From contig CALXBE010000001.1 in NCBI GenBank assembly GCA_944386495.1, positions 117,583 to 181,582 on the forward strand: 64,000 nt of DNA, read 5' to 3'. A program made the translations under genes and the position numbers. Source of the DNA: an uncultured Gemmiger sp. (GTDB taxonomy: Bacteria; Bacillota; Clostridia; Oscillospirales; Ruminococcaceae). Below are positions 1 through 64,000 of the stretch, piece after piece (within the stretch, counting starts at the first letter, position 1; each line of letters starts with the position of its first letter). The notes beneath the pieces were generated by a model. That model ran no database searches and had not been told where the DNA came from. It worked only from the letters and a program-made list of their open reading frames with translations.

Positions 1-419
1 GCCAGAGTCTGGGCCAGCAGGGTCTTACCGCTGCCGCTGGGGCCCAGAAGAAGCACATTGCTTTTCTGGAGCTCCACATCCTCATTGGCAGTGCTGAGAA
101 TCCGCTTGTAGTGGTTATACACAGCCACGGCCAAAACCTTCTTGGCATCGTCCTGGCCAATGACATACTGATCCAGACCAGCCTTGATTTCGGCGGGGGT
201 CAGGATGTTGATGTCCTCCAGCCGCTGTTCTTCCTTCCGGCTGCGAATGCTCCGGCGCTGGGCCTGAGCCCGGGGAGGCTCCTGTCCCATGGCTGCATAG
301 CAGGCGTCAATACAGTCTTTGCAGATGTTGACCCCGGGGCCGATGATGATCTGCTCCACCTGGCTCTGGGTCCGGCCGCAGAAGTTACAGATCAATTCCT
401 TATCTTTATTGTTTGCCAT
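1..419 (-). CDS. clpX: ATP-dependent Clp protease ATP-binding subunit ClpX, N-terminal part (cut by window edge)
   Basis: This is the N-terminal 139 codons of ClpX, the AAA+ unfoldase that feeds substrates to ClpP. The protein begins [16 protein letters not shown] and has the zinc-binding domain with two CxxC pairs (CNFC and CKDC). It then has the start of the AAA+ domain, with a Walker A motif GPSGSGKT just before the edge. The rest (Walker B, sensor and IGF loop) lies outside the window. The start is the ATG at 417-419, ten bases after the clpP stop, so clpP and clpX form an operon. The zinc domain binds adaptors and some substrates in known family members. Confidence 0.97.
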
Positions 420-429
420 GGTTTTCCTC

Positions 430-1014
430 TCAATGCTTGGAAATAACAGCGTCTACCAGGCCGTACTCTGCGGCTTCCTGGGCGGACAGATAGTTGTCCC
501 GCTCGGTGTCCTGGATGACCTTTTCCAGGGGCTGACCGGTGTACTCAGCCAGCATCCGGTTCATCTTGCCCTTGATATAGACAATATGGTCAGCGTGGAT
601 TTTGATGTCGGTAGCCTGTCCGCCAAGGCCCTGCATAAGGGGCTGGTGAATCATGACCTCGGCGTTGGGCAGAGCGTACCGCTTGCCCTTGGTGCCGCTG
701 GCCAGCAGGAATGCGCCCATGGAAGCGGCCAGTCCGATGCAGGTGGTGGACACATCGCACTTGATATACTTCATGGTATCATGAATGGCCATGCCTGCGG
801 AGATGGAACCGCCGGGGCTGTTGATATACAGGTTGATGTCCTTGTCCGGGTCCTGACCTTCCAGGTAGAGGAGCTGAGCCACTACCAGGCTGGCGGTGGT
901 GTCGTTGATTTCTTCTCCCAGAACAATGATACGGTCATTGAGGAGCCGGGAAAAAATATCGTAGGAGCGCTCCCCCCGTGCGGTCTGTTCTACCACATAA
1001 GGAACAAAACTCAT
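430..1014 (-). CDS. clpP: ATP-dependent Clp protease proteolytic subunit ClpP
   Basis: The 194-residue protein has the normal length for ClpP, the serine peptidase that forms tetradecameric barrels and degrades proteins unfolded by ClpX. The catalytic triad is visible: Ser98 in GLAASMGA, His123 in MIHQP, and an Asp near residue 173 in ERDNYLS. The oxyanion-loop GG of NSPGGS is at 66-70. It is preceded by a good ribosome site (GGGAGG) and followed directly by clpX. The upstream gene is the trigger factor, giving the tig-clpP-clpX order common in bacteria. A hairpin lies between tig and clpP (see 1054-1088). Confidence 0.98.
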
Positions 1015-1053
1015 AGTAAGACCTCCCTTACTGAATCAGAATTTGTTTAGAAA

Positions 1054-1088
1054 CAAACCGATACAGCCAGTACAGCCGTATCGGTTTG
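1054..1088 (-). terminator. Hairpin between tig and clpP; partial terminator or attenuator
   Basis: The minus strand carries a stem of about 11-13 bp (CAAACCGATAC pairing with GTATCGGTTTG) with an internal mismatch, followed by only TTTC. It lies after the tig stop and about 40 nt before the clpP start. The short T run suggests weak termination or mRNA processing, which would let tig and clpPX be expressed at different levels. Confidence 0.55.
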
Positions 1089-1123
1089 TATAATTTATAT
1101 TCCTGGCTGTTTGAAACGGCTTA

Positions 1124-2407
1124 TCAGCCTTCCACGACCTTAGCGGTCTCCTTCAGCAGATCGAGAGCCTTGTTGACAGCCATGTCCTTCTTGAGGGAAG
1201 CAGCATCGATGAACTTCTTCACCTGCTCCACTTCCATCTTGTACATCTCTGCGATCTTCTTGTATTCCTCTTCCAGAGCCTCTTCAGCAATCTCGAAGTT
1301 CTCCTGAGCGGCGATGGTCTCCATAGCCAGACGCTGCTTTACCTGCTTCTGAGCGGCCTCCATGAAGTTGCTGCGGAACTGCTCCATATTCTGGCCCAGG
1401 TACTGCAGGTAGGTCTTGAGGTTCATGCCCTGCTGCTGGAGACGGTACTCGAAGTCCTGAACCAGCTCGTCCATCTTGGACTCGTACATAGCCTCGGGAA
1501 TCTCGCCTTCCATCTTCTCGATGGCCATATCCACCAGCTTGTTCTCCATCTCCTGCTCGGCCATCTTGGCGTTCCGCTCCTCAATGTTCTTGCGGATGGA
1601 AGCCTTCAACTCGTCCAGGGTGTCGTACTCGCTTACATCCTTGGCGAACTCGTCGTCCAGCTCGGGCAGTTCCTTGTACTTTACCTCGTGGAGCTTGATG
1701 GCGAAGACAGCATCCTTGCCGGCCAGCTCTTCAGCATGGTACTCCTCGGGGAACTTGACATTTACATCAAACTCGTCCCCGGCGCTGTGGCCAACGACCT
1801 GCTCCTCGAAACCGGGGATAAAGCTGCCGCTGCCCAGGGTCAGGCTGTAATGCTCAGCCTTGCCGCCCTCGAAATGAACGCCGTCCACGGAACCGTCAAA
1901 GTCGATGTCCACAATGTCGCCGTCCTGAGCTGCACCCTCACGGGTCATCTGCCGGGCGTTCCGCTCCTGCATCCGCTTCAGTTCCTGGTTGACCTGCTCC
2001 TCGTCCACGGCCTCGGTCTTCTTGGCAACTTCCATGCCCTTGTAGCCTTCCAGCTTCATCTCGGGCTTGACAGCAACATTCACCTTCAGCACTACGCCGT
2101 CGGCAACGCTCTCAGAAACGATGTCCACCTCGGGACGGCCCACGACCTCGATACCGGCGGCCTTGACAGCCTCCTCGTAGGCGGCGGGGAACAGATCGTT
2201 GATGGCGTCATAGGTGAACACATCAGCGCCGTACATCTTCTCGATCATGGCCTTGGGAGCCTTGCCCTTGCGGAAGCCGGGAATGGTGTACTTCTTGCCT
2301 TCCCGCTTGAAAGCGGCGTCTACAGCCTTTTTATAAGTCTCAGCATCTACAGAGAACTGCAGCTCTGCCATGCTTTTTTCCAGCTTTTCACATTTGATGA
2401 GTTCCAT
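1124..2407 (-). CDS. tig: Trigger factor, ribosome-bound chaperone and prolyl isomerase
   Basis: The 427-residue protein matches trigger factor in length and domain order. The N-terminal ribosome-binding domain carries the signature GFRKGKAP at residues 44-51. An FKBP-type PPIase domain follows at about 160-245, with GDIVDIDFDG and SLTLGSGSFIPGFE. The long helical C-terminal domain forms the chaperone arms. A start eight codons upstream is possible, but the ATG at 2405-2407 has GGAGGA spaced seven bases before it and gives the canonical MELIK start. It binds at the ribosomal exit tunnel and helps nascent chains fold. It lies upstream of clpPX on the same strand. Confidence 0.97.
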   Translation of the reverse strand: MELIKCEKLEKSMAELQFSVDAETYKKAVDAAFKREGKKYTIPGFRKGKAPKAMIEKMYGADVFTYDAINDLFPAAYEEAVKAAGIEVVGRPEVDIVSESVADGVVLKVNVAVKPEMKLEGYKGMEVAKKTEAVDEEQVNQELKRMQERNARQMTREGAAQDGDIVDIDFDGSVDGVHFEGGKAEHYSLTLGSGSFIPGFEEQVVGHSAGDEFDVNVKFPEEYHAEELAGKDAVFAIKLHEVKYKELPELDDEFAKDVSEYDTLDELKASIRKNIEERNAKMAEQEMENKLVDMAIEKMEGEIPEAMYESKMDELVQDFEYRLQQQGMNLKTYLQYLGQNMEQFRSNFMEAAQKQVKQRLAMETIAAQENFEIAEEALEEEYKKIAEMYKMEVEQVKKFIDAASLKKDMAVNKALDLLKETAKVVEG

Positions 2408-2516
2408 TCTATTTCCTCCAGTAGAGTTCATTTTCGGCGGTCCGTCTTACCGGCCACGCCGCTTTCAACATATTGTACAGCCCACTTTTTTCCAGAGCGC
2501 AGACCGTTACCATGGT

Positions 2517-2525
2517 ATTATAGCA
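2517..2525 (-). promoter_or_regulatory. Possible extended -10 promoter for tig
   Basis: The minus strand reads TGCTATAAT, an extended -10 element with a perfect TATAAT at 2517-2522, about 110 nt before the tig start. I see no good -35 at 16-18 nt, so this is a weaker call than the other promoters here. Confidence 0.4.
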
Positions 2526-2553
2526 CAAAGTTTTTTGGAATACCATACCATTT

Positions 2554-3234
2554 TTAAATTTTTAGGGGGCAAAAGCCCAATCCATCCGCAGAAGTAAGCC
2601 GATATTGGATTCCGTCCACCTCTCCCTGGACCCCGTAATGGATGCTTTTCCCGTGGAGATGTCCGTAATAGCACCGCCGGACCCCATACTCTTTCATCAC
2701 TTCCAGTATCTCCGGGGTGGAGGAAGTGCCGAAGATGGGCGGGTAATGGAGAAAACAGACCTTCTCCTCCTCCCCCTGTGCCGCGGAAAGGCTGAGCCGG
2801 AGCCGCCCGGTCTCCCGGTCGATGACCTTCCGGTCATGGACTTCCCCCTGGTCGAACATCCAGCCTCGGGTGCCGCAGAGCCAGACCCCCTCCACCAGCC
2901 TTGCATTATTAAAGAGAAACCCCAGGCTGGAAAAACCCTGGTCGGCCAGGTAAGTCTCCATCTTTTTCATAGTGGTCCACCAGTAATCGTGATTTCCCTT
3001 CATGAGAAGCTTTTTCCCGGGCAGGCTGTCCAGAAAAGCAAAATCCGCCCTGGTATCCTCCAGTTTCATGGCCCAGCTTACATCCCCGTTGATGACCACA
3101 GTATCCTCCGGGCCCACCAGTTTCCGCCAGTTGGATTCCAGCTTTTCCAGGTACCCTTCCCAACCGGAAAACACATCCATGGGCTTGGATGCTCCCAGGG
3201 AAAGGTGGGTATCTCCCATTACAAAAATTGCCAT
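2554..3234 (-). CDS. Metallophosphoesterase (calcineurin-like)
   Basis: This 226-residue protein has the five calcineurin-type metal-binding motifs: GDTH (Asp8, His10), NGDVSW (Asp51), GNHDYW (Asn81, His82), LHYPP (His163) and GHLHG (His192, His194). Length and motif order fit a compact two-metal phosphoesterase. There is no signal peptide, so it should be cytoplasmic. The substrate cannot be told from sequence; such proteins act on nucleotides, phosphoproteins or small phosphoesters. It sits alone between tig and a divergent small + strand gene, with its own ribosome site (GGAGGAA). Confidence 0.85.
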   Translation of the reverse strand: MAIFVMGDTHLSLGASKPMDVFSGWEGYLEKLESNWRKLVGPEDTVVINGDVSWAMKLEDTRADFAFLDSLPGKKLLMKGNHDYWWTTMKKMETYLADQGFSSLGFLFNNARLVEGVWLCGTRGWMFDQGEVHDRKVIDRETGRLRLSLSAAQGEEEKVCFLHYPPIFGTSSTPEILEVMKEYGVRRCYYGHLHGKSIHYGVQGEVDGIQYRLTSADGLGFCPLKI

Positions 3235-3298
3235 AAATTCCTCCTGTTAAACTGGCTCCCTATGGCCCATACTATGGCTGTAAGGAGGTGTACAAACG

Positions 3299-3457
3299 AT
3301 GTACCAGAATGAAAAGACTCTCAGCGGCATTTGCTGCGATGTTACCAACTGTGTTCACAACGACGGAAAATGCTGCTGCACTGCCAGCGAGATCCATGTG
3401 AAGAACCGCTCTTCTCATCCCGAGGAGACCTGCTGCGGAACCTTCAGCGAAGTCTAA
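3299..3457 (+). CDS. DUF1540 family cysteine-rich small protein
   Basis: This is a 52-residue ORF that begins MYQNEKTLSGICCD and ends CCGTFSEV. It has eight cysteines (residues 12, 13, 18, 25, 26, 27, 45 and 46), as in the DUF1540 family of small Firmicute proteins, which probably bind metal. A strong ribosome site, AAGGAGGTG, lies ten bases before the ATG, and a strong hairpin terminator follows the stop. It is one of few + strand genes in this half of the window. Function is unknown; some spore-formers carry several copies. Confidence 0.82.
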   Translation: MYQNEKTLSGICCDVTNCVHNDGKCCCTASEIHVKNRSSHPEETCCGTFSEV

Positions 3458-3474
3458 GCCTGAATCTCATTTAC

Positions 3475-3510
3475 AAAAAGCCCGCCCGGAATTTCTGGGT
3501 GGGCTTTTTG
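3475..3510. terminator. Bidirectional terminator between DUF1540 gene and thrC
   Basis: The stem AAAAAGCCCGCCC / GGGTGGGCTTTTT with a short loop has A and T runs on both sides. It can therefore terminate the + strand small gene and the convergent thrC. Confidence 0.9.
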
Positions 3511-3521
3511 CATTCAGTTCA

Positions 3522-4988
3522 TCACTTGGTGCCCAGGGCTACATCGGCAATTTCCACCGGGTCGATGACCGCAGTGAACCGCACCGGCTTCTCCCGCAGA
3601 CAGGCCAGGCTCTCGGGCGCCTTATGCCCGGTAAACTGCTCCAGAGCTGTCATAGCCTGGAAGTCATCTTCAGGGGCAGCCTGGTCCAGAGCCTCCAGCA
3701 CATCTCCCGGGAACTTGAAGGGGCTGGCGGTGGAAAGCACCACCATGGGTGCATTGTCCCCGGTTTTTTCCCCATATTCCCGGGCCACCTTGAAAGCCAC
3801 GGCAGTATGGGTATCGCAGAGGTAACCGTTGTCCTTGTACTGATGGAGAATTTCCTGGGCTACCTGTACATCGTTGGCGCAGCCGCAGGCAAAGTCAGCC
3901 TGAATGGCAGTCAGCTCCTCCGGAGAGATGGTGTACTCTCCTTCCTTGGCCAGCCGGGACATATACTCGGCCACCTTCTTGTCGCTGCCGCAGACATGGT
4001 AGAGAAGCCGTTCCAGGTTGCTGGACACCAGAATATCCATGCTGGGAGAGCTGGTCCGGTAAAATTCCCGCTTGGCATTGTACCGGCCGGTCTCCAGAAA
4101 CTCGGTAAGTACATTGTTCTTGTTGCTGGCGCAAATCAGCTTGCCTACGGGCAGGCCCATCTGTTTGGCGTAATATCCGGCCAGAATGTCACCGTAGTTT
4201 CCGGTGGGAACGCAGAAGTTGGCCTTCTGGCCCATGGTCAGGGCGCCCTTTTCCACCAGCTGGAAATAGGCGGCAAAGTAGTAGACGATTTGGGGAACCA
4301 GCCGGCCCCAGTTGATGCTGTTGGCGCTGGACAGGCGGATATTCCGTCCGGCCAGTTCCTCCTGGATGGTCCGGTCTCCGAACACCTTCTTGACCCCGGT
4401 CTGGGCATCGTCAAAGTTGCCGTTGACGGCGTAGACCGACACATTGCTTCCCTCCTGGGTGACCATCTGGAGACGCTGAATCTCGCTGGTGCCGTGGTCA
4501 GGATAGAAGACGGCAATCTCCACATTTTCAATATCATGGTACCCATCCAGGGCAGCCTTGCCGGTATCTCCGGAAGTAGCCACCAGAATCAGGGTCTTTT
4601 CAGTGGCGCCCAGGTTCTTTTTGGCCTGGACCAGCAGCCGGGGCATCAGCTGAAGGGCGTAGTCCTTGAATGCACAGGTGGGGCCGTGCCACAATTCCAG
4701 CGCATAGGTTCCCTGGGCTACAGGGGCCAGATACCCGGCTTTTCCTCCAAAGCGTTCCCCGTAGGATTCCTGGGCAGCTTTAAGGAGGAACTCCTTGTCA
4801 TAGTCGGTGAGGAACAGTTCCAGCACCTTCTGGGCCAGATGGGGATAATCCAGTCCCTTCCAGCTTTCCCAATCAGCCTTGGGGAAGCTTACAGGTACAA
4901 AAAGTCCCCCTTCCGAAGAAAGGCCCTGGGCAATGGCCTGGGAACTGCTCACATAGGTTTCCTTGTTCCGTGTGCTGTGAAATTGCAT
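3522..4988 (-). CDS. thrC: Threonine synthase
   Basis: This 488-residue fold-type II PLP enzyme converts O-phosphohomoserine to threonine. The PLP lysine is Lys108 in HGPTCAFKDY, and the phosphate-binding stretch VATSGDTGKAAL follows. The N-terminal TRNKETYVSSSQAIAQGL is typical of the longer bacterial/fungal class of ThrC. An upstream ATG would add 14 codons, but the ATG at 4986-4988 has GAGGAGG correctly placed and gives the usual MxFxSTR start. It follows yraN and rnhB on the same strand with a gap of 38 nt. A shared bidirectional terminator ends it. Confidence 0.96.
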   Translation of the reverse strand: MQFHSTRNKETYVSSSQAIAQGLSSEGGLFVPVSFPKADWESWKGLDYPHLAQKVLELFLTDYDKEFLLKAAQESYGERFGGKAGYLAPVAQGTYALELWHGPTCAFKDYALQLMPRLLVQAKKNLGATEKTLILVATSGDTGKAALDGYHDIENVEIAVFYPDHGTSEIQRLQMVTQEGSNVSVYAVNGNFDDAQTGVKKVFGDRTIQEELAGRNIRLSSANSINWGRLVPQIVYYFAAYFQLVEKGALTMGQKANFCVPTGNYGDILAGYYAKQMGLPVGKLICASNKNNVLTEFLETGRYNAKREFYRTSSPSMDILVSSNLERLLYHVCGSDKKVAEYMSRLAKEGEYTISPEELTAIQADFACGCANDVQVAQEILHQYKDNGYLCDTHTAVAFKVAREYGEKTGDNAPMVVLSTASPFKFPGDVLEALDQAAPEDDFQAMTALEQFTGHKAPESLACLREKPVRFTAVIDPVEIADVALGTK

Positions 4989-5026
4989 ACTACTTTCCTC
5001 CTCTGTCCTGTAAGGTTTCAGCCGCT

Positions 5027-5389
5027 TCATCCGGCTGTAAAGGCATTTTCAATGCAGTGGACCAGCCATCCTCCCTGAGGGCGGGGCATTACCTCCGCCA
5101 CATCCAGCCGGACCGGGCAGTCCCGGAAAGGGCTGGCGGCCAGGTACTGACTGGCTGCAGCCAGAATCCGCCGCTGTTTGTGCAGGTCCACCGCTTCCCG
5201 TCCCGAAACCGGAGCTCCGGGACTGCGGGTTTTCACTTCGCAGATCACGATCAGGTCCCCTTTTTTCAGGACCAGATCCAGTTCACCCATTCGGGTACGG
5301 TAGTTGTGGGCCAGAAGCAGATACCCTTGTTTCTGGTAATACCGGGCTGCTACTGCCTCCCCGGTCCTTCCCAGGTCTGCCCGGGTCAC
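5027..5389 (-). CDS. yraN: YraN/UPF0102 family predicted endonuclease
   Basis: The 120-residue protein has the restriction-endonuclease-like core of the YraN family: [18 protein letters not shown], then [21 protein letters not shown], giving the E-x-D...ExK metal-binding arrangement. The start is GTG at 5387-5389, overlapping the rnhB stop as GTGA. Translational coupling with rnhB is a widespread arrangement. The cellular role is unproven; a role in DNA repair or recombination has been suggested from the fold. Confidence 0.9.
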
Positions 5390-5994
5390 TTCCAGTACCC
5401 CTGCTTTTTCAGAAAACTCCGCCGGTAAAAAGGCTGGATTCCATACTGTGCGATCCGCTCATAGTGGAGTTTGGTGCCGTACCCTTTATGCTGAGCCAGA
5501 CCATACTGGGGATATTCCTTATCCAATTCCAGCATATACCGGTCCCGGCTGACCTTGGCCAGGATGGAAGCCGCCGCCACACTGGCGCTGGTTCCATCCC
5601 CCTTTACCACAGCCCGGCCAGGGACAATCAATCCTGCCGGGATTTTGTTTCCGTCAATAAGGGCCAGATTAGGGACCAGTTCCAGTTCCTCCACTGCCTG
5701 GCGCATACCGCCCATGGTGGCGTTGAGGATATTATCCCGGTCTATAATGTCCGGACCCACAAACACGATTTTATAAGCCAGAGCCTTCTGGCAGATTTCT
5801 TCAAAGAGAAGTTCCCGCTTTTTTTCGGACAGCTTTTTGGAATCGTTGATTCCCTCAATGGGAGCCTGGGGGTCCAGAATCACCGCTGCCACACAGACGG
5901 GGCCGCAGAGGGGGCCTCGGCCTGCCTCGTCCACCCCGCAGAATACGCCGTATTCCTGCCGGATCTCCTCATCATACTGATACAAGGGATTCAT
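5386..5994 (-). CDS. rnhB: Ribonuclease HII
   Basis: This 202-residue enzyme removes ribonucleotides from DNA and RNA primers. Catalytic residues are visible: Asp22-Glu23 in GVDEAGRGP, Asp114 in ALIDGNK, and Asp151 in AKVSRDR. The ATG at 5992-5994 overlaps the upstream GTPase stop as ATGA, so this start is preferred over one 17 codons earlier that lacks family similarity. It is coupled at its 3' end to yraN. The order rbgA-rnhB-yraN is widely conserved in Firmicutes. Confidence 0.96.
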
Positions 5995-6884
5995 TCTTCC
6001 ACCCTTTCCCGGACCGGAGGCCGCTCCAGGGAAATTCTTCCCCACTTGCTTCCCCGGAACTCGTCCACCAGCATAATGGCGGCCCGCTGAGTGTTGACCT
6101 CTCCGCCGCTTATCAGCATTCCCCGCTTCCGGCCGATTTCCTCCAGCAAATCATAGGGAGGCATTTCCAGGGCCTGGGGGTCCAGCTTATACCGCTGGGC
6201 CACCTGTTCGGGGTAAAGCCGGCTGACCTGACTGATCAGGCCGGTGGCCAGTTCCTCAATATCCAGGATATCATCCTTGATAGAGCCGATAAAAGCCAGG
6301 TTGGTGGCTGTTTCCAGGCTGTCAAACTTGGGCCAGAGCACCCCCGGCATATCCAGCAGGTCAAAGTTTTCTACAGACACCCACTGTTTGCCCCGGGTAA
6401 CGCCCGGGCGGTCCTCCGCCTTGGTGCGGGCCTGGCCTGCAAAGCTGTTGATAAAGGTGGATTTTCCCACATTGGGGATTCCCACCACCATCACCCGGAT
6501 TTTAGCTCCTGTCATACCCTTGTTGGCCCGCTTTTCCATAAGCTGGGTCAGCTGGGAGAGAATGAGTTTCTTCACATTTCCCATTCCCCCGCCCTGGCGG
6601 GAAGTTACCGCCAGGCAGCCTGCCCCGGCCCGGTGGAAATACTCCACCCACTGGGCAGTGATTTCCGGGTCTGCCAGGTCGGCTTTATTCAGCAGATACA
6701 GGTGAGGCTTGCCCGCCGTGATTCGCTGAATTTCCGGGTTCAGACTGGACAGAGGAATCCGGGCGTCCAGCAGCTGCAAAACGCAGTCCACATTCCGGAT
6801 TTCCTTTTCCATCACCCGGAGGGTTTTGGTCATATGGCCGGGGAACCATTGAATGGCCCGGCGATTGATTCCGTCTCCGTTCAC
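5991..6884 (-). CDS. ylqF: Ribosome biogenesis GTPase RbgA/YlqF
   Basis: The 297-residue circularly permuted GTPase has the G4 motif NKAD (66-69) before the P-loop [10 protein letters not shown] (135-144) and the G3 motif DMPG (178-181). The N-terminal FPGHMTKT motif is diagnostic of the RbgA/YlqF group, which acts late in 50S subunit assembly. The start is GTG at 6882-6884, overlapping the lepB stop as GTGA. The C-terminal helical region binds rRNA in characterised members. Position between lepB and rnhB is the classic Firmicute order. Confidence 0.96.
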
Positions 6885-7423
6885 TTTACCACCCCAAAAG
6901 CTGTGACAGGGAGAATGCGAAGCACCACCCTGCCCAGCAGATCTCGCTGGTCAATACATCCAATCTCGGGGGAACGGCTGTCCGTGGAATTCATCCGGTT
7001 ATCCCCCATCACAAACACGGTTCCCTCCGGCACTGTCAGAGGGAAAGACACTCCCTCTGACAACTGAGTGGGATGGGCAATATAATCTTCCTCCAGCAGC
7101 TGGCCGTTGACCCAGACCTCCCCGGAAGCGAAATCAATATTGATCTCATCCCCGCCCAGGGCAATGATTCGTTTGCAGAGGGCCTTCTCGTAGGAGGTGT
7201 ATCCGTCCACCACCACAATGTCCCCCCGCTGGGGGGTGTATCCGGCACTCCAGAGGAGCACCCGGTCTCCGCTTTGGAGGGTAGGGTTCATGGAACTTCC
7301 CTGGACCACCGCTACCCGGAACACAAAGGTGAAAAGCAGCACCACCAGCACCGCCCCGAAAATAAGGGCCTCGTACCATTCCAGCAGTGCCTTATGCCGT
7401 TCCAGCCGTTTTCTCTGGTCCAC
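6881..7423 (-). CDS. lepB: Signal peptidase I
   Basis: The 180-residue type I signal peptidase has one N-terminal membrane segment at about 18-38, then GSSMNPT with catalytic Ser44 and the general-base Lys in LCKRIIALGG (about Lys85). VMGDNRMNSTDSR forms the conserved box near the end. An ATG 27 bases upstream would lie inside the rplS terminator T run. The GTG at 7421-7423, with AAAGGGGTGAG before it, is the better start. It lies downstream of rplS and is coupled to rbgA. Confidence 0.95.
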   Translation of the reverse strand: MDQRKRLERHKALLEWYEALIFGAVLVVLLFTFVFRVAVVQGSSMNPTLQSGDRVLLWSAGYTPQRGDIVVVDGYTSYEKALCKRIIALGGDEINIDFASGEVWVNGQLLEEDYIAHPTQLSEGVSFPLTVPEGTVFVMGDNRMNSTDSRSPEIGCIDQRDLLGRVVLRILPVTAFGVVK

Positions 7424-7450
7424 TCTTCTCACCCCTTTGTAAAATACCAT

Positions 7451-7486
7451 AAAAAGAAAAAGGAGGCAACGATTCCGCTGCCTCCT
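7451..7486 (-). terminator. Terminator after rplS
   Basis: The minus strand reads GGAGGCA, a short loop, then TGCCTCC followed by TTTTTCTTTTT. It lies between the rplS stop and the lepB start, so lepB expression needs read-through or its own promoter, which I could not identify. Confidence 0.9.
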
Positions 7487-7495
7487 TTCCGATGA

Positions 7496-7837
7496 TCAAA
7501 TACGCTCTTTAACCTTGGCAGCCTTGCCGGTACGCTCACGCAGGTAGTACAGCTTGGCACGGCGAACCTTACCACGACGGATGACCTCAACCTTCTCAAC
7601 AAAGGGAGAGTTGACGGGGAATACACGCTCCACGCCTACGCCGTAGGAAGAACGACGAACGGTGAAGGTCTCCTGGATGCCGCCATGCTTCTTTGCAATA
7701 ACGGTACCCTCGAAAGCCTGAATACGCTCACGCTCGCCTTCCTTGATCCGGACAGAAACCCGGACAGTGTCACCAACCTCGAACTGAGGCTTGTTCTCTT
7801 TGATCATGCCTTGGGTCATGATTTTCATTGCGTCCAT
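7496..7837 (-). CDS. rplS: 50S ribosomal protein L19
   Basis: This 113-residue protein matches L19 (usually 113-120 residues). It contains [28 protein letters not shown], the [14 protein letters not shown] block and the basic C-terminus [18 protein letters not shown]. The ATG at 7835-7837 has GGAGGA six bases upstream and gives MDAMKIMTQ; a start ten codons further up is unlikely. L19 sits at the 30S/50S interface. Its own promoter and a structured leader lie upstream, and a strong terminator follows, so it is mostly monocistronic here. Confidence 0.97.
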
Positions 7838-7946
7838 GATAAATCCTCCAATTTGTTCGGCGTTCATGCCCGGAGTTTCCGGCAGAGGACCACCTGTTTT
7901 AATGTTGTTACATTAACCCGCTGGTTGGTTCCAGCGACACTAACGC
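7838..7946 (-). promoter_or_regulatory. Structured 5' leader of rplS, possible autoregulatory r-protein leader
   Basis: The transcript leader of about 109 nt has two clean hairpins on the minus strand. One is CGCTGG-AACCAA-CCAGCG (7919-7936). The other is TTAATGT-AACA-ACATTAA (7899-7916). A G/C-rich inverted segment follows near 7868-7888. L19 leaders with autoregulatory structures are known in Firmicutes; whether this one belongs to that class is my inference. Confidence 0.5.
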
Positions 7947-7952
7947 CTAAAT

Positions 7953-7981
7953 ATAATAGCACAACCAAGACCGCATTGCAA
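7953..7981 (-). promoter_or_regulatory. Housekeeping promoter of rplS
   Basis: The minus strand has -35 TTGCAA (7976-7981), a 17-nt spacer and -10 TATTAT (7953-7958), about 116 nt before the rplS start. Confidence 0.8.
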
Positions 7982-8009
7982 GGGTTTTTCTGGATTTTCC
8001 CGGGATTTT

Positions 8010-8657
8010 TCAGCAAAAAATTTCCATTTTTCCGGTGTAAAGCTGGGTGCGAAGGATATTCCAGTTCCGGGCCGGGAATCCGTAGGCCTCCTGCCAGCTG
8101 TCCAGCAGAAGGGTGGGATTCACATTCAGGTCCTTACCCGCCGGGAGCACCGCTTCAAAGGTGCATTTATCCCCTTCCAGGTGCGCTTCCACCCGGGGCA
8201 GGATCTCCTTCAGGTCAATGGTCTTGACCGCACGCTTGGTTTTCTTCTCCACCAGAAGCTGCTGTGCCTGGTTGTAGGCCCGGACCGCTTCCTCCCCGCC
8301 GGGCTGCCGGGTCCAGATGGTGTACCGGGCAAAGGCCACTTCCTCTCCCTTATGGACCACAGGCGCCACCTTGGTCACCCGGATTCCGCCGGGCATGACC
8401 GGATTGAGCCGGTTCTTCCACTCTTCAAAGTCAGGGGATTCCTCCTCTGTCTTTACATCCACGCTCTCCACCAGGCTTTCCTGGCCCAGAGAAAGAGGAC
8501 AGGTAAAGGTCATATAGATATGAGGGTTAAAGCCCTGGGTATACCAGACCGGCAGGCCGCTCCGCTTGAGGCATCGGCCCATAGCCCGCTGAAGATCCAG
8601 CAGGGAGATATAGGAGGCGTCCCCCTCCTTAGTGAACCAGATTCTGATTGTATTCAA
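8010..8657 (-). CDS. TIGR03936/DUF2344 family radical-SAM-associated protein
   Basis: The 215-residue protein starts (M)NTIRIWFTKEGDASYISLL and contains LPVWYTQGFNPH, the hallmark of DUF2344 proteins. These are almost always next to, or fused with, the large TIGR03960-type radical SAM protein, as here. I choose the TTG at 8655-8657 because GGAGGT stands seven bases before it and it restores the family N-terminus; the first ATG would add 37 unrelated residues. The gene overlaps the radical SAM stop by 29 nt. Function is unknown. In many genomes the pair precedes RNase G/rplU, which suggests a link with translation or RNA processing, but those genes are not here. Confidence 0.9.
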   Translation of the reverse strand: MNTIRIWFTKEGDASYISLLDLQRAMGRCLKRSGLPVWYTQGFNPHIYMTFTCPLSLGQESLVESVDVKTEEESPDFEEWKNRLNPVMPGGIRVTKVAPVVHKGEEVAFARYTIWTRQPGGEEAVRAYNQAQQLLVEKKTKRAVKTIDLKEILPRVEAHLEGDKCTFEAVLPAGKDLNVNPTLLLDSWQEAYGFPARNWNILRTQLYTGKMEIFC

Positions 8658-10494
8658 AGCAGGGACCTCCCAACAGTTGATTGGCGCCGCAGCCGCTGCA
8701 AGCCTTGTTGCAGGGGCGGGTGGTGACAGCTTGCAGGGCCTTCTGATACTCCCGCACCAGGAACTCATGGGTCACACCATAGTCCATATGGCTCCAGGGA
8801 GTAATTTCATCCAGGCCGATGGTCCGGTAAGCATAGAAGGCTGGATCAATGCCGCACTTCTTGAAGGCTTCCAGCCAGGTATCGTAGTGGAAGCACTCGT
8901 CCCAGCCGTCGAAGAAGCAGCCGTTCCGGTATGCTTCCACCATGACAGGAGCCAGACGGCGGTTCCCCTTGGCCACCACTGCTTCCAGGAAACTGATGTC
9001 GCTGAAATGGCAGTTCACCTTTACCTTCCGGCTCCGGACCGCAGCCCGCAGGTGAGCCTGTTTTTCCTCCAGCATTTCCATAGTGTCCTGGGGACAGAAC
9101 TGGAATGGAGTGTGGGGCTTGGGCACAAAGCAGGCACAGCTGATGGTGACCTGAACGCTTCCCTTGCCCTTGGGCTTGTCCTTGATAGCATAGAACAGGT
9201 CCACGATCCGGTGAGCGGTATCGGCGATTCCCTCAATGTCCTCCATGGTCTCGGTGGGCAGGCCCATCATAAAGTAGAGCTTTACGCTGGTATACCCCGC
9301 CTTGAAGGCGATGGTGCAGGTCCTCTCGATTTCCTCCCAGGTGACATTCTTATTGATCACATCCCGCAGCCGCTGGGTGCCCGCTTCCGGGGCAAAGGTC
9401 AGGCCGCTTTTCCGGACCTTGGTGGTCTTTTCAATAAGGCTCTCGCTGAAGTTGTCCACCCGGAGACTGGGCAGGGCAATGTTCACATGTTCCTTCTCCA
9501 CCCAGGTGTTCATCCGGTCCAGCAGTTCCTCCAGCTGGCTGTGGTCGCTGGTGGAAAGGCTGGTCAGGCTGACCTCCTCATACCCGGTGTTGGCGCAAAG
9601 GTCCCGGGCCGCCTGGTCCAGTCCCTCTGCGTCCCGCTGGCGCATGGGCCGGTAGATAAATCCGGCCTGACAGAACCGGCAGCCACGGACACAGCCCCGG
9701 AGGACCTCCACCTGGGCCCGGTCATGGATGGCTCCAATGAGAGGAACCACAAAGTTCACCGGCGGCTTATAGGCGTTCATATCCTTCAGGATGGCCTTGG
9801 TAACCACCGCAGGAACACCGGGATGGTTGGGAGTGATGGCATGGATGCGGCCATCCTCCTCATACTCCACATCATAGAAAGCAGGCACATATACCCCGGG
9901 GATTTTTGCCAGCCGGAGAAGAAGTTCCTCCTTGGAGATTCCCTCCTTCTTGGCTTGCTCCACCTGAGCACAGAGACTCTGGAGCTGGTCCTCCCCTTCT
10001 CCCAGCTGCATTACATCAAAGAAGGGTGCCACCGGTTCCCCGTTGCAGACACAGGGGCCGCCGGCAATGATTAAAGGCCATTCCTCTCCCCGGTCCTTGG
10101 CATAAAAAGGAATCCCCGCCAAATCCAGCATGGCCAGGATATTGGTAAAGGACATCTCATACTGGAGGGTAAAGCCCACAATATCAAAGCTGGTCAGGGG
10201 GTCCTTGCTTTCCAGGGTATAGAGGGGAATCCCCAGCTGTTCCATCTGCTCCTTCATGTCCAGCCAGGGCATGAAAGCCCGCTCCATCCACCAGTTGGGA
10301 TGGGCGTTGATCAGTTCATAGAGTATCTTCTCCCCCAAAAAGGACATGCCTACCTCGTAGGTATCGGGGAAGCAGAAGGCGAACCGCAGGTCCACCTTTT
10401 CCTTATCCTTATATACACAGCCAGGCTCTCCGCCGGTATACCGGCCGGGCTTCTGCACCATGGCAAGAGCCTGTTTCAGTTTCGGGTCCAACAT
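8629..10494 (-). CDS. TIGR03960 family radical SAM protein with B12-binding-like domain
   Basis: The 621-residue protein has an N-terminal cobalamin-binding-like region (about 40-200). The radical SAM cluster motif CVRGCRFCQAGF follows, with Cys268, Cys272 and Cys275. A cysteine-rich tail (PCNKACSGCGAN) may hold a second cluster. Length and motifs fit the uncharacterised TIGR03960 family that travels with DUF2344. The start ATG has GAGAGGAAAC upstream. A promoter is visible at 10545-10573. The reaction is not established; it should be oxygen-sensitive and cytoplasmic. Confidence 0.92.
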   Translation of the reverse strand: MLDPKLKQALAMVQKPGRYTGGEPGCVYKDKEKVDLRFAFCFPDTYEVGMSFLGEKILYELINAHPNWWMERAFMPWLDMKEQMEQLGIPLYTLESKDPLTSFDIVGFTLQYEMSFTNILAMLDLAGIPFYAKDRGEEWPLIIAGGPCVCNGEPVAPFFDVMQLGEGEDQLQSLCAQVEQAKKEGISKEELLLRLAKIPGVYVPAFYDVEYEEDGRIHAITPNHPGVPAVVTKAILKDMNAYKPPVNFVVPLIGAIHDRAQVEVLRGCVRGCRFCQAGFIYRPMRQRDAEGLDQAARDLCANTGYEEVSLTSLSTSDHSQLEELLDRMNTWVEKEHVNIALPSLRVDNFSESLIEKTTKVRKSGLTFAPEAGTQRLRDVINKNVTWEEIERTCTIAFKAGYTSVKLYFMMGLPTETMEDIEGIADTAHRIVDLFYAIKDKPKGKGSVQVTISCACFVPKPHTPFQFCPQDTMEMLEEKQAHLRAAVRSRKVKVNCHFSDISFLEAVVAKGNRRLAPVMVEAYRNGCFFDGWDECFHYDTWLEAFKKCGIDPAFYAYRTIGLDEITPWSHMDYGVTHEFLVREYQKALQAVTTRPCNKACSGCGANQLLGGPCFEYNQNLVH

Positions 10495-10544
10495 TCTTTG
10501 TTTCCTCTCCCGGCGGAAGTCTCCGCCGCTTTCACTGTCCTACT

Positions 10545-10573
10545 ATTGTAACCGATTCCTGTAAAAAAAGCAA
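10545..10573 (-). promoter_or_regulatory. Promoter of the radical SAM/DUF2344 operon
   Basis: -35 TTGCTT (10568-10573), 17-nt spacer, -10 TACAAT (10545-10550). The leader contains a hairpin, GGCGGA-GACT-TCCGCC (10512-10527), just before the ribosome site. Confidence 0.6.
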
Positions 10574-10574
10574 T

Positions 10575-11009
10575 TTAATATCCCTGCCCCATCTCTTCCA
10601 GAGCCTGGCGTATCCGGGCCCCGTCCAGTCTGCCCAGGGGGATAAGATTGAACAGCCCCATCCAAAGATTCACACCCCCGAACCAGTATCCCCCATAGCT
10701 GGCCTGAATCTGCATGGCCAGAAAGCAGAGCCCGCCCAGGGCAAGGTTTACCGCCGGGCCTGCCGTCGCCAGTATCAGCAGTTCCCTGGGAGTAAAATCA
10801 GACTGGGGTGCTTCCATCCCTATCCCCGCCGGGGAGATGGAGATTCTGGGCAGCCGCCCCATGAGAAGAAAATAGGCCCAGGCGTGGCCCGCCTCATGAA
10901 GCAGGGCTGCCAGAAGTCCCATTCTGCCAATGGCCAACCCGTCCCGGCTCAGAAGAAGAATCATTACCAGGCAGGTGAGAAAGGGATATTTCCAGCTGAT
11001 ATATTTCAT
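10575..11009 (-). CDS. M50 family intramembrane metalloprotease, SpoIVFB-like
   Basis: This short, 144-residue, very hydrophobic protein has the site-2-protease zinc motif HEAGH (38-42) in a membrane helix and the second motif NLIPLGRLDG (121-130) near the end. It is about half the length of Bacillus SpoIVFB and lacks a C-terminal CBS domain. Its start overlaps the stop of the M23 gene as ATGA. The M23-then-M50 order matches spoIVFA-spoIVFB, where the protease activates the mother-cell sigma factor. I infer the same role, but a sporulation-independent protease cannot be excluded. Confidence 0.82.
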   Translation of the reverse strand: MKYISWKYPFLTCLVMILLLSRDGLAIGRMGLLAALLHEAGHAWAYFLLMGRLPRISISPAGIGMEAPQSDFTPRELLILATAGPAVNLALGGLCFLAMQIQASYGGYWFGGVNLWMGLFNLIPLGRLDGARIRQALEEMGQGY

Positions 11010-11728
11010 AGGCCCAGCGCCTCCCGTGGATCATACCCTATCTCCCGGTAGAGGAGTTCAAAATGGAGATGAGGTCCCGTTACATTTCCCGTACTTCCCG
11101 ATGTGCCCAGGACCTGTCCCGCCTTTACCGGCTGGCCGGTGCGGACAAATAAGTATTGCATGTGGGCATACAGGGTGGTCAGGTGGTCCTGATGGGCCAC
11201 CACCACATAGTTGCCGTAACTGTTGCTCCAGGTGGCTTTCACCACCACTCCGTCCGCCGCCGACATAACCGGGGTCCCTTCCCCGGCTCCCAGATCGATT
11301 CCGGTATGGAAGTCATCCCCTTCGCCGGTGGGATTCTCCCGCCAGCCATAGTTGGAGGTTTCCCAAAGGGCAGCCAGGGGACTGTGGAGGATCTGGGTGG
11401 GGACATAACTTTCCTCCGAATAGTTCCAGGGTTTCCTGGTCTGTCCGCTACCGCCCTTTCCCTCTTCCCCCAGCCAGGCCCAGGCAAACCGGACAATGGG
11501 CTGGGGATTGAGAGTTTCCCGGCTCATATATTCCCGGTAGGGGGTCAGGATTCCCGCCAACAGCCCGGGAGAAAGCTGGCCTATCACCGCCAGCACTCCC
11601 ACCAGTAATCCTGTCAGAATGATCTGCATTCTGAGCAGGCTCCCCTTTCCCGGAATCTTTTCCTCCTTGGGTGGTTTCAATACCTGCCGGGTTTCTTCCC
11701 TGCGTTCTTCCAGCATTTTTGCTTCCAT
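11006..11728 (-). CDS. Membrane-anchored M23 (LytM-type) peptidase, SpoIVFA-like
   Basis: The 240-residue protein has a cytoplasmic basic N-terminus, one membrane helix (about 33-52), a linker, and a C-terminal M23 domain (about 125-240). All zinc ligands look intact: His141 and Asp145 in FHTGIDLG, and His222 in PHLHFE. His189 in LYAHM and His220 are the other conserved active-site histidines. Coupling to the M50 protease gene suggests the SpoIVFA position; SpoIVFA tethers and controls SpoIVFB across the forespore membranes. If it is an active endopeptidase it may also cut peptidoglycan. Confidence 0.85.
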   Translation of the reverse strand: MEAKMLEERREETRQVLKPPKEEKIPGKGSLLRMQIILTGLLVGVLAVIGQLSPGLLAGILTPYREYMSRETLNPQPIVRFAWAWLGEEGKGGSGQTRKPWNYSEESYVPTQILHSPLAALWETSNYGWRENPTGEGDDFHTGIDLGAGEGTPVMSAADGVVVKATWSNSYGNYVVVAHQDHLTTLYAHMQYLFVRTGQPVKAGQVLGTSGSTGNVTGPHLHFELLYREIGYDPREALGL

Positions 11729-11770
11729 TCCTTCACCGCCTTCCGGTTGCTATTCTATGCCCTCCTTCTC

Positions 11771-11808
11771 AAAAAAAGACTGCCGCCCGGCAAAACGCCG
11801 GACGGCAG
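11771..11808 (-). terminator. Terminator after ppk1
   Basis: The minus-strand stem CTGCCG-CCGGC / GCCGG-CGGCAG has an AAAA-type loop and is followed by TTTTTTT. It closes the lspA-to-ppk1 operon. Confidence 0.92.
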
Positions 11809-11823
11809 CAGCTGAAACAGATT

Positions 11824-14025
11824 TTATTTTTTACCCCGGACCAGATGACCTACCCATTTCTGGAAAAGGTTCTTTTTGGGTGCAGGACGCTTTTTTGCCA
11901 CGGTCTTTTTTACAATGGGAGTGACCGGTTCCTTGCTCTGGACCGGCTGGGGCTGGGGTTTCCACTGCTCCTGAGGCAGCCACTTATCCCGGAACAGGTC
12001 ATACATGGCCATCTGGCTGTCTACCACGGGGGCATCCTTCTCCCGCTTGACCCTTACATAGCTTCCATCGGGGCGCATTTCCCGGGCATTCACATTATCC
12101 TTAAGTTGTAAAGTCAAAATACTGTACAGCATTTTCTTGAGCCGGGGGTCGTCGATTCTGACCCCCACCTCCACCCGGCGCTGGGTATTCCGGGTAAGGA
12201 AGTCTGCGGAAGCGATGTATACCCGCATATCCTCCCCCTGGCCAAAGCAGTAGATACGGCTGTGTTCCAGATAGCGGCCTACCAGGCTGCGAATCCGGAC
12301 ATTCTCGGTCTTGCCGGGAAGGCCCGCCTTCATGCAGCAGATGCCCCGGACGATCATATCCACCTGAACCCCGGCGCAGGAAGCCTGAGAAATCTTATCA
12401 ATGATCTCCACATCGTTGAGGGAGTTGTTTTTAAGAATCATGGAAGCGGGTTTCCCGGCCATGGCGGCACGAATCTCCCGGTCCATCTCCTCCAGCATAA
12501 CGCTCTTGAACTTGAGGGGAGCCACCAGCAAAGTCTCCACCTGGTCCGTCAAACGGTGAACTGCCAGGTTATTGAACACCGCATTGGCTTCCTCACCGAT
12601 CTTCTGGTCGGAGGTGATGAAGGACAGGTCGGTGTAAAGCTCACTGGTTTTCTCGTTGTAGTTGCCGGTGCCGATCTGGGTGGTGTAATGGTAATCAGAA
12701 CCAACCTTCCGGGTAATGAGGGTCAGCTTGGAGTGTACCTTGTACTCCTCGAAGCCATAGACTACGGTACAGCCGGCTTCCTCCAGCTGACGGGACCAGT
12801 CAATGTTGTTCTGCTCGTCAAACCGGGCCCGCAGTTCCACCAGAGCCAGAACTTCCTTCCCGTTCTCGGCAGCCTCCACCAGTGCGGAGACAACCTGGCT
12901 GTCCTCGGCCAGACGGTAAAGAGTCATCTTGATGGAGATGACATCCGGGTCACTGGCTGCCTGGTGCAGCATTTTAATAAAGGGACGGATGCTCTGGTAG
13001 GGATAGGCCAGCAGCACATCCTGCTTTTCCACCTGCTGAGACAGCTGATATCCTGCGGGAGCCTGCATGGGCCGGGCGGCCGGATAGCTGAAGGAGGGGT
13101 CTTCCTTGGAAATTTTTCCGGCCAGCTTCATCAGGCAGCTCAAGTCCAGAGGAGCCGTCTGGGCCACGGTATGGCCCTGGGGAAGCATAAGCTTTTTGGT
13201 GAAATAATCTGCCACATCCTGGGGGGCCTGGGGCCAGAACTGGAGGCGGACAGCCGCCAGCTTCCGGCGCTTTTTCAGCAGTTCAGTCATCACCTGACGG
13301 AAGTCCACATCGTGGTCCATCATTCCTTCCTGAACCGTGATGTCTGCGTTCCGGGTAGCCCGGATGAGACATTCCTTCTGGACTGCCTTCTTGTCAAAGA
13401 CAGTGGCACCGAAGTGGTAAATCAGTTCCTCCACAAAGCCATAGCTGACCCCGCTCTCTCCCCTGATATACAGGAGCCGGTCAAACTGGCTGCTGATAGG
13501 GATGATTCCGTAGCAGGTGCCATCCTCCTTGGTTTTCAGCTGGGCGCAGTAGTAGATTTCCTTGTTTCTGAGGAACGGGAAAGGATGGCGCTCGTCAATG
13601 ATCTGGGGGCTGAGGACCGGGAAAAGCTCGTTGTCAAAATACTTTTTCCAGAAGTGCTCCTGGTCCTTGTTCAGCTTTTCAAAGTTGATTTTGTGGTATC
13701 CCTTTTCATCCAGGGCCGCCACCAGCTTCTCATAATATTTGTCGCAGGAAAGCTGAAGCTGCCGGTATCTGGGCAGAATTTCTTCCAGCTGCCGCTGGGG
13801 AGTCATGTCGGTAACACTGTCCCGCTTCTTGCTTTTCAGCAGGGTCTGGTCATACAGGCTGCCCACCCGGACCATGAAAAATTCGTCCATGTTGCTTCCG
13901 TAGATGGAAGCGAATTTCAGCCGCTCTGCCAAAGGAAGGTTCTTTTCCTTGGCCAGGGCCAGCACCCGAAGATCAAAATCCAACCAGCTCAGTTCCCGGT
14001 TGATGTAAAGCGTCTCGTCCTTCAT
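11824..14025 (-). CDS. ppk1: Polyphosphate kinase 1
   Basis: The 733-residue enzyme makes polyphosphate from ATP. It has the N, head and two phospholipase-D-like C domains: the first catalytic block EEYKVHSKLTLITRK with the phosphorylated His, IGTGNYNEKTSELYTD, and the second block LEHSRIYCFGQG with YIASADFL. After the normal end near residue 685 there is a basic, proline/lysine-rich tail of about 45 residues ending GHLVRGKK, which is not part of the core enzyme. It follows the ComEA-like gene after nine bases and ends an operon that begins at lspA. Confidence 0.96.
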   Translation of the reverse strand: MKDETLYINRELSWLDFDLRVLALAKEKNLPLAERLKFASIYGSNMDEFFMVRVGSLYDQTLLKSKKRDSVTDMTPQRQLEEILPRYRQLQLSCDKYYEKLVAALDEKGYHKINFEKLNKDQEHFWKKYFDNELFPVLSPQIIDERHPFPFLRNKEIYYCAQLKTKEDGTCYGIIPISSQFDRLLYIRGESGVSYGFVEELIYHFGATVFDKKAVQKECLIRATRNADITVQEGMMDHDVDFRQVMTELLKKRRKLAAVRLQFWPQAPQDVADYFTKKLMLPQGHTVAQTAPLDLSCLMKLAGKISKEDPSFSYPAARPMQAPAGYQLSQQVEKQDVLLAYPYQSIRPFIKMLHQAASDPDVISIKMTLYRLAEDSQVVSALVEAAENGKEVLALVELRARFDEQNNIDWSRQLEEAGCTVVYGFEEYKVHSKLTLITRKVGSDYHYTTQIGTGNYNEKTSELYTDLSFITSDQKIGEEANAVFNNLAVHRLTDQVETLLVAPLKFKSVMLEEMDREIRAAMAGKPASMILKNNSLNDVEIIDKISQASCAGVQVDMIVRGICCMKAGLPGKTENVRIRSLVGRYLEHSRIYCFGQGEDMRVYIASADFLTRNTQRRVEVGVRIDDPRLKKMLYSILTLQLKDNVNAREMRPDGSYVRVKREKDAPVVDSQMAMYDLFRDKWLPQEQWKPQPQPVQSKEPVTPIVKKTVAKKRPAPKKNLFQKWVGHLVRGKK

Positions 14026-14034
14026 GATTTCCTC

Positions 14035-14397
14035 CTATCTGGATATGACTGCCTTATCTTCCCATGCTTCTATCATATTCATTGAGATTCCTTTGACCTG
14101 ATCCACTTCTTCCCAGCTTTCAAAGGGACCGTTTTCCTCCCGGTAGTCCAGAATGGCCTGAGCCTTGGCTTCCCCGATTCCTTCCAAAAGAATCAGCTGT
14201 TCCATGTCTGCAGTATTCAGGTCTACCGGAACCGGCTCTGCCAGTTCTTCCAGGGAGACTTCCGCTGTCGTCTGCCCGCCCAGGCTGTAAGAAGGAAAGA
14301 ATATCCATCCTCCTGCCACCGCTGCCAGGCAGGCCGCCGCCAGAATCCCTTTCCATCCCGGGTCAAACCTTGTCCGGGTACTCTTTGAGCATTCCAT
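14035..14397 (-). CDS. ComEA-like membrane-anchored helix-hairpin-helix protein
   Basis: The 120-residue protein has one N-terminal membrane segment (about 17-35) and a C-terminal helix-hairpin-helix DNA-binding domain: VDLNTADMEQLILLEGIG, then GPFESWEEVDQVKGI. This is the layout of ComEA, the DNA receptor of competence systems, though without ComEC nearby the role is only inferred. I take the ATG at 14395-14397 (GGGAGA upstream). It overlaps the preceding HAD gene by 35 nt. The longer ORF reading adds 46 residues that are a shadow of the HAD gene. Confidence 0.85.
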   Translation of the reverse strand: MECSKSTRTRFDPGWKGILAAACLAAVAGGWIFFPSYSLGGQTTAEVSLEELAEPVPVDLNTADMEQLILLEGIGEAKAQAILDYREENGPFESWEEVDQVKGISMNMIEAWEDKAVISR

Positions 14398-15196
14398 ACA
14401 GATATTCTCCCACGCCGCCTCCGTACAATGCAGAGAGGGTATGCCGGCCTGCGGTCTGCTGGATTTCAGGAGGAGCATCGAAGGAACAGATGGTCTGCCC
14501 TGCCTTCTGGGCCAGGGGCAGGTCCCGCTGGTCATCGGTAAGAAGAACGCAGTTCCGGGGCAAAACCCCTTTCAGCATACACAGTTCCTCAAAGGCCCGT
14601 TCCGGCCGGGCATTCTGGGCCAGAATCACACAGGTGTTGGCATCCTGAGGGCAGATACAGTTCCGTGCCCCGTAGTATTTCCGCCGGGTATGTTCCTGAA
14701 TTTTCCGAATCTGCTCCTCGCTGCCCCGCAGAATCACCTGGAGCCACCCCCGGGGGATTTCATCCAGGGATTTGAGAAGATACCGGACCTTACAGCTTTT
14801 CAGGTTTTCATGGACATAAAGGTTGCTCCGGACCACATACAGTCCGCCGCCCCGAGCCACGATCTCAATTCCCACCGAGGGAAACCGAAGAAGAATATCC
14901 TGAATGGCTACCCGGGCTTCCTGCTCATGAACGCAGGCGGATTTTACCTCTTCCCCCTGGGCCCCATCGTAAATCACCGCACCATTACAGGCGATCACCG
15001 ATTCCGCAGGCATACTGCCCTTGAGCTGATGGAGTATCTCATGGACCGGCTTGCCGCTGATAAAAGCCAGTTGTCCCCCCATCTTTTCAAAGAGCTTGAT
15101 GGCCCACCGGTCACAGGACAGAAGGTCGCCCTTATTGTCCCGCACCGCTGTATCCAGATTGCAAAGGACCAGTCTTTCCTGCAAACCTGTGTTCAT
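14363..15196 (-). CDS. HAD-superfamily (Cof-like) protein with degenerate active site
   Basis: The 277-residue protein has the Cof-type HAD fold order: motif I region LCNLDTAV (12-18), motif II FISGKP (46-50), and a motif IV-like LLTDDQRDLPLA (218-229). The usual first nucleophilic Asp of DxDGT is Asn13, and the motif III lysine before motif IV appears missing (AQNARPERAF). Phosphatase activity is therefore doubtful. It is coupled to rluD (GTG/ATG overlap) and to the ComEA-like gene. It may be a regulatory or binding protein. Confidence 0.8.
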   Translation of the reverse strand: MNTGLQERLVLCNLDTAVRDNKGDLLSCDRWAIKLFEKMGGQLAFISGKPVHEILHQLKGSMPAESVIACNGAVIYDGAQGEEVKSACVHEQEARVAIQDILLRFPSVGIEIVARGGGLYVVRSNLYVHENLKSCKVRYLLKSLDEIPRGWLQVILRGSEEQIRKIQEHTRRKYYGARNCICPQDANTCVILAQNARPERAFEELCMLKGVLPRNCVLLTDDQRDLPLAQKAGQTICSFDAPPEIQQTAGRHTLSALYGGGVGEYLYGMLKEYPDKV

Positions 15197-16116
15197 GAGC
15201 CTTCTCCTCTCAATTTTTTCAAAAACTTCTCAAAGTATTCCGGAAGGGGTGCGTTAAACTCCATGTATTCCCCTGTTGCGGGATGAACAAATCCCAGGGT
15301 TCCTGCATGGAGACACTGTCCTTCCAGTTCCTTAATTACTTTCTGAGGTCCATACACCGGGTCCCCCGCCAGAGGATGCCCGATACTGGCCATGTGAACC
15401 CGGATCTGATGGGTGCGGCCTGTTTTCAGCTTGCACTGAATATGGGTAAAGGTTCCCAGCCGCTCCACCACTTCCCAGCCCGTATAAGCGTACCGGGAAT
15501 TTTTAGGGGTAATGGCCATCTTTTTCCGGTCCTGGGGATGGCGGCCGATGGGTGCTTCCACAAAACCGCTGTCCTCCTTGAAGCCCCCATAGCAAACTGC
15601 CTGATAAATCCGGTTGATGCTGTGGACACTCATCTGGCGGCTCAGTTCCTGGTGGGTAGGGTCATCCTTTGCCACCACTAAAAGGCCGCTGGTATCCTTG
15701 TCTATCCGGTGGACAATACCAGGCCGCAGCTGTCCACCAATCCCGGAAAGTTCTCCGGCACAGTGGTAAAGCAGCGCATTCACCAGCGTACCGTCCGGAT
15801 TGCCCGGAGCGGGATGGACCACCATTCCTTTGGGTTTATACACCACCAGAAGATGGGGGTCCTCATAGTAGATATCCAGAGGAATATTCTGGGGGACTGC
15901 TTCCAGCGGCTGGGCCGGAGGAATCTGCACCAGAATTTCGTCTCCTGCCCGGGTGGTATATTTTTTATTGACCGGTTTTCCGTTGCAGAGAATCAGCTCC
16001 TCCTCCAGCAGATTCTGGAGGGCGCTGCGGGAAAGCCGGTCCTGGGCGGCGGCCAAAAACTTATCCAGCCGCTGTCCTGCCTGGGAAGGCTCCACCAGAA
16101 ATTCAAGCTGCTCCAT
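15193..16116 (-). CDS. RluA/RluD family 23S rRNA pseudouridine synthase
   Basis: The 307-residue protein has an N-terminal S4 RNA-binding domain (about 14-60) and a catalytic domain with GIVHRIDKDTSGLLVVAK, where Asp139 is the catalytic residue. The C-terminal motif KTGRTHQIRVHMASIGHPL is also present. It is close to RluD (which modifies the 23S helix 69 loop), but the exact target is not certain from sequence. It overlaps the lspA 3' end by 14 nt and the HAD gene by 4. lspA-rluD is a common order. Confidence 0.93.
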   Translation of the reverse strand: MEQLEFLVEPSQAGQRLDKFLAAAQDRLSRSALQNLLEEELILCNGKPVNKKYTTRAGDEILVQIPPAQPLEAVPQNIPLDIYYEDPHLLVVYKPKGMVVHPAPGNPDGTLVNALLYHCAGELSGIGGQLRPGIVHRIDKDTSGLLVVAKDDPTHQELSRQMSVHSINRIYQAVCYGGFKEDSGFVEAPIGRHPQDRKKMAITPKNSRYAYTGWEVVERLGTFTHIQCKLKTGRTHQIRVHMASIGHPLAGDPVYGPQKVIKELEGQCLHAGTLGFVHPATGEYMEFNAPLPEYFEKFLKKLRGEGS

Positions 16117-16579
16117 TCTTTTCCTTCTTTCTCATTGTCAGCAGAATGTCCAGAATGTACAGTCCGATTCCCACGCTGATGCAGATGTCCGCAAAGTTGA
16201 AGATTGCGAAATCCATAAATAGAGGGTTGATATAGTCCACCACCGCCTGAGCGGAAACCCGGTCAATCAGGTTGCCCAGACCGCCTCCCAGAATCAGGAG
16301 CCAACCAATGTATTCCAGTTTGGACTGGGGCTTTTTCCTGAGAAGGTATACCAACACCGCTGCCATTGCTATCACTGTAAAAACAATGAGAAACAGCTGA
16401 CGGCCTGCCAGAGAGCCAAAGGCGGCCCCCGTATTCAAAAGGTAGCGCAGTTCCACGATTCCGGGGATCAGCGGCATACTCCCCACAGGTTTCAGGTAAG
16501 CGGTAGCCCAAGCCTTGATAGCCTGGTCCAGCCCGGCCAGCCCCAGGGGGGTCAAGAGTGTAATCAGCCAATACCGCAT
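16103..16579 (-). CDS. lspA: Lipoprotein signal peptidase (signal peptidase II)
   Basis: The 158-residue protein has four membrane helices and the two catalytic aspartates: Asp106 in GNLIDR and Asp131 in FNFADICI. It removes signal peptides from lipid-modified prolipoproteins. The motif LLNTGAAFG corresponds to the family NxGxAFG box. Transcription can begin after the ileS terminator, though I found no convincing promoter. It is the first gene of lspA-rluD-HAD-comEA-ppk1. Confidence 0.96.
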   Translation of the reverse strand: MRYWLITLLTPLGLAGLDQAIKAWATAYLKPVGSMPLIPGIVELRYLLNTGAAFGSLAGRQLFLIVFTVIAMAAVLVYLLRKKPQSKLEYIGWLLILGGGLGNLIDRVSAQAVVDYINPLFMDFAIFNFADICISVGIGLYILDILLTMRKKEKNGAA

Positions 16580-16653
16580 TTAGGTCCTCCATTTTTATCG
16601 GCGGCACCCCCGGATCCGGCGGTCTCAATGGCAGGGCGCCCCTTATATTACAA

Positions 16654-16686
16654 CAAAAGGACGGCGCTTTTATTTCAAAAGCGCCG
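16654..16686 (-). terminator. Terminator after ileS
   Basis: A minus-strand stem CGGCGCTTTT / AAAAGCGCCG with a 5-nt loop, followed by TCC then TTTT. It separates ileS from lspA. Confidence 0.8.
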
Positions 16687-16695
16687 CCCCTGGCA

Positions 16696-19479
16696 TTAAA
16701 GTTCTGCTGCGCAGCGTTTGCACAAAGTGGGATGGTTGGGATCAGAGCCAATGTCCCCGGAGTACTTCCAGCAGCGGGCACACTTCTCGCCGCCGGCACG
16801 GGTGACTTCTACGCCCAGGCCTTCCACCAGACCTTTCAGTCCGCCTTCACCCAGAACCAGGTCAGCCTTGGACACGATCATCAGGTCTGCCAGCTCGTCC
16901 ATGGGCAGAGCATTGAGCAGGTCGTAGACCTCCTGGCTGCAGTACAGCTTGATCTGGGCTTCCAGAGAAGAACCGATCTGCTTTTCAGCGCGGGCCTGCT
17001 CCAGAACCTTCTTCACATCGTCACGCACAGCACGGAGCCGGCCCCACTTTTCCTGGAAGGCGGCATCCTGACGGTGCAGGCCAGTCTTGCCCATTTCCTC
17101 GAAAGCAACATACTTGTTCTTTCCGGGGAAGTCAGGCACAAAGCTCCAGATTTCCTGAGCGGTGAAAGCCAGGATGGGAGCGACCAGCTTGGTCAGCTCT
17201 ACCAGAATCTTGTACATGGCAGTCTGAGCGGCACGGCGGGCCAGACCGTTGGCCTTGGTGCAGTAGAGACGGTCCTTGATAATATCCAGGTAGAAGTTGG
17301 ACATATCCACCACGCAGAAGTTATGGACCTGGTGGTATACCTTGTTGAAGTCGTAGACCTCATAGGCGGCAATGCACTGCTCCTGGAGACGATCCAGAGC
17401 ATCCAGGGCCCAGCGGTCGATCTCCTGCAGCTGATCCTCAGCCACCATATCCTTAGCGGGATCAAAGCCGTCCAGGTTGCCCAGCATAAACCGGGCAGTG
17501 TTCCGAATCTTCCGGTATGCATCGGAGAGCTGCTTCAGAATTTCCTTGGAAACACGCACATCCACAGTGTAGTCGGAAGAAGCTACCCAGAGACGGATGA
17601 TGTCGGCGCCGTAGTCCTTGATGATCTCGCTGGGCTCCACGCCGTTGCCGGCGCTCTTGTGCATCTGCTTGCCTTCGCCGTCCACTACCCAGCCATGGCT
17701 CAGCACGGCCTTGTAGGGAGCCACCCCACGGGTAGCAACGCTGGTGAGCAGGCTGGACTGGAACCAGCCGCGGAACTGGTCGGCGCCTTCCATGTACAGG
17801 TCGGCAGGCCACTTCAGCTCAGGGCGCTCCTCCAGAACGGCCACATGGGTGGAACCGGAGTCAAACCAGACATCCATGATGTCGGTGTCCTTCCGCCAAT
17901 CGGAAGCACCGCAGTACTGGCACTTGATGTCGGCAGGAATGATATCCTTGGCTTCGTACTTGTACCAGGCGTCGCTGCCTTCCTTCCGGAACAGGTCGGC
18001 CACAGCCTGGATGGATTCATCGGAAATATGATACTTACCGCACTTGTTGCAGTAGAATGCAGGGATGGGCACACCCCAGGTGCGCTGACGGCTGATGCAC
18101 CAGTCGCTCCGGTCACGGACCATTCCCACCATACGGTCATGGCCCCAGGCAGGCTGCCACTTTACCTCATCCACGGCCTTGTAGACCTGCTCCTTGAAGG
18201 GGTCAATGGAGCAGAACCACTGTTCGGTGGCACGGAAGATGATGGGGTTATGGCACCGCCAGCAGTGGGGGTACTGGTGCTGGATGTGCTGTACGCCCAG
18301 CAGGTTGCCGGTTTCCTTGATATGCTTCAGGATGACAGGGTTGGCATCCCACACCATGAGTCCGGCGAACTGGCCGGCTTCCTCGGTGAGAACACCGTGG
18401 TCGTCCACAGGAACGATGACCGGCATATTGTATTTCTGGCAGACGATAAAGTCGTCAGCACCATGTCCGGGAGCGGTGTGGACACAGCCGGTACCGCTTT
18501 CCAGGGTGACATGCTCGCCCAGGATGATGATACCCTTGCGGTCCAGGAAGGGATGCTGGTACTCCATCATCTCCAGCTCGCTGCCCCGGATGGGCTCTCC
18601 TACCACTTCGTACTCGGTGATCTTGCAGGCTGCCATGGCATCCTTGACCAGATCCTGAGCCATAACATGGTAGTCCTCCCCGATCTTGACAAAGACATAG
18701 TCATAGTCGGGATGGAGGCTGATGGCCTGGTTGGCAGGCAGGGTCCAGGTAGTGGTGGTCCAGATCACAAAGTAGGCCTTGTCCATGGGGATGTTCCGCT
18801 GAGCCAGAATGCCGTTGGGGTCAGCAGAAACCTGGAACCGCACATAGATGGAATCACACTCGTCCTCGCCGTACTCGATTTCAGCTTCGGCCAGAGCGGT
18901 GTTGCAGTCAGGGCACCAGTAAACGGGCTTGAGGCCCTTGTAGATGTAACCCTTCTTGGCCATCTCCCCGAAAATCTGAATCTGATGAGCTTCAAATTCA
19001 GGCTTGAGGGTCAGGTAGGGGTTCTTGAAGTCACCGATAACGCCCAGGCGCTGGAACTGCTCGCCCATAATGTCGATATGCTCGGTGGCGAAATCATAGC
19101 AGAGCTTCCGCAGCTCCAGCTTGCTGATGCTAGCCTTCTTGTCCCCTGCTGCGGCCAGCGCCTTCAGCTCAATGGGCAGACCGTGGGTATCGTAGCCGGG
19201 CACATAGGGAGCCTGGAATCCGGTCATGTTCTTGTACCGGATAATGATGTCCTTAATAATCTTGTTCAGGGCAGTACCCATGTGGATATTGCCGTTGGCG
19301 TAGGGAGGGCCGTCATGGAGCACGAAACGGGGCTTGCCCTCGTTGTGCTTGATAAGCTCTTCATACAGGTGGTTTTCCTGCCAGTCTTTCAGCATGACAG
19401 GTTCCTTTTTGGGAAGCCCGGCCCGCATTTCAAAGGCAGTTTTGGGCAGATTGATGGTCTTGTTGTAATCTTGTGCCAC
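16696..19479 (-). CDS. ileS: Isoleucyl-tRNA synthetase
   Basis: The 927-residue class I synthetase has the HIGH-type motif in NGNIHMGTALN. It also has the editing (CP1) domain and a KMSKS-type loop reading KQMHKSAGN. A C-terminal zinc knuckle is present (CARCWKYSGD then CKRC). Length is normal for the bacterial single-zinc-finger type. It lies 40 nt after divIVA, as in many Firmicutes, so no T-box leader can be fitted between them. A strong terminator follows. Confidence 0.98.
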   Translation of the reverse strand: MAQDYNKTINLPKTAFEMRAGLPKKEPVMLKDWQENHLYEELIKHNEGKPRFVLHDGPPYANGNIHMGTALNKIIKDIIIRYKNMTGFQAPYVPGYDTHGLPIELKALAAAGDKKASISKLELRKLCYDFATEHIDIMGEQFQRLGVIGDFKNPYLTLKPEFEAHQIQIFGEMAKKGYIYKGLKPVYWCPDCNTALAEAEIEYGEDECDSIYVRFQVSADPNGILAQRNIPMDKAYFVIWTTTTWTLPANQAISLHPDYDYVFVKIGEDYHVMAQDLVKDAMAACKITEYEVVGEPIRGSELEMMEYQHPFLDRKGIIILGEHVTLESGTGCVHTAPGHGADDFIVCQKYNMPVIVPVDDHGVLTEEAGQFAGLMVWDANPVILKHIKETGNLLGVQHIQHQYPHCWRCHNPIIFRATEQWFCSIDPFKEQVYKAVDEVKWQPAWGHDRMVGMVRDRSDWCISRQRTWGVPIPAFYCNKCGKYHISDESIQAVADLFRKEGSDAWYKYEAKDIIPADIKCQYCGASDWRKDTDIMDVWFDSGSTHVAVLEERPELKWPADLYMEGADQFRGWFQSSLLTSVATRGVAPYKAVLSHGWVVDGEGKQMHKSAGNGVEPSEIIKDYGADIIRLWVASSDYTVDVRVSKEILKQLSDAYRKIRNTARFMLGNLDGFDPAKDMVAEDQLQEIDRWALDALDRLQEQCIAAYEVYDFNKVYHQVHNFCVVDMSNFYLDIIKDRLYCTKANGLARRAAQTAMYKILVELTKLVAPILAFTAQEIWSFVPDFPGKNKYVAFEEMGKTGLHRQDAAFQEKWGRLRAVRDDVKKVLEQARAEKQIGSSLEAQIKLYCSQEVYDLLNALPMDELADLMIVSKADLVLGEGGLKGLVEGLGVEVTRAGGEKCARCWKYSGDIGSDPNHPTLCKRCAAEL

Positions 19480-19519
19480 TGGTACTTTTCTCCTCTATTC
19501 CTGGATTATTTCCGGGGAA

Positions 19520-20299
19520 TCAGTCATCAAAACCGATTCCCTTAAAGCCGTCAAACACGGAGGGGAGTTCTTCCTCCTCCTGAGCCAGATCATTCTGAGG
19601 AATCTCTTCCTCTTCCTGGTTGATCTGGGCCAAAGGAACGCTCTGCTCCTCCTGAACCTCCGGTTCAAAGGAAGGGGTGGGTTCCTGGGCGGGAGCAGGC
19701 TCTTCACTGAGGTAGCTCTGCCGGGCCTGTTCGATCTGTTCTACCAGAGCAGGAGAATCTTCCTCCTGCTCAAAGGCGGCCCGCCGGTCTGCTTCCCGGT
19801 CAGGAGCCTCATCGTAGCTCTGGAGGGCACTGAGGGACTCAATGTGCTTTTTATACAGATTCAGCACATTGGCCTTGAACCGGCCCACCTGCTTTTGCAG
19901 CTGTTTCATTTCGTTGGCAGCCCGGGCCACTTCATCATTGGCACGCTGTTCCCGGTCCTCTGCCCGAATATTGGCTTCCCGCAGAATTTCTTCCGCTTTC
20001 TGCTTGGCTTCCTTGAGGATGCTCTCCCCCATCCGCTGGGCATTGATCATGGCCAGCTTGAGGGTTTCCTCCTCATCCCGGTAATCCTCGATTTTGGAGG
20101 CCAGGATCTTAAGTTTTTTCTCATAATCAGCCCGCTCCTGGTCCACTCCGTCCAGCTCCTGGCGAAGGCTTGCCGCCTCCCTCTGAGCAGACTCAAGTTC
20201 CCGGGCGGCCTGTTCCAACAGGTTGTCTACATCCTCCGGCTTATAGCCCCGGAACACCACTTCAAACTTGGCGTTACGGATATCATTGGGTGTGACCAT
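19520..20299 (-). CDS. divIVA: DivIVA family cell division/polarity protein
   Basis: The 259-residue protein starts MVTPNDIRNAKFEVVFRGYKPEDVDNLL-like, the lipid-binding head of DivIVA. A long coiled coil follows (about 30-150), then a very acidic, Glu/Gln/Pro-rich tail ending FDGFKGIGFDD. I use the ATG at 20297-20299, which has GGAGGAG at proper spacing; a GTG three codons earlier is too close to it. DivIVA marks curved membrane at septa and poles. The ylm-type cluster sepF-ylmH-divIVA-ileS is intact except that ylmG is absent. Confidence 0.92.
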   Translation of the reverse strand: MVTPNDIRNAKFEVVFRGYKPEDVDNLLEQAARELESAQREAASLRQELDGVDQERADYEKKLKILASKIEDYRDEEETLKLAMINAQRMGESILKEAKQKAEEILREANIRAEDREQRANDEVARAANEMKQLQKQVGRFKANVLNLYKKHIESLSALQSYDEAPDREADRRAAFEQEEDSPALVEQIEQARQSYLSEEPAPAQEPTPSFEPEVQEEQSVPLAQINQEEEEIPQNDLAQEEEELPSVFDGFKGIGFDD

Positions 20300-20318
20300 A
20301 CCGCTCACTCCTCCCTGG

Positions 20319-21128
20319 TCAATATTGAAAATACTCTACGAAAATTCTGTCCTTCCGGCTCTTTCCCCCTATGCTTTCAAGACGGAACCGACCTTTTCCC
20401 CGCACTGTAAACACATCCCCCAGGAAAATTTCCTCGTGGGGCCTGTCCACCGGGATATGGTTGATCTCCACCCTGCCGCTGCGGATAAATTCCGCCGCAT
20501 TGCTTCGGCTGGTGTTCATGGCTGCCGCCAGAAAAGCATCTGTCCGCAAAGAGGAAAGGCTGGCCGTTTTGATGGTCCGCTGAGGCAGTTCCAGCTTCTC
20601 GGGGCCATCGGGGTCCCAGTCATCCAGGGAGACGCTGACGCTCCCCACCTGGCAAAGCTGATCTTTAATGAAACCAGCCTTATCTTCCAGCACAAAAACG
20701 ATGGCATAGCTGCCGTCCAAAGCGGGCACAATATCCCCGATGCATTCCCGTTCAAGGCCAAGGCCCAGAAGTGAGCCCAGATAGTCCTTGTGCTGGGGCT
20801 GCTTCTGGCTGCCCCGGCCCGGCCGGATAATCAGACCGGCTACCGGCTGTTCCTGCCAGGAATCCGCAGGTTCAATGCAGAGAACCTGCCGCTCCGACTG
20901 AGGGTATCCACCCTGGAAGCCATACTCCTCCCAGCCTGCCTTGTTCATGGCAGCACGGGCAAGGTCCTGCTCCCGGTCAGACAAAAAGCCGCTGTAACGG
21001 GGAATATTCTTTTGGCGGGCCTGCTGGGCCAGCTCCTGAAAGCGTTTGAACAGAAACTGCTCTTCCTCATTTCTGGGGGGAATAAATCCCCGCCGGGAAT
21101 CCGGCTTACAGGTAGGTTGCGGTGTCAA
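20319..21128 (-). CDS. ylmH: YlmH family S4-domain RNA-binding protein
   Basis: The 269-residue protein has the YlmH N-terminal domain, including RYSGFLSDREQ and YPQSERQVLCI. A C-terminal S4 domain follows (TDAFLAAAMNTSRSNAAEFIRSGRVEIN). YlmH homologues have been linked to rescue of stalled 50S-peptidyl-tRNA and to division. The only start available without losing conserved sequence is a TTG at 21126-21128, overlapping sepF by 23 nt with GAGGGCGA before it; this start is moderately sure. It lies between sepF and divIVA. Confidence 0.9.
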   Translation of the reverse strand: MTPQPTCKPDSRRGFIPPRNEEEQFLFKRFQELAQQARQKNIPRYSGFLSDREQDLARAAMNKAGWEEYGFQGGYPQSERQVLCIEPADSWQEQPVAGLIIRPGRGSQKQPQHKDYLGSLLGLGLERECIGDIVPALDGSYAIVFVLEDKAGFIKDQLCQVGSVSVSLDDWDPDGPEKLELPQRTIKTASLSSLRTDAFLAAAMNTSRSNAAEFIRSGRVEINHIPVDRPHEEIFLGDVFTVRGKGRFRLESIGGKSRKDRIFVEYFQY

Positions 21129-21567
21129 AATCGCCCTCGTCCTGGCCGTTGGTCAGATTCACATTGGGAGGCGTGATCAGGAAGGTGTTGGTTGCCACCC
21201 GCTGAATGTCACCGCCGTTGGCGTAGGCTACACCGGACAGGAAGTCCACCAGCCGGCGGCTGGTTTCCTTGGATGCATTTTCCAGATTCAGGACCACAGC
21301 CTTATGGGCGTTCAGGTCGTCTGCAATGGAAGTGGCGGAATCGTACTTATCGGGCTTGACCAGCACTACATCCACATTGGTCACACCGCCCATCTGAACG
21401 GAAGAACGCTCCTTCCGGGGAGCGGAACGGCGGTTGAAAATACCGCTGCTGGTCTCCTGCTCTGCGCCGGTATCAGGCACCTGTTCTGTATACTCCAGGT
21501 TCTGGTCCAGCTCCTCGTCTTCCATAGCGCCCTCGCCGAAGCCCAGAATTTCCTTAAAACTCAGCAT
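21106..21567 (-). CDS. sepF: Cell division protein SepF
   Basis: The 153-residue protein has a membrane-targeting amphipathic N-terminus (MLSFKEILGFGE), an acidic, variable linker, and the SepF core from VVLVKPDKYD to FLITPPNV. SepF polymerises into rings and anchors FtsZ. It is the first gene of its operon, with its own promoter at 21628-21656 directly after the upstream adaptor gene. Confidence 0.94.
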   Translation of the reverse strand: MLSFKEILGFGEGAMEDEELDQNLEYTEQVPDTGAEQETSSGIFNRRSAPRKERSSVQMGGVTNVDVVLVKPDKYDSATSIADDLNAHKAVVLNLENASKETSRRLVDFLSGVAYANGGDIQRVATNTFLITPPNVNLTNGQDEGDFDTATYL

Positions 21568-21627
21568 AGTTAAACCTCTTCTTTCTATTAGGGGTCAGTA
21601 ACAAATAATCCCACTAAAACAGTATTT

Positions 21628-21656
21628 ATTATCCCCTTTTTCCGGGGAAATGTCAA
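21628..21656 (-). promoter_or_regulatory. Promoter of sepF operon
   Basis: -35 TTGACA (21651-21656), 17-nt spacer, -10 GATAAT (21628-21633). The spacer contains a small inverted repeat, CCCC-GGAAAAA-GGGG. The -35 begins three bases after the stop of the upstream gene. Confidence 0.8.
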
Positions 21657-21658
21657 TA

Positions 21659-22873
21659 CTATAGGAGATTTCCGTCCTGCAAATCCGTGCCCTCCACAAT
21701 GATCTCATCGTACAGCTTTACCTCGCTGCCGTTGCTCTGATCTGCCGGTACAAGGATATAATCTTCATTTTCATAGAGGACATAAATTTTTCTGAACCGC
21801 TGAATGGACCCATATTTTACATATACGCCCTTTTCGCCGTCCACAATATGCATGGCATTTTTGTCAATCCGCAGGCCGGTATAGGTGGCAAAGCTTACCT
21901 GGGCAGTCTGCTGCACCAGCTTGAGCATATCCTCATTGGTGTATTCGCAGGACAGCACCACCTTGGCCAGTCCCCCGTCCTGGTCCACCGTGACACTTTC
22001 CACGGTAGCAGGCAGCTCTTCCTCCGACTTGCCGGGGAACCGAATGGTCACCTTGCTTGCATTCTGGAATTTTTCTGCCGTTGCCAGGTCGCATACCGCA
22101 TAGTAGTTCCAGTGGTAGCTGGTGATCACCTTACCCGCCACATCCCGGGTCTCGGCGGCTCCTTCCTGAAGATAAGCCTGGAGCTGGGCCGGGGTCATCT
22201 CATCCAGTTCCTCCGCGCTTTTGGTAAGGAACTTACTGTTCTGGGCCGAGATAAAATACCCGCCGCTTCCCGCATAGATGGGCTGGGGCTGGCCCAGGTT
22301 GGCCTGGAGGCTGTCCCGTTCCTGGGAAAGCTCTGCAATTTTCTGGGAGTAATCAGTCTCAAGGCCGGTGCACACATTCACCCGGCTCTCGGCCAGCAGA
22401 TACTCGTTCTGGTCCTCGGCCAACCCTACCAGGGCCGTCTGGTCCATGGTGTCCAGCAAGTCATACAGGGCAGCCTGCGCCTGGCTGGATGCCACCTCAA
22501 TGTCGCTGCTGCTGTTGGCATTCTGGGCTTTTTCCAGCAGGGCGATGGTGTTGTTCACCCGGGTCAGCTTTTCCCGCCAGGCTGCCTGCTGGGGGTCCGT
22601 GTATATCTCTGCCACCTGGGTGCCGTCCACCACGCGGGTGCCGTCCTCCACCAGGTAACCTAGGTTACCGCTTCCCTGGACCTCCTGCTCCCCGAACACC
22701 ACCACCCCGTCCAGGGTGACGCTGTCCGACAGCTGGTAAAGGATGGCGGTTTCCTGCTTATAGGAATGGCCCAGGATCAGATAAAGCTGAACCGCAACAT
22801 ACAGTACCGCCAGGACCAGGGCCGCCACACCAGCCATTTTCAAAGTATTGAGTTTTGTCTTTGGCTGTTTCAT
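21659..22873 (-). CDS. HlyD-like membrane-fusion/efflux adaptor protein
   Basis: The 404-residue protein has a single N-terminal membrane helix (about 12-35). A barrel-sandwich half follows (VTLDGVVVFGEQEV...LVEDGTRVVDGTQVAEI), then a coiled-coil region (about 75-195) and a C-terminal beta domain with VYVKYGSIQRFRKIYVL. This is the general plan of HlyD/RND adaptor subunits. No partner transporter or outer component is nearby, and a Gram-positive cell has no outer membrane to bridge. Similar orphan adaptors occur next to sepF in related Clostridia. It follows miaA by nine bases. Confidence 0.75.
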   Translation of the reverse strand: MKQPKTKLNTLKMAGVAALVLAVLYVAVQLYLILGHSYKQETAILYQLSDSVTLDGVVVFGEQEVQGSGNLGYLVEDGTRVVDGTQVAEIYTDPQQAAWREKLTRVNNTIALLEKAQNANSSSDIEVASSQAQAALYDLLDTMDQTALVGLAEDQNEYLLAESRVNVCTGLETDYSQKIAELSQERDSLQANLGQPQPIYAGSGGYFISAQNSKFLTKSAEELDEMTPAQLQAYLQEGAAETRDVAGKVITSYHWNYYAVCDLATAEKFQNASKVTIRFPGKSEEELPATVESVTVDQDGGLAKVVLSCEYTNEDMLKLVQQTAQVSFATYTGLRIDKNAMHIVDGEKGVYVKYGSIQRFRKIYVLYENEDYILVPADQSNGSEVKLYDEIIVEGTDLQDGNLL

Positions 22874-22882
22874 CCAAACTCC

Positions 22883-23833
22883 TCATTCCCGGGACTGCTC
22901 TAAAAAACGGGCCGTAATCTCCAGGGCTTTATTGCTGCACTGGGGGTCATCCGCCTCCAGCCAGACTGCCCCCGGAATCCGCCGCAGCCAGGTAAGCTGC
23001 CGCTTTGCATAGTTCCGGGTGGCCTGTTTCAATTGGTTCACAGCCTCCTCCAGGGAAGCTGTCCCCTCAAAATAAGGGAAAAATTCTTTATAGCCAATGG
23101 CCTGCGCCGCGGTTTTGTACTCCTGCCGGTGAAGGTATACCTGGTTTGCCTCTTCCAGGATTCCCTCTTCCACCATCCGGTCCACCCGGTCCTCAATTCT
23201 CCGGTAGAGAATCTGCCGGTCAGAGAAGCCCAGGCAGAGACAAAGACTGTTGTAGGGCGGCTGGGCGGGACGGGCCTGGGCTTTCTGTCGGGAGGCAGTC
23301 TCGCCTCCCGACAGGCAGATTTCCAGTGTCCGAATCACCCGCACCTTATTGTTAGGGTGGATTCCCGCAGCGGCCTGGGGGTCCAGAGCCTTGAGCCGGT
23401 CATACATAGCCTCGGGGCCCAGCCGTTCCATCTCTTCTTCCAGATTTTTCCGCAGGGCAGGGTCCGCCATTTTATGGGAGAACTGAATTCCCTCCAGAAG
23501 GCTGGACAGGTAAAGCCCCGTTCCCCCTACCACAAAGGGCTGGGCTCCCCGCCCGGCGATTTCCCGGATGGTCCTTTGGGCCAGTTCCACATAGTCCGCC
23601 ACGCTGAAAGGCTGGCTGGGGTCCAGAAAATCAATGAGATGGTGAGGCGCCTGGGCCTGCTCCTGAGGGGTAGGCTTGGCTGTTCCCACATTCAGGTCTT
23701 TATAAATCTGCATGGAATCCGCAGAGAGGATTTCCCCTTTGAAGGTATTGGCCAGCAGGATTCCCAGTGCGGTTTTTCCGCTGGCGGTAGGCCCCCCCAG
23801 GGCCACCACCTTCTGCTTACACGATCCGTCCAA
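22883..23833 (-). CDS. miaA: tRNA dimethylallyltransferase
   Basis: The 316-residue enzyme transfers dimethylallyl to A37 of tRNAs that read UNN codons. It has the P-loop GPTASGKT (14-21), the Asp motif in ILSADSMQIYKDLNVGTAKP, and the tail region RNYAKRQLTWLRRIPG. The start is a TTG at 23831-23833, overlapping mutL by 17 nt with GGAG seven bases upstream. Its product is the substrate of MiaB, encoded at the head of the same operon. Confidence 0.95.
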   Translation of the reverse strand: MDGSCKQKVVALGGPTASGKTALGILLANTFKGEILSADSMQIYKDLNVGTAKPTPQEQAQAPHHLIDFLDPSQPFSVADYVELAQRTIREIAGRGAQPFVVGGTGLYLSSLLEGIQFSHKMADPALRKNLEEEMERLGPEAMYDRLKALDPQAAAGIHPNNKVRVIRTLEICLSGGETASRQKAQARPAQPPYNSLCLCLGFSDRQILYRRIEDRVDRMVEEGILEEANQVYLHRQEYKTAAQAIGYKEFFPYFEGTASLEEAVNQLKQATRNYAKRQLTWLRRIPGAVWLEADDPQCSNKALEITARFLEQSRE

Positions 23834-25889
23834 ACTGTTTCTCCAATTCCCTGCGGGTGATCCGCAGCACTACCGGCCGTCCATGAGGACAGAAGGGGGG
23901 CACCTTCCCAGAGAGAATATCCTGGGCCAGCTTGAGAAGGGCGGAGGGGTCGGTCTTGTCCCCTGCCTTGATGGCAGCCCGGCAGGCCATGGAGTGCATG
24001 ACCCACTGTGTCTTTTCGCTGAGGGCGGTTTTACTTCCCTTGGCCAGCCCGCTGGCCACCTCCAGCACCATATCCTCAATGTCCGTTACTTCCACATCCG
24101 CCGGGACCTCCCGGACCAGAATGGTATTCCCGCCGAAGTCGTCCACACCCAGGCCTGTGTCCTCCAGCATTTCCATGTTATCCAGAAGCGCCTGCTTTTC
24201 CTCGGCGCTGAGATTGACCCGCACCGGTTCCAGCAGGGTCTGGCCCGGTACTTTGCCGTATCCGGCGGCCAACTGCTCGTAGAGGATCCGTTCATGGGCG
24301 GCGTGCTTGTCCAGCAGGCAGAGTTCCTCTCCCCGCTGGGTAATAATGTAGGTTTTGAATACCTCTCCAATATACTGGAGGGGTTCCTCTTCCTTTTCCT
24401 CCGGCATAAGGGAAAGCTGCTGAGCCGGCTGGGGGTCCTCCCTGAAAACCGGGGCCGGGGCCGGTTCCTTTACCGGGATATCCTCCACCACCGGGGCCTT
24501 GGGAGCCGGAGCGGGAATGGGGTCCTCCTCGGGAAGGATTTCCAGCACCTGTTCCGAGGCACAGGTGACCGTGCGGGCGGCCTCCCCATAGGGCTGGCGC
24601 TGGCTGTGCATTTCCCCGGCTCCTGCCACAGGCGAGACCGTGGTGATGATAGGTCCGCTTACCGGCTGGGGAGCGGGTTTTGCGGCTGCCCTGGGTTCCT
24701 CCCGGACAGTTGTCACGGAAGGCTTGACCGGGGCAGGCGCAGGCGCTGCCGGAGCCGCCGGAGCGGGAGGAACCACCGAGGGCAGTCCCTGCATGGCCCG
24801 GTATTCCTGGGCGGTCAGGGTTGCGAACTGGGCAGGCTTGGCCGGGGCGGCGGGTTTTGCGGGGGCAGGCTGGTTGAAATTGAACCGTCTGTCTCCGCTG
24901 CCGGGGGCGGCCAGGGCCTCCTTGGCGCCGTAGTAAACGGCGTCAAAAACTTCCTTCTCCCGGGCAAACCGTACCTCGGTCTTGGCGGGATGGACATTTA
25001 CATCCACCAGTTCCGGGGGCATGGTGAGCATGAGGATTCCCCCCGGGAACCGCCCCTGCATAAGGGTCCCCTTGTAGGCGGCTTCCAGGGCGGCCATCAT
25101 GGTACGGTTTTTCACATACCGGCCGTTAATGTAAAAATACTGGGCACTCCGGCTTCCCCGGCAGGCCCGGGGCGGAGTGATGAGCCCTTCCAGATGATAC
25201 AGGCCAAAGTCTCCCTTTACCTCCAGCAGGTCCCGGCTGAACTCCCGGCCCAGCACCGCACTGGCGGCACTGAGGAGTTTTCCGTCTCCGGGGGTGACAA
25301 ACTGCTGTTTCCCTTCCCGGATGAACCGGAAGGACACCTCAGGATGGGAGAGGGCCAGTTCCTGAATCACTTCCCCTACAAAGGTCCCCTCGCTGGAATC
25401 CTTTTTCAAAAACTTCATCCGGGCCGGAGTGTTGTAGAACAGTTCCTCCACCCGGATGGTGGTTCCCACCGGGCGGGCTGCTTCCTCCAGGCCCAGTTCC
25501 TGGCCTCCGCAAATCCGGTAGCTGTGGGCGAAATCCTCCTCCGGCACCCGGCTGAGCATTTCCACTTTGGCTACGCTGGCAATGCTGGGGAGAGCCTCTC
25601 CCCGGAAGCCCAGGGTATGGATGGAATCCAAATCTTCCTTCTGAGCAATTTTGCTGGTGGCATGGCGGATGAACGCCTTGGGCAGGTCTTCCCGGGCAAT
25701 GCCGCAGCCGTTGTCCTGCACTTCCAGAAGGCGGATTCCCCCTCCTTCTATGGCCAGGGTGACCTGGGTGGCCCCTGCATCAATGGCATTTTCCAGCAGT
25801 TCCTTGGCTACCGAAGCAGGGCGCTCCACCACTTCCCCGGCAGCGATCAGTTCCGCCACCTGTTTATCCAATACCTGTATGGTGGGCAA
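23817..25889 (-). CDS. mutL: DNA mismatch repair endonuclease MutL
   Basis: The 690-residue protein has the N-terminal GHKL ATPase, with ENAIDAGATQVTL, DNGCGI and GFRGEALPSIASV. A long Pro/Ala-rich linker follows (about 330-480). The C-terminal endonuclease domain carries LLDKHAAHERILYE, the DQHA(x)2E(x)4E-type metal site, and a CPHGRP motif. It should therefore nick DNA itself, as in bacteria without MutH. It directly follows mutS and overlaps miaA. Confidence 0.97.
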   Translation of the reverse strand: MPTIQVLDKQVAELIAAGEVVERPASVAKELLENAIDAGATQVTLAIEGGGIRLLEVQDNGCGIAREDLPKAFIRHATSKIAQKEDLDSIHTLGFRGEALPSIASVAKVEMLSRVPEEDFAHSYRICGGQELGLEEAARPVGTTIRVEELFYNTPARMKFLKKDSSEGTFVGEVIQELALSHPEVSFRFIREGKQQFVTPGDGKLLSAASAVLGREFSRDLLEVKGDFGLYHLEGLITPPRACRGSRSAQYFYINGRYVKNRTMMAALEAAYKGTLMQGRFPGGILMLTMPPELVDVNVHPAKTEVRFAREKEVFDAVYYGAKEALAAPGSGDRRFNFNQPAPAKPAAPAKPAQFATLTAQEYRAMQGLPSVVPPAPAAPAAPAPAPVKPSVTTVREEPRAAAKPAPQPVSGPIITTVSPVAGAGEMHSQRQPYGEAARTVTCASEQVLEILPEEDPIPAPAPKAPVVEDIPVKEPAPAPVFREDPQPAQQLSLMPEEKEEEPLQYIGEVFKTYIITQRGEELCLLDKHAAHERILYEQLAAGYGKVPGQTLLEPVRVNLSAEEKQALLDNMEMLEDTGLGVDDFGGNTILVREVPADVEVTDIEDMVLEVASGLAKGSKTALSEKTQWVMHSMACRAAIKAGDKTDPSALLKLAQDILSGKVPPFCPHGRPVVLRITRRELEKQFGRIV

Positions 25890-25913
25890 TCTCCTTCACC
25901 GGCCTTTCTCTTT

Positions 25914-28520
25914 TTAAGTCAAGTCAGATTTCAATTGATAGAGGTAGTTGAGGGCTTCAATGGGGGTGAGGGTCTCCAGGTCCAGAGCCCGCAGCTTCTC
26001 CACCGCCTCGCTGGGCAGGCAGGGTGCATCCATCTCCTGTTCCAGCAGCTCAAAGTCCATCTGGGTCACCTTCTTGGTATCGGGAGCGGCTGCTTCCAGG
26101 GTTTTAAGCACCTGGCGGGCCCGCTTGGTGACCCCCTCGGGAAGTCCTGCCAGCTTGGCCACCTCAATGCCGTAGCTGTCGTCTGCGGGACCCCGGACGA
26201 TACGGCGAAGGAAGGTAATGTCCTCTCCCCGCTTTTTCACTGCAATATTATAGTTCTTGACCCCGTCCAGTTCCTCCTCCATGTCGGTAAGTTCATGGTA
26301 GTGGGTGGCAAACAGGGTCTTGCAGCCCAGGCCGTTGGCCGGGTCGCAGATATATTCCACCACGGCCCGGGCAATGCTCATGCCGTCAAAGGTGGAAGTG
26401 CCCCGGCCGATTTCGTCCAGAATGACCAGGCTCTTGGGGGTGGCCTCCTCCAGAATCTGAGCCAACTCGGTCATCTCCACCATAAAGGTAGACTGGCCGG
26501 CGGCCAGGTCGTCGCTGGCGCCCACCCGGGTAAAGATGGCATCCACCACTCCCACCCGGCACTGAGCCGCCGGGACGAAACAGCCGATTTGAGCCATCAG
26601 GGCAATCAGGGCATTCTGGCGCATATAGGTGGATTTACCAGCCATGTTGGGGCCGGTGATAATGAGCATACGGTCGCTGGTTCCGTTGAGGGTGGTGTCG
26701 TTGGGAACAAAAAGGCTCCCTTTCAGCATCTGCTCAATCACCGGATGACGGCCTTCCCGGATGATGATCTCATCTCCGCTGTCCACCTGGGGCTTGGTAT
26801 AGTTATTCCGGACGCTGACCTGGGCAAAGCTGGCCAGCACATCCAGGGCAGCCACCGCCGTGGCGGTCTGCTGCACCCGCTGAATCTGGCCGGCAATGAA
26901 GGCCAGCAGTTCCTCAAAAAGCTGCCGTTCCAGAACGGCCAGCCGCTCCCCTGCACCCAGAATCTTGTTTTCCAGCACCTTCAGTTCCTCGGTAATGTAC
27001 CGTTCCCCGGTGGTGAGGGTCTGTTTCCGGATAAAGTGGGCGGGAGCCATGGACAGGTAGCTCTTGCTGATTTCAATGTAATAACCGAACACCCGGTTGA
27101 ATCCGATTTTCAGTTTGGGAATCCCGGTCTCCTGCCGCAGACGGGCTTCCAGCTGAGAGAGGACTCCCTTGCTGTTTTCCTGAATTTCCCGCAGCTCGTC
27201 CACCTCGGGGTTGCAGCCGGGGCGAATCACCTTCCCGTCCTTGAGGGTGAGAGGTGCTTCCGGGTCCAGGGTATCCTCCACCCTCTGGCGGATATCTTCC
27301 AGCAGGTCCACCTGATTACTCAGGGTGGTGAGAAGTGCGCTCTGGGTCTGGGAGGACAGGGCTTTTATCTGGGGGAACTGGGCACAGGTGTCCACCAGGG
27401 AGTAGACCTCCTTAGGACCTGCAGAGCCGTAGACCACCCGGGTCATAAGCCGCTCCACATCATGGACCCGGCTCATGGCTTCCTGCAGGTCGGCCCGGAG
27501 GATATTATCCTTATAAAGGGCTTCCACACCGTCCAGCCGGAGGTGGATGGCATTCACATCCACCAGAGGCTGTTCCAGCCATTTCCGGAGCATCCGCTTG
27601 CCCATGGCGGTCTGGGTCTGGTCCAGCACCCAGAGAAGGGTCCCCCGCTTGTCCCGACCCCGCATGGTCTCGGTGAGTTCCAGGTTATTCCGGGTGATGG
27701 CGGGCAGGTGCATATACTGGGTCTGGGCGTACCGCTGGACCCGGCGAATCCGCTCGATTCCCTTTTTCTGGGTCCGGCCCAGGTAGGAGAGCAGTCCTCC
27801 CACCGCATAGGGCAGCAGGCAGTCCTTGGGGCTGCCGCACTGGGATTCCCAGTCGGCCCCGAAGTTCTGGGTCAGGTGGACTGCCAGTTCTCCCAGGTCG
27901 TACTCTTCCTCCCCCATCAGTTCCACCGAGCAGTGAAGCTGTTGTTTGGCGTAATCCGTCACAGTTTTCAGGTCCAGCACCCCGGGGCTCATAAGAATCT
28001 CGCTGGGGTGGAACTTGCACAATTCCCCCACCAGGTCTCCCGACAGCTTTTCCCCGGACAGTTCGGTTCCCTGAAGTTCACCGGTGGAAACATCCGCAAA
28101 GCAGACTGCGGCCTTGCCCTGGCGGAAATAGATGCTGCAGATATAGTTGTTCTTGTCATCCTGGAGCATACTGTTCTCGATGACAGTGCCGGGGGTGACT
28201 ACCCGAATCACATCCCGGGTGACCAGGCCCTTGGCCAGAGCCGGGTCTTCGGTCTGCTCGCAGATGGCCACCTTGTAGCCTTTAGCAATCAGCCGGGCCA
28301 CATAGGTTTCGTAGGCGTGGAAAGGCACCCCGCACATGGGGGCTTTTTCATCCAGACCGCACTGCTTGCCGGTAAGAGTCAGTTCCAGTTCCTTGCTGGC
28401 GGTGAGGGCATCATCGAAAAACATTTCGTAGAAGTCGCCCACCCGGTAAAACAGGATCGCGTCTTTATACTGATTCTTGATCTCAAAATATTGGGCCATC
28501 ATGGGGGACAGCTGGGCCAT
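25914..28520 (-). CDS. mutS: DNA mismatch repair protein MutS
   Basis: The 868-residue MutS1 has the mismatch-reading Phe-x-Glu motif in VGDFYEMFFDDA (about 26-37), the connector, core and clamp domains, and the ATPase with Walker A GPNMAGKSTYMRQ, VEMTELAQIL, Walker B SLVILDEIGRGTSTFDG and ATHYHELT. It recognises mispairs and loads MutL. It lies between the ylbF-like gene and mutL in one operon. Confidence 0.98.
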   Translation of the reverse strand: MAQLSPMMAQYFEIKNQYKDAILFYRVGDFYEMFFDDALTASKELELTLTGKQCGLDEKAPMCGVPFHAYETYVARLIAKGYKVAICEQTEDPALAKGLVTRDVIRVVTPGTVIENSMLQDDKNNYICSIYFRQGKAAVCFADVSTGELQGTELSGEKLSGDLVGELCKFHPSEILMSPGVLDLKTVTDYAKQQLHCSVELMGEEEYDLGELAVHLTQNFGADWESQCGSPKDCLLPYAVGGLLSYLGRTQKKGIERIRRVQRYAQTQYMHLPAITRNNLELTETMRGRDKRGTLLWVLDQTQTAMGKRMLRKWLEQPLVDVNAIHLRLDGVEALYKDNILRADLQEAMSRVHDVERLMTRVVYGSAGPKEVYSLVDTCAQFPQIKALSSQTQSALLTTLSNQVDLLEDIRQRVEDTLDPEAPLTLKDGKVIRPGCNPEVDELREIQENSKGVLSQLEARLRQETGIPKLKIGFNRVFGYYIEISKSYLSMAPAHFIRKQTLTTGERYITEELKVLENKILGAGERLAVLERQLFEELLAFIAGQIQRVQQTATAVAALDVLASFAQVSVRNNYTKPQVDSGDEIIIREGRHPVIEQMLKGSLFVPNDTTLNGTSDRMLIITGPNMAGKSTYMRQNALIALMAQIGCFVPAAQCRVGVVDAIFTRVGASDDLAAGQSTFMVEMTELAQILEEATPKSLVILDEIGRGTSTFDGMSIARAVVEYICDPANGLGCKTLFATHYHELTDMEEELDGVKNYNIAVKKRGEDITFLRRIVRGPADDSYGIEVAKLAGLPEGVTKRARQVLKTLEAAAPDTKKVTQMDFELLEQEMDAPCLPSEAVEKLRALDLETLTPIEALNYLYQLKSDLT

Positions 28521-28573
28521 TGCTTTTACCTGCCTTCTGAAATTTAGGTTCCTGTTTTAGTGGTGTGGGCGCA

Positions 28574-28981
28574 TTAGTGGCAGCCGGAGCAGGAGCTGCA
28601 GCTGCCGGTGCAGCCGCCGGTGGGCTCCTGCACGGTCATGGGATCTCCCCCGTTCATGGCGGTGTTGATGATGGCATCAATGTGGTTGATGAGGGTCTCG
28701 GCGTTCTTCTTGGCCTCGTTGTACCGAAGCATTCCCTCGTCGTTCATGATCTCCTGGTAGAGCCGGTTGATCTTCTCGTTGGTGGCGGCAATTTTTGCCT
28801 CGTCCCGCTCGTTCTCGCTCATCAGCTCGTTCATGTTCATCCGGGCAATGTTGAACTCCCCGATTTTATCCTGGAGAGCCTGGTTTTCGTCGTTTTCCTT
28901 CCGGGCGGCGTCCAGTTCCAGGTAACGAATATCACTCTGCAGGGCTACAGCAGCCTGCTTGAACAGTTCAATGCAATCCAT
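28574..28981 (-). CDS. YlbF/YmcA (RicF/RicA) family protein with cysteine-rich tail
   Basis: The 135-residue, mainly helical protein resembles the YlbF/YmcA family (Com_YlbF), which in Bacillus forms a complex with YaaT that governs RNase Y activity and carries Fe-S clusters. The end is unusual: PTGGCTGSCSSCSGCH, four cysteines spaced CxxxCxxCxxC, suggesting metal or cluster binding. It sits between miaB and mutS, as its relatives do in other Clostridia. The precise Ric-complex identity is not determined. Confidence 0.82.
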   Translation of the reverse strand: MDCIELFKQAAVALQSDIRYLELDAARKENDENQALQDKIGEFNIARMNMNELMSENERDEAKIAATNEKINRLYQEIMNDEGMLRYNEAKKNAETLINHIDAIINTAMNGGDPMTVQEPTGGCTGSCSSCSGCH

Positions 28982-29019
28982 GATTTTTGTCTCCTTTTAA
29001 ATAATATACTTGTTTTGGT

Positions 29020-30408
29020 TCAGAGAAGCTCTTCCAGCTCTCCGGTGAGAATGGTAGCCCGGCTTCCGGTAAACTTTACCCTGGCATAGCGGCCGATCCA
29101 TTCCGGCCTGCCCGGAATCTCCACCACCAGATTATTGTCCAGTCGGCCGTTGAGCAGTCCCTCAAAGCGGCCGTGGCCTTCCAGCAGCACCCGCTGGGTC
29201 TGGCCTACCAGGCTGGCCACCTGTCGGCTGGCAATTTTATCCTGTAAAGCCAGAAGCCTTGCCATCCGTTCCGTCTTATCCTTGTGGGTATAGGGGTCGG
29301 GCATAGAAGCTGCCTTGGTCCCGGTGCGCTTGGAGTAGATGAAGGTGAAAAGCTGCATATACTCCACCTTTTCCACCAGATCCAGGGTGGCCTGGAAGTC
29401 CTCCTCGGTCTCCCCGGGGAATCCCACAATAATATCACTGCTGAAAGTCACCCCCGGAATTTTTTCCCGGGCGTAGTCCACCAGTTCCAGGTAATGGGCC
29501 AGGTCATAGTGACGGTTCATCTCCTTGAGGATACGGTCGCTGCCCGACTGAACCGGCAGGTGGAAATGCTTGCAGATATGGGGCTGGGCCGCCATGGTAT
29601 CAATGAGTTTATGGCTGGCATCCTTGGGATGGCTGGTCATAAACCGGATCTGATAGTCCCCCGGCACCTGGCAGAGCAGGTTGAGCAGGTCGGCAAAATC
29701 CATGGGTTCTTCCAGGCCCTTGCCATAGCTGTTTACATTCTGACCCAAAAGGGTGATTTCCTTATACCCCTGCTCCACCAGCTGGGTGAACTCCTCCAGG
29801 ATGGCGGCGGGGGTACGGCTTCTCTCCCGGCCCCGCACATAGGGGACGATACAGTAGGTGCAGAAATTATCGCAGCCGTACATAATGGGAAGCCAGGCCC
29901 GGAAGGAGGAATCCCGGCGGATGGGAACACCTTCCATGACAGTGGCAGGCTCCACCGGCTTTTCCATCACCCGTTTTCCCCCCATGAGCCGGTCGGCCAG
30001 CAGCTGGGGCAGCCGGTCCATGCCGTCCACTCCAATGACCAGGTCCACAAAGGGGTAGCTCATTTTCAGCTTTTCCACCACCGTCTCCTGCTGGGTCATG
30101 CACCCGCAGACTCCGATGATCAGCTTGGGGTTGGCTTTCTTATAGGCTTTCAGGGCGCCCACATTTCCGAACACCCGCTGCTCGGCGTGTTCCCGGACAG
30201 CACAGGTATTAAAGAGGATCAGGTCGGCATGTTCCGGGGTATCGCAAAGGCCATATCCCAGGTCCACCAGGATTCCCTTGATCTTCTCGCCGTCATTCAC
30301 ATTCTGCTGGCAGCCAAAGGAATGGACATAGGCCAGGGGCGGTGAATCATAGGCCTGAGCAATCACCTGGGCAGCCTGCTGATTTTTACTGTAACTGGTA
30401 TTTTTCAA
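29020..30408 (-). CDS. miaB: tRNA-2-methylthio-N6-dimethylallyladenosine synthase
   Basis: The 462-residue radical SAM methylthiotransferase has the UPF0004 domain with three cluster cysteines (FGCQQN, NTCAVRE, GVCGCM). The radical SAM motif CDNFCTYC follows, then a C-terminal TRAM domain. It adds methylthio to isopentenyl-A37 made by MiaA. It is the first gene of miaB-ylbF-mutS-mutL-miaA-adaptor, with a strong promoter upstream. A second family member, MtaB, is at 60.5 kb. Confidence 0.96.
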   Translation of the reverse strand: MKNTSYSKNQQAAQVIAQAYDSPPLAYVHSFGCQQNVNDGEKIKGILVDLGYGLCDTPEHADLILFNTCAVREHAEQRVFGNVGALKAYKKANPKLIIGVCGCMTQQETVVEKLKMSYPFVDLVIGVDGMDRLPQLLADRLMGGKRVMEKPVEPATVMEGVPIRRDSSFRAWLPIMYGCDNFCTYCIVPYVRGRERSRTPAAILEEFTQLVEQGYKEITLLGQNVNSYGKGLEEPMDFADLLNLLCQVPGDYQIRFMTSHPKDASHKLIDTMAAQPHICKHFHLPVQSGSDRILKEMNRHYDLAHYLELVDYAREKIPGVTFSSDIIVGFPGETEEDFQATLDLVEKVEYMQLFTFIYSKRTGTKAASMPDPYTHKDKTERMARLLALQDKIASRQVASLVGQTQRVLLEGHGRFEGLLNGRLDNNLVVEIPGRPEWIGRYARVKFTGSRATILTGELEELL

Positions 30409-30512
30409 AGCAATGCTCCTAACAGGATATTCTTTCCTTTTTACTGGGAAAAGGCGTTGGGACGACCAAAACAGGCAAAGGGTATACCCCGCCTATTTTG
30501 ATAATCCATAGT

Positions 30513-30541
30513 ATTATACTATAATTTTTTCTCTTTCACAA
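30513..30541 (-). promoter_or_regulatory. Promoter of miaB-mutSL-miaA operon
   Basis: -35 TTGTGA (30536-30541), 17-nt spacer, perfect -10 TATAAT (30513-30518). The leader of about 100 nt contains a GGCGGGGTATACCC-type inverted segment. Confidence 0.82.
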
Positions 30542-30552
30542 GGGCTGGCTGC

Positions 30553-30591
30553 AAAAAGAAAGGGGCCGCTCCCCTTTTGGGAAGCGGTCCC
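30553..30591 (-). terminator. Terminator after rpoC
   Basis: A minus-strand G/C stem GGGACCGCTTCCC / GGGGAGCGGCCCC closed by AAAA, then TTTCTTTTT. It ends the rpoBC transcript. Confidence 0.93.
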
Positions 30592-30621
30592 TTTTGCGTA
30601 TATTCTGAGAATGGTTCAGGC

Positions 30622-34182
<3,561 letters not shown>

Positions 34183-34287
34183 TCAAAAACCCTCTCTTAA
34201 ATTATGAGATTGGTGTATATAACGGCCTTTGGAATCCGCCGGCCCTTCCCGAAGCCTTGCCCGGGAGGGCTGGGGATGTTATCCAAA

Positions 34288-37200
34288 TCAGAACTCTTCT
34301 TCGGAATCGCTGCCGAACAGGTCAGAGAGATCCAGGCTTGCTTCCTCGCCCTCGTCTTCTTCCTCTTCAAAGCCTTCGTCAGCTTTTTCCACGCTGTAGC
34401 TGTCGTTCAGCTCGTCCTCCAGCATGACATTCTCACCCTGGGGCAGATCACCGATTTCGTAACCGGCTTCTTCGTCGTCAAAGTTCTGGCGCATATCCAC
34501 CTCGTTGCCCTCGGCATCCTGCACCACAATGTTCAGGCCCAGGCTCTGGAGTTCCTTCAGAAGTACCCGGAAGCTCTCGGGGATACCGGGCTTGGGTACA
34601 TTCTCGCCCTTGACAATGGCTTCGTAGGTCTTGACACGGCCTACCACATCGTCGGACTTAACGGTCAGGATCTCCTGGAGGGTGTAAGCGGCGCCGTAGG
34701 CTTCCAGAGCCCAGACTTCCATTTCGCCGAAACGCTGGCCGCCGAACTGAGCCTTACCACCCAGAGGCTGCTGGGTAACCAGGCTGTAGGGGCCGGTGGA
34801 ACGGGCGTGAATCTTATCGTCAACCAGGTGATGGAGTTTCAGGTAGTACATATAGCCTACCGTTACCTTGTTATCGAACTTCTCACCGGTACGGCCATCG
34901 TAAACGGTGGTCTTGCCGTCCTCGGTCAGGTCGATCTTGCTGAAGTCGATCACATGGCCCTTTTCGCCCATGATCTTGTCCAGCTTGGTGGGATACTCGG
35001 GAGCATTCTCGTTGTGCCAGATGGAAGCGGCCTCTTTAAAGGCTTCCCGGATATCGGACTCGTGGGCACCGTCAAAGACGGGGGTCATGACCTTCCAGCC
35101 CAGAGCCTTGGCGGCGTAGCCCAGATGAACTTCCAACACCTGACCGATGTTCATACGGGAAGGAACGCCCAGGGGGTTCAGCACAATGTCCAGAGGAGTA
35201 CCGTCAGGCAGGAAAGGCATATCCTCCTGGGGCAGAATCCGGGACACAACACCCTTGTTGCCGTGACGGCCGGCCATCTTATCGCCCACGCTGATCTTGC
35301 GCTTCTGGGCAATGTAGCACCGGACGACTTCCCGGACGCCGGGCTGGAGCTCGTCGCTGTTCTCGGGAGTAAAGACCTTTACATCCACAATGATGCCGTA
35401 CTCGCCGTGGGGTACCCGGAGAGAGGTGTCACGGACTTCCCGTGCCTTCTCACCGAAGATGGCCCGGAGCAGACGCTCCTCGGCGGTCAGCTCGGTCTCA
35501 CCCTTGGGAGTGACCTTACCGACCAGAATATCGCCGGCGCTTACCTCGGCACCGATCCGGATGATACCACGCTCGTCCAGGTTGGCGCGGGCTTCCTCGG
35601 CCACATTGGGGATGTCGCAGGTGATTTCCTCAGGTCCCAGCTTGGTATCCCGGGCTTCGGTCTCGTACTCCTCAATATGAATGGAGGTGTAAACATCCTC
35701 ACGAACGATCTTCTCGTTGATCAGGACGGCGTCCTCGTAGTTGTAGCCTTCCCAGGTCATGAAGCCGATGAGGGCATTCTTACCCAGGGAGATTTCGCCG
35801 TTCCGCATGGCAGGACCGTCAGCGATGACCTGACCGGCCTTGACTTCCTCGCCCACGGAAACGATGGGTCGCTGGTTGATGCAGGTGCCGGCGTTGGACC
35901 GCATGAACTTGATCAGCTCATACTCATCGGTGGAAATCTTGGAAGTGCGGATGACGATCTTGCTGGCGTCTACCTTCTCTACCACGCCGTCGTTCTTGGC
36001 CAGAACGGCTACGCCGGAGTCGGTAGCTGCCTTGTATTCCATACCGGTGGCCACAATGGGCTGCTGGGTAACCATGAGGGGCACAGCCTGCCGCTGCATG
36101 TTGGAGCCCATCAGAGCACGGTTGGCGTCGTCGTTTTCCAGGAAGGGAATCATGGCTGTTGCCACGGAAACTACCATCTTGGGGCTGACATCCATGTAAT
36201 CGACCTTTTCCCGCTCGATTTCCAGAATCTCGTCACGGCGGCGGCCATTGACACGGGGACGGACAAACCGGTTGTTCTCGTCCAGAGGCTCGTTAGCCTG
36301 GGCTACTACATACTCGTCCTCGGTGTCGCCGGTCATGTAAACCACTTCATCGGTGACTACGCCGGTCTCCTTGTCCACCTTACGGTAGGGAGCTTCCACA
36401 AAGCCGTACTCGTTGATCCGGGCGAAGGTTGCCAGGTAGGAGATCAGGCCGATGTTGGGACCTTCGGGAGTCTCGATGGGGCACATACGGCCGTAGTGGG
36501 TGTAGTGTACATCGCGAACCTCGAATCCGGCCCGGTCACGGGACAGACCGCCGGGTCCCAGAGCGGACAGACGGCGCTTATGGGTCAGCTCAGCCAGAGG
36601 GTTGTTCTGGTCCATGAACTGGGACAGAGGGCTGGAACCAAAGAATTCCTTGATGGCAGCTACCACAGGACGGATGTTTACCAGAGCCTGAGGGGTCACT
36701 TCCCCGTCGTCCTGGTTCTGGAGGGTCATCCGCTCACGGACCACACGCTCCATCCGGCTGAAGCCGATACGGAACTGGTTCTGGAGCAGCTCACCCACGC
36801 TGCGGATACGACGGTTGCCCAGGTGGTCAATATCGTCGGTGGTTCCGATACCGTGGTCCAGGCAGAACAGGTAGTTTACAGAAGCGAAGATGTCGTCTAC
36901 ATTGACGGTCTTACCAATCAGCCGGTCACGGTTTGCAGCCAGCAGCTCCTTCTGCTCCTCGGGGTCAGAGGTGGAATCCAGAATCTTCCGCAGTTCCTGG
37001 AAGGAGACCTTCTCGTTGATTCCGCACTCCTTCACATCGAAGTCAAAGAAGGGCTGGGCATCCACAGTGCCGTTGGTGATGACCTTGACGATGGTGCCGT
37101 CCAGGTCCAGACGGACCACGGAAACACCGGCCTTTTCAGCGGCCTGAGCCTTCTCCCGGGTGATACGCTCCCCTGCTTCAATGAGGAGCTCGCCGGTGAT

Positions 37201-38094
37201 GGGGTCCACCACTTCGGCGGCGGCCACATACCCGGTGATACGGGTAGCCAGGGCCAGCTTCTTGTTCATCTTGTAACGGCCGAACCGGCTGAGATCATAC
37301 CGGCGGGGGTCGAAGAACAGATTGTTCAGATGGGTCTGGGCGCTCTCCACCGTGGGAGGCTCGCCGGGACGAAGCTTCCGGTAGCACTCCAGCAGGCCCT
37401 CTTCCCGGTTGTGGGTGGGGTCCTTGTCCAGGGTGGCCATCAGCTTCCGCTCCTCACCGAAGAACTCGGTGATCTCCCCGTTGGTGCTCATGCCCAGGGC
37501 ACGGAGCAGAACGGTGACGGGCAGCTTACGGTTCTTATCGATACGGACATAGAAAGCATCGGAACTGTCAGTCTCATACTCCAGCCAGGCGCCCCGGTTT
37601 GGGTTCATGGTGGCAGTAAACAGGTCCTTACCGGTCTTGTCCTTGGTAACACCGTAGTACACACCGGGGGAACGGACCAGCTGGCTGACGATAACACGCT
37701 CGGCACCGTTGATAACGAAGGTGCCGGAGTCGGTCATGAGGGGGAAATCTCCCATGAAGATCTCCTGCTCCTTCAGCTCGCCGGTCTCCTTGTTCAGCAG
37801 ACGAGCGGTGACCCGCAGAGGAGCGGCATAGGTAGTGTCCCGCTCCTTGCACTCCTTAATAGAGTATTTGGGAGTTTTATCCAAACGGAAATCTACAAAA
37901 TCCAGAACCAGATTCCCGGTGTAGTCCTCAATGGCGGAGATATCGTGAAAGACCTCCTTGAGACCCTCATCCAGGAACCACTGATACGAGTTTTTCTGAA
38001 CCTCGATCAGGTTGGGCATACCGATGACTTCTTCGATTTTGGAGAAACTCATCCGCTGGGTTTTACCAAGGGTCGTGGGCTTGACCTTCATCAT
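34288..38094 (-). CDS. rpoB: DNA-directed RNA polymerase subunit beta
   Basis: The 1268-residue subunit has the classical rifampicin region [18 protein letters not shown] followed by [13 protein letters not shown]. The common resistance positions (Ser512, Asp516, His526, Ser531 by E. coli numbering) are wild type, while position 510 is Pro instead of Gln. It ends with an acidic tail, [13 protein letters not shown] choose the ATG at 38092-38094 (MMKVKP); a TTG three codons earlier lies too close to AGGAG. rplL is not upstream; its own promoter lies just after the rpoD terminator. Confidence 0.98.
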
Positions 38095-38243
38095 AAAAAG
38101 CAACCACTCCTATTCTCAGAATTTCATCTTTGGTTATAACGCCCATTCAGTTCAAAAATCCCGTCAAAAGTTTGTGCATTCATACGAAATTTTAGCTTTT
38201 TCCCGACTTTTCAAAGCTGCCAAGGCGCTCTATTCCAAGATAC

Positions 38244-38260
38244 TATACTTGAGAAGTATA
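38244..38260. promoter_or_regulatory. Palindrome overlapping the rpoB -10 box
   Basis: TATACTT-GAG-AAGTATA is a perfect 7-bp-arm inverted repeat covering the rpoB -10 hexamer and the likely start point. It may be an operator or chance A/T symmetry. Confidence 0.4.
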
Positions 38261-38283
38261 ACCCCCAAAAAGCCCATTGTCAA
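38255..38283 (-). promoter_or_regulatory. Promoter of rpoB-rpoC
   Basis: Consensus -35 TTGACA (38278-38283), 17-nt spacer, -10 TATACT (38255-38260), about 155 nt before rpoB. The 5' leader is A/T-rich with no clear further structure. Confidence 0.88.
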
Positions 38284-38302
38284 GCCATTTTTCAGGATTT
38301 TT

Positions 38303-38337
38303 AAAAAAATTTGCCCAGGCGTGAAACGCCCGGGCAA
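38303..38337 (-). terminator. Terminator after rpoD
   Basis: A minus-strand stem TTGCCCGGGCG / CGCCTGGGCAA with loop TTTCA, followed by ATTTTTTT. Confidence 0.93.
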
Positions 38338-38399
38338 GTGTATGGTTGTATACTGTTAAGTAACCGCTGTTCTCCAAAAATGGGGCTTGACAAGAAAAA

Positions 38400-39563
<1,164 letters not shown>

Positions 39564-39578
39564 AATGAAATTCTCCTT

Positions 39579-41348
39579 TTAGCTTTGGGTATTGGATTGA
39601 GTTTTTGCTTTGGTCAGGTCTGCCAGCCTGCGGCGCATTTCCTCCTCCGACTGAGGAGCCTGCCGCTGGGAGGCGGTCCGCTGTTTGATTCTTTGGATGA
39701 ACAACTCCACATCCTTGGGGGTGAGAGGGTTGTCGCTGTTTCTTGCCAGCAGCTGTGCCGCCAGGGCCATCTGTCCCTCATCCAGCTGGCTGCCCAGGGT
39801 TGCCAGGATTCCCGGCCCGGTCTGGGGCGGCATGCTGTACAGCACCCGGCAAAGGGCCTGGTCCTCCGGCATGACCAGCTCCTGAGGGTCCACCCGTTCC
39901 CGGATGCCGGGAATAATGGATGGGTCCTTGAGCATGGCAGCCAGAAGCTGCTGTTCCCCGCTTACCGCCGCCAGGGCCTTCTCCCCTCCCAGGGAGTGAG
40001 GGACCTTGATTTGGGCGGGAAGCATTTCCTTTTGCAGGTCCTTCTGCCGCTGCCGGCGCTGCCGGTCACTGACCCGCCGGACCGTGGATTCCAGCTGGTT
40101 CAGAATGGTAGCTTTGGACACATTGGTCTGTTCCGAAATCCGCCCGGCGTAGATTTCCCGCTCGGTGGGGGTCAGGCCGCTGGCCAGCAGGGTGACTGCA
40201 TCCCGCACATACTCCACCTTTCCGCTGTCAGTGGACAGATCGTACTTGGCCCGGAGCTTGTCCAGGTTGTATTCAATTCCGTTGGCGGATTTATCCAACA
40301 GCCGTCCAAAGGCGTCCGCTCCGTTCCGTTTGATGAACTCGTCCGGGTCTTTGGCTCCCGGGATATTCAGCACCGTCACTTTGATGGCGGTGTTCCGGAA
40401 CAGTTCCAGGCTTCGGGCGGTGGCCTTCTGACCCGCTTCGTCACTGTCGTAGGCCAGGACCACCTCATCCGCATAGTTGGTAAGGAGCTTGACCTGTTCC
40501 TCGGTAAGGGCGGTGCCGCAGGCGCAGACCGCCGTACCAAACCCGGCCTGGTGAAGACTGATTACATCCATATAGCCTTCGCAGAGAATGTACCGCCGGG
40601 AAGGGTCCTTCTTGGCCACATTCAAGGCAAAGAGGGTCTTGCTCTTTTTATAGACCAGGGTCTCGGGGCTGTTCACATACTTGGGTTTGGAGTCATCCAG
40701 CACCCGGCCCCCAAAGGCAATGACATTTCCCCGCAGGTCAATGATGGGGGTCATCACCCGGTTCCAGAAGGTATTATGAAGGTTCCCCTTCTGGCTTCTT
40801 TTAATCAGCCCCGCTTCCAGCATTTCCTGGTCGGTGTACCCCCGCTGGCGCAGGTGCCGTTGAAGGCCGTTGAAATCATCGGGAGCATATCCCAGACCAA
40901 ACCGGCGGATGGTGTTGTCGGACAGTCCCCGCCGATGCCAGTAGGCCCGGGCCTGGGCGGCCTGGGGCTGGTTGGTATTGAGCTGGTCGTAGAAATACCG
41001 GGCAGCATCCTTGTTCATGGCCAGAATCCGGCTCCGCTGCCGCCCGGTCTCATCGTTTTCCTGGGGCAGAGGCATTCCTGCCCGGCTGGCCAGGGATTTG
41101 ACCGCCTCCACATAATCCAGGTTGGCGATCTTTTTCATAAAGGTAATGGTGTCCCCTCCTGCCCCGCAGCCAAAGCAGTAAAAGCTCTGGGTGTCCGGGT
41201 AGACCACAAAGGAAGGGGTCTTTTCATTGTGGAAGGGACACAGGCCCGTATAGGTCCTGCCCCGGTGGCGGAGCTGCACATAGCTCTGCACCACATCCAC
41301 CACATCATTTCGTTCCAGCACTTCCTGGATATAGCTTTGGGGAATCAC
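39579..41348 (-). CDS. dnaG: DNA primase
   Basis: The 589-residue primase has the N-terminal zinc finger (CPFHNEKTPSF then FYCFGCGAGGD), the TOPRIM core with EGYMDVISLHQAGF and LAYDSDEAGQKA, and a C-terminal DnaB-interacting domain. The start is a GTG at 41346-41348 with GGAGGTGG before it. It sits between dgt and rpoD, the clostridial form of the macromolecular synthesis operon without rpsU. Confidence 0.97.
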   Translation of the reverse strand: MIPQSYIQEVLERNDVVDVVQSYVQLRHRGRTYTGLCPFHNEKTPSFVVYPDTQSFYCFGCGAGGDTITFMKKIANLDYVEAVKSLASRAGMPLPQENDETGRQRSRILAMNKDAARYFYDQLNTNQPQAAQARAYWHRRGLSDNTIRRFGLGYAPDDFNGLQRHLRQRGYTDQEMLEAGLIKRSQKGNLHNTFWNRVMTPIIDLRGNVIAFGGRVLDDSKPKYVNSPETLVYKKSKTLFALNVAKKDPSRRYILCEGYMDVISLHQAGFGTAVCACGTALTEEQVKLLTNYADEVVLAYDSDEAGQKATARSLELFRNTAIKVTVLNIPGAKDPDEFIKRNGADAFGRLLDKSANGIEYNLDKLRAKYDLSTDSGKVEYVRDAVTLLASGLTPTEREIYAGRISEQTNVSKATILNQLESTVRRVSDRQRRQRQKDLQKEMLPAQIKVPHSLGGEKALAAVSGEQQLLAAMLKDPSIIPGIRERVDPQELVMPEDQALCRVLYSMPPQTGPGILATLGSQLDEGQMALAAQLLARNSDNPLTPKDVELFIQRIKQRTASQRQAPQSEEEMRRRLADLTKAKTQSNTQS

Positions 41349-41381
41349 CCTCTTCCACCTCCCTTCCCAGGATTCAGGCTG

Positions 41382-42380
41382 TTACAGAATATGCCATTTC
41401 TTGGGGACAAACAGTTCCTCAAACATCCGGGTGGCAAACTCATCGCTCATGCCGCTGATGTAGTCCACCACGGCCCGGTCCACGCCCTCCTGGTAGGCAA
41501 TTTGCAGGTAGAAGTTGGGCATAAGTTCCGGGTTCTCCCGCAGCCGCTCATACAGCTCGTAGACCATCTTCTCCACCTTGCCCTCCTCCCGCTTGGCCAC
41601 AGGGTCCACATATACGGTGGAGTACATAAAATCATGGAGGAGTTCATAAGCGCCGTTGATCTGGGTACTGAACCGAATCTCCTGGGTGCCGTTGGAGACC
41701 ATATCGGTGATAAGGGTGGTGATTCTCTCGCTCTTGGTCTTGCCCAGAATCTCCACCGCTTCCTTGGGGATGGCTTCGTTCTGGAGCACCCCTGCCGTGA
41801 TGGCATCTTCAATGTCGTGGTTTATGTATGCAATATGGTCCGCATACCGGACGATTTGACCTTCCCGGGTCTCGGCCCAGGCGCCTTTGGTGTGAGTAAC
41901 GATTCCGTTCCGCACCTCCCAGGTCAGGTTCAGGCCTTCCCCGTCCTTTTCCAGCCGGTCCACCACCCGGATGCTCTGCTGGTAGTGGGAGAATCCCCCC
42001 GGCGCAAATTTGTTGAGGGCCCGCTCCCCTGCATGGCCGAAGGGAGTATGCCCCAGGTCATGGCCCAGGCTGATGGCTTCCGCCAAATCCTCATTCAGCT
42101 GCAGTGCCCGGGTAATGGTCCGGGCGATCTGGCTTACTTCCAGGGTATGGGTAAGGCGAGTGCGGTAATGGTCGCCTTCCGGGGAAAGGAATACCTGAGT
42201 TTTCTGTTTCAGTCTCCGGAACGCCTTACAATGAAGGATCCTGTCCCGGTCCCTCTGGTAAGCGGTTCGTATCTCATCCGGCTCCTCCGGTTTTGCCCGG
42301 CCCCGGCTCTCGTCGCTGAAAGAGGCAAAGGGGGCCAGAATCTGGTGTTCCAGGGCCTCCTGCCGCTGACGGATGTTCAT
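41382..42380 (-). CDS. dgt: Deoxyguanosinetriphosphate triphosphohydrolase-like HD protein
   Basis: The 332-residue HD-domain protein contains RDRDRILHCKAFRRLKQKTQ and TRLTHTLEVSQIA with the first metal His. LGHDLGHTPFGHAGE supplies His-Asp. This is the dGTPase family that splits dNTPs to nucleoside and triphosphate; substrate range is not certain. It is the first gene of dgt-dnaG-rpoD. The 88 nt upstream are very A/T-rich with no clear promoter. Confidence 0.93.
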   Translation of the reverse strand: MNIRQRQEALEHQILAPFASFSDESRGRAKPEEPDEIRTAYQRDRDRILHCKAFRRLKQKTQVFLSPEGDHYRTRLTHTLEVSQIARTITRALQLNEDLAEAISLGHDLGHTPFGHAGERALNKFAPGGFSHYQQSIRVVDRLEKDGEGLNLTWEVRNGIVTHTKGAWAETREGQIVRYADHIAYINHDIEDAITAGVLQNEAIPKEAVEILGKTKSERITTLITDMVSNGTQEIRFSTQINGAYELLHDFMYSTVYVDPVAKREEGKVEKMVYELYERLRENPELMPNFYLQIAYQEGVDRAVVDYISGMSDEFATRMFEELFVPKKWHIL

Positions 42381-42468
42381 TCCTTTCCCTCCTTTTTACA
42401 AAATAAACAGGCTCTATTATTTTTATACGCCCTTTCCTTCCCATTCCCTTTTTTTATTTTGAATTTTT

Positions 42469-43098
42469 TTATTTTTCTTCAAAAGGAAGGTACTGGGGCT
42501 GGCTGATGGTCACCGGGTCCTTGCCGCGGGTCAGTTCTCCCAGGGCGGTGACCAGGAGTCCTTCCGTCCCCTCGGGCATGGTGAAAACCAGGGTGACCCG
42601 GTCCGCAAAGACAGGCTCCTCCATCTGAGCACCGCTCTGCCCAATGAGCAAAGCCGCCCTCTCATAAAGAGAATAATCCACTGTCACCTGGCCGGTAACG
42701 CAGCTTCGGATGGTAACGATGGTCGCATTTTCCAAAGCTGCTTTGGCAGCGCTGGTATAGGCCCGGACCAATCCCCCGGTCCCCAGCAGGATTCCCCCGA
42801 AATACCGGGTGACCACCACGATCACATCGGTAAGTCCTGCGTGCTGGATGGCTTCCAGCACAGGAAGTCCGGCGGTTTTGGCCGGTTCCCCATCGTCAGA
42901 ATACCGTACCCGGCTGTCCTTGCGCAGGCAGTAGGCGTACACATTATGCCGGGCAGTACGGTTGGCCGCCCTGACCTGTTCCAGAACCGCCAGGGCCTTT
43001 TCTTCCGTATCCACAAAGGCAGCCAGGGCAATAAACCGGCTGTGCTTTTCCTCATATTCTCCTGTTCCGGTTCCCCGGAGGGTGCGGTAGTCTTCCAT
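42469..43098 (-). CDS. YigZ/IMPACT family protein (UPF0029)
   Basis: The 209-residue protein has the UPF0029 N-terminal domain with the motif SDDGEPAKTAGLPVLEAI and RHNVYAYCL. A smaller C-terminal DUF1949 domain follows (VDYSLYERAALLIGQSGA onward). IMPACT relatives bind Gcn1 in eukaryotes, but the bacterial role is not known. It follows the rpmE terminator and shares no operon signal with dgt downstream. Confidence 0.92.
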   Translation of the reverse strand: MEDYRTLRGTGTGEYEEKHSRFIALAAFVDTEEKALAVLEQVRAANRTARHNVYAYCLRKDSRVRYSDDGEPAKTAGLPVLEAIQHAGLTDVIVVVTRYFGGILLGTGGLVRAYTSAAKAALENATIVTIRSCVTGQVTVDYSLYERAALLIGQSGAQMEEPVFADRVTLVFTMPEGTEGLLVTALGELTRGKDPVTISQPQYLPFEEK

Positions 43099-43120
43099 AG
43101 CCTTCCCCTTTCACAACAAG

Positions 43121-43153
43121 AAAAAGGCGGTTTGCTGAAGAACAAACCGCCTT
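43121..43153 (-). terminator. Terminator after rpmE
   Basis: The minus strand reads AAGGCGGTTTG, a loop, then CAAACCGCCTT and TTTC. It lies directly after the rpmE stop. Confidence 0.88.
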
Positions 43154-43172
43154 AATTTGGCAACTGCAAAAA

Positions 43173-43376
43173 TTACTTTTTGAGACCGAAGCGCTTGTTG
43201 AAACGATCAACTCGTCCGCCGGTATCGACCAGCTTCTGCTTGCCGGTGTAGAAGGGATGGCACTTGTTGCAGACTTCGACATGGACACTGGGCTTGGTAG
43301 ACCGAGTCTGGATCACATTGCCGCAAGCGCAAGTAATGGTGCAATCCACATAGTTGGGATGGATTCCTGCCTTCAT
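43173..43376 (-). CDS. rpmE: 50S ribosomal protein L31 (zinc-binding type)
   Basis: The 67-residue protein starts [12 protein letters not shown] and carries the four zinc cysteines (CTITCACG and CNKC), so it is the Zn-containing RpmE, not RpmE2. The ATG at 43374-43376 has AGAGGTG seven bases upstream; a longer ORF would add 50 unrelated residues. Its own promoter and a structured leader are upstream. Confidence 0.97.
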
Positions 43377-43490
43377 TTTGTTCACCTCTTTCTGGTTTTG
43401 ACGGTGGCCATGCGAAATCATGGCCGATTCAACAACCTTCAATATCGGCCACCAGCGGGGAGCGCCCCGGAGCAGCCTTGGGAACGATTG
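43377..43490 (-). promoter_or_regulatory. Structured 5' leader of rpmE, possible L31 autoregulatory leader
   Basis: The leader of about 114 nt contains a perfect 7-bp hairpin, GGCCATG-ATTTCG-CATGGCC (43406-43425), and a G/C-rich second inverted segment near 43456-43474. L31 leaders are known regulatory RNAs in several phyla; membership is inferred. Confidence 0.5.
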
Positions 43491-43497
43491 CCAGAAT

Positions 43498-43526
43498 AGT
43501 TTAGCACGCTTTTCCCCCTTCGTCAA
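43498..43526 (-). promoter_or_regulatory. Promoter of rpmE
   Basis: -35 TTGACG (43521-43526), 17-nt spacer, -10 TAAACT (43498-43503). Confidence 0.75.
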
Positions 43527-43604
43527 GAATCCGGTAAATTTTTCCCGGCTTCTTTTTTAGTTTTGTTGCCCCGGCAACAGTTCTTTTCTTTCTTTTTGAG
43601 TACT

Positions 43605-43624
43605 GTTGACTCTATCAGAGTAAC
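43605..43624. promoter_or_regulatory. Inverted repeat just upstream of the iron-sulfur protein gene
   Basis: GTTGACTCTATCAGAGTAAC is symmetric except for one position, and ends next to the AGGAGGT ribosome site. A second palindrome, GTTGCC-CC-GGCAAC, lies at 43565-43578. Both could bind a regulator; neither is a strong match to a site I know. Confidence 0.4.
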
Positions 43625-43637
43625 AGGAGGTATTGCG

Positions 43638-44351
43638 GTGATTCGGAGAATCATTGAAATCGATCAGGAAAAATGCAACGGCTGCGGCAAGTGTGCTTCC
43701 GCATGTCATGAGGGTGCCATTGCCATGGTAGACGGCAAGGCCACTTTGATGCGGGAGGACTACTGCGATGGACTGGGAGACTGTCTGCCCGCCTGCCCCA
43801 CCGGTGCCATCACCTTTGTAGAGCGGGAGGCTCCCGCCTATGACGAGGCGGCAGTGCTGGCTTCCAAGGCTGCCAAGGAGAAAAGCAGCGGGTGTGCCGG
43901 AGGAGGCTGCCCCGGCAGCCATGTCCGGGAGATGAGCGCCTGCCCCTCCCCTGCCATGCCTGACCATCCTGCCTTTACCCTTGCCAGCCAGCTGCGTCAG
44001 TGGCCGGTCCAAATCAAGCTGGCTCCGGTGAACGCGCCGTTCTTCCAGAATGCAGACCTGTTGGTAGCCGCCGACTGCACCGCTTTCAGCTACGGAGATT
44101 TCCATAACCGGTTCATCCGGAACCGGGTCTGTCTGGTAGGCTGTCCCAAGCTGGACATGGTGGACTATTCCCAGAAGCTGACCCAAATCATTGCGCAGAA
44201 CTCCATCAAAAGCCTGACCATTGTCCGGATGGAGGTTCCCTGCTGCGGCGGTCTGGAACATGCTGCCACCACCGCTCTCAAAAACAGCGGCAAGTTTATT
44301 CCCTGGCAGGTGGTGACCATCACCATTGACGGCAAAATCAAAGGCGAATAA
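43638..44351 (+). CDS. 4Fe-4S ferredoxin-type protein with C-terminal CCG-like cysteine domain
   Basis: The 237-residue protein has two 4Fe-4S motifs at its N-terminus (CNGCGKCASACH and CDGLGDCLPACP). A Cys-rich hinge follows (CAGGGCPGS), and the C-terminal half has VGCPKLD and VPCCGGLEH. The last resembles the CCG motifs of heterodisulfide reductase-like proteins, but I do not recognise the whole. The start is a GTG at 43638-43640 with AGGAGGT six bases before it; upstream ATG readings run through the promoter region. The family is common in anaerobes and probably passes electrons. It is monocistronic and divergent from rpmE. Confidence 0.85.
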   Translation: MIRRIIEIDQEKCNGCGKCASACHEGAIAMVDGKATLMREDYCDGLGDCLPACPTGAITFVEREAPAYDEAAVLASKAAKEKSSGCAGGGCPGSHVREMSACPSPAMPDHPAFTLASQLRQWPVQIKLAPVNAPFFQNADLLVAADCTAFSYGDFHNRFIRNRVCLVGCPKLDMVDYSQKLTQIIAQNSIKSLTIVRMEVPCCGGLEHAATTALKNSGKFIPWQVVTITIDGKIKGE

Positions 44352-44357
44352 CCTTAT

Positions 44358-44396
44358 AAAAAATCCCGTTTCCGAATTTCCGGAAGCGGGATTTTT
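44358..44396. terminator. Bidirectional terminator
   Basis: AAAAAATCCCGTTTCCG / CGGAAGCGGGATTTTT hairpin with A and T runs, shared by the + iron-sulfur gene and the convergent thioesterase gene. Confidence 0.92.
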
Positions 44397-44401
44397 CTTT
44401 T

Positions 44402-45136
44402 TTATTCCCAGCCCAGCCAGGCATTGGCTGCGGGGGTCCCGTCCTCTTTCAGGGCCACCAGCCGGGAGCCTTTCTCCTCCTGCTGCCCCAGGACAGTGAG
44501 GGTTTCTCCCTCGTAGCTTTGGTTGAGATAATGAATTTCCAGTTCCCGGACCGGGTGCTCCTCCCAGAATTTCAGGTCAAAGGCGTCCAGAAAAAGAGGG
44601 ATATACCGCTGGTTGTTCATGTGGCGGTTAATATCCAGATCACTGTATCCCACCTTGTATTCCCAGGCTTTTTCTCCTTGGGGCAGCTGCCGGGGCAGCC
44701 GGGTAAAGCCGGGAAGTTCCTCCAGGGCAGGACCAAAGGCATCTTCCCCCATTTCTATATCGGAGATACGGGCAATGGCTCCTGTTTCCAGGTTGGCCAG
44801 GCAGGCTTCCAGCCGTCCCTGAAAGGCCAGCCGCCCTTCATACCGTATTTCCAGCACGGGGGTCAGCCGAACAGAGGAGCGGAGGGGCTCCGCCCAGACC
44901 TTCATCTCCACCTTTTCACCATAAGGGACTTTCTCAAAGACCCTGGCCCGGAACTTGGAGTAGAGCCAGACCAGCCCGTACCGGGGATAGATCCGGTTTA
45001 CCCCGATTCCTAGGCTGAGCTGGTATTTTCCCACCAGCTCCTGGAAATAGTTCATATATCCCCGCAGGCCCAGCAGGCCATCCTGGTCGGCATCCCGGAA
45101 CTGAGTGGACCATTCTTCACAAATCACATAAGACAT
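44402..45136 (-). CDS. Acyl-ACP thioesterase
   Basis: The 244-residue protein has two hot-dog repeats. The second carries SDLDINRHMNNQRYI, the conserved NxHxNN active-site region of FatA/FatB-type thioesterases. It releases free fatty acids from acyl-ACP. Chain-length choice is not visible. It lies after the pgm terminator, so read-through from pgm or a weak own promoter is needed. Confidence 0.92.
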   Translation of the reverse strand: MSYVICEEWSTQFRDADQDGLLGLRGYMNYFQELVGKYQLSLGIGVNRIYPRYGLVWLYSKFRARVFEKVPYGEKVEMKVWAEPLRSSVRLTPVLEIRYEGRLAFQGRLEACLANLETGAIARISDIEMGEDAFGPALEELPGFTRLPRQLPQGEKAWEYKVGYSDLDINRHMNNQRYIPLFLDAFDLKFWEEHPVRELEIHYLNQSYEGETLTVLGQQEEKGSRLVALKEDGTPAANAWLGWE

Positions 45137-45147
45137 TTTTTCACCTG

Positions 45148-45178
45148 AAAAGGAGCCTCCCCTGAGGGAGGCTCCTCC
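45148..45178 (-). terminator. Terminator after pgm
   Basis: A perfect 10-bp stem GGAGCCTCCC / GGGAGGCTCC with loop TCAG, followed by TTTTC on the minus strand. Confidence 0.92.
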
Positions 45179-45188
45179 TTATTTCAAT

Positions 45189-46871
45189 TTAAGAGAACAG
45201 AGGTGCCAGAGCTTCGGCCAGCTTATCCTTCTGAGCCTGGGCCTCAGCCAGGTCCTTGCCCAGGGTGGTAAAGTAGGTCTTGATCTTGGGCTCGGTACCG
45301 GAGGGACGGACCACCACGGTGGCGCCGCTTTCCAGCTTGTAAATCAGCACATTGGCGGCAGGCAGACCGGTCTCCTCGGGCTTGGTGTAATCCAGCACCT
45401 GGACCACCTTATCCCCGGCAAACTGGGTGGGCACATTGTCCCGGAGGCTCTGCATGATACCGGCCATCTTATCCATACCGGTAAGGCCGGGGAACTCAAA
45501 GCTGTCCACCTTGTTCAGGTAACGGCCATACTGCTTATAGATTTCTTCCAGCCGCTCCTTGATGCTGCTGCCGATGCTCCGGTAGTAAGCAGCCATCTCG
45601 CAGATGAGCATGGAGCCGATGACGGCATCCTTATCCCGTACATAGGGTCCGGCCAGATAGCCGTAGCTTTCCTCGAAGCCAAAGATGAATCGGTCCACTT
45701 CACCGGCGGCTTCCAGACCTGCGATCTGGTCCCCGATCCACTTGAATCCGGTGAGAACGCTCCGCATCTCCACGCCGTAATGCTCAGCAATGGCATCGGC
45801 CAGAGGGGTGGACACGATGGACTTTACAGCCACGGGATTCTTGGGCATGGTGCCCTTCTCGATCCGTCCGGCGCAGATGTAGTCCAGCAGCAGGGCGCCC
45901 ATCTCGTTGCCGGAAACCAGCTCGTAGCTTCCGTCAGGGCACTTCATGGCAATACCCACACGGTCAGCGTCCGGGTCGGTGGCCAGCATCAGGTCGGCAC
46001 CGGTCTCCTTGGCCAGATCCAGGCCCAGTTTGAGGGCCTCGAAAATCTCGGGGTTGGGATAGCTGCAGGTGGTGAAGTAGCCGTTGGGGTACTCCTGCTC
46101 GGGAACGATGGTAATATCGGTGATTCCCATGTCGTTGAGGACCTTGGTAACAGGGACCAGGCCGGAACCGTTCAGGGGGCTGTACACCAGCTTGAGGCCG
46201 GCAGTCTTGCACAGGCCGGGACGGACCTGGCGGGCTTCAATGGCATCATAGAGAGCCTGCTTGCAGTCATCTCCTACAAACCGGATGAGGCCCTGCTCCA
46301 CGCCCTCTGCAAAGGAAATGTACTTTGCACCGGTGAGAACATCGGTCTTCTGAATTTCATCATAGACAATGGCGGCGGCATCATCGGTCATCTGGCAGCC
46401 ATCGGGACCGTAGGCCTTATAGCCGTTGTACTTGGCAGGGTTGTGGGAAGCGGTGACCATAATACCGGCGTTGCACTCATAGTACCGGGTGGCAAAGCTG
46501 AGGGCAGGAACCGGCATCAGGGCATCATAAATCCGTACCTTGATTCCGTTGGCAGCCAGAACGCCGGCGGCAGTCTTGGCAAAGACATCGCTCTTAAGAC
46601 GGCTGTCATAGCTGATGGCTACGGTCTGGTTGCCGCCCTGAGTCTTGACCCAGTTGGCCAGGCCCTGAGTGGCCTGACGGACTACATAAATATTCATCCG
46701 GTTGGTTCCTGCACCCAGAACCCCCCGCAGGCCGGCGGTGCCGAACTTAAGAGCCACGGCGAAACGGTCCTTGATGGCTTCCTCGTCCCCGTCGATTTTC
46801 TGGAGTTCAGGCTTCAGGTCTGCATCTTCCAGATCAGCGGCCAGCCAGCGCTTGTATTCATCCATGTACAT
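45189..46871 (-). CDS. Phosphoglucomutase/phosphomannomutase family enzyme
   Basis: The 560-residue alpha-D-phosphohexomutase has the phosphoserine loop TASHNPAKYNGYK and the magnesium loop DPDADRVG. The sugar-binding EESYGYL and the C-terminal phosphate loop RPSGTEPKIK are also present. Length and EESYGYL suggest the PgcA/YhxB-type enzyme, which interconverts glucose-1-P and glucose-6-P and may take mannose phosphates. Several in-frame ATGs stand close together; I use 46869-46871, nine bases after AAAGG, although 46877 is possible. It has its own promoter. Confidence 0.94.
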   Translation of the reverse strand: MYMDEYKRWLAADLEDADLKPELQKIDGDEEAIKDRFAVALKFGTAGLRGVLGAGTNRMNIYVVRQATQGLANWVKTQGGNQTVAISYDSRLKSDVFAKTAAGVLAANGIKVRIYDALMPVPALSFATRYYECNAGIMVTASHNPAKYNGYKAYGPDGCQMTDDAAAIVYDEIQKTDVLTGAKYISFAEGVEQGLIRFVGDDCKQALYDAIEARQVRPGLCKTAGLKLVYSPLNGSGLVPVTKVLNDMGITDITIVPEQEYPNGYFTTCSYPNPEIFEALKLGLDLAKETGADLMLATDPDADRVGIAMKCPDGSYELVSGNEMGALLLDYICAGRIEKGTMPKNPVAVKSIVSTPLADAIAEHYGVEMRSVLTGFKWIGDQIAGLEAAGEVDRFIFGFEESYGYLAGPYVRDKDAVIGSMLICEMAAYYRSIGSSIKERLEEIYKQYGRYLNKVDSFEFPGLTGMDKMAGIMQSLRDNVPTQFAGDKVVQVLDYTKPEETGLPAANVLIYKLESGATVVVRPSGTEPKIKTYFTTLGKDLAEAQAQKDKLAEALAPLFS

Positions 46872-46944
46872 ATCCATGCACCTTTCTCTCTTTAATATTT
46901 GCCCCTGGGCAGAGCCCGGTTTTTGGGCATTATTTACATTTTTA

Positions 46945-46973
46945 ATCATACTGCACCGACTTTTAGTTGTCAA
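46945..46973 (-). promoter_or_regulatory. Promoter of pgm
   Basis: Consensus -35 TTGACA (46968-46973), 17-nt spacer, -10 TATGAT (46945-46950). Confidence 0.85.
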
Positions 46974-47049
46974 TTCGCAAATGATTTTTCGGTGATTTTC
47001 CCTTGTTTGTGAGTTCTTTTTTGTTCAGTCTGTATACCAGTTTTCCCCC

Positions 47050-47078
47050 TTGTCAGACGACTTGACCCACTTTATAAT
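47050..47078 (+). promoter_or_regulatory. Promoter of comM/yifB gene
   Basis: -35 TTGTCA (47050-47055), 17-nt spacer, perfect -10 TATAAT (47073-47078), 28 nt before the ATG. It is divergent from the pgm promoter. Confidence 0.85.
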
Positions 47079-47105
47079 TGAATGAGAAACCTATGGGAGG
47101 GTGGA

Positions 47106-48641
47106 ATGTATATGTATGCAAAGGTCACCAGCTTTGGATTGCAGGGGCTGGCCGCCTTTCCCGTCACCGCTGAAGCGGATGTGGCGGGAGGACTGCCCCA
47201 GTTTTCCATTGTAGGGCTGCCGGACAGTGCCGTAAAGGAGAGCGCCGACCGGGTCCGCAGTGCCATGAAAAACAGCGGCTATCCCTTTCCGCCCAGCCGA
47301 ATCACCGTAAACCTGGCCCCCGCCGATGTGCGGAAAAGCGGGCCGGTGTACGACCTTCCGGTACTGCTGGCCCTGCTTTCCGCAGGAGGAACCATTCAAC
47401 AGCCCCAGCCCTGCCAGGCTTTTGTGGGAGAGCTGAGCCTGGACGGAAGCCTGCGCCCGGTCCGGGGCATTCTCTCCATGGCTCTGGCTGCCCGGGAAAA
47501 CGGAATCACCCAGCTGTTTGTTCCCTGTGAGAATGCCGCAGAGGCGGCGGTGGCCCAGGGGGTGGAGATCTATGCCTGTTCCAGTGCCCGGGCGGTGGTG
47601 GACCATCTCACCGGGGCCGCTCCCCTGACCCCGGTACCCTATCTTCCCTTCCAGCCCCAGGAACTTTCCTTTGACCTGGATTTTGCGGATGTTCATGGTC
47701 AGGCTATTGCCCGCCGGGCCTTGGAAATTGCCGCTGCGGGAGGTCATAATGTTCTGATGATCGGGCCTCCCGGTACCGGCAAAAGCATGCTGGCCCAGCG
47801 GCTGCCCGGCATTCTGCCTCCCCTTTCCCGAGAGGAAAGCGTAGAGGCCAGCAAAATTTATTCGGTGGCCGGGCTGCTCCCCTCGGGGCACGGACTTATG
47901 GGGGCACGGCCTTTCCGCAGCCCCCACCACACTGCCAGCAGCACAAGTCTGACCGGCGGCGGCTCCAATCCCCGTCCCGGCGAGGTCAGTCTTGCCCACA
48001 ACGGAGTTCTCTTTCTGGACGAACTGCCTGAGTTCCGCCGGGAGGCCCTGGAAGCCCTCCGCCAGCCTTTGGAGGACGGCAAGGTAACGGTGAGCCGGGT
48101 CCAGTCCACCGTCAGTTACCCCTGCCGGGTCATGCTGGTGGCTGCCATGAACCCCTGCAAATGCGGATATTACGGACATCCCACCCGGCCCTGCACCTGC
48201 ACTCCCAGCGCCATTGAACGGTACCGGCAGCGCATCAGCGGCCCTCTTCTGGACCGGCTGGACCTGCATGTGGAGGTAGCCCCGGTGGATTACCACGAGC
48301 TGAGCCAGGAGACGGGAGGAGAATCCAGTGCCCGGATCCGTGAGCGGGTCATTGCCGCCCGGCAGCGCCAGCTGGAGCGGTACAAGGGAACCGGCATCAC
48401 CTGTAATGCCCAGCTTCCCAGCGCCCGGCTTCGCCAGGTGTGCAGAATGGAACCGGAAGCCGCCCGGCTCTTCCAGACCGCCTTTACCCGGATGCAGCTC
48501 AGTCCCCGGGCCCATGACCGAATCCTGCGGGTGGCCCGGACCATTGCTGACCTGGAAGGGACCCGGCTGATTACCGCCGCCCAAATCAGCGAGGCCCTCC
48601 AGTACCGCAGTCTGGACCGGAAATACTGGTACAACAACTGA
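47106..48641 (+). CDS. YifB/ComM family Mg-chelatase-like AAA+ ATPase
   Basis: The 511-residue protein has an N-terminal Lon-like S5 domain (GLPDSAVKESADRVRSA). An AAA+ domain follows with Walker A GPPGTGKSMLAQRLPG and a Walker B-type LFLDELPEF. A C-terminal Mg-chelatase domain has a cysteine cluster (CKCGYYGHPTRPCTC). ComM in other bacteria is a hexameric helicase that drives branch migration during natural transformation. The ATG at 47106 has GGAGG five bases upstream. It is monocistronic, with its own promoter and terminator. Confidence 0.93.
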   Translation: MYMYAKVTSFGLQGLAAFPVTAEADVAGGLPQFSIVGLPDSAVKESADRVRSAMKNSGYPFPPSRITVNLAPADVRKSGPVYDLPVLLALLSAGGTIQQPQPCQAFVGELSLDGSLRPVRGILSMALAARENGITQLFVPCENAAEAAVAQGVEIYACSSARAVVDHLTGAAPLTPVPYLPFQPQELSFDLDFADVHGQAIARRALEIAAAGGHNVLMIGPPGTGKSMLAQRLPGILPPLSREESVEASKIYSVAGLLPSGHGLMGARPFRSPHHTASSTSLTGGGSNPRPGEVSLAHNGVLFLDELPEFRREALEALRQPLEDGKVTVSRVQSTVSYPCRVMLVAAMNPCKCGYYGHPTRPCTCTPSAIERYRQRISGPLLDRLDLHVEVAPVDYHELSQETGGESSARIRERVIAARQRQLERYKGTGITCNAQLPSARLRQVCRMEPEAARLFQTAFTRMQLSPRAHDRILRVARTIADLEGTRLITAAQISEALQYRSLDRKYWYNN

Positions 48642-48671
48642 GAATCAGGGAAATTTCCCTTTAAAATAATC

Positions 48672-48714
48672 AAAAGGTCAGGCCAAGAGAAAACCTTGGT
48701 CTGACCTTTTTCTT
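48672..48714. terminator. Bidirectional terminator between comM and the DUF4340 gene
   Basis: AAAAGGTCAG-CCAAG / CTTGG-CTGACCTTTTT hairpin with flanking A and T runs, serving two convergent genes. Confidence 0.92.
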
Positions 48715-49608
48715 TTATTCTCCGCCTTCCAGAATGGCAGCTGCGGTTTCCAGCCAAAGGGAGACACTCTGCCAGGACACCCGGTGAAGGTATCCGGTGG
48801 AGCTGTCCCAAAGCCAGGCATATCCTTCCTGGTCAGGGGTACTCACCTCAAAGTAAGCAGCCTCGCTGCCCAGAGCCGTCACAGTTGCGTAAGGCTGGGT
48901 GGTACGGTCCTGTTCCACCTGGGCCAGGTCGGTGATGGTCATGGAAGTCTGGGTATATCCCAGCTGGGAAATCAGGGAATCCACCTTGGTCTGGTCCGGC
49001 TGTGTCTGGGAATCCCCGGCAAAGGACCAGGAGTCCCCATCATGGACCAGGGACAGGGTATTTCCTTCCCACTGAACTTCCAGGCTGGCAATATTCTCTT
49101 CCAGTTCCATGGGAGCCTGGGGAGCATACAGTCCCTCCTTGGTATAGGCAAAGGCGTTATAAACTTCCTCGCTCAGGGTATATACCCCGCCTTCCAGGGA
49201 TGCATAGTAGTCTCCGGTCAGGGAATTGCATTCTCCAAAGGAGAAGGTGACACTCTGAGATTCGTTTATCAATGTCACCGTCAGGGCCGGGGTGTCCAGC
49301 CCAGTCTGGGCATCATTCTCCAGCTGCCGCTGGGCGGTGATGTTCTGGGCAGTGGTTGCCATATTTTCCAGAATAGACTGACGAATGGGATAGTTGGGGT
49401 CCTCCGGGTCTGTCCATTCCTCCCCCAGCTCCAGGGTGGTAGTCTCTTCCGGCCACTCAAGGGTGATCCGGGTGACCGAGTCCATGGAGAGAAAAGGAAT
49501 CTCCTGAGAAGGTTCCTCTGGTTTCAGAAAGGCTACCAGGGCTGCAAGTGCAGCCAGGAGAGCTGCTGCCCCTCCCAATAGGAGAAGCAGTTTCTTTTTG
49601 GCCCCCAT
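48715..49608 (-). CDS. DUF4340 domain protein, ABC exporter accessory
   Basis: The 297-residue protein has an N-terminal membrane helix (about 7-28) and then an extracytoplasmic region with internal repeats of the DUF4340 type (ITLEWPEETTTLELGEEW and similar). It is the last gene of a four-gene Gld-like ABC cluster, overlapping the GldG-like stop by one base (TAATG). DUF4340 proteins accompany such transporters widely; their role is unknown. Confidence 0.85.
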   Translation of the reverse strand: MGAKKKLLLLLGGAAALLAALAALVAFLKPEEPSQEIPFLSMDSVTRITLEWPEETTTLELGEEWTDPEDPNYPIRQSILENMATTAQNITAQRQLENDAQTGLDTPALTVTLINESQSVTFSFGECNSLTGDYYASLEGGVYTLSEEVYNAFAYTKEGLYAPQAPMELEENIASLEVQWEGNTLSLVHDGDSWSFAGDSQTQPDQTKVDSLISQLGYTQTSMTITDLAQVEQDRTTQPYATVTALGSEAAYFEVSTPDQEGYAWLWDSSTGYLHRVSWQSVSLWLETAAAILEGGE

Positions 49609-50987
49609 TACTGCCGCCTCCGTTTCAGGGTAACTGCAATGCCCACTCCTACCAGAGCCAGAGGAATGAGAACGGTAAAGACACAGCCCCAGAGCATGAC
49701 AGCGCTCTCAGGAAGGACCAACCCTTCCAGCTGCAGGCTCTTGCTGGAAATAACCAGGGTATCTGCCTGCCCGCAGAGGGTGCTCAGTCCTCCTACCAGG
49801 AACTGGCTGTTGCCGCCGGACACCACGCTGTCCAGGCTGCCGTTCCAGATTCCGGAACCGCCTACCCAGAGGATGGCTCCTCCCCCGCTGTTCCGGGAGA
49901 CAGCCGAGAGAAGGAAGGTTCCCTCCCCTTCGGGGTCGCTGTCCGGAACCGCCTTATCAGAGGTGATAAGGAGCGGGGTCACCTGGGCCACAGTGTCCTC
50001 ATTGACCAGAGCCCCCTGGGCGTAAGGAATCAGAACATACCGGCCATTCATATCCTGGGTGATTTCGTCCTCGCCCAGGTCAGGGAGCAGGTAATAATCC
50101 AGACCGCTGATGTGGTAGTCCGCGTTGCCTTCCGACAGGTACCCGTCTGCCAAGGTAATCCCGTATTCTTCCAGAAGGGCTTTCAGGTTGGGGGTGGACA
50201 TCTGGCCGTCGGTGACCAGCACCAGGCTGCCCCCCAGTTCCAGATAGTCCCGCAGAACATCCACTTCCTCCTGAGTATAATCCACCATAGGAGCGTTGAG
50301 AATCAGGGCACGGGCATCCTCGGGAATCTGGCCGCTGGATACCAGGCTCAGGTCCACCAGTTCCAGGTTCTGGTTCTGGATGGTCTGAAGGGCGTAGCTG
50401 TCCAGCTCTGCCTCCCCGTGACCGGTAAGGCGGTATACCTTGGGAGTGTCGGTACTGATGACATACCGGATGGCGCTGGTGATCTGCTGTTCTGCGTCAA
50501 AGCCGATGGTGTAATTTCCCGCTTCATCCGCACCGGACTGGTAGAAGGAGGTGGGAAGAATCAGCCGGCTCCGCTGGCCGCTGACCACCAGCAGGCTGCC
50601 CTCAGTGGCGTCATCATACCCGTATTCTGCTGCAAAGGAGGGGTTATAGGCCGGGTCCACCGTTTCCCAATGAACCTGACTGCTGCTGGTCTGGTACCGT
50701 TCCAGCAGGTTCTTCACATTGGTGTCCTCTGCCCCCTCCTGGGCCAGGTAGTAAATGTCCACCGGCTGTTCCAGGGACTGAATCAGTTCATAGCTGGTGC
50801 CGCCCAGGGTATAAAGCTGGCTCTCGCTTACATCATACTGGGTATACCGCACCGGAATGGCACGGACCAGCAGATTTATGGCCACCACCAATACCAGGAC
50901 TACGGCGGAAAGTCCCAGTGCCATGGCGCTGTTGCTCATGGCCCGTTTGCTTTTAACGGTAAATATCTGTTTTATCTTATTTTTCAT
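49608..50987 (-). CDS. GldG-family ABC exporter substrate-binding/accessory membrane protein
   Basis: The 459-residue protein has an N-terminal helix (about 25-45), a large extracytoplasmic domain of the GldG/IFT52-like type and a C-terminal helix near 435-455 with a basic end (LKRRRQ). The ATG at 50985-50987 has GAGGAGG upstream. GldG is named for gliding in Bacteroidota, but in Firmicutes the GldA-F-G set has no known gliding role. Order here is ATPase, permease, this gene, DUF4340. Confidence 0.87.
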   Translation of the reverse strand: MKNKIKQIFTVKSKRAMSNSAMALGLSAVVLVLVVAINLLVRAIPVRYTQYDVSESQLYTLGGTSYELIQSLEQPVDIYYLAQEGAEDTNVKNLLERYQTSSSQVHWETVDPAYNPSFAAEYGYDDATEGSLLVVSGQRSRLILPTSFYQSGADEAGNYTIGFDAEQQITSAIRYVISTDTPKVYRLTGHGEAELDSYALQTIQNQNLELVDLSLVSSGQIPEDARALILNAPMVDYTQEEVDVLRDYLELGGSLVLVTDGQMSTPNLKALLEEYGITLADGYLSEGNADYHISGLDYYLLPDLGEDEITQDMNGRYVLIPYAQGALVNEDTVAQVTPLLITSDKAVPDSDPEGEGTFLLSAVSRNSGGGAILWVGGSGIWNGSLDSVVSGGNSQFLVGGLSTLCGQADTLVISSKSLQLEGLVLPESAVMLWGCVFTVLIPLALVGVGIAVTLKRRRQ

Positions 50988-50998
50988 AGGTTTCCTCC

Positions 50999-51859
50999 TC
51001 AGCTCCACCGGCGCTTTTCCAGGCTCTGTCCGGTGAGGAACAGGAAGAATCCTGCAACGGTGAGATAATATACCAGGGAGGACAGGTCAAACACCCCATA
51101 CACAAATCCCGCAAAGGGAGTGAACAGGTCCATGGCCTCCATCACCCCGGAGAACCCTTGCGCCAGCCAGGAACCGCTGAACAGGTATACCCCGGTCAGC
51201 AGAATCACACAGAGAAGGAACACGCCCATTCCCAGGGGCGCTCCTCCCCGGACACCGGCGCAGAGGGCGATGATCAGGGCTGCTCCCAGGAATACCAGGT
51301 AAGCCATAAGATTGCCGCTGACCAGAAGCAGCCGGATGCTGGCAATAAGATAGGCCAGCAGCATAAGGCCAAAGCTGGCCAGGCAGCTGATGATCTGGCT
51401 CTCGGTCTGGCTGCTCACCCACAGGCCCATGGCAATGCAGCTTCCGCCCAGAAACAGGTAGCTGAGAAGGGAGCCCAGAATCCGCAGCCAGTCTATAGAG
51501 CCGTAGAATCCCATGACCACCGGCATAAGCCCCATCAGCACCACCGACAATCCGAAGATAGCCAGGTGTGCCAGGAACTTGCCCAGCACAATGGAGGTCA
51601 GGCTGACCGGGCTGGTAAGGAGAAGCTGGTCGGTTTTGGTCCGCCGCTCCTCCGCAAAGCTCCGCATGGTCAGAATGGGCACATAAATGAGAAATGCAAA
51701 GGTTGTACAGTAAATGGTATAGCTGAAATCCGCCGAAGCGTTGATCAGGTTATTGGCCCAAAAATATATCCCGCAGACCATGGACATAAATCCTACCAGG
51801 AAATATCCCATGACACCGGAAAAATAGCTTTTCCATTCTCGCTTGAAAACAGCGATCAT
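50999..51859 (-). CDS. ABC-2 type permease (GldF-like)
   Basis: The 286-residue protein has about six membrane helices and the ABC-2 pattern, starting MIAVFKREWKSYFSG and containing MRSFAEERRTKTDQLLLTSPVS, a conserved coupling-loop sequence. It overlaps the ATPase stop by four bases (ATGA). It forms the membrane channel of the exporter. The substrate is unknown. Confidence 0.9.
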   Translation of the reverse strand: MIAVFKREWKSYFSGVMGYFLVGFMSMVCGIYFWANNLINASADFSYTIYCTTFAFLIYVPILTMRSFAEERRTKTDQLLLTSPVSLTSIVLGKFLAHLAIFGLSVVLMGLMPVVMGFYGSIDWLRILGSLLSYLFLGGSCIAMGLWVSSQTESQIISCLASFGLMLLAYLIASIRLLLVSGNLMAYLVFLGAALIIALCAGVRGGAPLGMGVFLLCVILLTGVYLFSGSWLAQGFSGVMEAMDLFTPFAGFVYGVFDLSSLVYYLTVAGFFLFLTGQSLEKRRWS

Positions 51860-52809
51860 TCCATCTCCTCCTGTTCAGGAACATGACTTTCTGTCAGCTT
51901 GAGGAAGATTTCCTCCAGGCTGGGGGCTTCGCTGGTCAAGGCCAGCACCGGGAAACCTTCCTTGGCCAGGGTCAGACTCACCGACCGGCGAAGGTCCTGG
52001 TCGGGAGCGCAGGCAGCGGTAAAGGTCACTTCCTCCCCCTGGGTATGTTCCAGGGTCAGCTTTTCCAGGCCCTGAATCTTTTTCAGCAGCTTTTCAATCT
52101 GTTCCGCTTTTCCCTGGGCTGTAATATGAAGAACCTGCCGGCTCTGGCTCAGACTGTCCGGCGGCCCCTGAGCTACCAGCTTTCCCTGGGAAATAATCAT
52201 GACCTGGTCGCAGATGGACTGCACCTCAGACAGGATATGGCTGGAAAGGATAACCGTGTGTTCCTTTCCCAGCTCCTTGATCAGTTCCCGCATTTCAATG
52301 ATCTGGGCAGGGTCCAGTCCTACGGTGGGCTCGTCCAGAATAATGATCTGGGGCTTGCCCAGAAGTGCTCCAGCCAGGCCGGTACGCTGGCGGTAACCTT
52401 TGGACAGGTTCCGGATAAGCCGGTGGCGCATGCCAGTCAGGTCCAGCTGTTCCATGGCTTTCTGCACTTCCTGGGTGCGCTGGGCTTTTTTCCGGATTCC
52501 CTTCAGTTCCGCCACAAAGTTCAGGTATTCCTCCACCCCCATTTCAGGGTAAAGAGGAGGAATTTCGGGCAGGTAGCCCATGAGAGCCTTGGCCTTTCCC
52601 GGCTCCTCCACCAGGTCCACTCCGTCCACCAGAATCCGTCCCTGGGTCGCGGAAAGATACCCGGTAATCATGTTCATCAGGGTGGATTTCCCGGCACCGT
52701 TAGGGCCCAGAAGTCCCCACACGCCCCCTTTGTCGATGGAAAAGGAAATATCGTCTACGGCCAGCTGACCGCCGTTATATCGTTTGGTCAAATGTTCAAC
52801 TGTAATCAA
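51856..52809 (-). CDS. ABC transporter ATP-binding protein (GldA-like)
   Basis: The 317-residue ATPase has Walker A GPNGAGKST, the Q-loop, signature LSKGYRQRTG, Walker B IIILDEPTVGLD and the switch His in LSSHILSE. A C-terminal extension of about 90 residues follows, as in GldA-type proteins. The start is a TTG at 52807-52809 with AGGAGGG eight bases upstream; earlier codons lack homology. It is the first gene of the cluster. I see only weak promoter candidates upstream. Confidence 0.93.
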   Translation of the reverse strand: MITVEHLTKRYNGGQLAVDDISFSIDKGGVWGLLGPNGAGKSTLMNMITGYLSATQGRILVDGVDLVEEPGKAKALMGYLPEIPPLYPEMGVEEYLNFVAELKGIRKKAQRTQEVQKAMEQLDLTGMRHRLIRNLSKGYRQRTGLAGALLGKPQIIILDEPTVGLDPAQIIEMRELIKELGKEHTVILSSHILSEVQSICDQVMIISQGKLVAQGPPDSLSQSRQVLHITAQGKAEQIEKLLKKIQGLEKLTLEHTQGEEVTFTAACAPDQDLRRSVSLTLAKEGFPVLALTSEAPSLEEIFLKLTESHVPEQEEME

Positions 52810-52942
52810 TCCGTCGTCCCTCCTGTTCCGGTTTCCCCGGTCCCTTGAACAGGGCCTGAGAACCGTCATAATGGAGTATTGTACAGGGTAAATGTGTCCG
52901 TTTGGTTAAAATCCGGCAATTAAAAGCTGTTTTTAAGAATTT

Positions 52943-52986
52943 TTTAAAAAAGCCAGACACCTCCCGGACAAGGGATTTGTCTGGCT
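52943..52986 (-). terminator. Terminator after plsY
   Basis: The minus-strand stem AGCCAGACA / TGTCTGGCT is closed by a long loop and followed by TTTTTTT. Confidence 0.88.
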
Positions 52987-52995
52987 GAAATGGGT

Positions 52996-53721
52996 TTACT
53001 TTTTCTCCCCGAAGCGATACTCGGTGCCTTCCCGGAGCCGCTGGATATTGGACCGGTGCATAAAAATGACCAGCGCAGCCATACAGACGGCAAACAGGGT
53101 ATTCACCACTACACTCTGACCATTGACCAGGCAGTAAAGCAAAGTAAGAATGGGATAGGAAACTGCGCCCGTAATGCTGGCCAGGCTGACGATCCGGGTC
53201 CCCCCTACCACAATCAGGAAAATCAGAACCAGGACCAGGAAAATAGTGGGGTTGGTGACCAGGATAGTGCCGGCAGCCACTGCCACCCCTTTTCCGCCCT
53301 TGAACTTGAAGTACAAGGGGAAAAGGTGGCCGATGACCGCAAAGAAAGCAGCTACGGCCCCCAGGTCAACTCCATTGGGATAAGCGGTATAGAACACGCT
53401 CTGGGCCAGGGTACGAACCAGCACAACGCTGACGATCCCCTTTCCCATATCCCCTACCAAAACCAGGGCGGCAGCTTTTTTGCCAAAGGTGCGCAGCACA
53501 TTGGTCATTCCCGCATTGCCGCTGCCATGGTTGCGGACATCGTCCCCGTAAAGAAGCTTGCTTACAATAATTCCGAATTCCAGGCTGCCCAGCAGATAGG
53601 CAACAAGTGCCGACAAGGCCAGGCATCCCGCAAGCATTCCGCCGGAAACCTGGGTCACTCCCGCCGCAGCAACCACGATCTGGGTGGGGCCGTCTGCCCC
53701 TCCGATGATTCCCATATTCAT
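52996..53721 (-). CDS. plsY: Glycerol-3-phosphate acyltransferase PlsY with N-terminal extension
   Basis: The 241-residue membrane enzyme uses acyl-phosphate to acylate glycerol-3-phosphate. Core motifs are SLEFGIIVSKLLYG, RNHGSGNAGMTNVLR and KFKGGKGVA, with five or more helices. About 30 residues at the start are extra: they read MGIIGGADGPTQIVVA, a pattern otherwise typical of sodium-translocating decarboxylase beta subunits. It follows der; a terminator ends it. Confidence 0.93.
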   Translation of the reverse strand: MNMGIIGGADGPTQIVVAAAGVTQVSGGMLAGCLALSALVAYLLGSLEFGIIVSKLLYGDDVRNHGSGNAGMTNVLRTFGKKAAALVLVGDMGKGIVSVVLVRTLAQSVFYTAYPNGVDLGAVAAFFAVIGHLFPLYFKFKGGKGVAVAAGTILVTNPTIFLVLVLIFLIVVGGTRIVSLASITGAVSYPILTLLYCLVNGQSVVVNTLFAVCMAALVIFMHRSNIQRLREGTEYRFGEKK

Positions 53722-53749
53722 TCCCTCTCTTGTTGAATCTTAAAACAGG

Positions 53750-55081
53750 TTACTTGGTGTTCTCGTGATCCCGTTCCCGAACCACCATCCGGATGGGAGT
53801 TCCCTTCAGGCCGAAGGCTTCCCGAATCTGGTTTTCAATATACCGCTGGTAGCTGAAATGGAACAGGTCTTTCCGGTTTACAAAGCAGACAAATGTGGGG
53901 GGCCGGGTCCCGCTCTGGGTCATGTAGAAAATCTTCAGGCGGCGGCCCTTGTCGCTGGGGGGCTGGACCCGGCTGGTCGCCCGGGCCAGAAGCTCGTTGA
54001 GCACACCGGTCTTGACCCGGAATGCATTCTGGTCATCCACCGACTTGATCATCTCAAACAGCTTGTCCACCCGTTGCCCGGTCTTGGCGCTGATAAAGAT
54101 AATGGGGGCGTAGGACATAAAGCTGAAATCCTGTTCCAGCTTTTTCCGGTATTCGCCCATGGTGTTGCCGTCCTTCTCCACCAGGTCCCACTTATTTACC
54201 GCAATGATACAGGCTTTTCCCTGCTCGTGGGCATAACCGGCCACCTTGCTGTCCTGTTCGGTAAAGCCCTCGGTAGCATCGATCATGATAACTGCCACCC
54301 GGCTCCGCTCCACAGCGGCCAGGCTCCGGAGGGTGGAGAAACGCTCGATTCCGCTTTCCACCTTTCCCCGTTTGCGCAGGCCGGCGGTGTCGGTAAAGAC
54401 GAACTTGCCGTATTTGTTATCCACCGGCAGGTCCACCGCATCCCGGGTGGTGCCGCTTTCGTTGGCAACGATCATCCGGTTTTCGCCCAGAATATAGTTT
54501 ACCAGGCTGGATTTGCCCACATTGGGCCGTCCGATGACCGCCACGGTGATCCGGTCGTCCTCCTGGTCGGTCTCCTCCTCAAAGTTCAGATGAGCGCAGA
54601 CCGCATCCAGCAGGTCACCGGTTCCATGGCCGTGAACGCTGGAGATGGGAACGATTTCCCCGATTCCCAGGCTGTAGAAGTCATACAGCTCCAGGGGAGG
54701 CTCTCCCAGTTTATCGCATTTGTTTACAGCCAGCACCACCGGCTTGCCGCTCCGGATGAGAAGGCTGGCCACATCCTGGTCGGTGGGGGTAACGCCGGCG
54801 CCGATCTCCCCTACCATAATAATGCAGTCCGCAGTTTCAATGGCGATCTGGGCCTGCTGGCGCATATGCTGCATCATGCCATCGTCAATGGAGGGCTCGA
54901 TTCCTCCGGTATCCACCAGCAGGAAGGTATGGCCGCACCATTCGCAGGGGCTGAGAATCCGGTCCCGGGTCACACCGGGGGTATCCTCTACAATGGCAAG
55001 CCGCTGCCCGATGAGCTTATTGAACAGGGTGGATTTGCCTACATTGGGCCGTCCCACCACTGCCACAATGGGTTTGGACAT
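53750..55081 (-). CDS. der: Ribosome-associated GTPase Der (EngA)
   Basis: The 443-residue protein has two tandem GTPase domains (P-loops GRPNVGKSTLFN at about 8-19 and GRPNVGKSSLVN at about 184-195) and a C-terminal KH-like domain. Each has its own DTAG/DTGG and NKCD/NKWD motifs. It acts in 50S assembly. It follows the DUF512 gene and precedes plsY, a common Firmicute order. Confidence 0.98.
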   Translation of the reverse strand: MSKPIVAVVGRPNVGKSTLFNKLIGQRLAIVEDTPGVTRDRILSPCEWCGHTFLLVDTGGIEPSIDDGMMQHMRQQAQIAIETADCIIMVGEIGAGVTPTDQDVASLLIRSGKPVVLAVNKCDKLGEPPLELYDFYSLGIGEIVPISSVHGHGTGDLLDAVCAHLNFEEETDQEDDRITVAVIGRPNVGKSSLVNYILGENRMIVANESGTTRDAVDLPVDNKYGKFVFTDTAGLRKRGKVESGIERFSTLRSLAAVERSRVAVIMIDATEGFTEQDSKVAGYAHEQGKACIIAVNKWDLVEKDGNTMGEYRKKLEQDFSFMSYAPIIFISAKTGQRVDKLFEMIKSVDDQNAFRVKTGVLNELLARATSRVQPPSDKGRRLKIFYMTQSGTRPPTFVCFVNRKDLFHFSYQRYIENQIREAFGLKGTPIRMVVRERDHENTK

Positions 55082-55103
55082 GGGCCTGTCCTCCTTTCTT
55101 TAT

Positions 55104-56438
55104 TTAAAAATTGTTGTCTTTATGGATATGCTTTCCCAGCAGAGCAAGGCAGTTTTCCGCCCCGCTTACCGGGATAAGCTGGACCTTGATTTTCAGTTCC
55201 CGGGAAAGCTGGTCCAGGGTGGTATCATCCAGGAACATATCTCCCTCGGTCCGGACCATCACTTCGGGAACACAGAGCAGCCGGGATTTCAGTTTTCCAC
55301 GGCACTGTTCCATAATGTCCCCGCCGCAGACCAGCCCGGCCACATTTACATTTCCCCCAAAGAAATGGTTCTCAATGGGGTGGACCGTGATATTTACCTG
55401 GGGATATCTTTTATGGACCGCCCGGGCCATCTCCTCAATGAGGGGGGCGGCCAGGGTCCCGGTGACCAGGTCCAGTTTCCGGGGCAGAACCAGTCCATGG
55501 GGCTGGGCCAGCTCCTCCAGGAATTCCTCCCGGTAAAGCCGCCACATTCCCACCCCGTTTTCCAGCTGGGAGAACTCTTCATAAAAGTCATAGTCCGGGA
55601 TGGGTCTGTCCGCCAGCAGATACCATTCATCCCCGGGGTAAATCAGCCGGGTGCCCAGTTCTTCCAGGCACTGATTTCCGTATTCTTCCAGGATGTCCAG
55701 TGCAGCCCGGGCAGATTCCCGGTCGTAGGGCTGGAGGGGATACAGGCCCTTCCGGTGGGCGGTAACTCCCGCGGGAACGGCGGCGATGCTGTCCACATGG
55801 GGGTAGTACCGTTTCAGGTCTTCCAGGGTACGGCGGAGTTCCTCTCCGTCGTTGATTCCCCGGCAGAGCACCAACTGAAAGTTCATGGTGATTTCCGCCT
55901 GGGCAAACTGGTCCAGATATTTCAGGACCTCCCCTGCCCGCTTGTTGGCCAGCATCCGAATCCGAAGGTCCGGGTTGGTGGTATGGACCGAGATATTCAG
56001 AGGACTGATCCGCATCCGGATGATCCGGTCCACCTCTTCCTGGCTCATGTTGGTCAGGGTGATGTAGTTGCCAAACAGAAAGCTGAGCCGGGCATCATCA
56101 TCCTTGAACCAAAGGTTCTCCCGGGCACAGGAAGGCAGCTGGTCAATAAAGCAGAAAATACAGTGGTTGGAGCAGCTGTGCTTTTCATCTCCCAGGTAGC
56201 TCTCAAAGTCGCAGCCAAAGGGAGTGTACTGATCCTTGGAAATGGAGAGGGTTCTGCGCTGCCCTTCTTCCTCCACTTCCAACTGAAAGGCGGGACTGGC
56301 GGTGTAATACTGATAGTCCAGAGAGTCATTGAGGGGGTTGCCGTCTGCGCTGAGAAGCACCATATCCGGACGGATCCCCGCCAAATCTGCGGGACTGCCC
56401 GGATCCACTGCCTTGACACGCATTGCCATCTGTTCCAC
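55104..56438 (-). CDS. DUF512 family Fe-S/radical-SAM-like protein with PDZ-like N-terminus
   Basis: The 444-residue protein has an N-terminal PDZ-like domain (VDPGSPADLAGIRPDMVL), a cluster motif CSNHCIFCFIDQLP and the C-terminal DUF512 domain (VTGTLAAPLIEEMA). Homologues of this TIGR03279 type are found in Clostridia and cyanobacteria and usually stand beside der. Function is not known. It follows the rpmF terminator. Confidence 0.92.
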   Translation of the reverse strand: MEQMAMRVKAVDPGSPADLAGIRPDMVLLSADGNPLNDSLDYQYYTASPAFQLEVEEEGQRRTLSISKDQYTPFGCDFESYLGDEKHSCSNHCIFCFIDQLPSCARENLWFKDDDARLSFLFGNYITLTNMSQEEVDRIIRMRISPLNISVHTTNPDLRIRMLANKRAGEVLKYLDQFAQAEITMNFQLVLCRGINDGEELRRTLEDLKRYYPHVDSIAAVPAGVTAHRKGLYPLQPYDRESARAALDILEEYGNQCLEELGTRLIYPGDEWYLLADRPIPDYDFYEEFSQLENGVGMWRLYREEFLEELAQPHGLVLPRKLDLVTGTLAAPLIEEMARAVHKRYPQVNITVHPIENHFFGGNVNVAGLVCGGDIMEQCRGKLKSRLLCVPEVMVRTEGDMFLDDTTLDQLSRELKIKVQLIPVSGAENCLALLGKHIHKDNNF

Positions 56439-56465
56439 CTGCCTTTTCCGAATCCCTCATTAAAC

Positions 56466-56499
56466 AGAAAAAAGGAGGAAGGTATGCCCTCCCCCCTTT
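56466..56499 (-). terminator. Terminator after rpmF
   Basis: A 12-bp minus-strand stem AAAGGGGGGAGG / CCTTCCTCCTTT (two G-T pairs) with a 5-nt loop, then TTT. It lies just after the rpmF stop. Confidence 0.75.
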
Positions 56500-56511
56500 G
56501 TCAGAAGCCAA

Positions 56512-56694
56512 TCAGGCTTCCTTCTTGACGATTTCCTTACCCTTGTAGTAACCGCAGTTGCCACACACATGATGGGGGAGCTTGTACTCTCCGCACTGGG
56601 GACATTTGACCAGGGCGGGAGCCTCCAGCTTCCATACATTGGAACGCCGCTTGTCACGACGAGCCTTGGAAACCTTTCTCTTAGGTACTGCCAT
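56512..56694 (-). CDS. rpmF: 50S ribosomal protein L32
   Basis: The 60-residue L32 starts MAVPKRKVSKARRDKRR and has four zinc cysteines (CPQCGEYK and CGNCGYYKGK). It is encoded directly after the DUF177 gene, as in most bacteria, with an AGGAGGTGC-type ribosome site. Confidence 0.98.
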   Translation of the reverse strand: MAVPKRKVSKARRDKRRSNVWKLEAPALVKCPQCGEYKLPHHVCGNCGYYKGKEIVKKEA

Positions 56695-56721
56695 CTCTTA
56701 AGCACCTCCTTGGGTGAAAAT

Positions 56722-57219
56722 CTACTGTAACAGCGTTTTCAATATACTCAACCCGTTTGCAGGGGCGGCATCCTCTGCCGATTGACAGGTGCAGCCTGCC
56801 ACTTTTTTCTTTCCGCAAACCGGGCAAAGTCCGGGACAATCCTCTGCACACAAAAGCAGGAAGGGAGCCTCCATGACTACCTCCTGAAAAACCAGTTGGT
56901 GCAGATCCAGCACGCCTTCCTCAGTAACAGGCAACTCAATGTCAGGGTCTTCCAGATCCCGGCTTCGCAAAGTCCAGCTTCTGGAAAAATCCAGGTCCTG
57001 GGTCACCGGCTCCAGACAGCGGGCACACTCCCCACTGACCACAGCCCTGACACTCAGGGACAGTTCCAAAGTTTCTCCATCCGTGGAGACCTCCACCACT
57101 GCCTCTACCGGCTGTTCCACCCTGTATCCCGGGAAATCTTCTCCCGAGAGATCCGCCTGAAATGCGTTATAATAGGGCTTTTGGCCGGAGTACAAGAACT
57201 TCCGCAGATCAAATTGCAT
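56722..57219 (-). CDS. DUF177/YceD family protein
   Basis: The 165-residue protein has the conserved CARC segment (GECARCLEPV) and a C-terminal cysteine-rich region (CPGLCPVCGKKKVAGCTC) that may bind zinc. YceD/DUF177 proteins are found just before rpmF and may work in 23S rRNA or 50S assembly. The ATG at 57217-57219 has GAGGTG before it. A promoter is visible upstream. Confidence 0.93.
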   Translation of the reverse strand: MQFDLRKFLYSGQKPYYNAFQADLSGEDFPGYRVEQPVEAVVEVSTDGETLELSLSVRAVVSGECARCLEPVTQDLDFSRSWTLRSRDLEDPDIELPVTEEGVLDLHQLVFQEVVMEAPFLLLCAEDCPGLCPVCGKKKVAGCTCQSAEDAAPANGLSILKTLLQ

Positions 57220-57245
57220 GGTACACCTCAAAAGGTTGCTAGTAT

Positions 57246-57274
57246 AGTATAGCCACTTCCACTGGTTTTGTCAA
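57246..57274 (-). promoter_or_regulatory. Promoter of DUF177-rpmF
   Basis: Consensus -35 TTGACA (57269-57274), 17-nt spacer, -10 TATACT (57246-57251), with a second overlapping TATACT at 57241-57246. Confidence 0.88.
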
Positions 57275-57275
57275 C

Positions 57276-57316
57276 ACAAAAATACAGTGGAAGCCAATTT
57301 TTTTGGCCTCCACTGT
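57276..57316 (-). terminator. Terminator after the pgi/P-loop genes
   Basis: The minus-strand stem ACAGTGGA-GCC / GGC-TCCACTGT has an A/T loop and is followed by ATTTTTG. It lies directly upstream of the next promoter. Confidence 0.88.
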
Positions 57317-57342
57317 ACTGTTTTTAAAAACAGTGGATAAGA

Positions 57343-57744
57343 TTACAGATATTTCTTGACGCTCTCGGGCAGGTCAGCCTCGTTGGCGGAAACAGTTACC
57401 ACCACATGTACGCTGTCGCCGGCCACGCTGTTCACCTTGTCCAGCAGGCTGCCCAGCTCATCCAGAGTCAGGCCGCACTTGAGTACGCCGTCCAGGAACA
57501 GGTCGGTAATATCGTAGTTGCCGGCCAGGATTCCAGCCATAAAGCCATACATAGCATCGGTGCCCTTGATGTCATACTCGCTCAGGTCAATGAGACGGGC
57601 GGAATGGTCGATGTTATAGGTAAGAGCCATAGACTTTTCAATCACTACCACATTACCATTACTGGTCTTGGCGGCATTGTTGATCATGTCAATGACTGTC
57701 TTGGTTTTGCCGGAGCCCTTGGAGCCAACAATCAGTTTAATCAT
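57343..57744 (-). CDS. Small P-loop NTP-binding protein
   Basis: The 133-residue protein begins MIKLIVGSKGSGKTKTVIDM, with Walker A GSKGSGKT (7-14). Few other motifs are clear. It ends VTVSANEADLPESVKKYL. Relatives are found in Clostridia as small ATPase-like proteins of unknown function, sometimes loosely named PilT-like. A strong AAGGAGGTATC ribosome site precedes the ATG. It follows pgi on the same strand after 58 nt with no clear terminator between. Confidence 0.82.
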   Translation of the reverse strand: MIKLIVGSKGSGKTKTVIDMINNAAKTSNGNVVVIEKSMALTYNIDHSARLIDLSEYDIKGTDAMYGFMAGILAGNYDITDLFLDGVLKCGLTLDELGSLLDKVNSVAGDSVHVVVTVSANEADLPESVKKYL

Positions 57745-57802
57745 AAGAGATACCTCCTTGTATTTTCACGCCGTTCGGCGCAAGCGATGTCTTGAGACGG
57801 CA

Positions 57803-59134
57803 TCAGCCCAGGCGTGCCTCCAGAGCTGCCTTAGCGTCTTCGTAGCCGGGCTTGCCCATGAGAGCAAACATATTCTTTTTATAGCTTTCCACGCCGGGCT
57901 GGTTGAAGGGGTTGACCGCCAGCAGATAGCCGCTGATGGCGCAGGCCTTCCAGAAGAAGTAGATCAGGCAGCCCAGGTTGTAGGCGTCCAGCTCATCCAC
58001 TTCCACCAGAGCGATGGGCACTCCCCCATCGTTATGGGCCAGAATGGTTCCCTCCATAGCTTTCCGGTTGACCACGCTCATATTCTGGTCAGCCAGGAAA
58101 TTCAGTCCGTCAAAATTTCCCTCAATGGACTGGATGTACAGGTCCTCCTGAGGCTTCTTGATGTCTACAAAGGTTTCAAAGAGCACTCGGCTGCCTTCCT
58201 GGATGAACTGGCCCATGGAATGCAGGTCGGTGGAGAAGACACAGGAAGCAGGCATGAGGCCCTTGTTGTCCTTGCCCTCGCTCTCGCCGAACAGCTGCTT
58301 ATACCACTCGTTCATCATGGTGAAGTTGGGTTCAAAGCAGCCCAGCATTTCCACGCTCTTGCCCTTCCGGTACAGGATGTTCCGGGTAGCGGCATACTGG
58401 TAAGCCTGGTTGTTCAGGTCGCAGACACTGTACTCCTTCATGGCATCGGCGGCGCCCTGCATGAGAGCGTCAATATCAATGCCGGCGCAGGCAATGGGCA
58501 GCAGACCCACGGCAGTGAGAACGCTGAACCGTCCGCCTACATCGTCAGGCACCACAAAGGTGGGCCAGCCCTGGGCATCGGCCAGTTCCTTCAGGGTTCC
58601 CTTGGCACGGTCGGTAGTGGCATAGATCCGACGGTTGGCTTCCTCTGCCCCTACCTGGTCTTCCAGCAGCTGGCGGAGGACCCGGAACGCCAGGGCAGTC
58701 TCGGTAGTAGTGCCGGACTTGGAAATAACATTGATGGAGAACCGCTTGCCCTTGGTGACCTTGATAATGTCGTTCAGGTAAGTGGGGCTGATACTGTTGC
58801 CGCAGAAGTAGATTTTGAGGCCGTCCTGGGTCTCATTGTGCATCTGGCCGCAGATGGCTTCCACCACCGCACGGGCGCCCAGATAGCTGCCGCCGATACC
58901 TGCTACCAGCAGAACATCGGAGTCCTCACGAATCTTCTTTGCAGCTTCCTTGATGCGGGCAAACTCCTCTTTGTCATAGTTGACAGGAAGGTCCATCCAG
59001 CCCAGAAAATCGTTGCCGGGACCGTCCTTATTGACCAGGGCATCATGTGCCGCCTGGACCTGAGGCATAATGGCCTCATACTCATGCTCAGAGATAAAAT
59101 TGCCCAGATATTTTTTACTGAAATGTACACCCAC
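57803..59134 (-). CDS. pgi: Glucose-6-phosphate isomerase
   Basis: The 443-residue isomerase of the short Firmicute type converts glucose-6-P and fructose-6-P. It has the signatures [30 protein letters not shown] and [13 protein letters not shown], and the C-terminal [14 protein letters not shown]. The start is a GTG at 59132-59134 after GGAGATG at rather long spacing, so it is moderately sure. It has its own promoter. Together with pgm it links glycolysis to sugar phosphate metabolism. Confidence 0.97.
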
Positions 59135-59174
59135 GGTTTACACATCTCCAATCTTCCTGTTTCTGGTTAGCTTT

Positions 59175-59203
59175 ATGATACCCTTTTGTCAACACTCTGT
59201 CAA
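59175..59203 (-). promoter_or_regulatory. Promoter of pgi
   Basis: -35 TTGACA (59198-59203), 17-nt spacer, -10 TATCAT (59175-59180). A second TTGACA lies inside the spacer. Confidence 0.8.
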
Positions 59204-59223
59204 GGTAAAATTCCTTGAAAATG

Positions 59224-60375
59224 TTACGGTGTGAGGAATGCCAGCCAGAGCCGTTCCAGGGCCATGAACAGGTCCAGTTTTTTCACTTCGTGGGCAGCGG
59301 TAATGGGGATACTGTCCATTTCCTGCCCCTGGATAGAAACTTGCAGCCGGCCCACTTCCTGCCCTTCCTCAATGGGAGCGGAAAGGCTTTCGGGAAGTTG
59401 GGGAGTGATCTCCAGGCTTTCCCCTTCTCCCTTCTTGATGAGCAGCCTCTGACCGGCAGAATAGGACAATTCCAGGGTTTCCCGGTCCCCTCCCTCCACC
59501 GGTATCTGGACCGGGGCCTCCTGGGGCCGTTCCACTTCCAGACTTTGGAAATTGGCAAAGCCGTAGTCCAGCAGGGTCCGGGCGGCAGTCCACCGGTCAT
59601 CCCCGTTTGAGGAGCCCAGCACTACTGCGATCAGGTTAAGTCCGTCCCGGCTGGCGCTGGCGGTAACGCAGACCCCCGCTCCGCTGGTGGTGCCGGTTTT
59701 CAGGCCGGTAATCCCGTTGTAGCTTTTCAGCAGCTTGTTGGTGTTGAGGAGCTGGGTCTGACCCTCCCGCAGGCTGTCCATCCAGATGGTGGTGTAGTTG
59801 GTGATCTGGGGATGGTTGGTGAGAATTTCCCGGCTCATAATGGCCACATCCATGGCGGTGGACAGGTGGCCCTCCTCATCCAGGCCGCAGGCATTTTCAA
59901 AGTGGGTATTGGTCATGCCCAGCTGGGCGGCTTTCTGGTTCATCTGCTCCACAAATACTTCTTCGCTTCCCCCGATAAGCTCCGCCACGGCCACGGCGGC
60001 GTCATTGGCACTGGACACACAGATGGCCTTCAGCATTTGATCCAGAGTAAACTCCTCCCCCGGCTCCAGCCAGATCTGGCTTCCTCCCATCTGGTAGGAA
60101 TGTTCCGACACCGGGACAATATCATCCAGGGACACTCTGCCTTCGTCCAGGGCTTCCATGGTAAGGAGCAGGGTCATCACTTTGGTGATACTGGCGATGG
60201 GCATGGGAGTGTCGGCGTTCATCTGATAGAGAACCGTTCCCGTGTCCTGATGGATGAGCACCGCCGCCCGGCAGGGCAGGGTGAGCTGGGGCTGCTCAAA
60301 CTCTCTCGCCTGTCCCGCTGCGGCAAAGCAGAAAGCCAGGACAACAGCCAGGAGCAGTGAGATTCCTTTTTTCAT
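59224..60375 (-). CDS. D-alanyl-D-alanine carboxypeptidase (DacF-like)
   Basis: The 383-residue protein has a Sec signal peptide at the N-terminus (MKKGISLLLAVVLAFCFA) ending near AAAGQA. Penicillin-binding motifs are SITK (SxxK), SSAND (SxN) and LKTGTTSGAG (KTG), followed by a beta-rich C-terminal domain. It trims peptidoglycan side chains outside the membrane. The ATG at 60373-60375 is chosen over two upstream ATGs because GGAGG is best spaced. It is divergent from mtaB. Confidence 0.93.
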   Translation of the reverse strand: MKKGISLLLAVVLAFCFAAAGQAREFEQPQLTLPCRAAVLIHQDTGTVLYQMNADTPMPIASITKVMTLLLTMEALDEGRVSLDDIVPVSEHSYQMGGSQIWLEPGEEFTLDQMLKAICVSSANDAAVAVAELIGGSEEVFVEQMNQKAAQLGMTNTHFENACGLDEEGHLSTAMDVAIMSREILTNHPQITNYTTIWMDSLREGQTQLLNTNKLLKSYNGITGLKTGTTSGAGVCVTASASRDGLNLIAVVLGSSNGDDRWTAARTLLDYGFANFQSLEVERPQEAPVQIPVEGGDRETLELSYSAGQRLLIKKGEGESLEITPQLPESLSAPIEEGQEVGRLQVSIQGQEMDSIPITAAHEVKKLDLFMALERLWLAFLTP

Positions 60376-60431
60376 GGCGGTCATTCCTCCCTTATTTTGG
60401 TGAAACAGCTTTCCATAAGAAATATGCGGCA

Positions 60432-60452
60432 CCGGGGAGAATAAATTCCCGG
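60432..60452. promoter_or_regulatory. Palindrome in the dacF-mtaB divergent region
   Basis: CCGGG-AGAATAAATT-CCCGG is a near-perfect 21-bp inverted repeat placed just upstream of the mtaB -35. It may be an operator or a small structured leader element for dacF. Confidence 0.35.
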
Positions 60453-60458
60453 TTTTCA

Positions 60459-60487
60459 TTGCGTCCGGTTTCCTTTCCCGGTATAAT
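60459..60487 (+). promoter_or_regulatory. Promoter of mtaB
   Basis: -35 TTGCGT (60459-60464), 17-nt spacer, perfect -10 TATAAT (60482-60487). Confidence 0.78.
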
Positions 60488-60521
60488 CAAGTGAGAATCT
60501 TTAGTTTTAGGGAGAACTGTC

Positions 60522-61820
60522 ATGCGAGTATCTTTTTACACCCTGGGCTGCAAAGTGAATCAGAACGAGAGCAATGCCATGCTGGAGGATTTTTGCCGTC
60601 ACGGATATCTGCCCGCCGAGGAAGGCGAGGGTGCGGATGTCTATGTGGTGAACAGCTGCACCGTCACCGCCAACGGAGACCAGAAAAGCCGGAAATGGCT
60701 GCGGCGGATGAAGCGGGAGCACCCCGGCGCCGTGACGGTTCTCACCGGGTGTTATCCCCAGGCTTTCCCCCAGGAAGCAGCAGGGCTTGCCGAGGCGGAC
60801 ATTGTCACCGGGACCACCCAGCGGCGGAAGGTATACGAATATGTGGAAGAATTCCTCCGCACCGGACAGCGAATCGTGGCCATTGAGGACCACACCCGCG
60901 GGGAAGCTTACGAGGAGCTGTCCCCTGTCTCCCGGTTTGCGGAACACACCCGGGCCTTTGTAAAGGTGGAGGACGGCTGCAACCGCCAGTGCGCCTACTG
61001 TGTTATCCCCCGGGCCAGAGGCCCTGTGCGGAGCCGTCCTTTTGAGTCGGTCCGCCGGGAGCTGGAAGCCCTGGCCGCCGCCGGGTACTCCGAGGTGGTG
61101 CTTACCGGAATCAACCTGTCCAGCTACGGCAAAGACATTGGCAGCAGCCTGACCACTCTGGTGGAACAGGCCGCCGGGGTGGAGGGAATCCAGCGCATCC
61201 GGCTGGGCAGCCTGGAACCCGACCTGATGAAGGAGGACGACATTCTCCGTCTAGCCAAGGTGGACAAGTTCTGTCCCCAGTTCCATCTCAGCCTCCAGAG
61301 CGGCTGCACCGAGACCCTCCGCCGTATGCGCCGGGTCTACACGGCCGAGGAATACACCCGGGTGGTGAACCGCATCCGGGAGGTTTTCGGCCCTGAGAAT
61401 TGCAGTTTTACCACCGACATCATCGTAGGCTTCCCCGGAGAAACCCCTCAGGAATTTGAGACCACCTGCCGGTTTGTGGAGGAGATCGGATTCCTGAAAG
61501 TCCATGTATTCCCTTACAGCCGCCGCCGGGGCACTCCCGCCTATGACTTCCCCGGTCAAATCTGTGAGCGGGACAAATCGGAGCGGAGCCGTATTCTGGG
61601 GCAAATCGCAGAAGATGTGCGGGCCCGTCAGGCCAAAGCCATGGAGGGACAAACGGTCCAGGTGCTTCTGGAAACACCCTTGTCTGCCACCATGTTTACC
61701 GGCTATACTCCCCTGTATCTGCCGGTAGTGGTCAGCGCACCGGGCCACAAATCCGGGGACCTGGTGACTGTCACCCTGAAAGAGTACGCAGAAGGACGCT
61801 GCCGGGCAGAAATTCTCTAA
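60522..61820 (+). CDS. mtaB: tRNA t6A37 methylthiotransferase MtaB
   Basis: The 432-residue radical SAM methylthiotransferase has UPF0004 cysteines (LGCKVNQNES, NSCTVT, TGCYPQ), radical SAM motif CNRQCAYC and a C-terminal TRAM domain. The N-terminal LGCKVNQNES fits the MtaB group, which makes ms2t6A, rather than MiaB. The ATG has AGGGAG at good spacing. It is followed by the hydrogenase gene, which has its own promoter. Confidence 0.94.
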   Translation: MRVSFYTLGCKVNQNESNAMLEDFCRHGYLPAEEGEGADVYVVNSCTVTANGDQKSRKWLRRMKREHPGAVTVLTGCYPQAFPQEAAGLAEADIVTGTTQRRKVYEYVEEFLRTGQRIVAIEDHTRGEAYEELSPVSRFAEHTRAFVKVEDGCNRQCAYCVIPRARGPVRSRPFESVRRELEALAAAGYSEVVLTGINLSSYGKDIGSSLTTLVEQAAGVEGIQRIRLGSLEPDLMKEDDILRLAKVDKFCPQFHLSLQSGCTETLRRMRRVYTAEEYTRVVNRIREVFGPENCSFTTDIIVGFPGETPQEFETTCRFVEEIGFLKVHVFPYSRRRGTPAYDFPGQICERDKSERSRILGQIAEDVRARQAKAMEGQTVQVLLETPLSATMFTGYTPLYLPVVVSAPGHKSGDLVTVTLKEYAEGRCRAEIL

Positions 61821-61838
61821 AAAAGTAGGATTCAGGTC

Positions 61839-61867
61839 TTGCCCTGAAAGCCACTATATGTTATTCT
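61839..61867 (+). promoter_or_regulatory. Possible promoter of the hydrogenase gene
   Basis: -35 TTGCCC (61839-61844), 17-nt spacer, -10 TATTCT (61862-61867). An overlapping hairpin, TTCAGG / CCTGAA, occupies the -35 area. Boxes are imperfect. Confidence 0.5.
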
Positions 61868-61920
61868 TTTAACAGGATCGCCCATCCATTTAACAGGAGA
61901 GATAGAGAGGAGTTTATCCA

Positions 61921-63462
61921 ATGCGCGGTATTGATACCACCGTCCATCGCATCCGCCGCAGTGTATTTGCGGAAGTAGCCCGGATGAGCTACGAGTACAA
62001 CACCATCGAAGAGTACGAGCAGCAGGTTCGCACCCTGCCCTTCAAGATCATTCCCGGAGAGGCCAACACCCACCGGGAGAGCATCTTCCTGGAGCGGGCC
62101 ATTGTAAGTGAACGAATCCGTCTGGCCATGGGTCTGCCCCTGCGTCCCATCGACCATCAGATGAGCACCACCGAAGGCCTGGAGAACTGTGTCAGCGCCC
62201 ATAAGTACTATGAGCCCCCGCTGATCAATGTGATCAAGTTCGCCTGCCACCGCTGCCCTGAGAAAATTGTAAAGGTCACCGAGATGTGCCAGGGCTGTCT
62301 GGCTCATCCCTGCCAGGAAATCTGCCCCAAGAACGCCATCAGCTTCCGAAACGGCAACCTGAGCTACATTGACCAGGATCTCTGCATCAAGTGCGGCCGC
62401 TGTGTGGACGCCTGTCCCTACCACGCCATTATCAAGACCGAGCGTCCCTGCGCCGCCAGCTGCGGCATGAACGCTATCCACAGTGACAGCCTGGGCCGGG
62501 CCGAAATCGACTACGACAAGTGTGTCAGTTGCGGCATGTGCCTGGTAAACTGCCCCTTCGGAGCCATCTCCGACAAGAGCCAGATTTTCCAGCTGATTCA
62601 GGCCTTCAAGCGGGGTGACCGGATCTACGCCGCCGTTGCTCCCGCCTTCATCAATCAGTTCCCCGGCCTGACCCCCGGCAAGTTCCGGGCCGCCATGCTC
62701 CAGCTGGGCTTTGAGGATGTGGTCGAGGTAGCCATCGGCGCCGACCTCTGCACCGTAGAGGAAGCCAAGGACTTCCTGAAGGAAGTTCCCGACGAAATTC
62801 CCTTCATGGCCACCAGCTGTTGCCCTGCCTGGAGCGTTATGGCCAAGAAGCTCTTCCCCGAACGGGCCAACTGCGTAAGCATGGCCATGACTCCCATGGT
62901 TCTCACCGCCCGGATGATCAAGAAAGCCGACCCCGATGTTCGGGTATGCTTTGTAGGCCCCTGCGCCGCCAAGAAACTGGAAGCCCAGCGCCGGACCATC
63001 CGCAGCGATGTGAGCTTCGTTCTCACCTTTGAAGAACTGATGGGTATGTTTGAAGCCAAGCAGGTTGACTTTGACCAGCTGGAGGAAGATCCCGAGGATA
63101 AGCTGGAGCATGCCAGTGCCGACGGCCGCGGCTTTGCTGCCAGCGGTGGTGTAGCCCAGGCAGTGGTCAACGCCATCAAGGAGCTGGCTCCTGACCGCGA
63201 GGTAAAGGTTGCCAGTGCTCAGGGTCTGGCCGACTGCAAGAAGCTGCTCATGCTGGCCAAGGCAGGCAAGTATAACGGCTATCTGCTGGAAGGCATGGCC
63301 TGCCCCGGCGGCTGCATTGCCGGCGCTGGTACTCTGGCCGATCCTGCCAAGACTCTGGCTCAGCTGAACAAGTATAAAGCCACCGCTCCTTTCAAGGGTG
63401 CCGTGGAGAGTCCCTTTGAGATGAACCTGGCCTTCCTGGAGGAAGAGCGTCACCACAACTGA
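61921..63462 (+). CDS. [FeFe] hydrogenase, group-B-like, with ferredoxin-type domain
   Basis: The 513-residue cytoplasmic protein has a helical N-terminus and a cysteine-rich iron-sulfur region. That region includes CHRCP, CQGCLAHPCQEICP, CIKCGRCVDACP and CVSCGMCLVNCP. The H-cluster domain follows, with L1 motif TSCCPAW, L2 GPCAAKK and L3 EGMACPGGC. The L2 and L3 forms fit group B hydrogenases of gut Clostridia better than the classical group A. It should make or use H2 with ferredoxin. No maturation genes (hydEFG) are in the window. The ribosome site is GAGAGGAG. Confidence 0.9.
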   Translation: MRGIDTTVHRIRRSVFAEVARMSYEYNTIEEYEQQVRTLPFKIIPGEANTHRESIFLERAIVSERIRLAMGLPLRPIDHQMSTTEGLENCVSAHKYYEPPLINVIKFACHRCPEKIVKVTEMCQGCLAHPCQEICPKNAISFRNGNLSYIDQDLCIKCGRCVDACPYHAIIKTERPCAASCGMNAIHSDSLGRAEIDYDKCVSCGMCLVNCPFGAISDKSQIFQLIQAFKRGDRIYAAVAPAFINQFPGLTPGKFRAAMLQLGFEDVVEVAIGADLCTVEEAKDFLKEVPDEIPFMATSCCPAWSVMAKKLFPERANCVSMAMTPMVLTARMIKKADPDVRVCFVGPCAAKKLEAQRRTIRSDVSFVLTFEELMGMFEAKQVDFDQLEEDPEDKLEHASADGRGFAASGGVAQAVVNAIKELAPDREVKVASAQGLADCKKLLMLAKAGKYNGYLLEGMACPGGCIAGAGTLADPAKTLAQLNKYKATAPFKGAVESPFEMNLAFLEEERHHN

Positions 63463-63479
63463 TCCGCCAAAATGGATAC

Positions 63480-63514
63480 CGACCCGGGGCTAGTCGCCTC
63501 GGGTCGTTTTTTTT
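63480..63514 (+). terminator. Terminator after the hydrogenase gene
   Basis: The stem CGACCCG-GGG / CC-CGGGTCG is followed by TTTTTTTT. Confidence 0.93.
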
Positions 63515-63534
63515 AGAAATATTTTATAAAAGTA

Positions 63535-63563
63535 TTGACTTTTATCTTTTTCCAGACTATAAT
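63535..63563 (+). promoter_or_regulatory. Promoter of tRNA-Ser
   Basis: -35 TTGACT (63535-63540), 17-nt spacer, perfect -10 TATAAT (63558-63563), about 32 nt before the tRNA. Confidence 0.9.
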
Positions 63564-63594
63564 AAATATCGTTGTCGGTGCGCCCCAACAATGT

Positions 63595-63686
63595 GGACAG
63601 ATGGCTGAGCTGGTCTAAGGCGCACGACTGGAAATCGTGTAACCCCCATAAAGGGTTCGAGGGTTCGAATCCCTCTCTGTCCGCCA
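63595..63686 (+). tRNA. tRNA-Ser (anticodon GGA) with encoded CCA
   Basis: A 92-nt class II tRNA. The acceptor GGACAGA pairs with TCTGTCC, the D arm is present, the anticodon stem is CACGA/TCGTG with loop CTGGAAA (anticodon GGA, reading UCC/UCU), then a long variable arm, and a T arm GAGGGTTCGAATCCCTC. CCA is encoded at 63684-63686. Confidence 0.97.
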
Positions 63687-63723
63687 AAAAAAATCCCACA
63701 CCAAACGGTGTGGGATTTTTTTT
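63687..63723. terminator. Terminator of tRNA-Ser
   Basis: ATCCCACACC-AAAC-GGTGTGGGAT has eight A before it and eight T after, so it works in both directions. The same hairpin recurs at 63853-63883. Confidence 0.93.
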
Positions 63724-63852
63724 GGCGTTCGACAGAGAGAGGATTCGAACAGCACGGTCGGCACAGCCGAAAAGAACAGTCCTGCGGACTGTTCTTTAGT
63801 GCGCGGGTGCCGGGACTGGGCGCACACTACCGGGGACCTTGTTTCCCCTGTC
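63693..63852. repeat. 160-bp structured repeat, copy 1, carrying an inverted tRNA-Ser 3' fragment
   Basis: This unit contains a terminator hairpin, then on the minus strand a copy of the tRNA-Ser T-arm/acceptor end (63724-63750). Three hairpins follow: CGGC-ACA-GCCG (63759-63769), a 12-bp stem AAAGAACAGTCC-TGC-GGACTGTTCTTT (63771-63797), and GTGCGC/GCGCAC (63799-63825). It has no coding potential I trust. It is repeated directly next to this copy. Confidence 0.9.
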
Positions 63853-64000
63853 ATCCCACACCAAACGGTGTGGGATTTTTTTTGGCGTTCGACAGAGAGA
63901 GGATTCGAACAGCACGATCGGCGCAGCCGAAAAGAACAGTCCGGTGGACTGTTCTTTAGTGCGCGGGTGCCGGGACTGGGCGCACACTACCGGGGACTTT
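63853..64000. repeat. 160-bp structured repeat, copy 2 (cut by window edge)
   Basis: It matches copy 1 over 148 bp with only five substitutions; a period of exactly 160 bp separates them. The inverted tRNA fragment is at 63884-63910. Further copies may lie beyond the edge. Confidence 0.9.

What the first reader, a model, noticed from the sequence alone, without database searches (positions are those of the whole stretch)
63693..64000. Tandem 160-bp repeats with an inverted tRNA-Ser 3' end, right after tRNA-Ser
Two adjacent units at exact 160-bp spacing follow the tRNA-Ser terminator. Each contains, in reverse orientation, the T-arm and acceptor 3' strand of the same kind of tRNA (63724-63750 and 63884-63910), plus a terminator and three more hairpins. 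The layout recalls the tRNA-tail-containing repeats of the E. coli tyrT operon, but here the tail is inverted. It may be a tRNA-derived repeat family, an integration scar or a source of small RNA. No protein is credible in it. Of the signals in this window, this best fits an undescribed element.
Basis: partly seen in the sequence, partly recalled or inferred. Interest (0 to 1): 0.82.

Follow-up and report, generated by a model that had tools for sequence, protein, structure and literature searches.

The report
tRNA-tail repeats with matching arms
The repeats after this serine tRNA gene belong to a group of short hairpin repeats that sit behind many different tRNA genes, mostly in gut Clostridia, and carry copies of the end of the tRNA they follow, much like a long-known but poorly understood repeat in E. 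coli.

Summary
Two 160-bp-spaced units (97% identical) follow tRNA-Ser(GGA), each with an inverted copy of that tRNA's T-arm and acceptor strand. The window ends at a contig end; the array very probably continues on another contig (three units plus 62 nt), and a shorter array is contiguous in a congener, so it is no assembly artefact. The unit carries a hairpin, AACAGTCCNNNGGACTGTT. Typical layout: tRNA tail, terminator, inverted tail, hairpin core, direct tail copy with CCA. Arms tend to match the adjacent tRNA, while nearly identical cores occur behind different tRNAs. This suggests a core that spreads and takes its arms from the target. E. coli RtT repeats share the layout with another core; at tyrT they too have an inverted arm, so inversion does not set this array apart. 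The window matches no Rfam family at cut-off besides its tRNA, and its own direct copy is eroded. Verdict: a new, Clostridia-centred variant of the RtT kind. Mobility, transcription and function are inferred.

The parts
63535..63563 (+). sigma-70-like promoter of tRNA-Ser (TTGACT, 17, TATAAT)
   Evidence: consensus scan, 11 of 12 matches; not evidence of function
63595..63686 (+). tRNA-Ser(gga)
   Evidence: ARAGORN, Rfam RF00005 56.6 bits
63693..63852 (+). repeat unit 1 (160 bp)
   Evidence: the repeat finder; copies in G000, G001, G002
63693..63723 (+). terminator-like hairpin with T tract, unit 1
   Evidence: inverted repeat I3, fold; the identical stem of unit 2 is scored as a terminator
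63723..63750 (-). inverted copy of the tRNA-Ser T-arm and acceptor 3' strand, unit 1
   Evidence: alignment score 18, 0 of 5000 shuffled tails
63752..63802 (+). GCAC (63752-63755) / GTGC (63799-63802) closing stem around two hairpins
   Evidence: by eye; Tyr has the same pairing, Lys GGCC/GGCC; the fold pairs GTGCGC differently, with 63820-63825
63775..63793 (+). conserved hairpin AACAGTCC-TGC-GGACTGTT, unit 1
   Evidence: exact pattern in 23 of 148 family genomes; flanking pairs covary
63840..63852 (+). possible remnant of the direct tail copy
   Evidence: by eye only; not found by alignment
63853..64000 (+). repeat unit 2, cut by the contig end
   Evidence: continues on contig C9
63883..63910 (-). 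inverted tRNA tail copy, unit 2
63935..63953 (+). conserved hairpin, unit 2

Best explanation
An RtT-like tRNA-tail repeat: a short element behind a tRNA gene, made of a hairpin core and two arms that match that tRNA, one inverted before the core and one direct after it, ending in CCA and often a terminator. Shown: the layout, arms that tend to match the adjacent tRNA, nearly identical cores behind different tRNAs, copy ends clustered in the T-loop, a bias of structure to the tRNA strand. Inferred: (1) the core spreads as a non-autonomous element and its arms are rewritten from the target tRNA, perhaps by snap-back or template-switching synthesis at the T-loop and terminator palindrome, enzyme unknown; (2) arrays grow and shrink by unequal recombination; (3) read-through transcription yields an RNA whose inverted arm pairs with the direct copy, giving an acceptor/T-stem-like helix with CCA that tRNA processing could release as a small RNA. 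In this window the direct copy is eroded, so a read-through transcript would pair the inverted arm with the tRNA's own 3' end.
For: Own-tRNA match beats at least 95% of other-amino-acid tails for the direct copy in 89 of 104 and for the inverted arm in 72 of 106 records, both in 59 of 104. 74-bp cores identical in 69-73 of 74 columns behind Leu, Met, Gln and Arg tRNAs of four genomes. Core flanks more alike within genomes than by chance (mean 0.65 against 0.52, 0 of 2000 shuffles). Direct copies start 0 to +5 nt into the T-loop in 67 of 87 and reach the CCA end in 66 of 87. Hairpin flank pairs: 33 G-T against 1 A-C; cores fold better on the tRNA strand, 57 against 27. Same layout in E. coli RtT repeats.
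Against: The inverted arm fails the 95% test in 34 of 106 and the direct copy in 15 of 104. 19 of 33 same-genome pairs are at 0.61 or lower, and 9 of the 12 highest come from one genome, so the within-genome signal leans on few genomes. No clean empty site, no mobility protein, no expression data. The window's units lack a detectable direct copy. The Ser arrays of three congeners are vertically shared.
Confidence: 0.55

Rival explanations
1. Functional tRNA-linked RNA kept by selection: the RNA, or the alternative pairing of the inverted arm with the tRNA end, regulates tRNA output or disposes of read-through precursors.
For: Structure bias to the tRNA strand; the inverted arm can capture the tRNA tail in a long hairpin; RtT RNAs give Northern signals in a Pasteurellaceae species (PMC4986893, passages).
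Against: Cores do not follow the tRNA: the same anticodon in different genomes is no more alike (0.53) than different amino acids (0.52). Decay of the Tyr copy in G000. Absent from most family genomes by exact hairpin (125 of 148 without).
Confidence: 0.22
2. No mobility: local tandem duplication of tRNA tail plus terminator, palindrome-directed template switching and gene conversion made each array in place; the hairpin is an older dispersed repeat that became included.
For: The tail-terminator-inverted tail of the window is a near-perfect palindrome. G170 Leu(tag) has a hairpin-less array.
Against: Nearly identical cores behind different tRNAs in different genomes, between arms of different sequence.
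Confidence: 0.15
3. Remnant or satellite of integrative elements: direct tail copies are attachment-site duplications left by a tRNA-specific integrase.
For: Direct copies run from T-loop to CCA, as in classical tRNA integration (recalled). Five viral contigs carry tRNA 3' halves with the element.
Against: Only about 120-200 nt between tail copies where a second copy is found; no credible ORF in the window's units; an inverted arm; one core at many tRNAs.
Confidence: 0.05
4. REP/REPIN-like element moved by a Y1 (RAYT) transposase.
For: Conserved extragenic palindrome, also dispersed, 35 copies in G089.
Against: Y1_Tnp is not found in G000, G007 and G089 (at E 0.001) and is not associated: 11 of 23 hairpin carriers against 52 of 125 others, counted by hand, taking the two draws of 148 as the same.
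Confidence: 0.03

Closest known systems
RtT RNA (Rfam RF00391), tRNA-tail repeats of the E. coli tyrT operon (rttR)
   Same: Behind tRNA genes, tandem units (178 bp in E. coli, 160 bp here), inverted arm before the core (Tyr, lysQ), direct tail copy with CCA after it (relatives of the window), one core behind several tRNAs (Tyr, Pro, Lys, Arg).
   Different: Other core: no AACAGTCC hairpin in tyrT/tyrV; no RtT match in the window or in 8 Clostridial genomes. Terminator before the inverted arm at most Clostridial loci listed, in E. coli seen at lysQ. In lysT/W/Y/Z and arg the inverted arm is not above other-tRNA controls.
REP elements, BIMEs and REPINs
   Same: Extragenic palindromes in many places; rtT-like sequences have been reported within BIMEs (PMC2965389, passage).
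   Different: tRNA-matching arms; no association with Y1 transposase.
tRNA-integrated genomic islands and phages (recalled)
   Same: Direct duplication from T-loop to CCA that leaves the tRNA intact.
   Different: Very short, no gene, inverted arm, many tRNA targets for one core.

Membership tests
RtT RNA (RF00391) | match to the RtT covariance model | tested here: not met
   window 62000-64000 none up to E 1; 0 of 8 Clostridial genomes, E. coli rings among 14 controls
RtT RNA (RF00391) | lies behind a tRNA gene in tandem copies | tested here: met
RtT RNA (RF00391) | inverted arm matching the tRNA before the core | tested here: met
RtT RNA (RF00391) | direct tRNA tail copy with CCA after the core | tested here: not met
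   not detectable in the window's units; present in many relatives behind other tRNAs
RtT RNA (RF00391) | transcribed and released as an RNA | not testable with these tools
   no expression data
REP/REPIN with RAYT | Y1 transposase in carrier genomes | tested here: not met
   no match in G000, G007, G089; 11 of 23 carriers against 52 of 125 others
REP/REPIN with RAYT | short conserved palindrome, extragenic, many copies | tested here: met
   extragenic position judged by eye, not by annotation
tRNA-integrated mobile element | direct tail duplication flanking the element | tested here: inconclusive
   in relatives, not detectable in the window
tRNA-integrated mobile element | integrase or other gene between the tail copies | tested here: not met
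   no credible ORF in the window's units

The most novel reading that the evidence does not exclude
RtT repeats and the Clostridial hairpin elements are two branches of one unrecognised class of tiny mobile elements that insert at tRNA 3' ends and copy the target tRNA's T-arm and acceptor strand into both of their own ends, perhaps through an RNA or single-stranded DNA intermediate and an unidentified enzyme.
Probability: 0.38. Interest if true: 0.82.

Novelty: new variant of a known kind. Interest (0 to 1): 0.6.

Why it matters
The E. coli tyrT repeats have a counterpart in another phylum with a different core, and in both cases one core is found behind several tRNAs with a tail copy that fits the neighbour. 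That turns 'where do they come from' into a testable question about an element whose ends are rewritten from its target. Such arrays can also break draft assemblies at tRNA genes, as in this window.

Tried and rejected
My first pattern had a four-base loop (AACAGTCCNNNNGGACTGTT), an error; it gave 2 of 197 genomes, one site each, none in our own genome, and serves only as an accidental control. Weak Rfam matches in the window other than tRNA are below their gathering scores and rejected. Rfam at gathering score on 17 of the 120 pattern loci gave tRNAs and one glycine riboswitch only.

Y1 transposase as partner: argued against. Plasmid and phage records: no blastn match to unit 1. Viral contigs: 5 stretches; ARAGORN finds no tRNA at the element; by eye the sequences begin with tRNA 3' halves, perhaps prophage borders. 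G064, a genus mate of carrier G170, was fetched for an empty site: 5 of its tRNA regions (one Ser, four Leu) show no hairpin, but they are not shown to be orthologous, so this gave nothing.

Pattern hits outside Clostridia by record title: 7 of 120. Three Burkholderiales (L184, L209, L285) have one convincing arm each; Planctomycetota L281 has a long exact direct tail but no inverted arm; L188, L199 and L204 are weak or negative.

Dropped before counting: 14 of 120 loci without an ARAGORN tRNA and two second-upstream tRNA records (L207, L253), leaving 106 records; two of these with too little sequence for the direct test. Cores: 84 with direct score 12 or more; 87 with a recognisable T-loop motif and direct score 9 or more; 83 of these with an inverted score of 7 or more; seven loci refetched under another number.

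Literature searches listed nothing on the Clostridial element that I recognised. Papers seen by passages only: PMC8040213, PMC4986893, PMC2965389, PMC7657543, PMC2658671, PMC7661048. REPIN papers PMC3116915 and PMC2817692: search listing with start of abstract only. Bosl and Kersten 1991 is not held; known by citation in PMC4986893 and by recall.

Full report
Observation. tRNA-Ser(gga) at 63595-63686 is followed by two units at 160-bp spacing, 97% identical over 148 nt. Each has a terminator-like hairpin, an inverted copy of the tRNA's T-arm and acceptor strand (63723-63750, 63883-63910; 0 of 5000 shuffled tails score as high) and more hairpins. No protein is credible. The window ends at a contig end. 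Its last 35 nt equal the start of contig C9, including a base that differs between units 1 and 2; C9 carries one more unit, a 62-nt partial copy, and then sequence that also follows a shorter, contiguous array in congener G002 (946 of 995 columns identical; 687 of 1033 in G001). So the array is real, and probably three units plus a partial one. All three genomes of the genus that were searched have it.

Other tRNAs of the genus. In 88 distinct contexts downstream of tRNA genes of G000, G002 and, in part, G001 the same layout was seen by score and by eye at Leu(cag), Leu(gag), Lys(ctt) and Tyr, and in hairpin-less form at Trp and a Met(cat) gene. At Tyr of G002 it is complete: tail, terminator, inverted tail, hairpins, direct tail with CCA, twice, then a decayed copy; G000 has only one decayed copy there. 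The shared piece is a hairpin, AACAGTCCNNNGGACTGTT.

Distribution. The exact hairpin is in 23 of 148 family genomes and 21 of 123 genera, the backwards control in none. Some genomes hold it dispersed, with no tRNA called in the 3-kb stretches read (35 copies in G089). In 106 of 120 a tRNA lies upstream within the set range, of 36 anticodon types and 19 amino acids. Nearness to a T-loop motif was part of the pattern; the spread over isotypes and the arms were not. In 249 genomes across the phylum the pattern was found only in our own; of the 248 others, one is of our order and six more of our class. The family is concentrated, not general.

Arms and cores. After the hairpin, the adjacent tRNA's tail fits better than at least 95% of tails of other amino acids in 89 of 104 records and better than all in 85 of 104; the inverted arm before the hairpin does so in 72 of 106 and 42 of 106; both pass 95% in 59 of 104. 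The direct copy starts 0 to +5 nt from the first T of the T-loop TTC in 67 of 87 and reaches the last base of CCA in 66 of 87; the inverted arm ends at -4 to 0 in 78 of 83. Between the arms, 74-bp cores are identical in 72-73 columns behind Leu(gag), Met(cat) and Gln(ctg), and in 69-70 behind Arg(ccg), in four genomes. In genome G225 like cores lie behind Leu, Lys, Val and Gln genes, at 0.74 to 0.93 identity of the hairpin flanks across amino acids. Over 123 elements of 101 genomes, hairpin flanks are more alike within a genome at different amino acids (mean 0.65, 33 pairs) than under label shuffling (0.52; 0 of 2000), while the same anticodon in different genomes (0.53, 292 pairs) is no more alike than different amino acids (0.52, 6637 pairs). 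Against this: 19 of the 33 pairs are at 0.61 or lower, 9 of the 12 highest are from G225, and shuffling ignores relatedness of genomes.

Which strand. Next to the hairpin the first two pairs are Watson-Crick in 104 and 99 of 105 contexts, with several pair types; over three pairs there are 33 G-T and 1 A-C on the tRNA strand; inverted arm against direct copy gives 11 G-T and 3 A-C. In 41 dispersed contexts 41, 40 and 38 of the first three pairs are Watson-Crick. Cores fold better on the tRNA strand in 57 against 27 (p 0.0014); tRNAs 88 against 13; terminator segments 67 against 15; a downstream control 54 against 42 (p 0.26). This favours RNA, or single-stranded DNA of that strand; common descent inflates the G-T count.

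Known relative. The E. coli tyrT/tyrV repeats carry the classical 19-nt direct tail and also a 22-nt inverted arm. Rfam RtT matches four copies there, one behind proK, five in the lysT cluster and, below cut-off, one by an arg gene; the other seven of eleven E. coli regions read gave none. The direct copy fits the local tRNA at Tyr, Pro, Lys and Arg. The inverted arm is above other-tRNA controls at Tyr and, narrowly, lysQ (13 against 12), about equal at proK (13 against 14), and not above them at lysT/W/Y/Z or argQ/Z. lysQ shows terminator, inverted arm, core, tail, terminator. [quoted passage not shown] A table lists rtT RNA with a 175-bp VNTR in Salmonella (PMC2658671, passage). The Clostridial element has another core, and neither the window nor eight Clostridial genomes match the RtT model. 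I call it a new variant of the RtT kind, not a member of the Rfam family.

Mechanism. Most likely, in my view, a non-autonomous element whose core spreads and whose arms are taken from the target tRNA, with arrays changing by unequal recombination and, where transcribed, an rtT-like RNA. The arm rewriting by templated synthesis is inference; no enzyme is known, and a Y1 transposase is argued against. In this window read-through would pair the inverted arm with the tRNA's own end and could inactivate such precursors; this too is inference.

Limits. The pattern required an exact hairpin and a set distance, so hairpin-less (G170 Leu(tag)) and diverged forms are missed. No expression data, no exact empty site, one GTDB scan stopped at its limit. 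Closing-stem statements for Ser, Tyr, Lys and Leu are by eye.

Noticed in passing
L144-L178, L182, L183 (G007, G089, G118, G119, G151, G021, G166): Dispersed copies of the hairpin with no tRNA called nearby, up to 35 per genome (G089), inside larger structured repeats; several begin after terminator-like hairpins, by eye.
   Followed up: partly
L034 (G002:C15, 1100-1849): An orphan element with terminator, inverted-arm-like piece and hairpin but no tRNA gene called in the stretch.
   Followed up: no
L328 (G170 Leu(tag), 1876-1960 and downstream): A tandem array with terminator, inverted tail and direct tail but no hairpin between them.
   Followed up: no
L365-L369 (viral contigs): Element copies next to tRNA 3' halves on viral contigs, perhaps prophage borders at tRNA genes that carry the element.
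   Followed up: partly
L281 (Planctomycetota, tRNA-His at 985-1061): Same hairpin behind tRNA-His with a long exact direct tail copy (score 32) but no inverted arm.
   Followed up: no
L377 (E. coli lysQ, 3078-3309): The same terminator sequence stands before the inverted arm and after the direct tail copy, as in many Clostridial loci.
   Followed up: no
L085 and L104 (Leu(gag) in G000 and G002): A block of about 50 nt holding the hairpin is present in G000 and missing in G002, as if the hairpin were a module of its own; the G000 hairpin has compensated outer pairs (CCCAGTCC/GGACTGGG).
   Followed up: no
window:62800-63462: The gene upstream of tRNA-Ser, conserved in G001 and G002, looks like an iron hydrogenase by recalled motifs; no search was made.
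   Followed up: no
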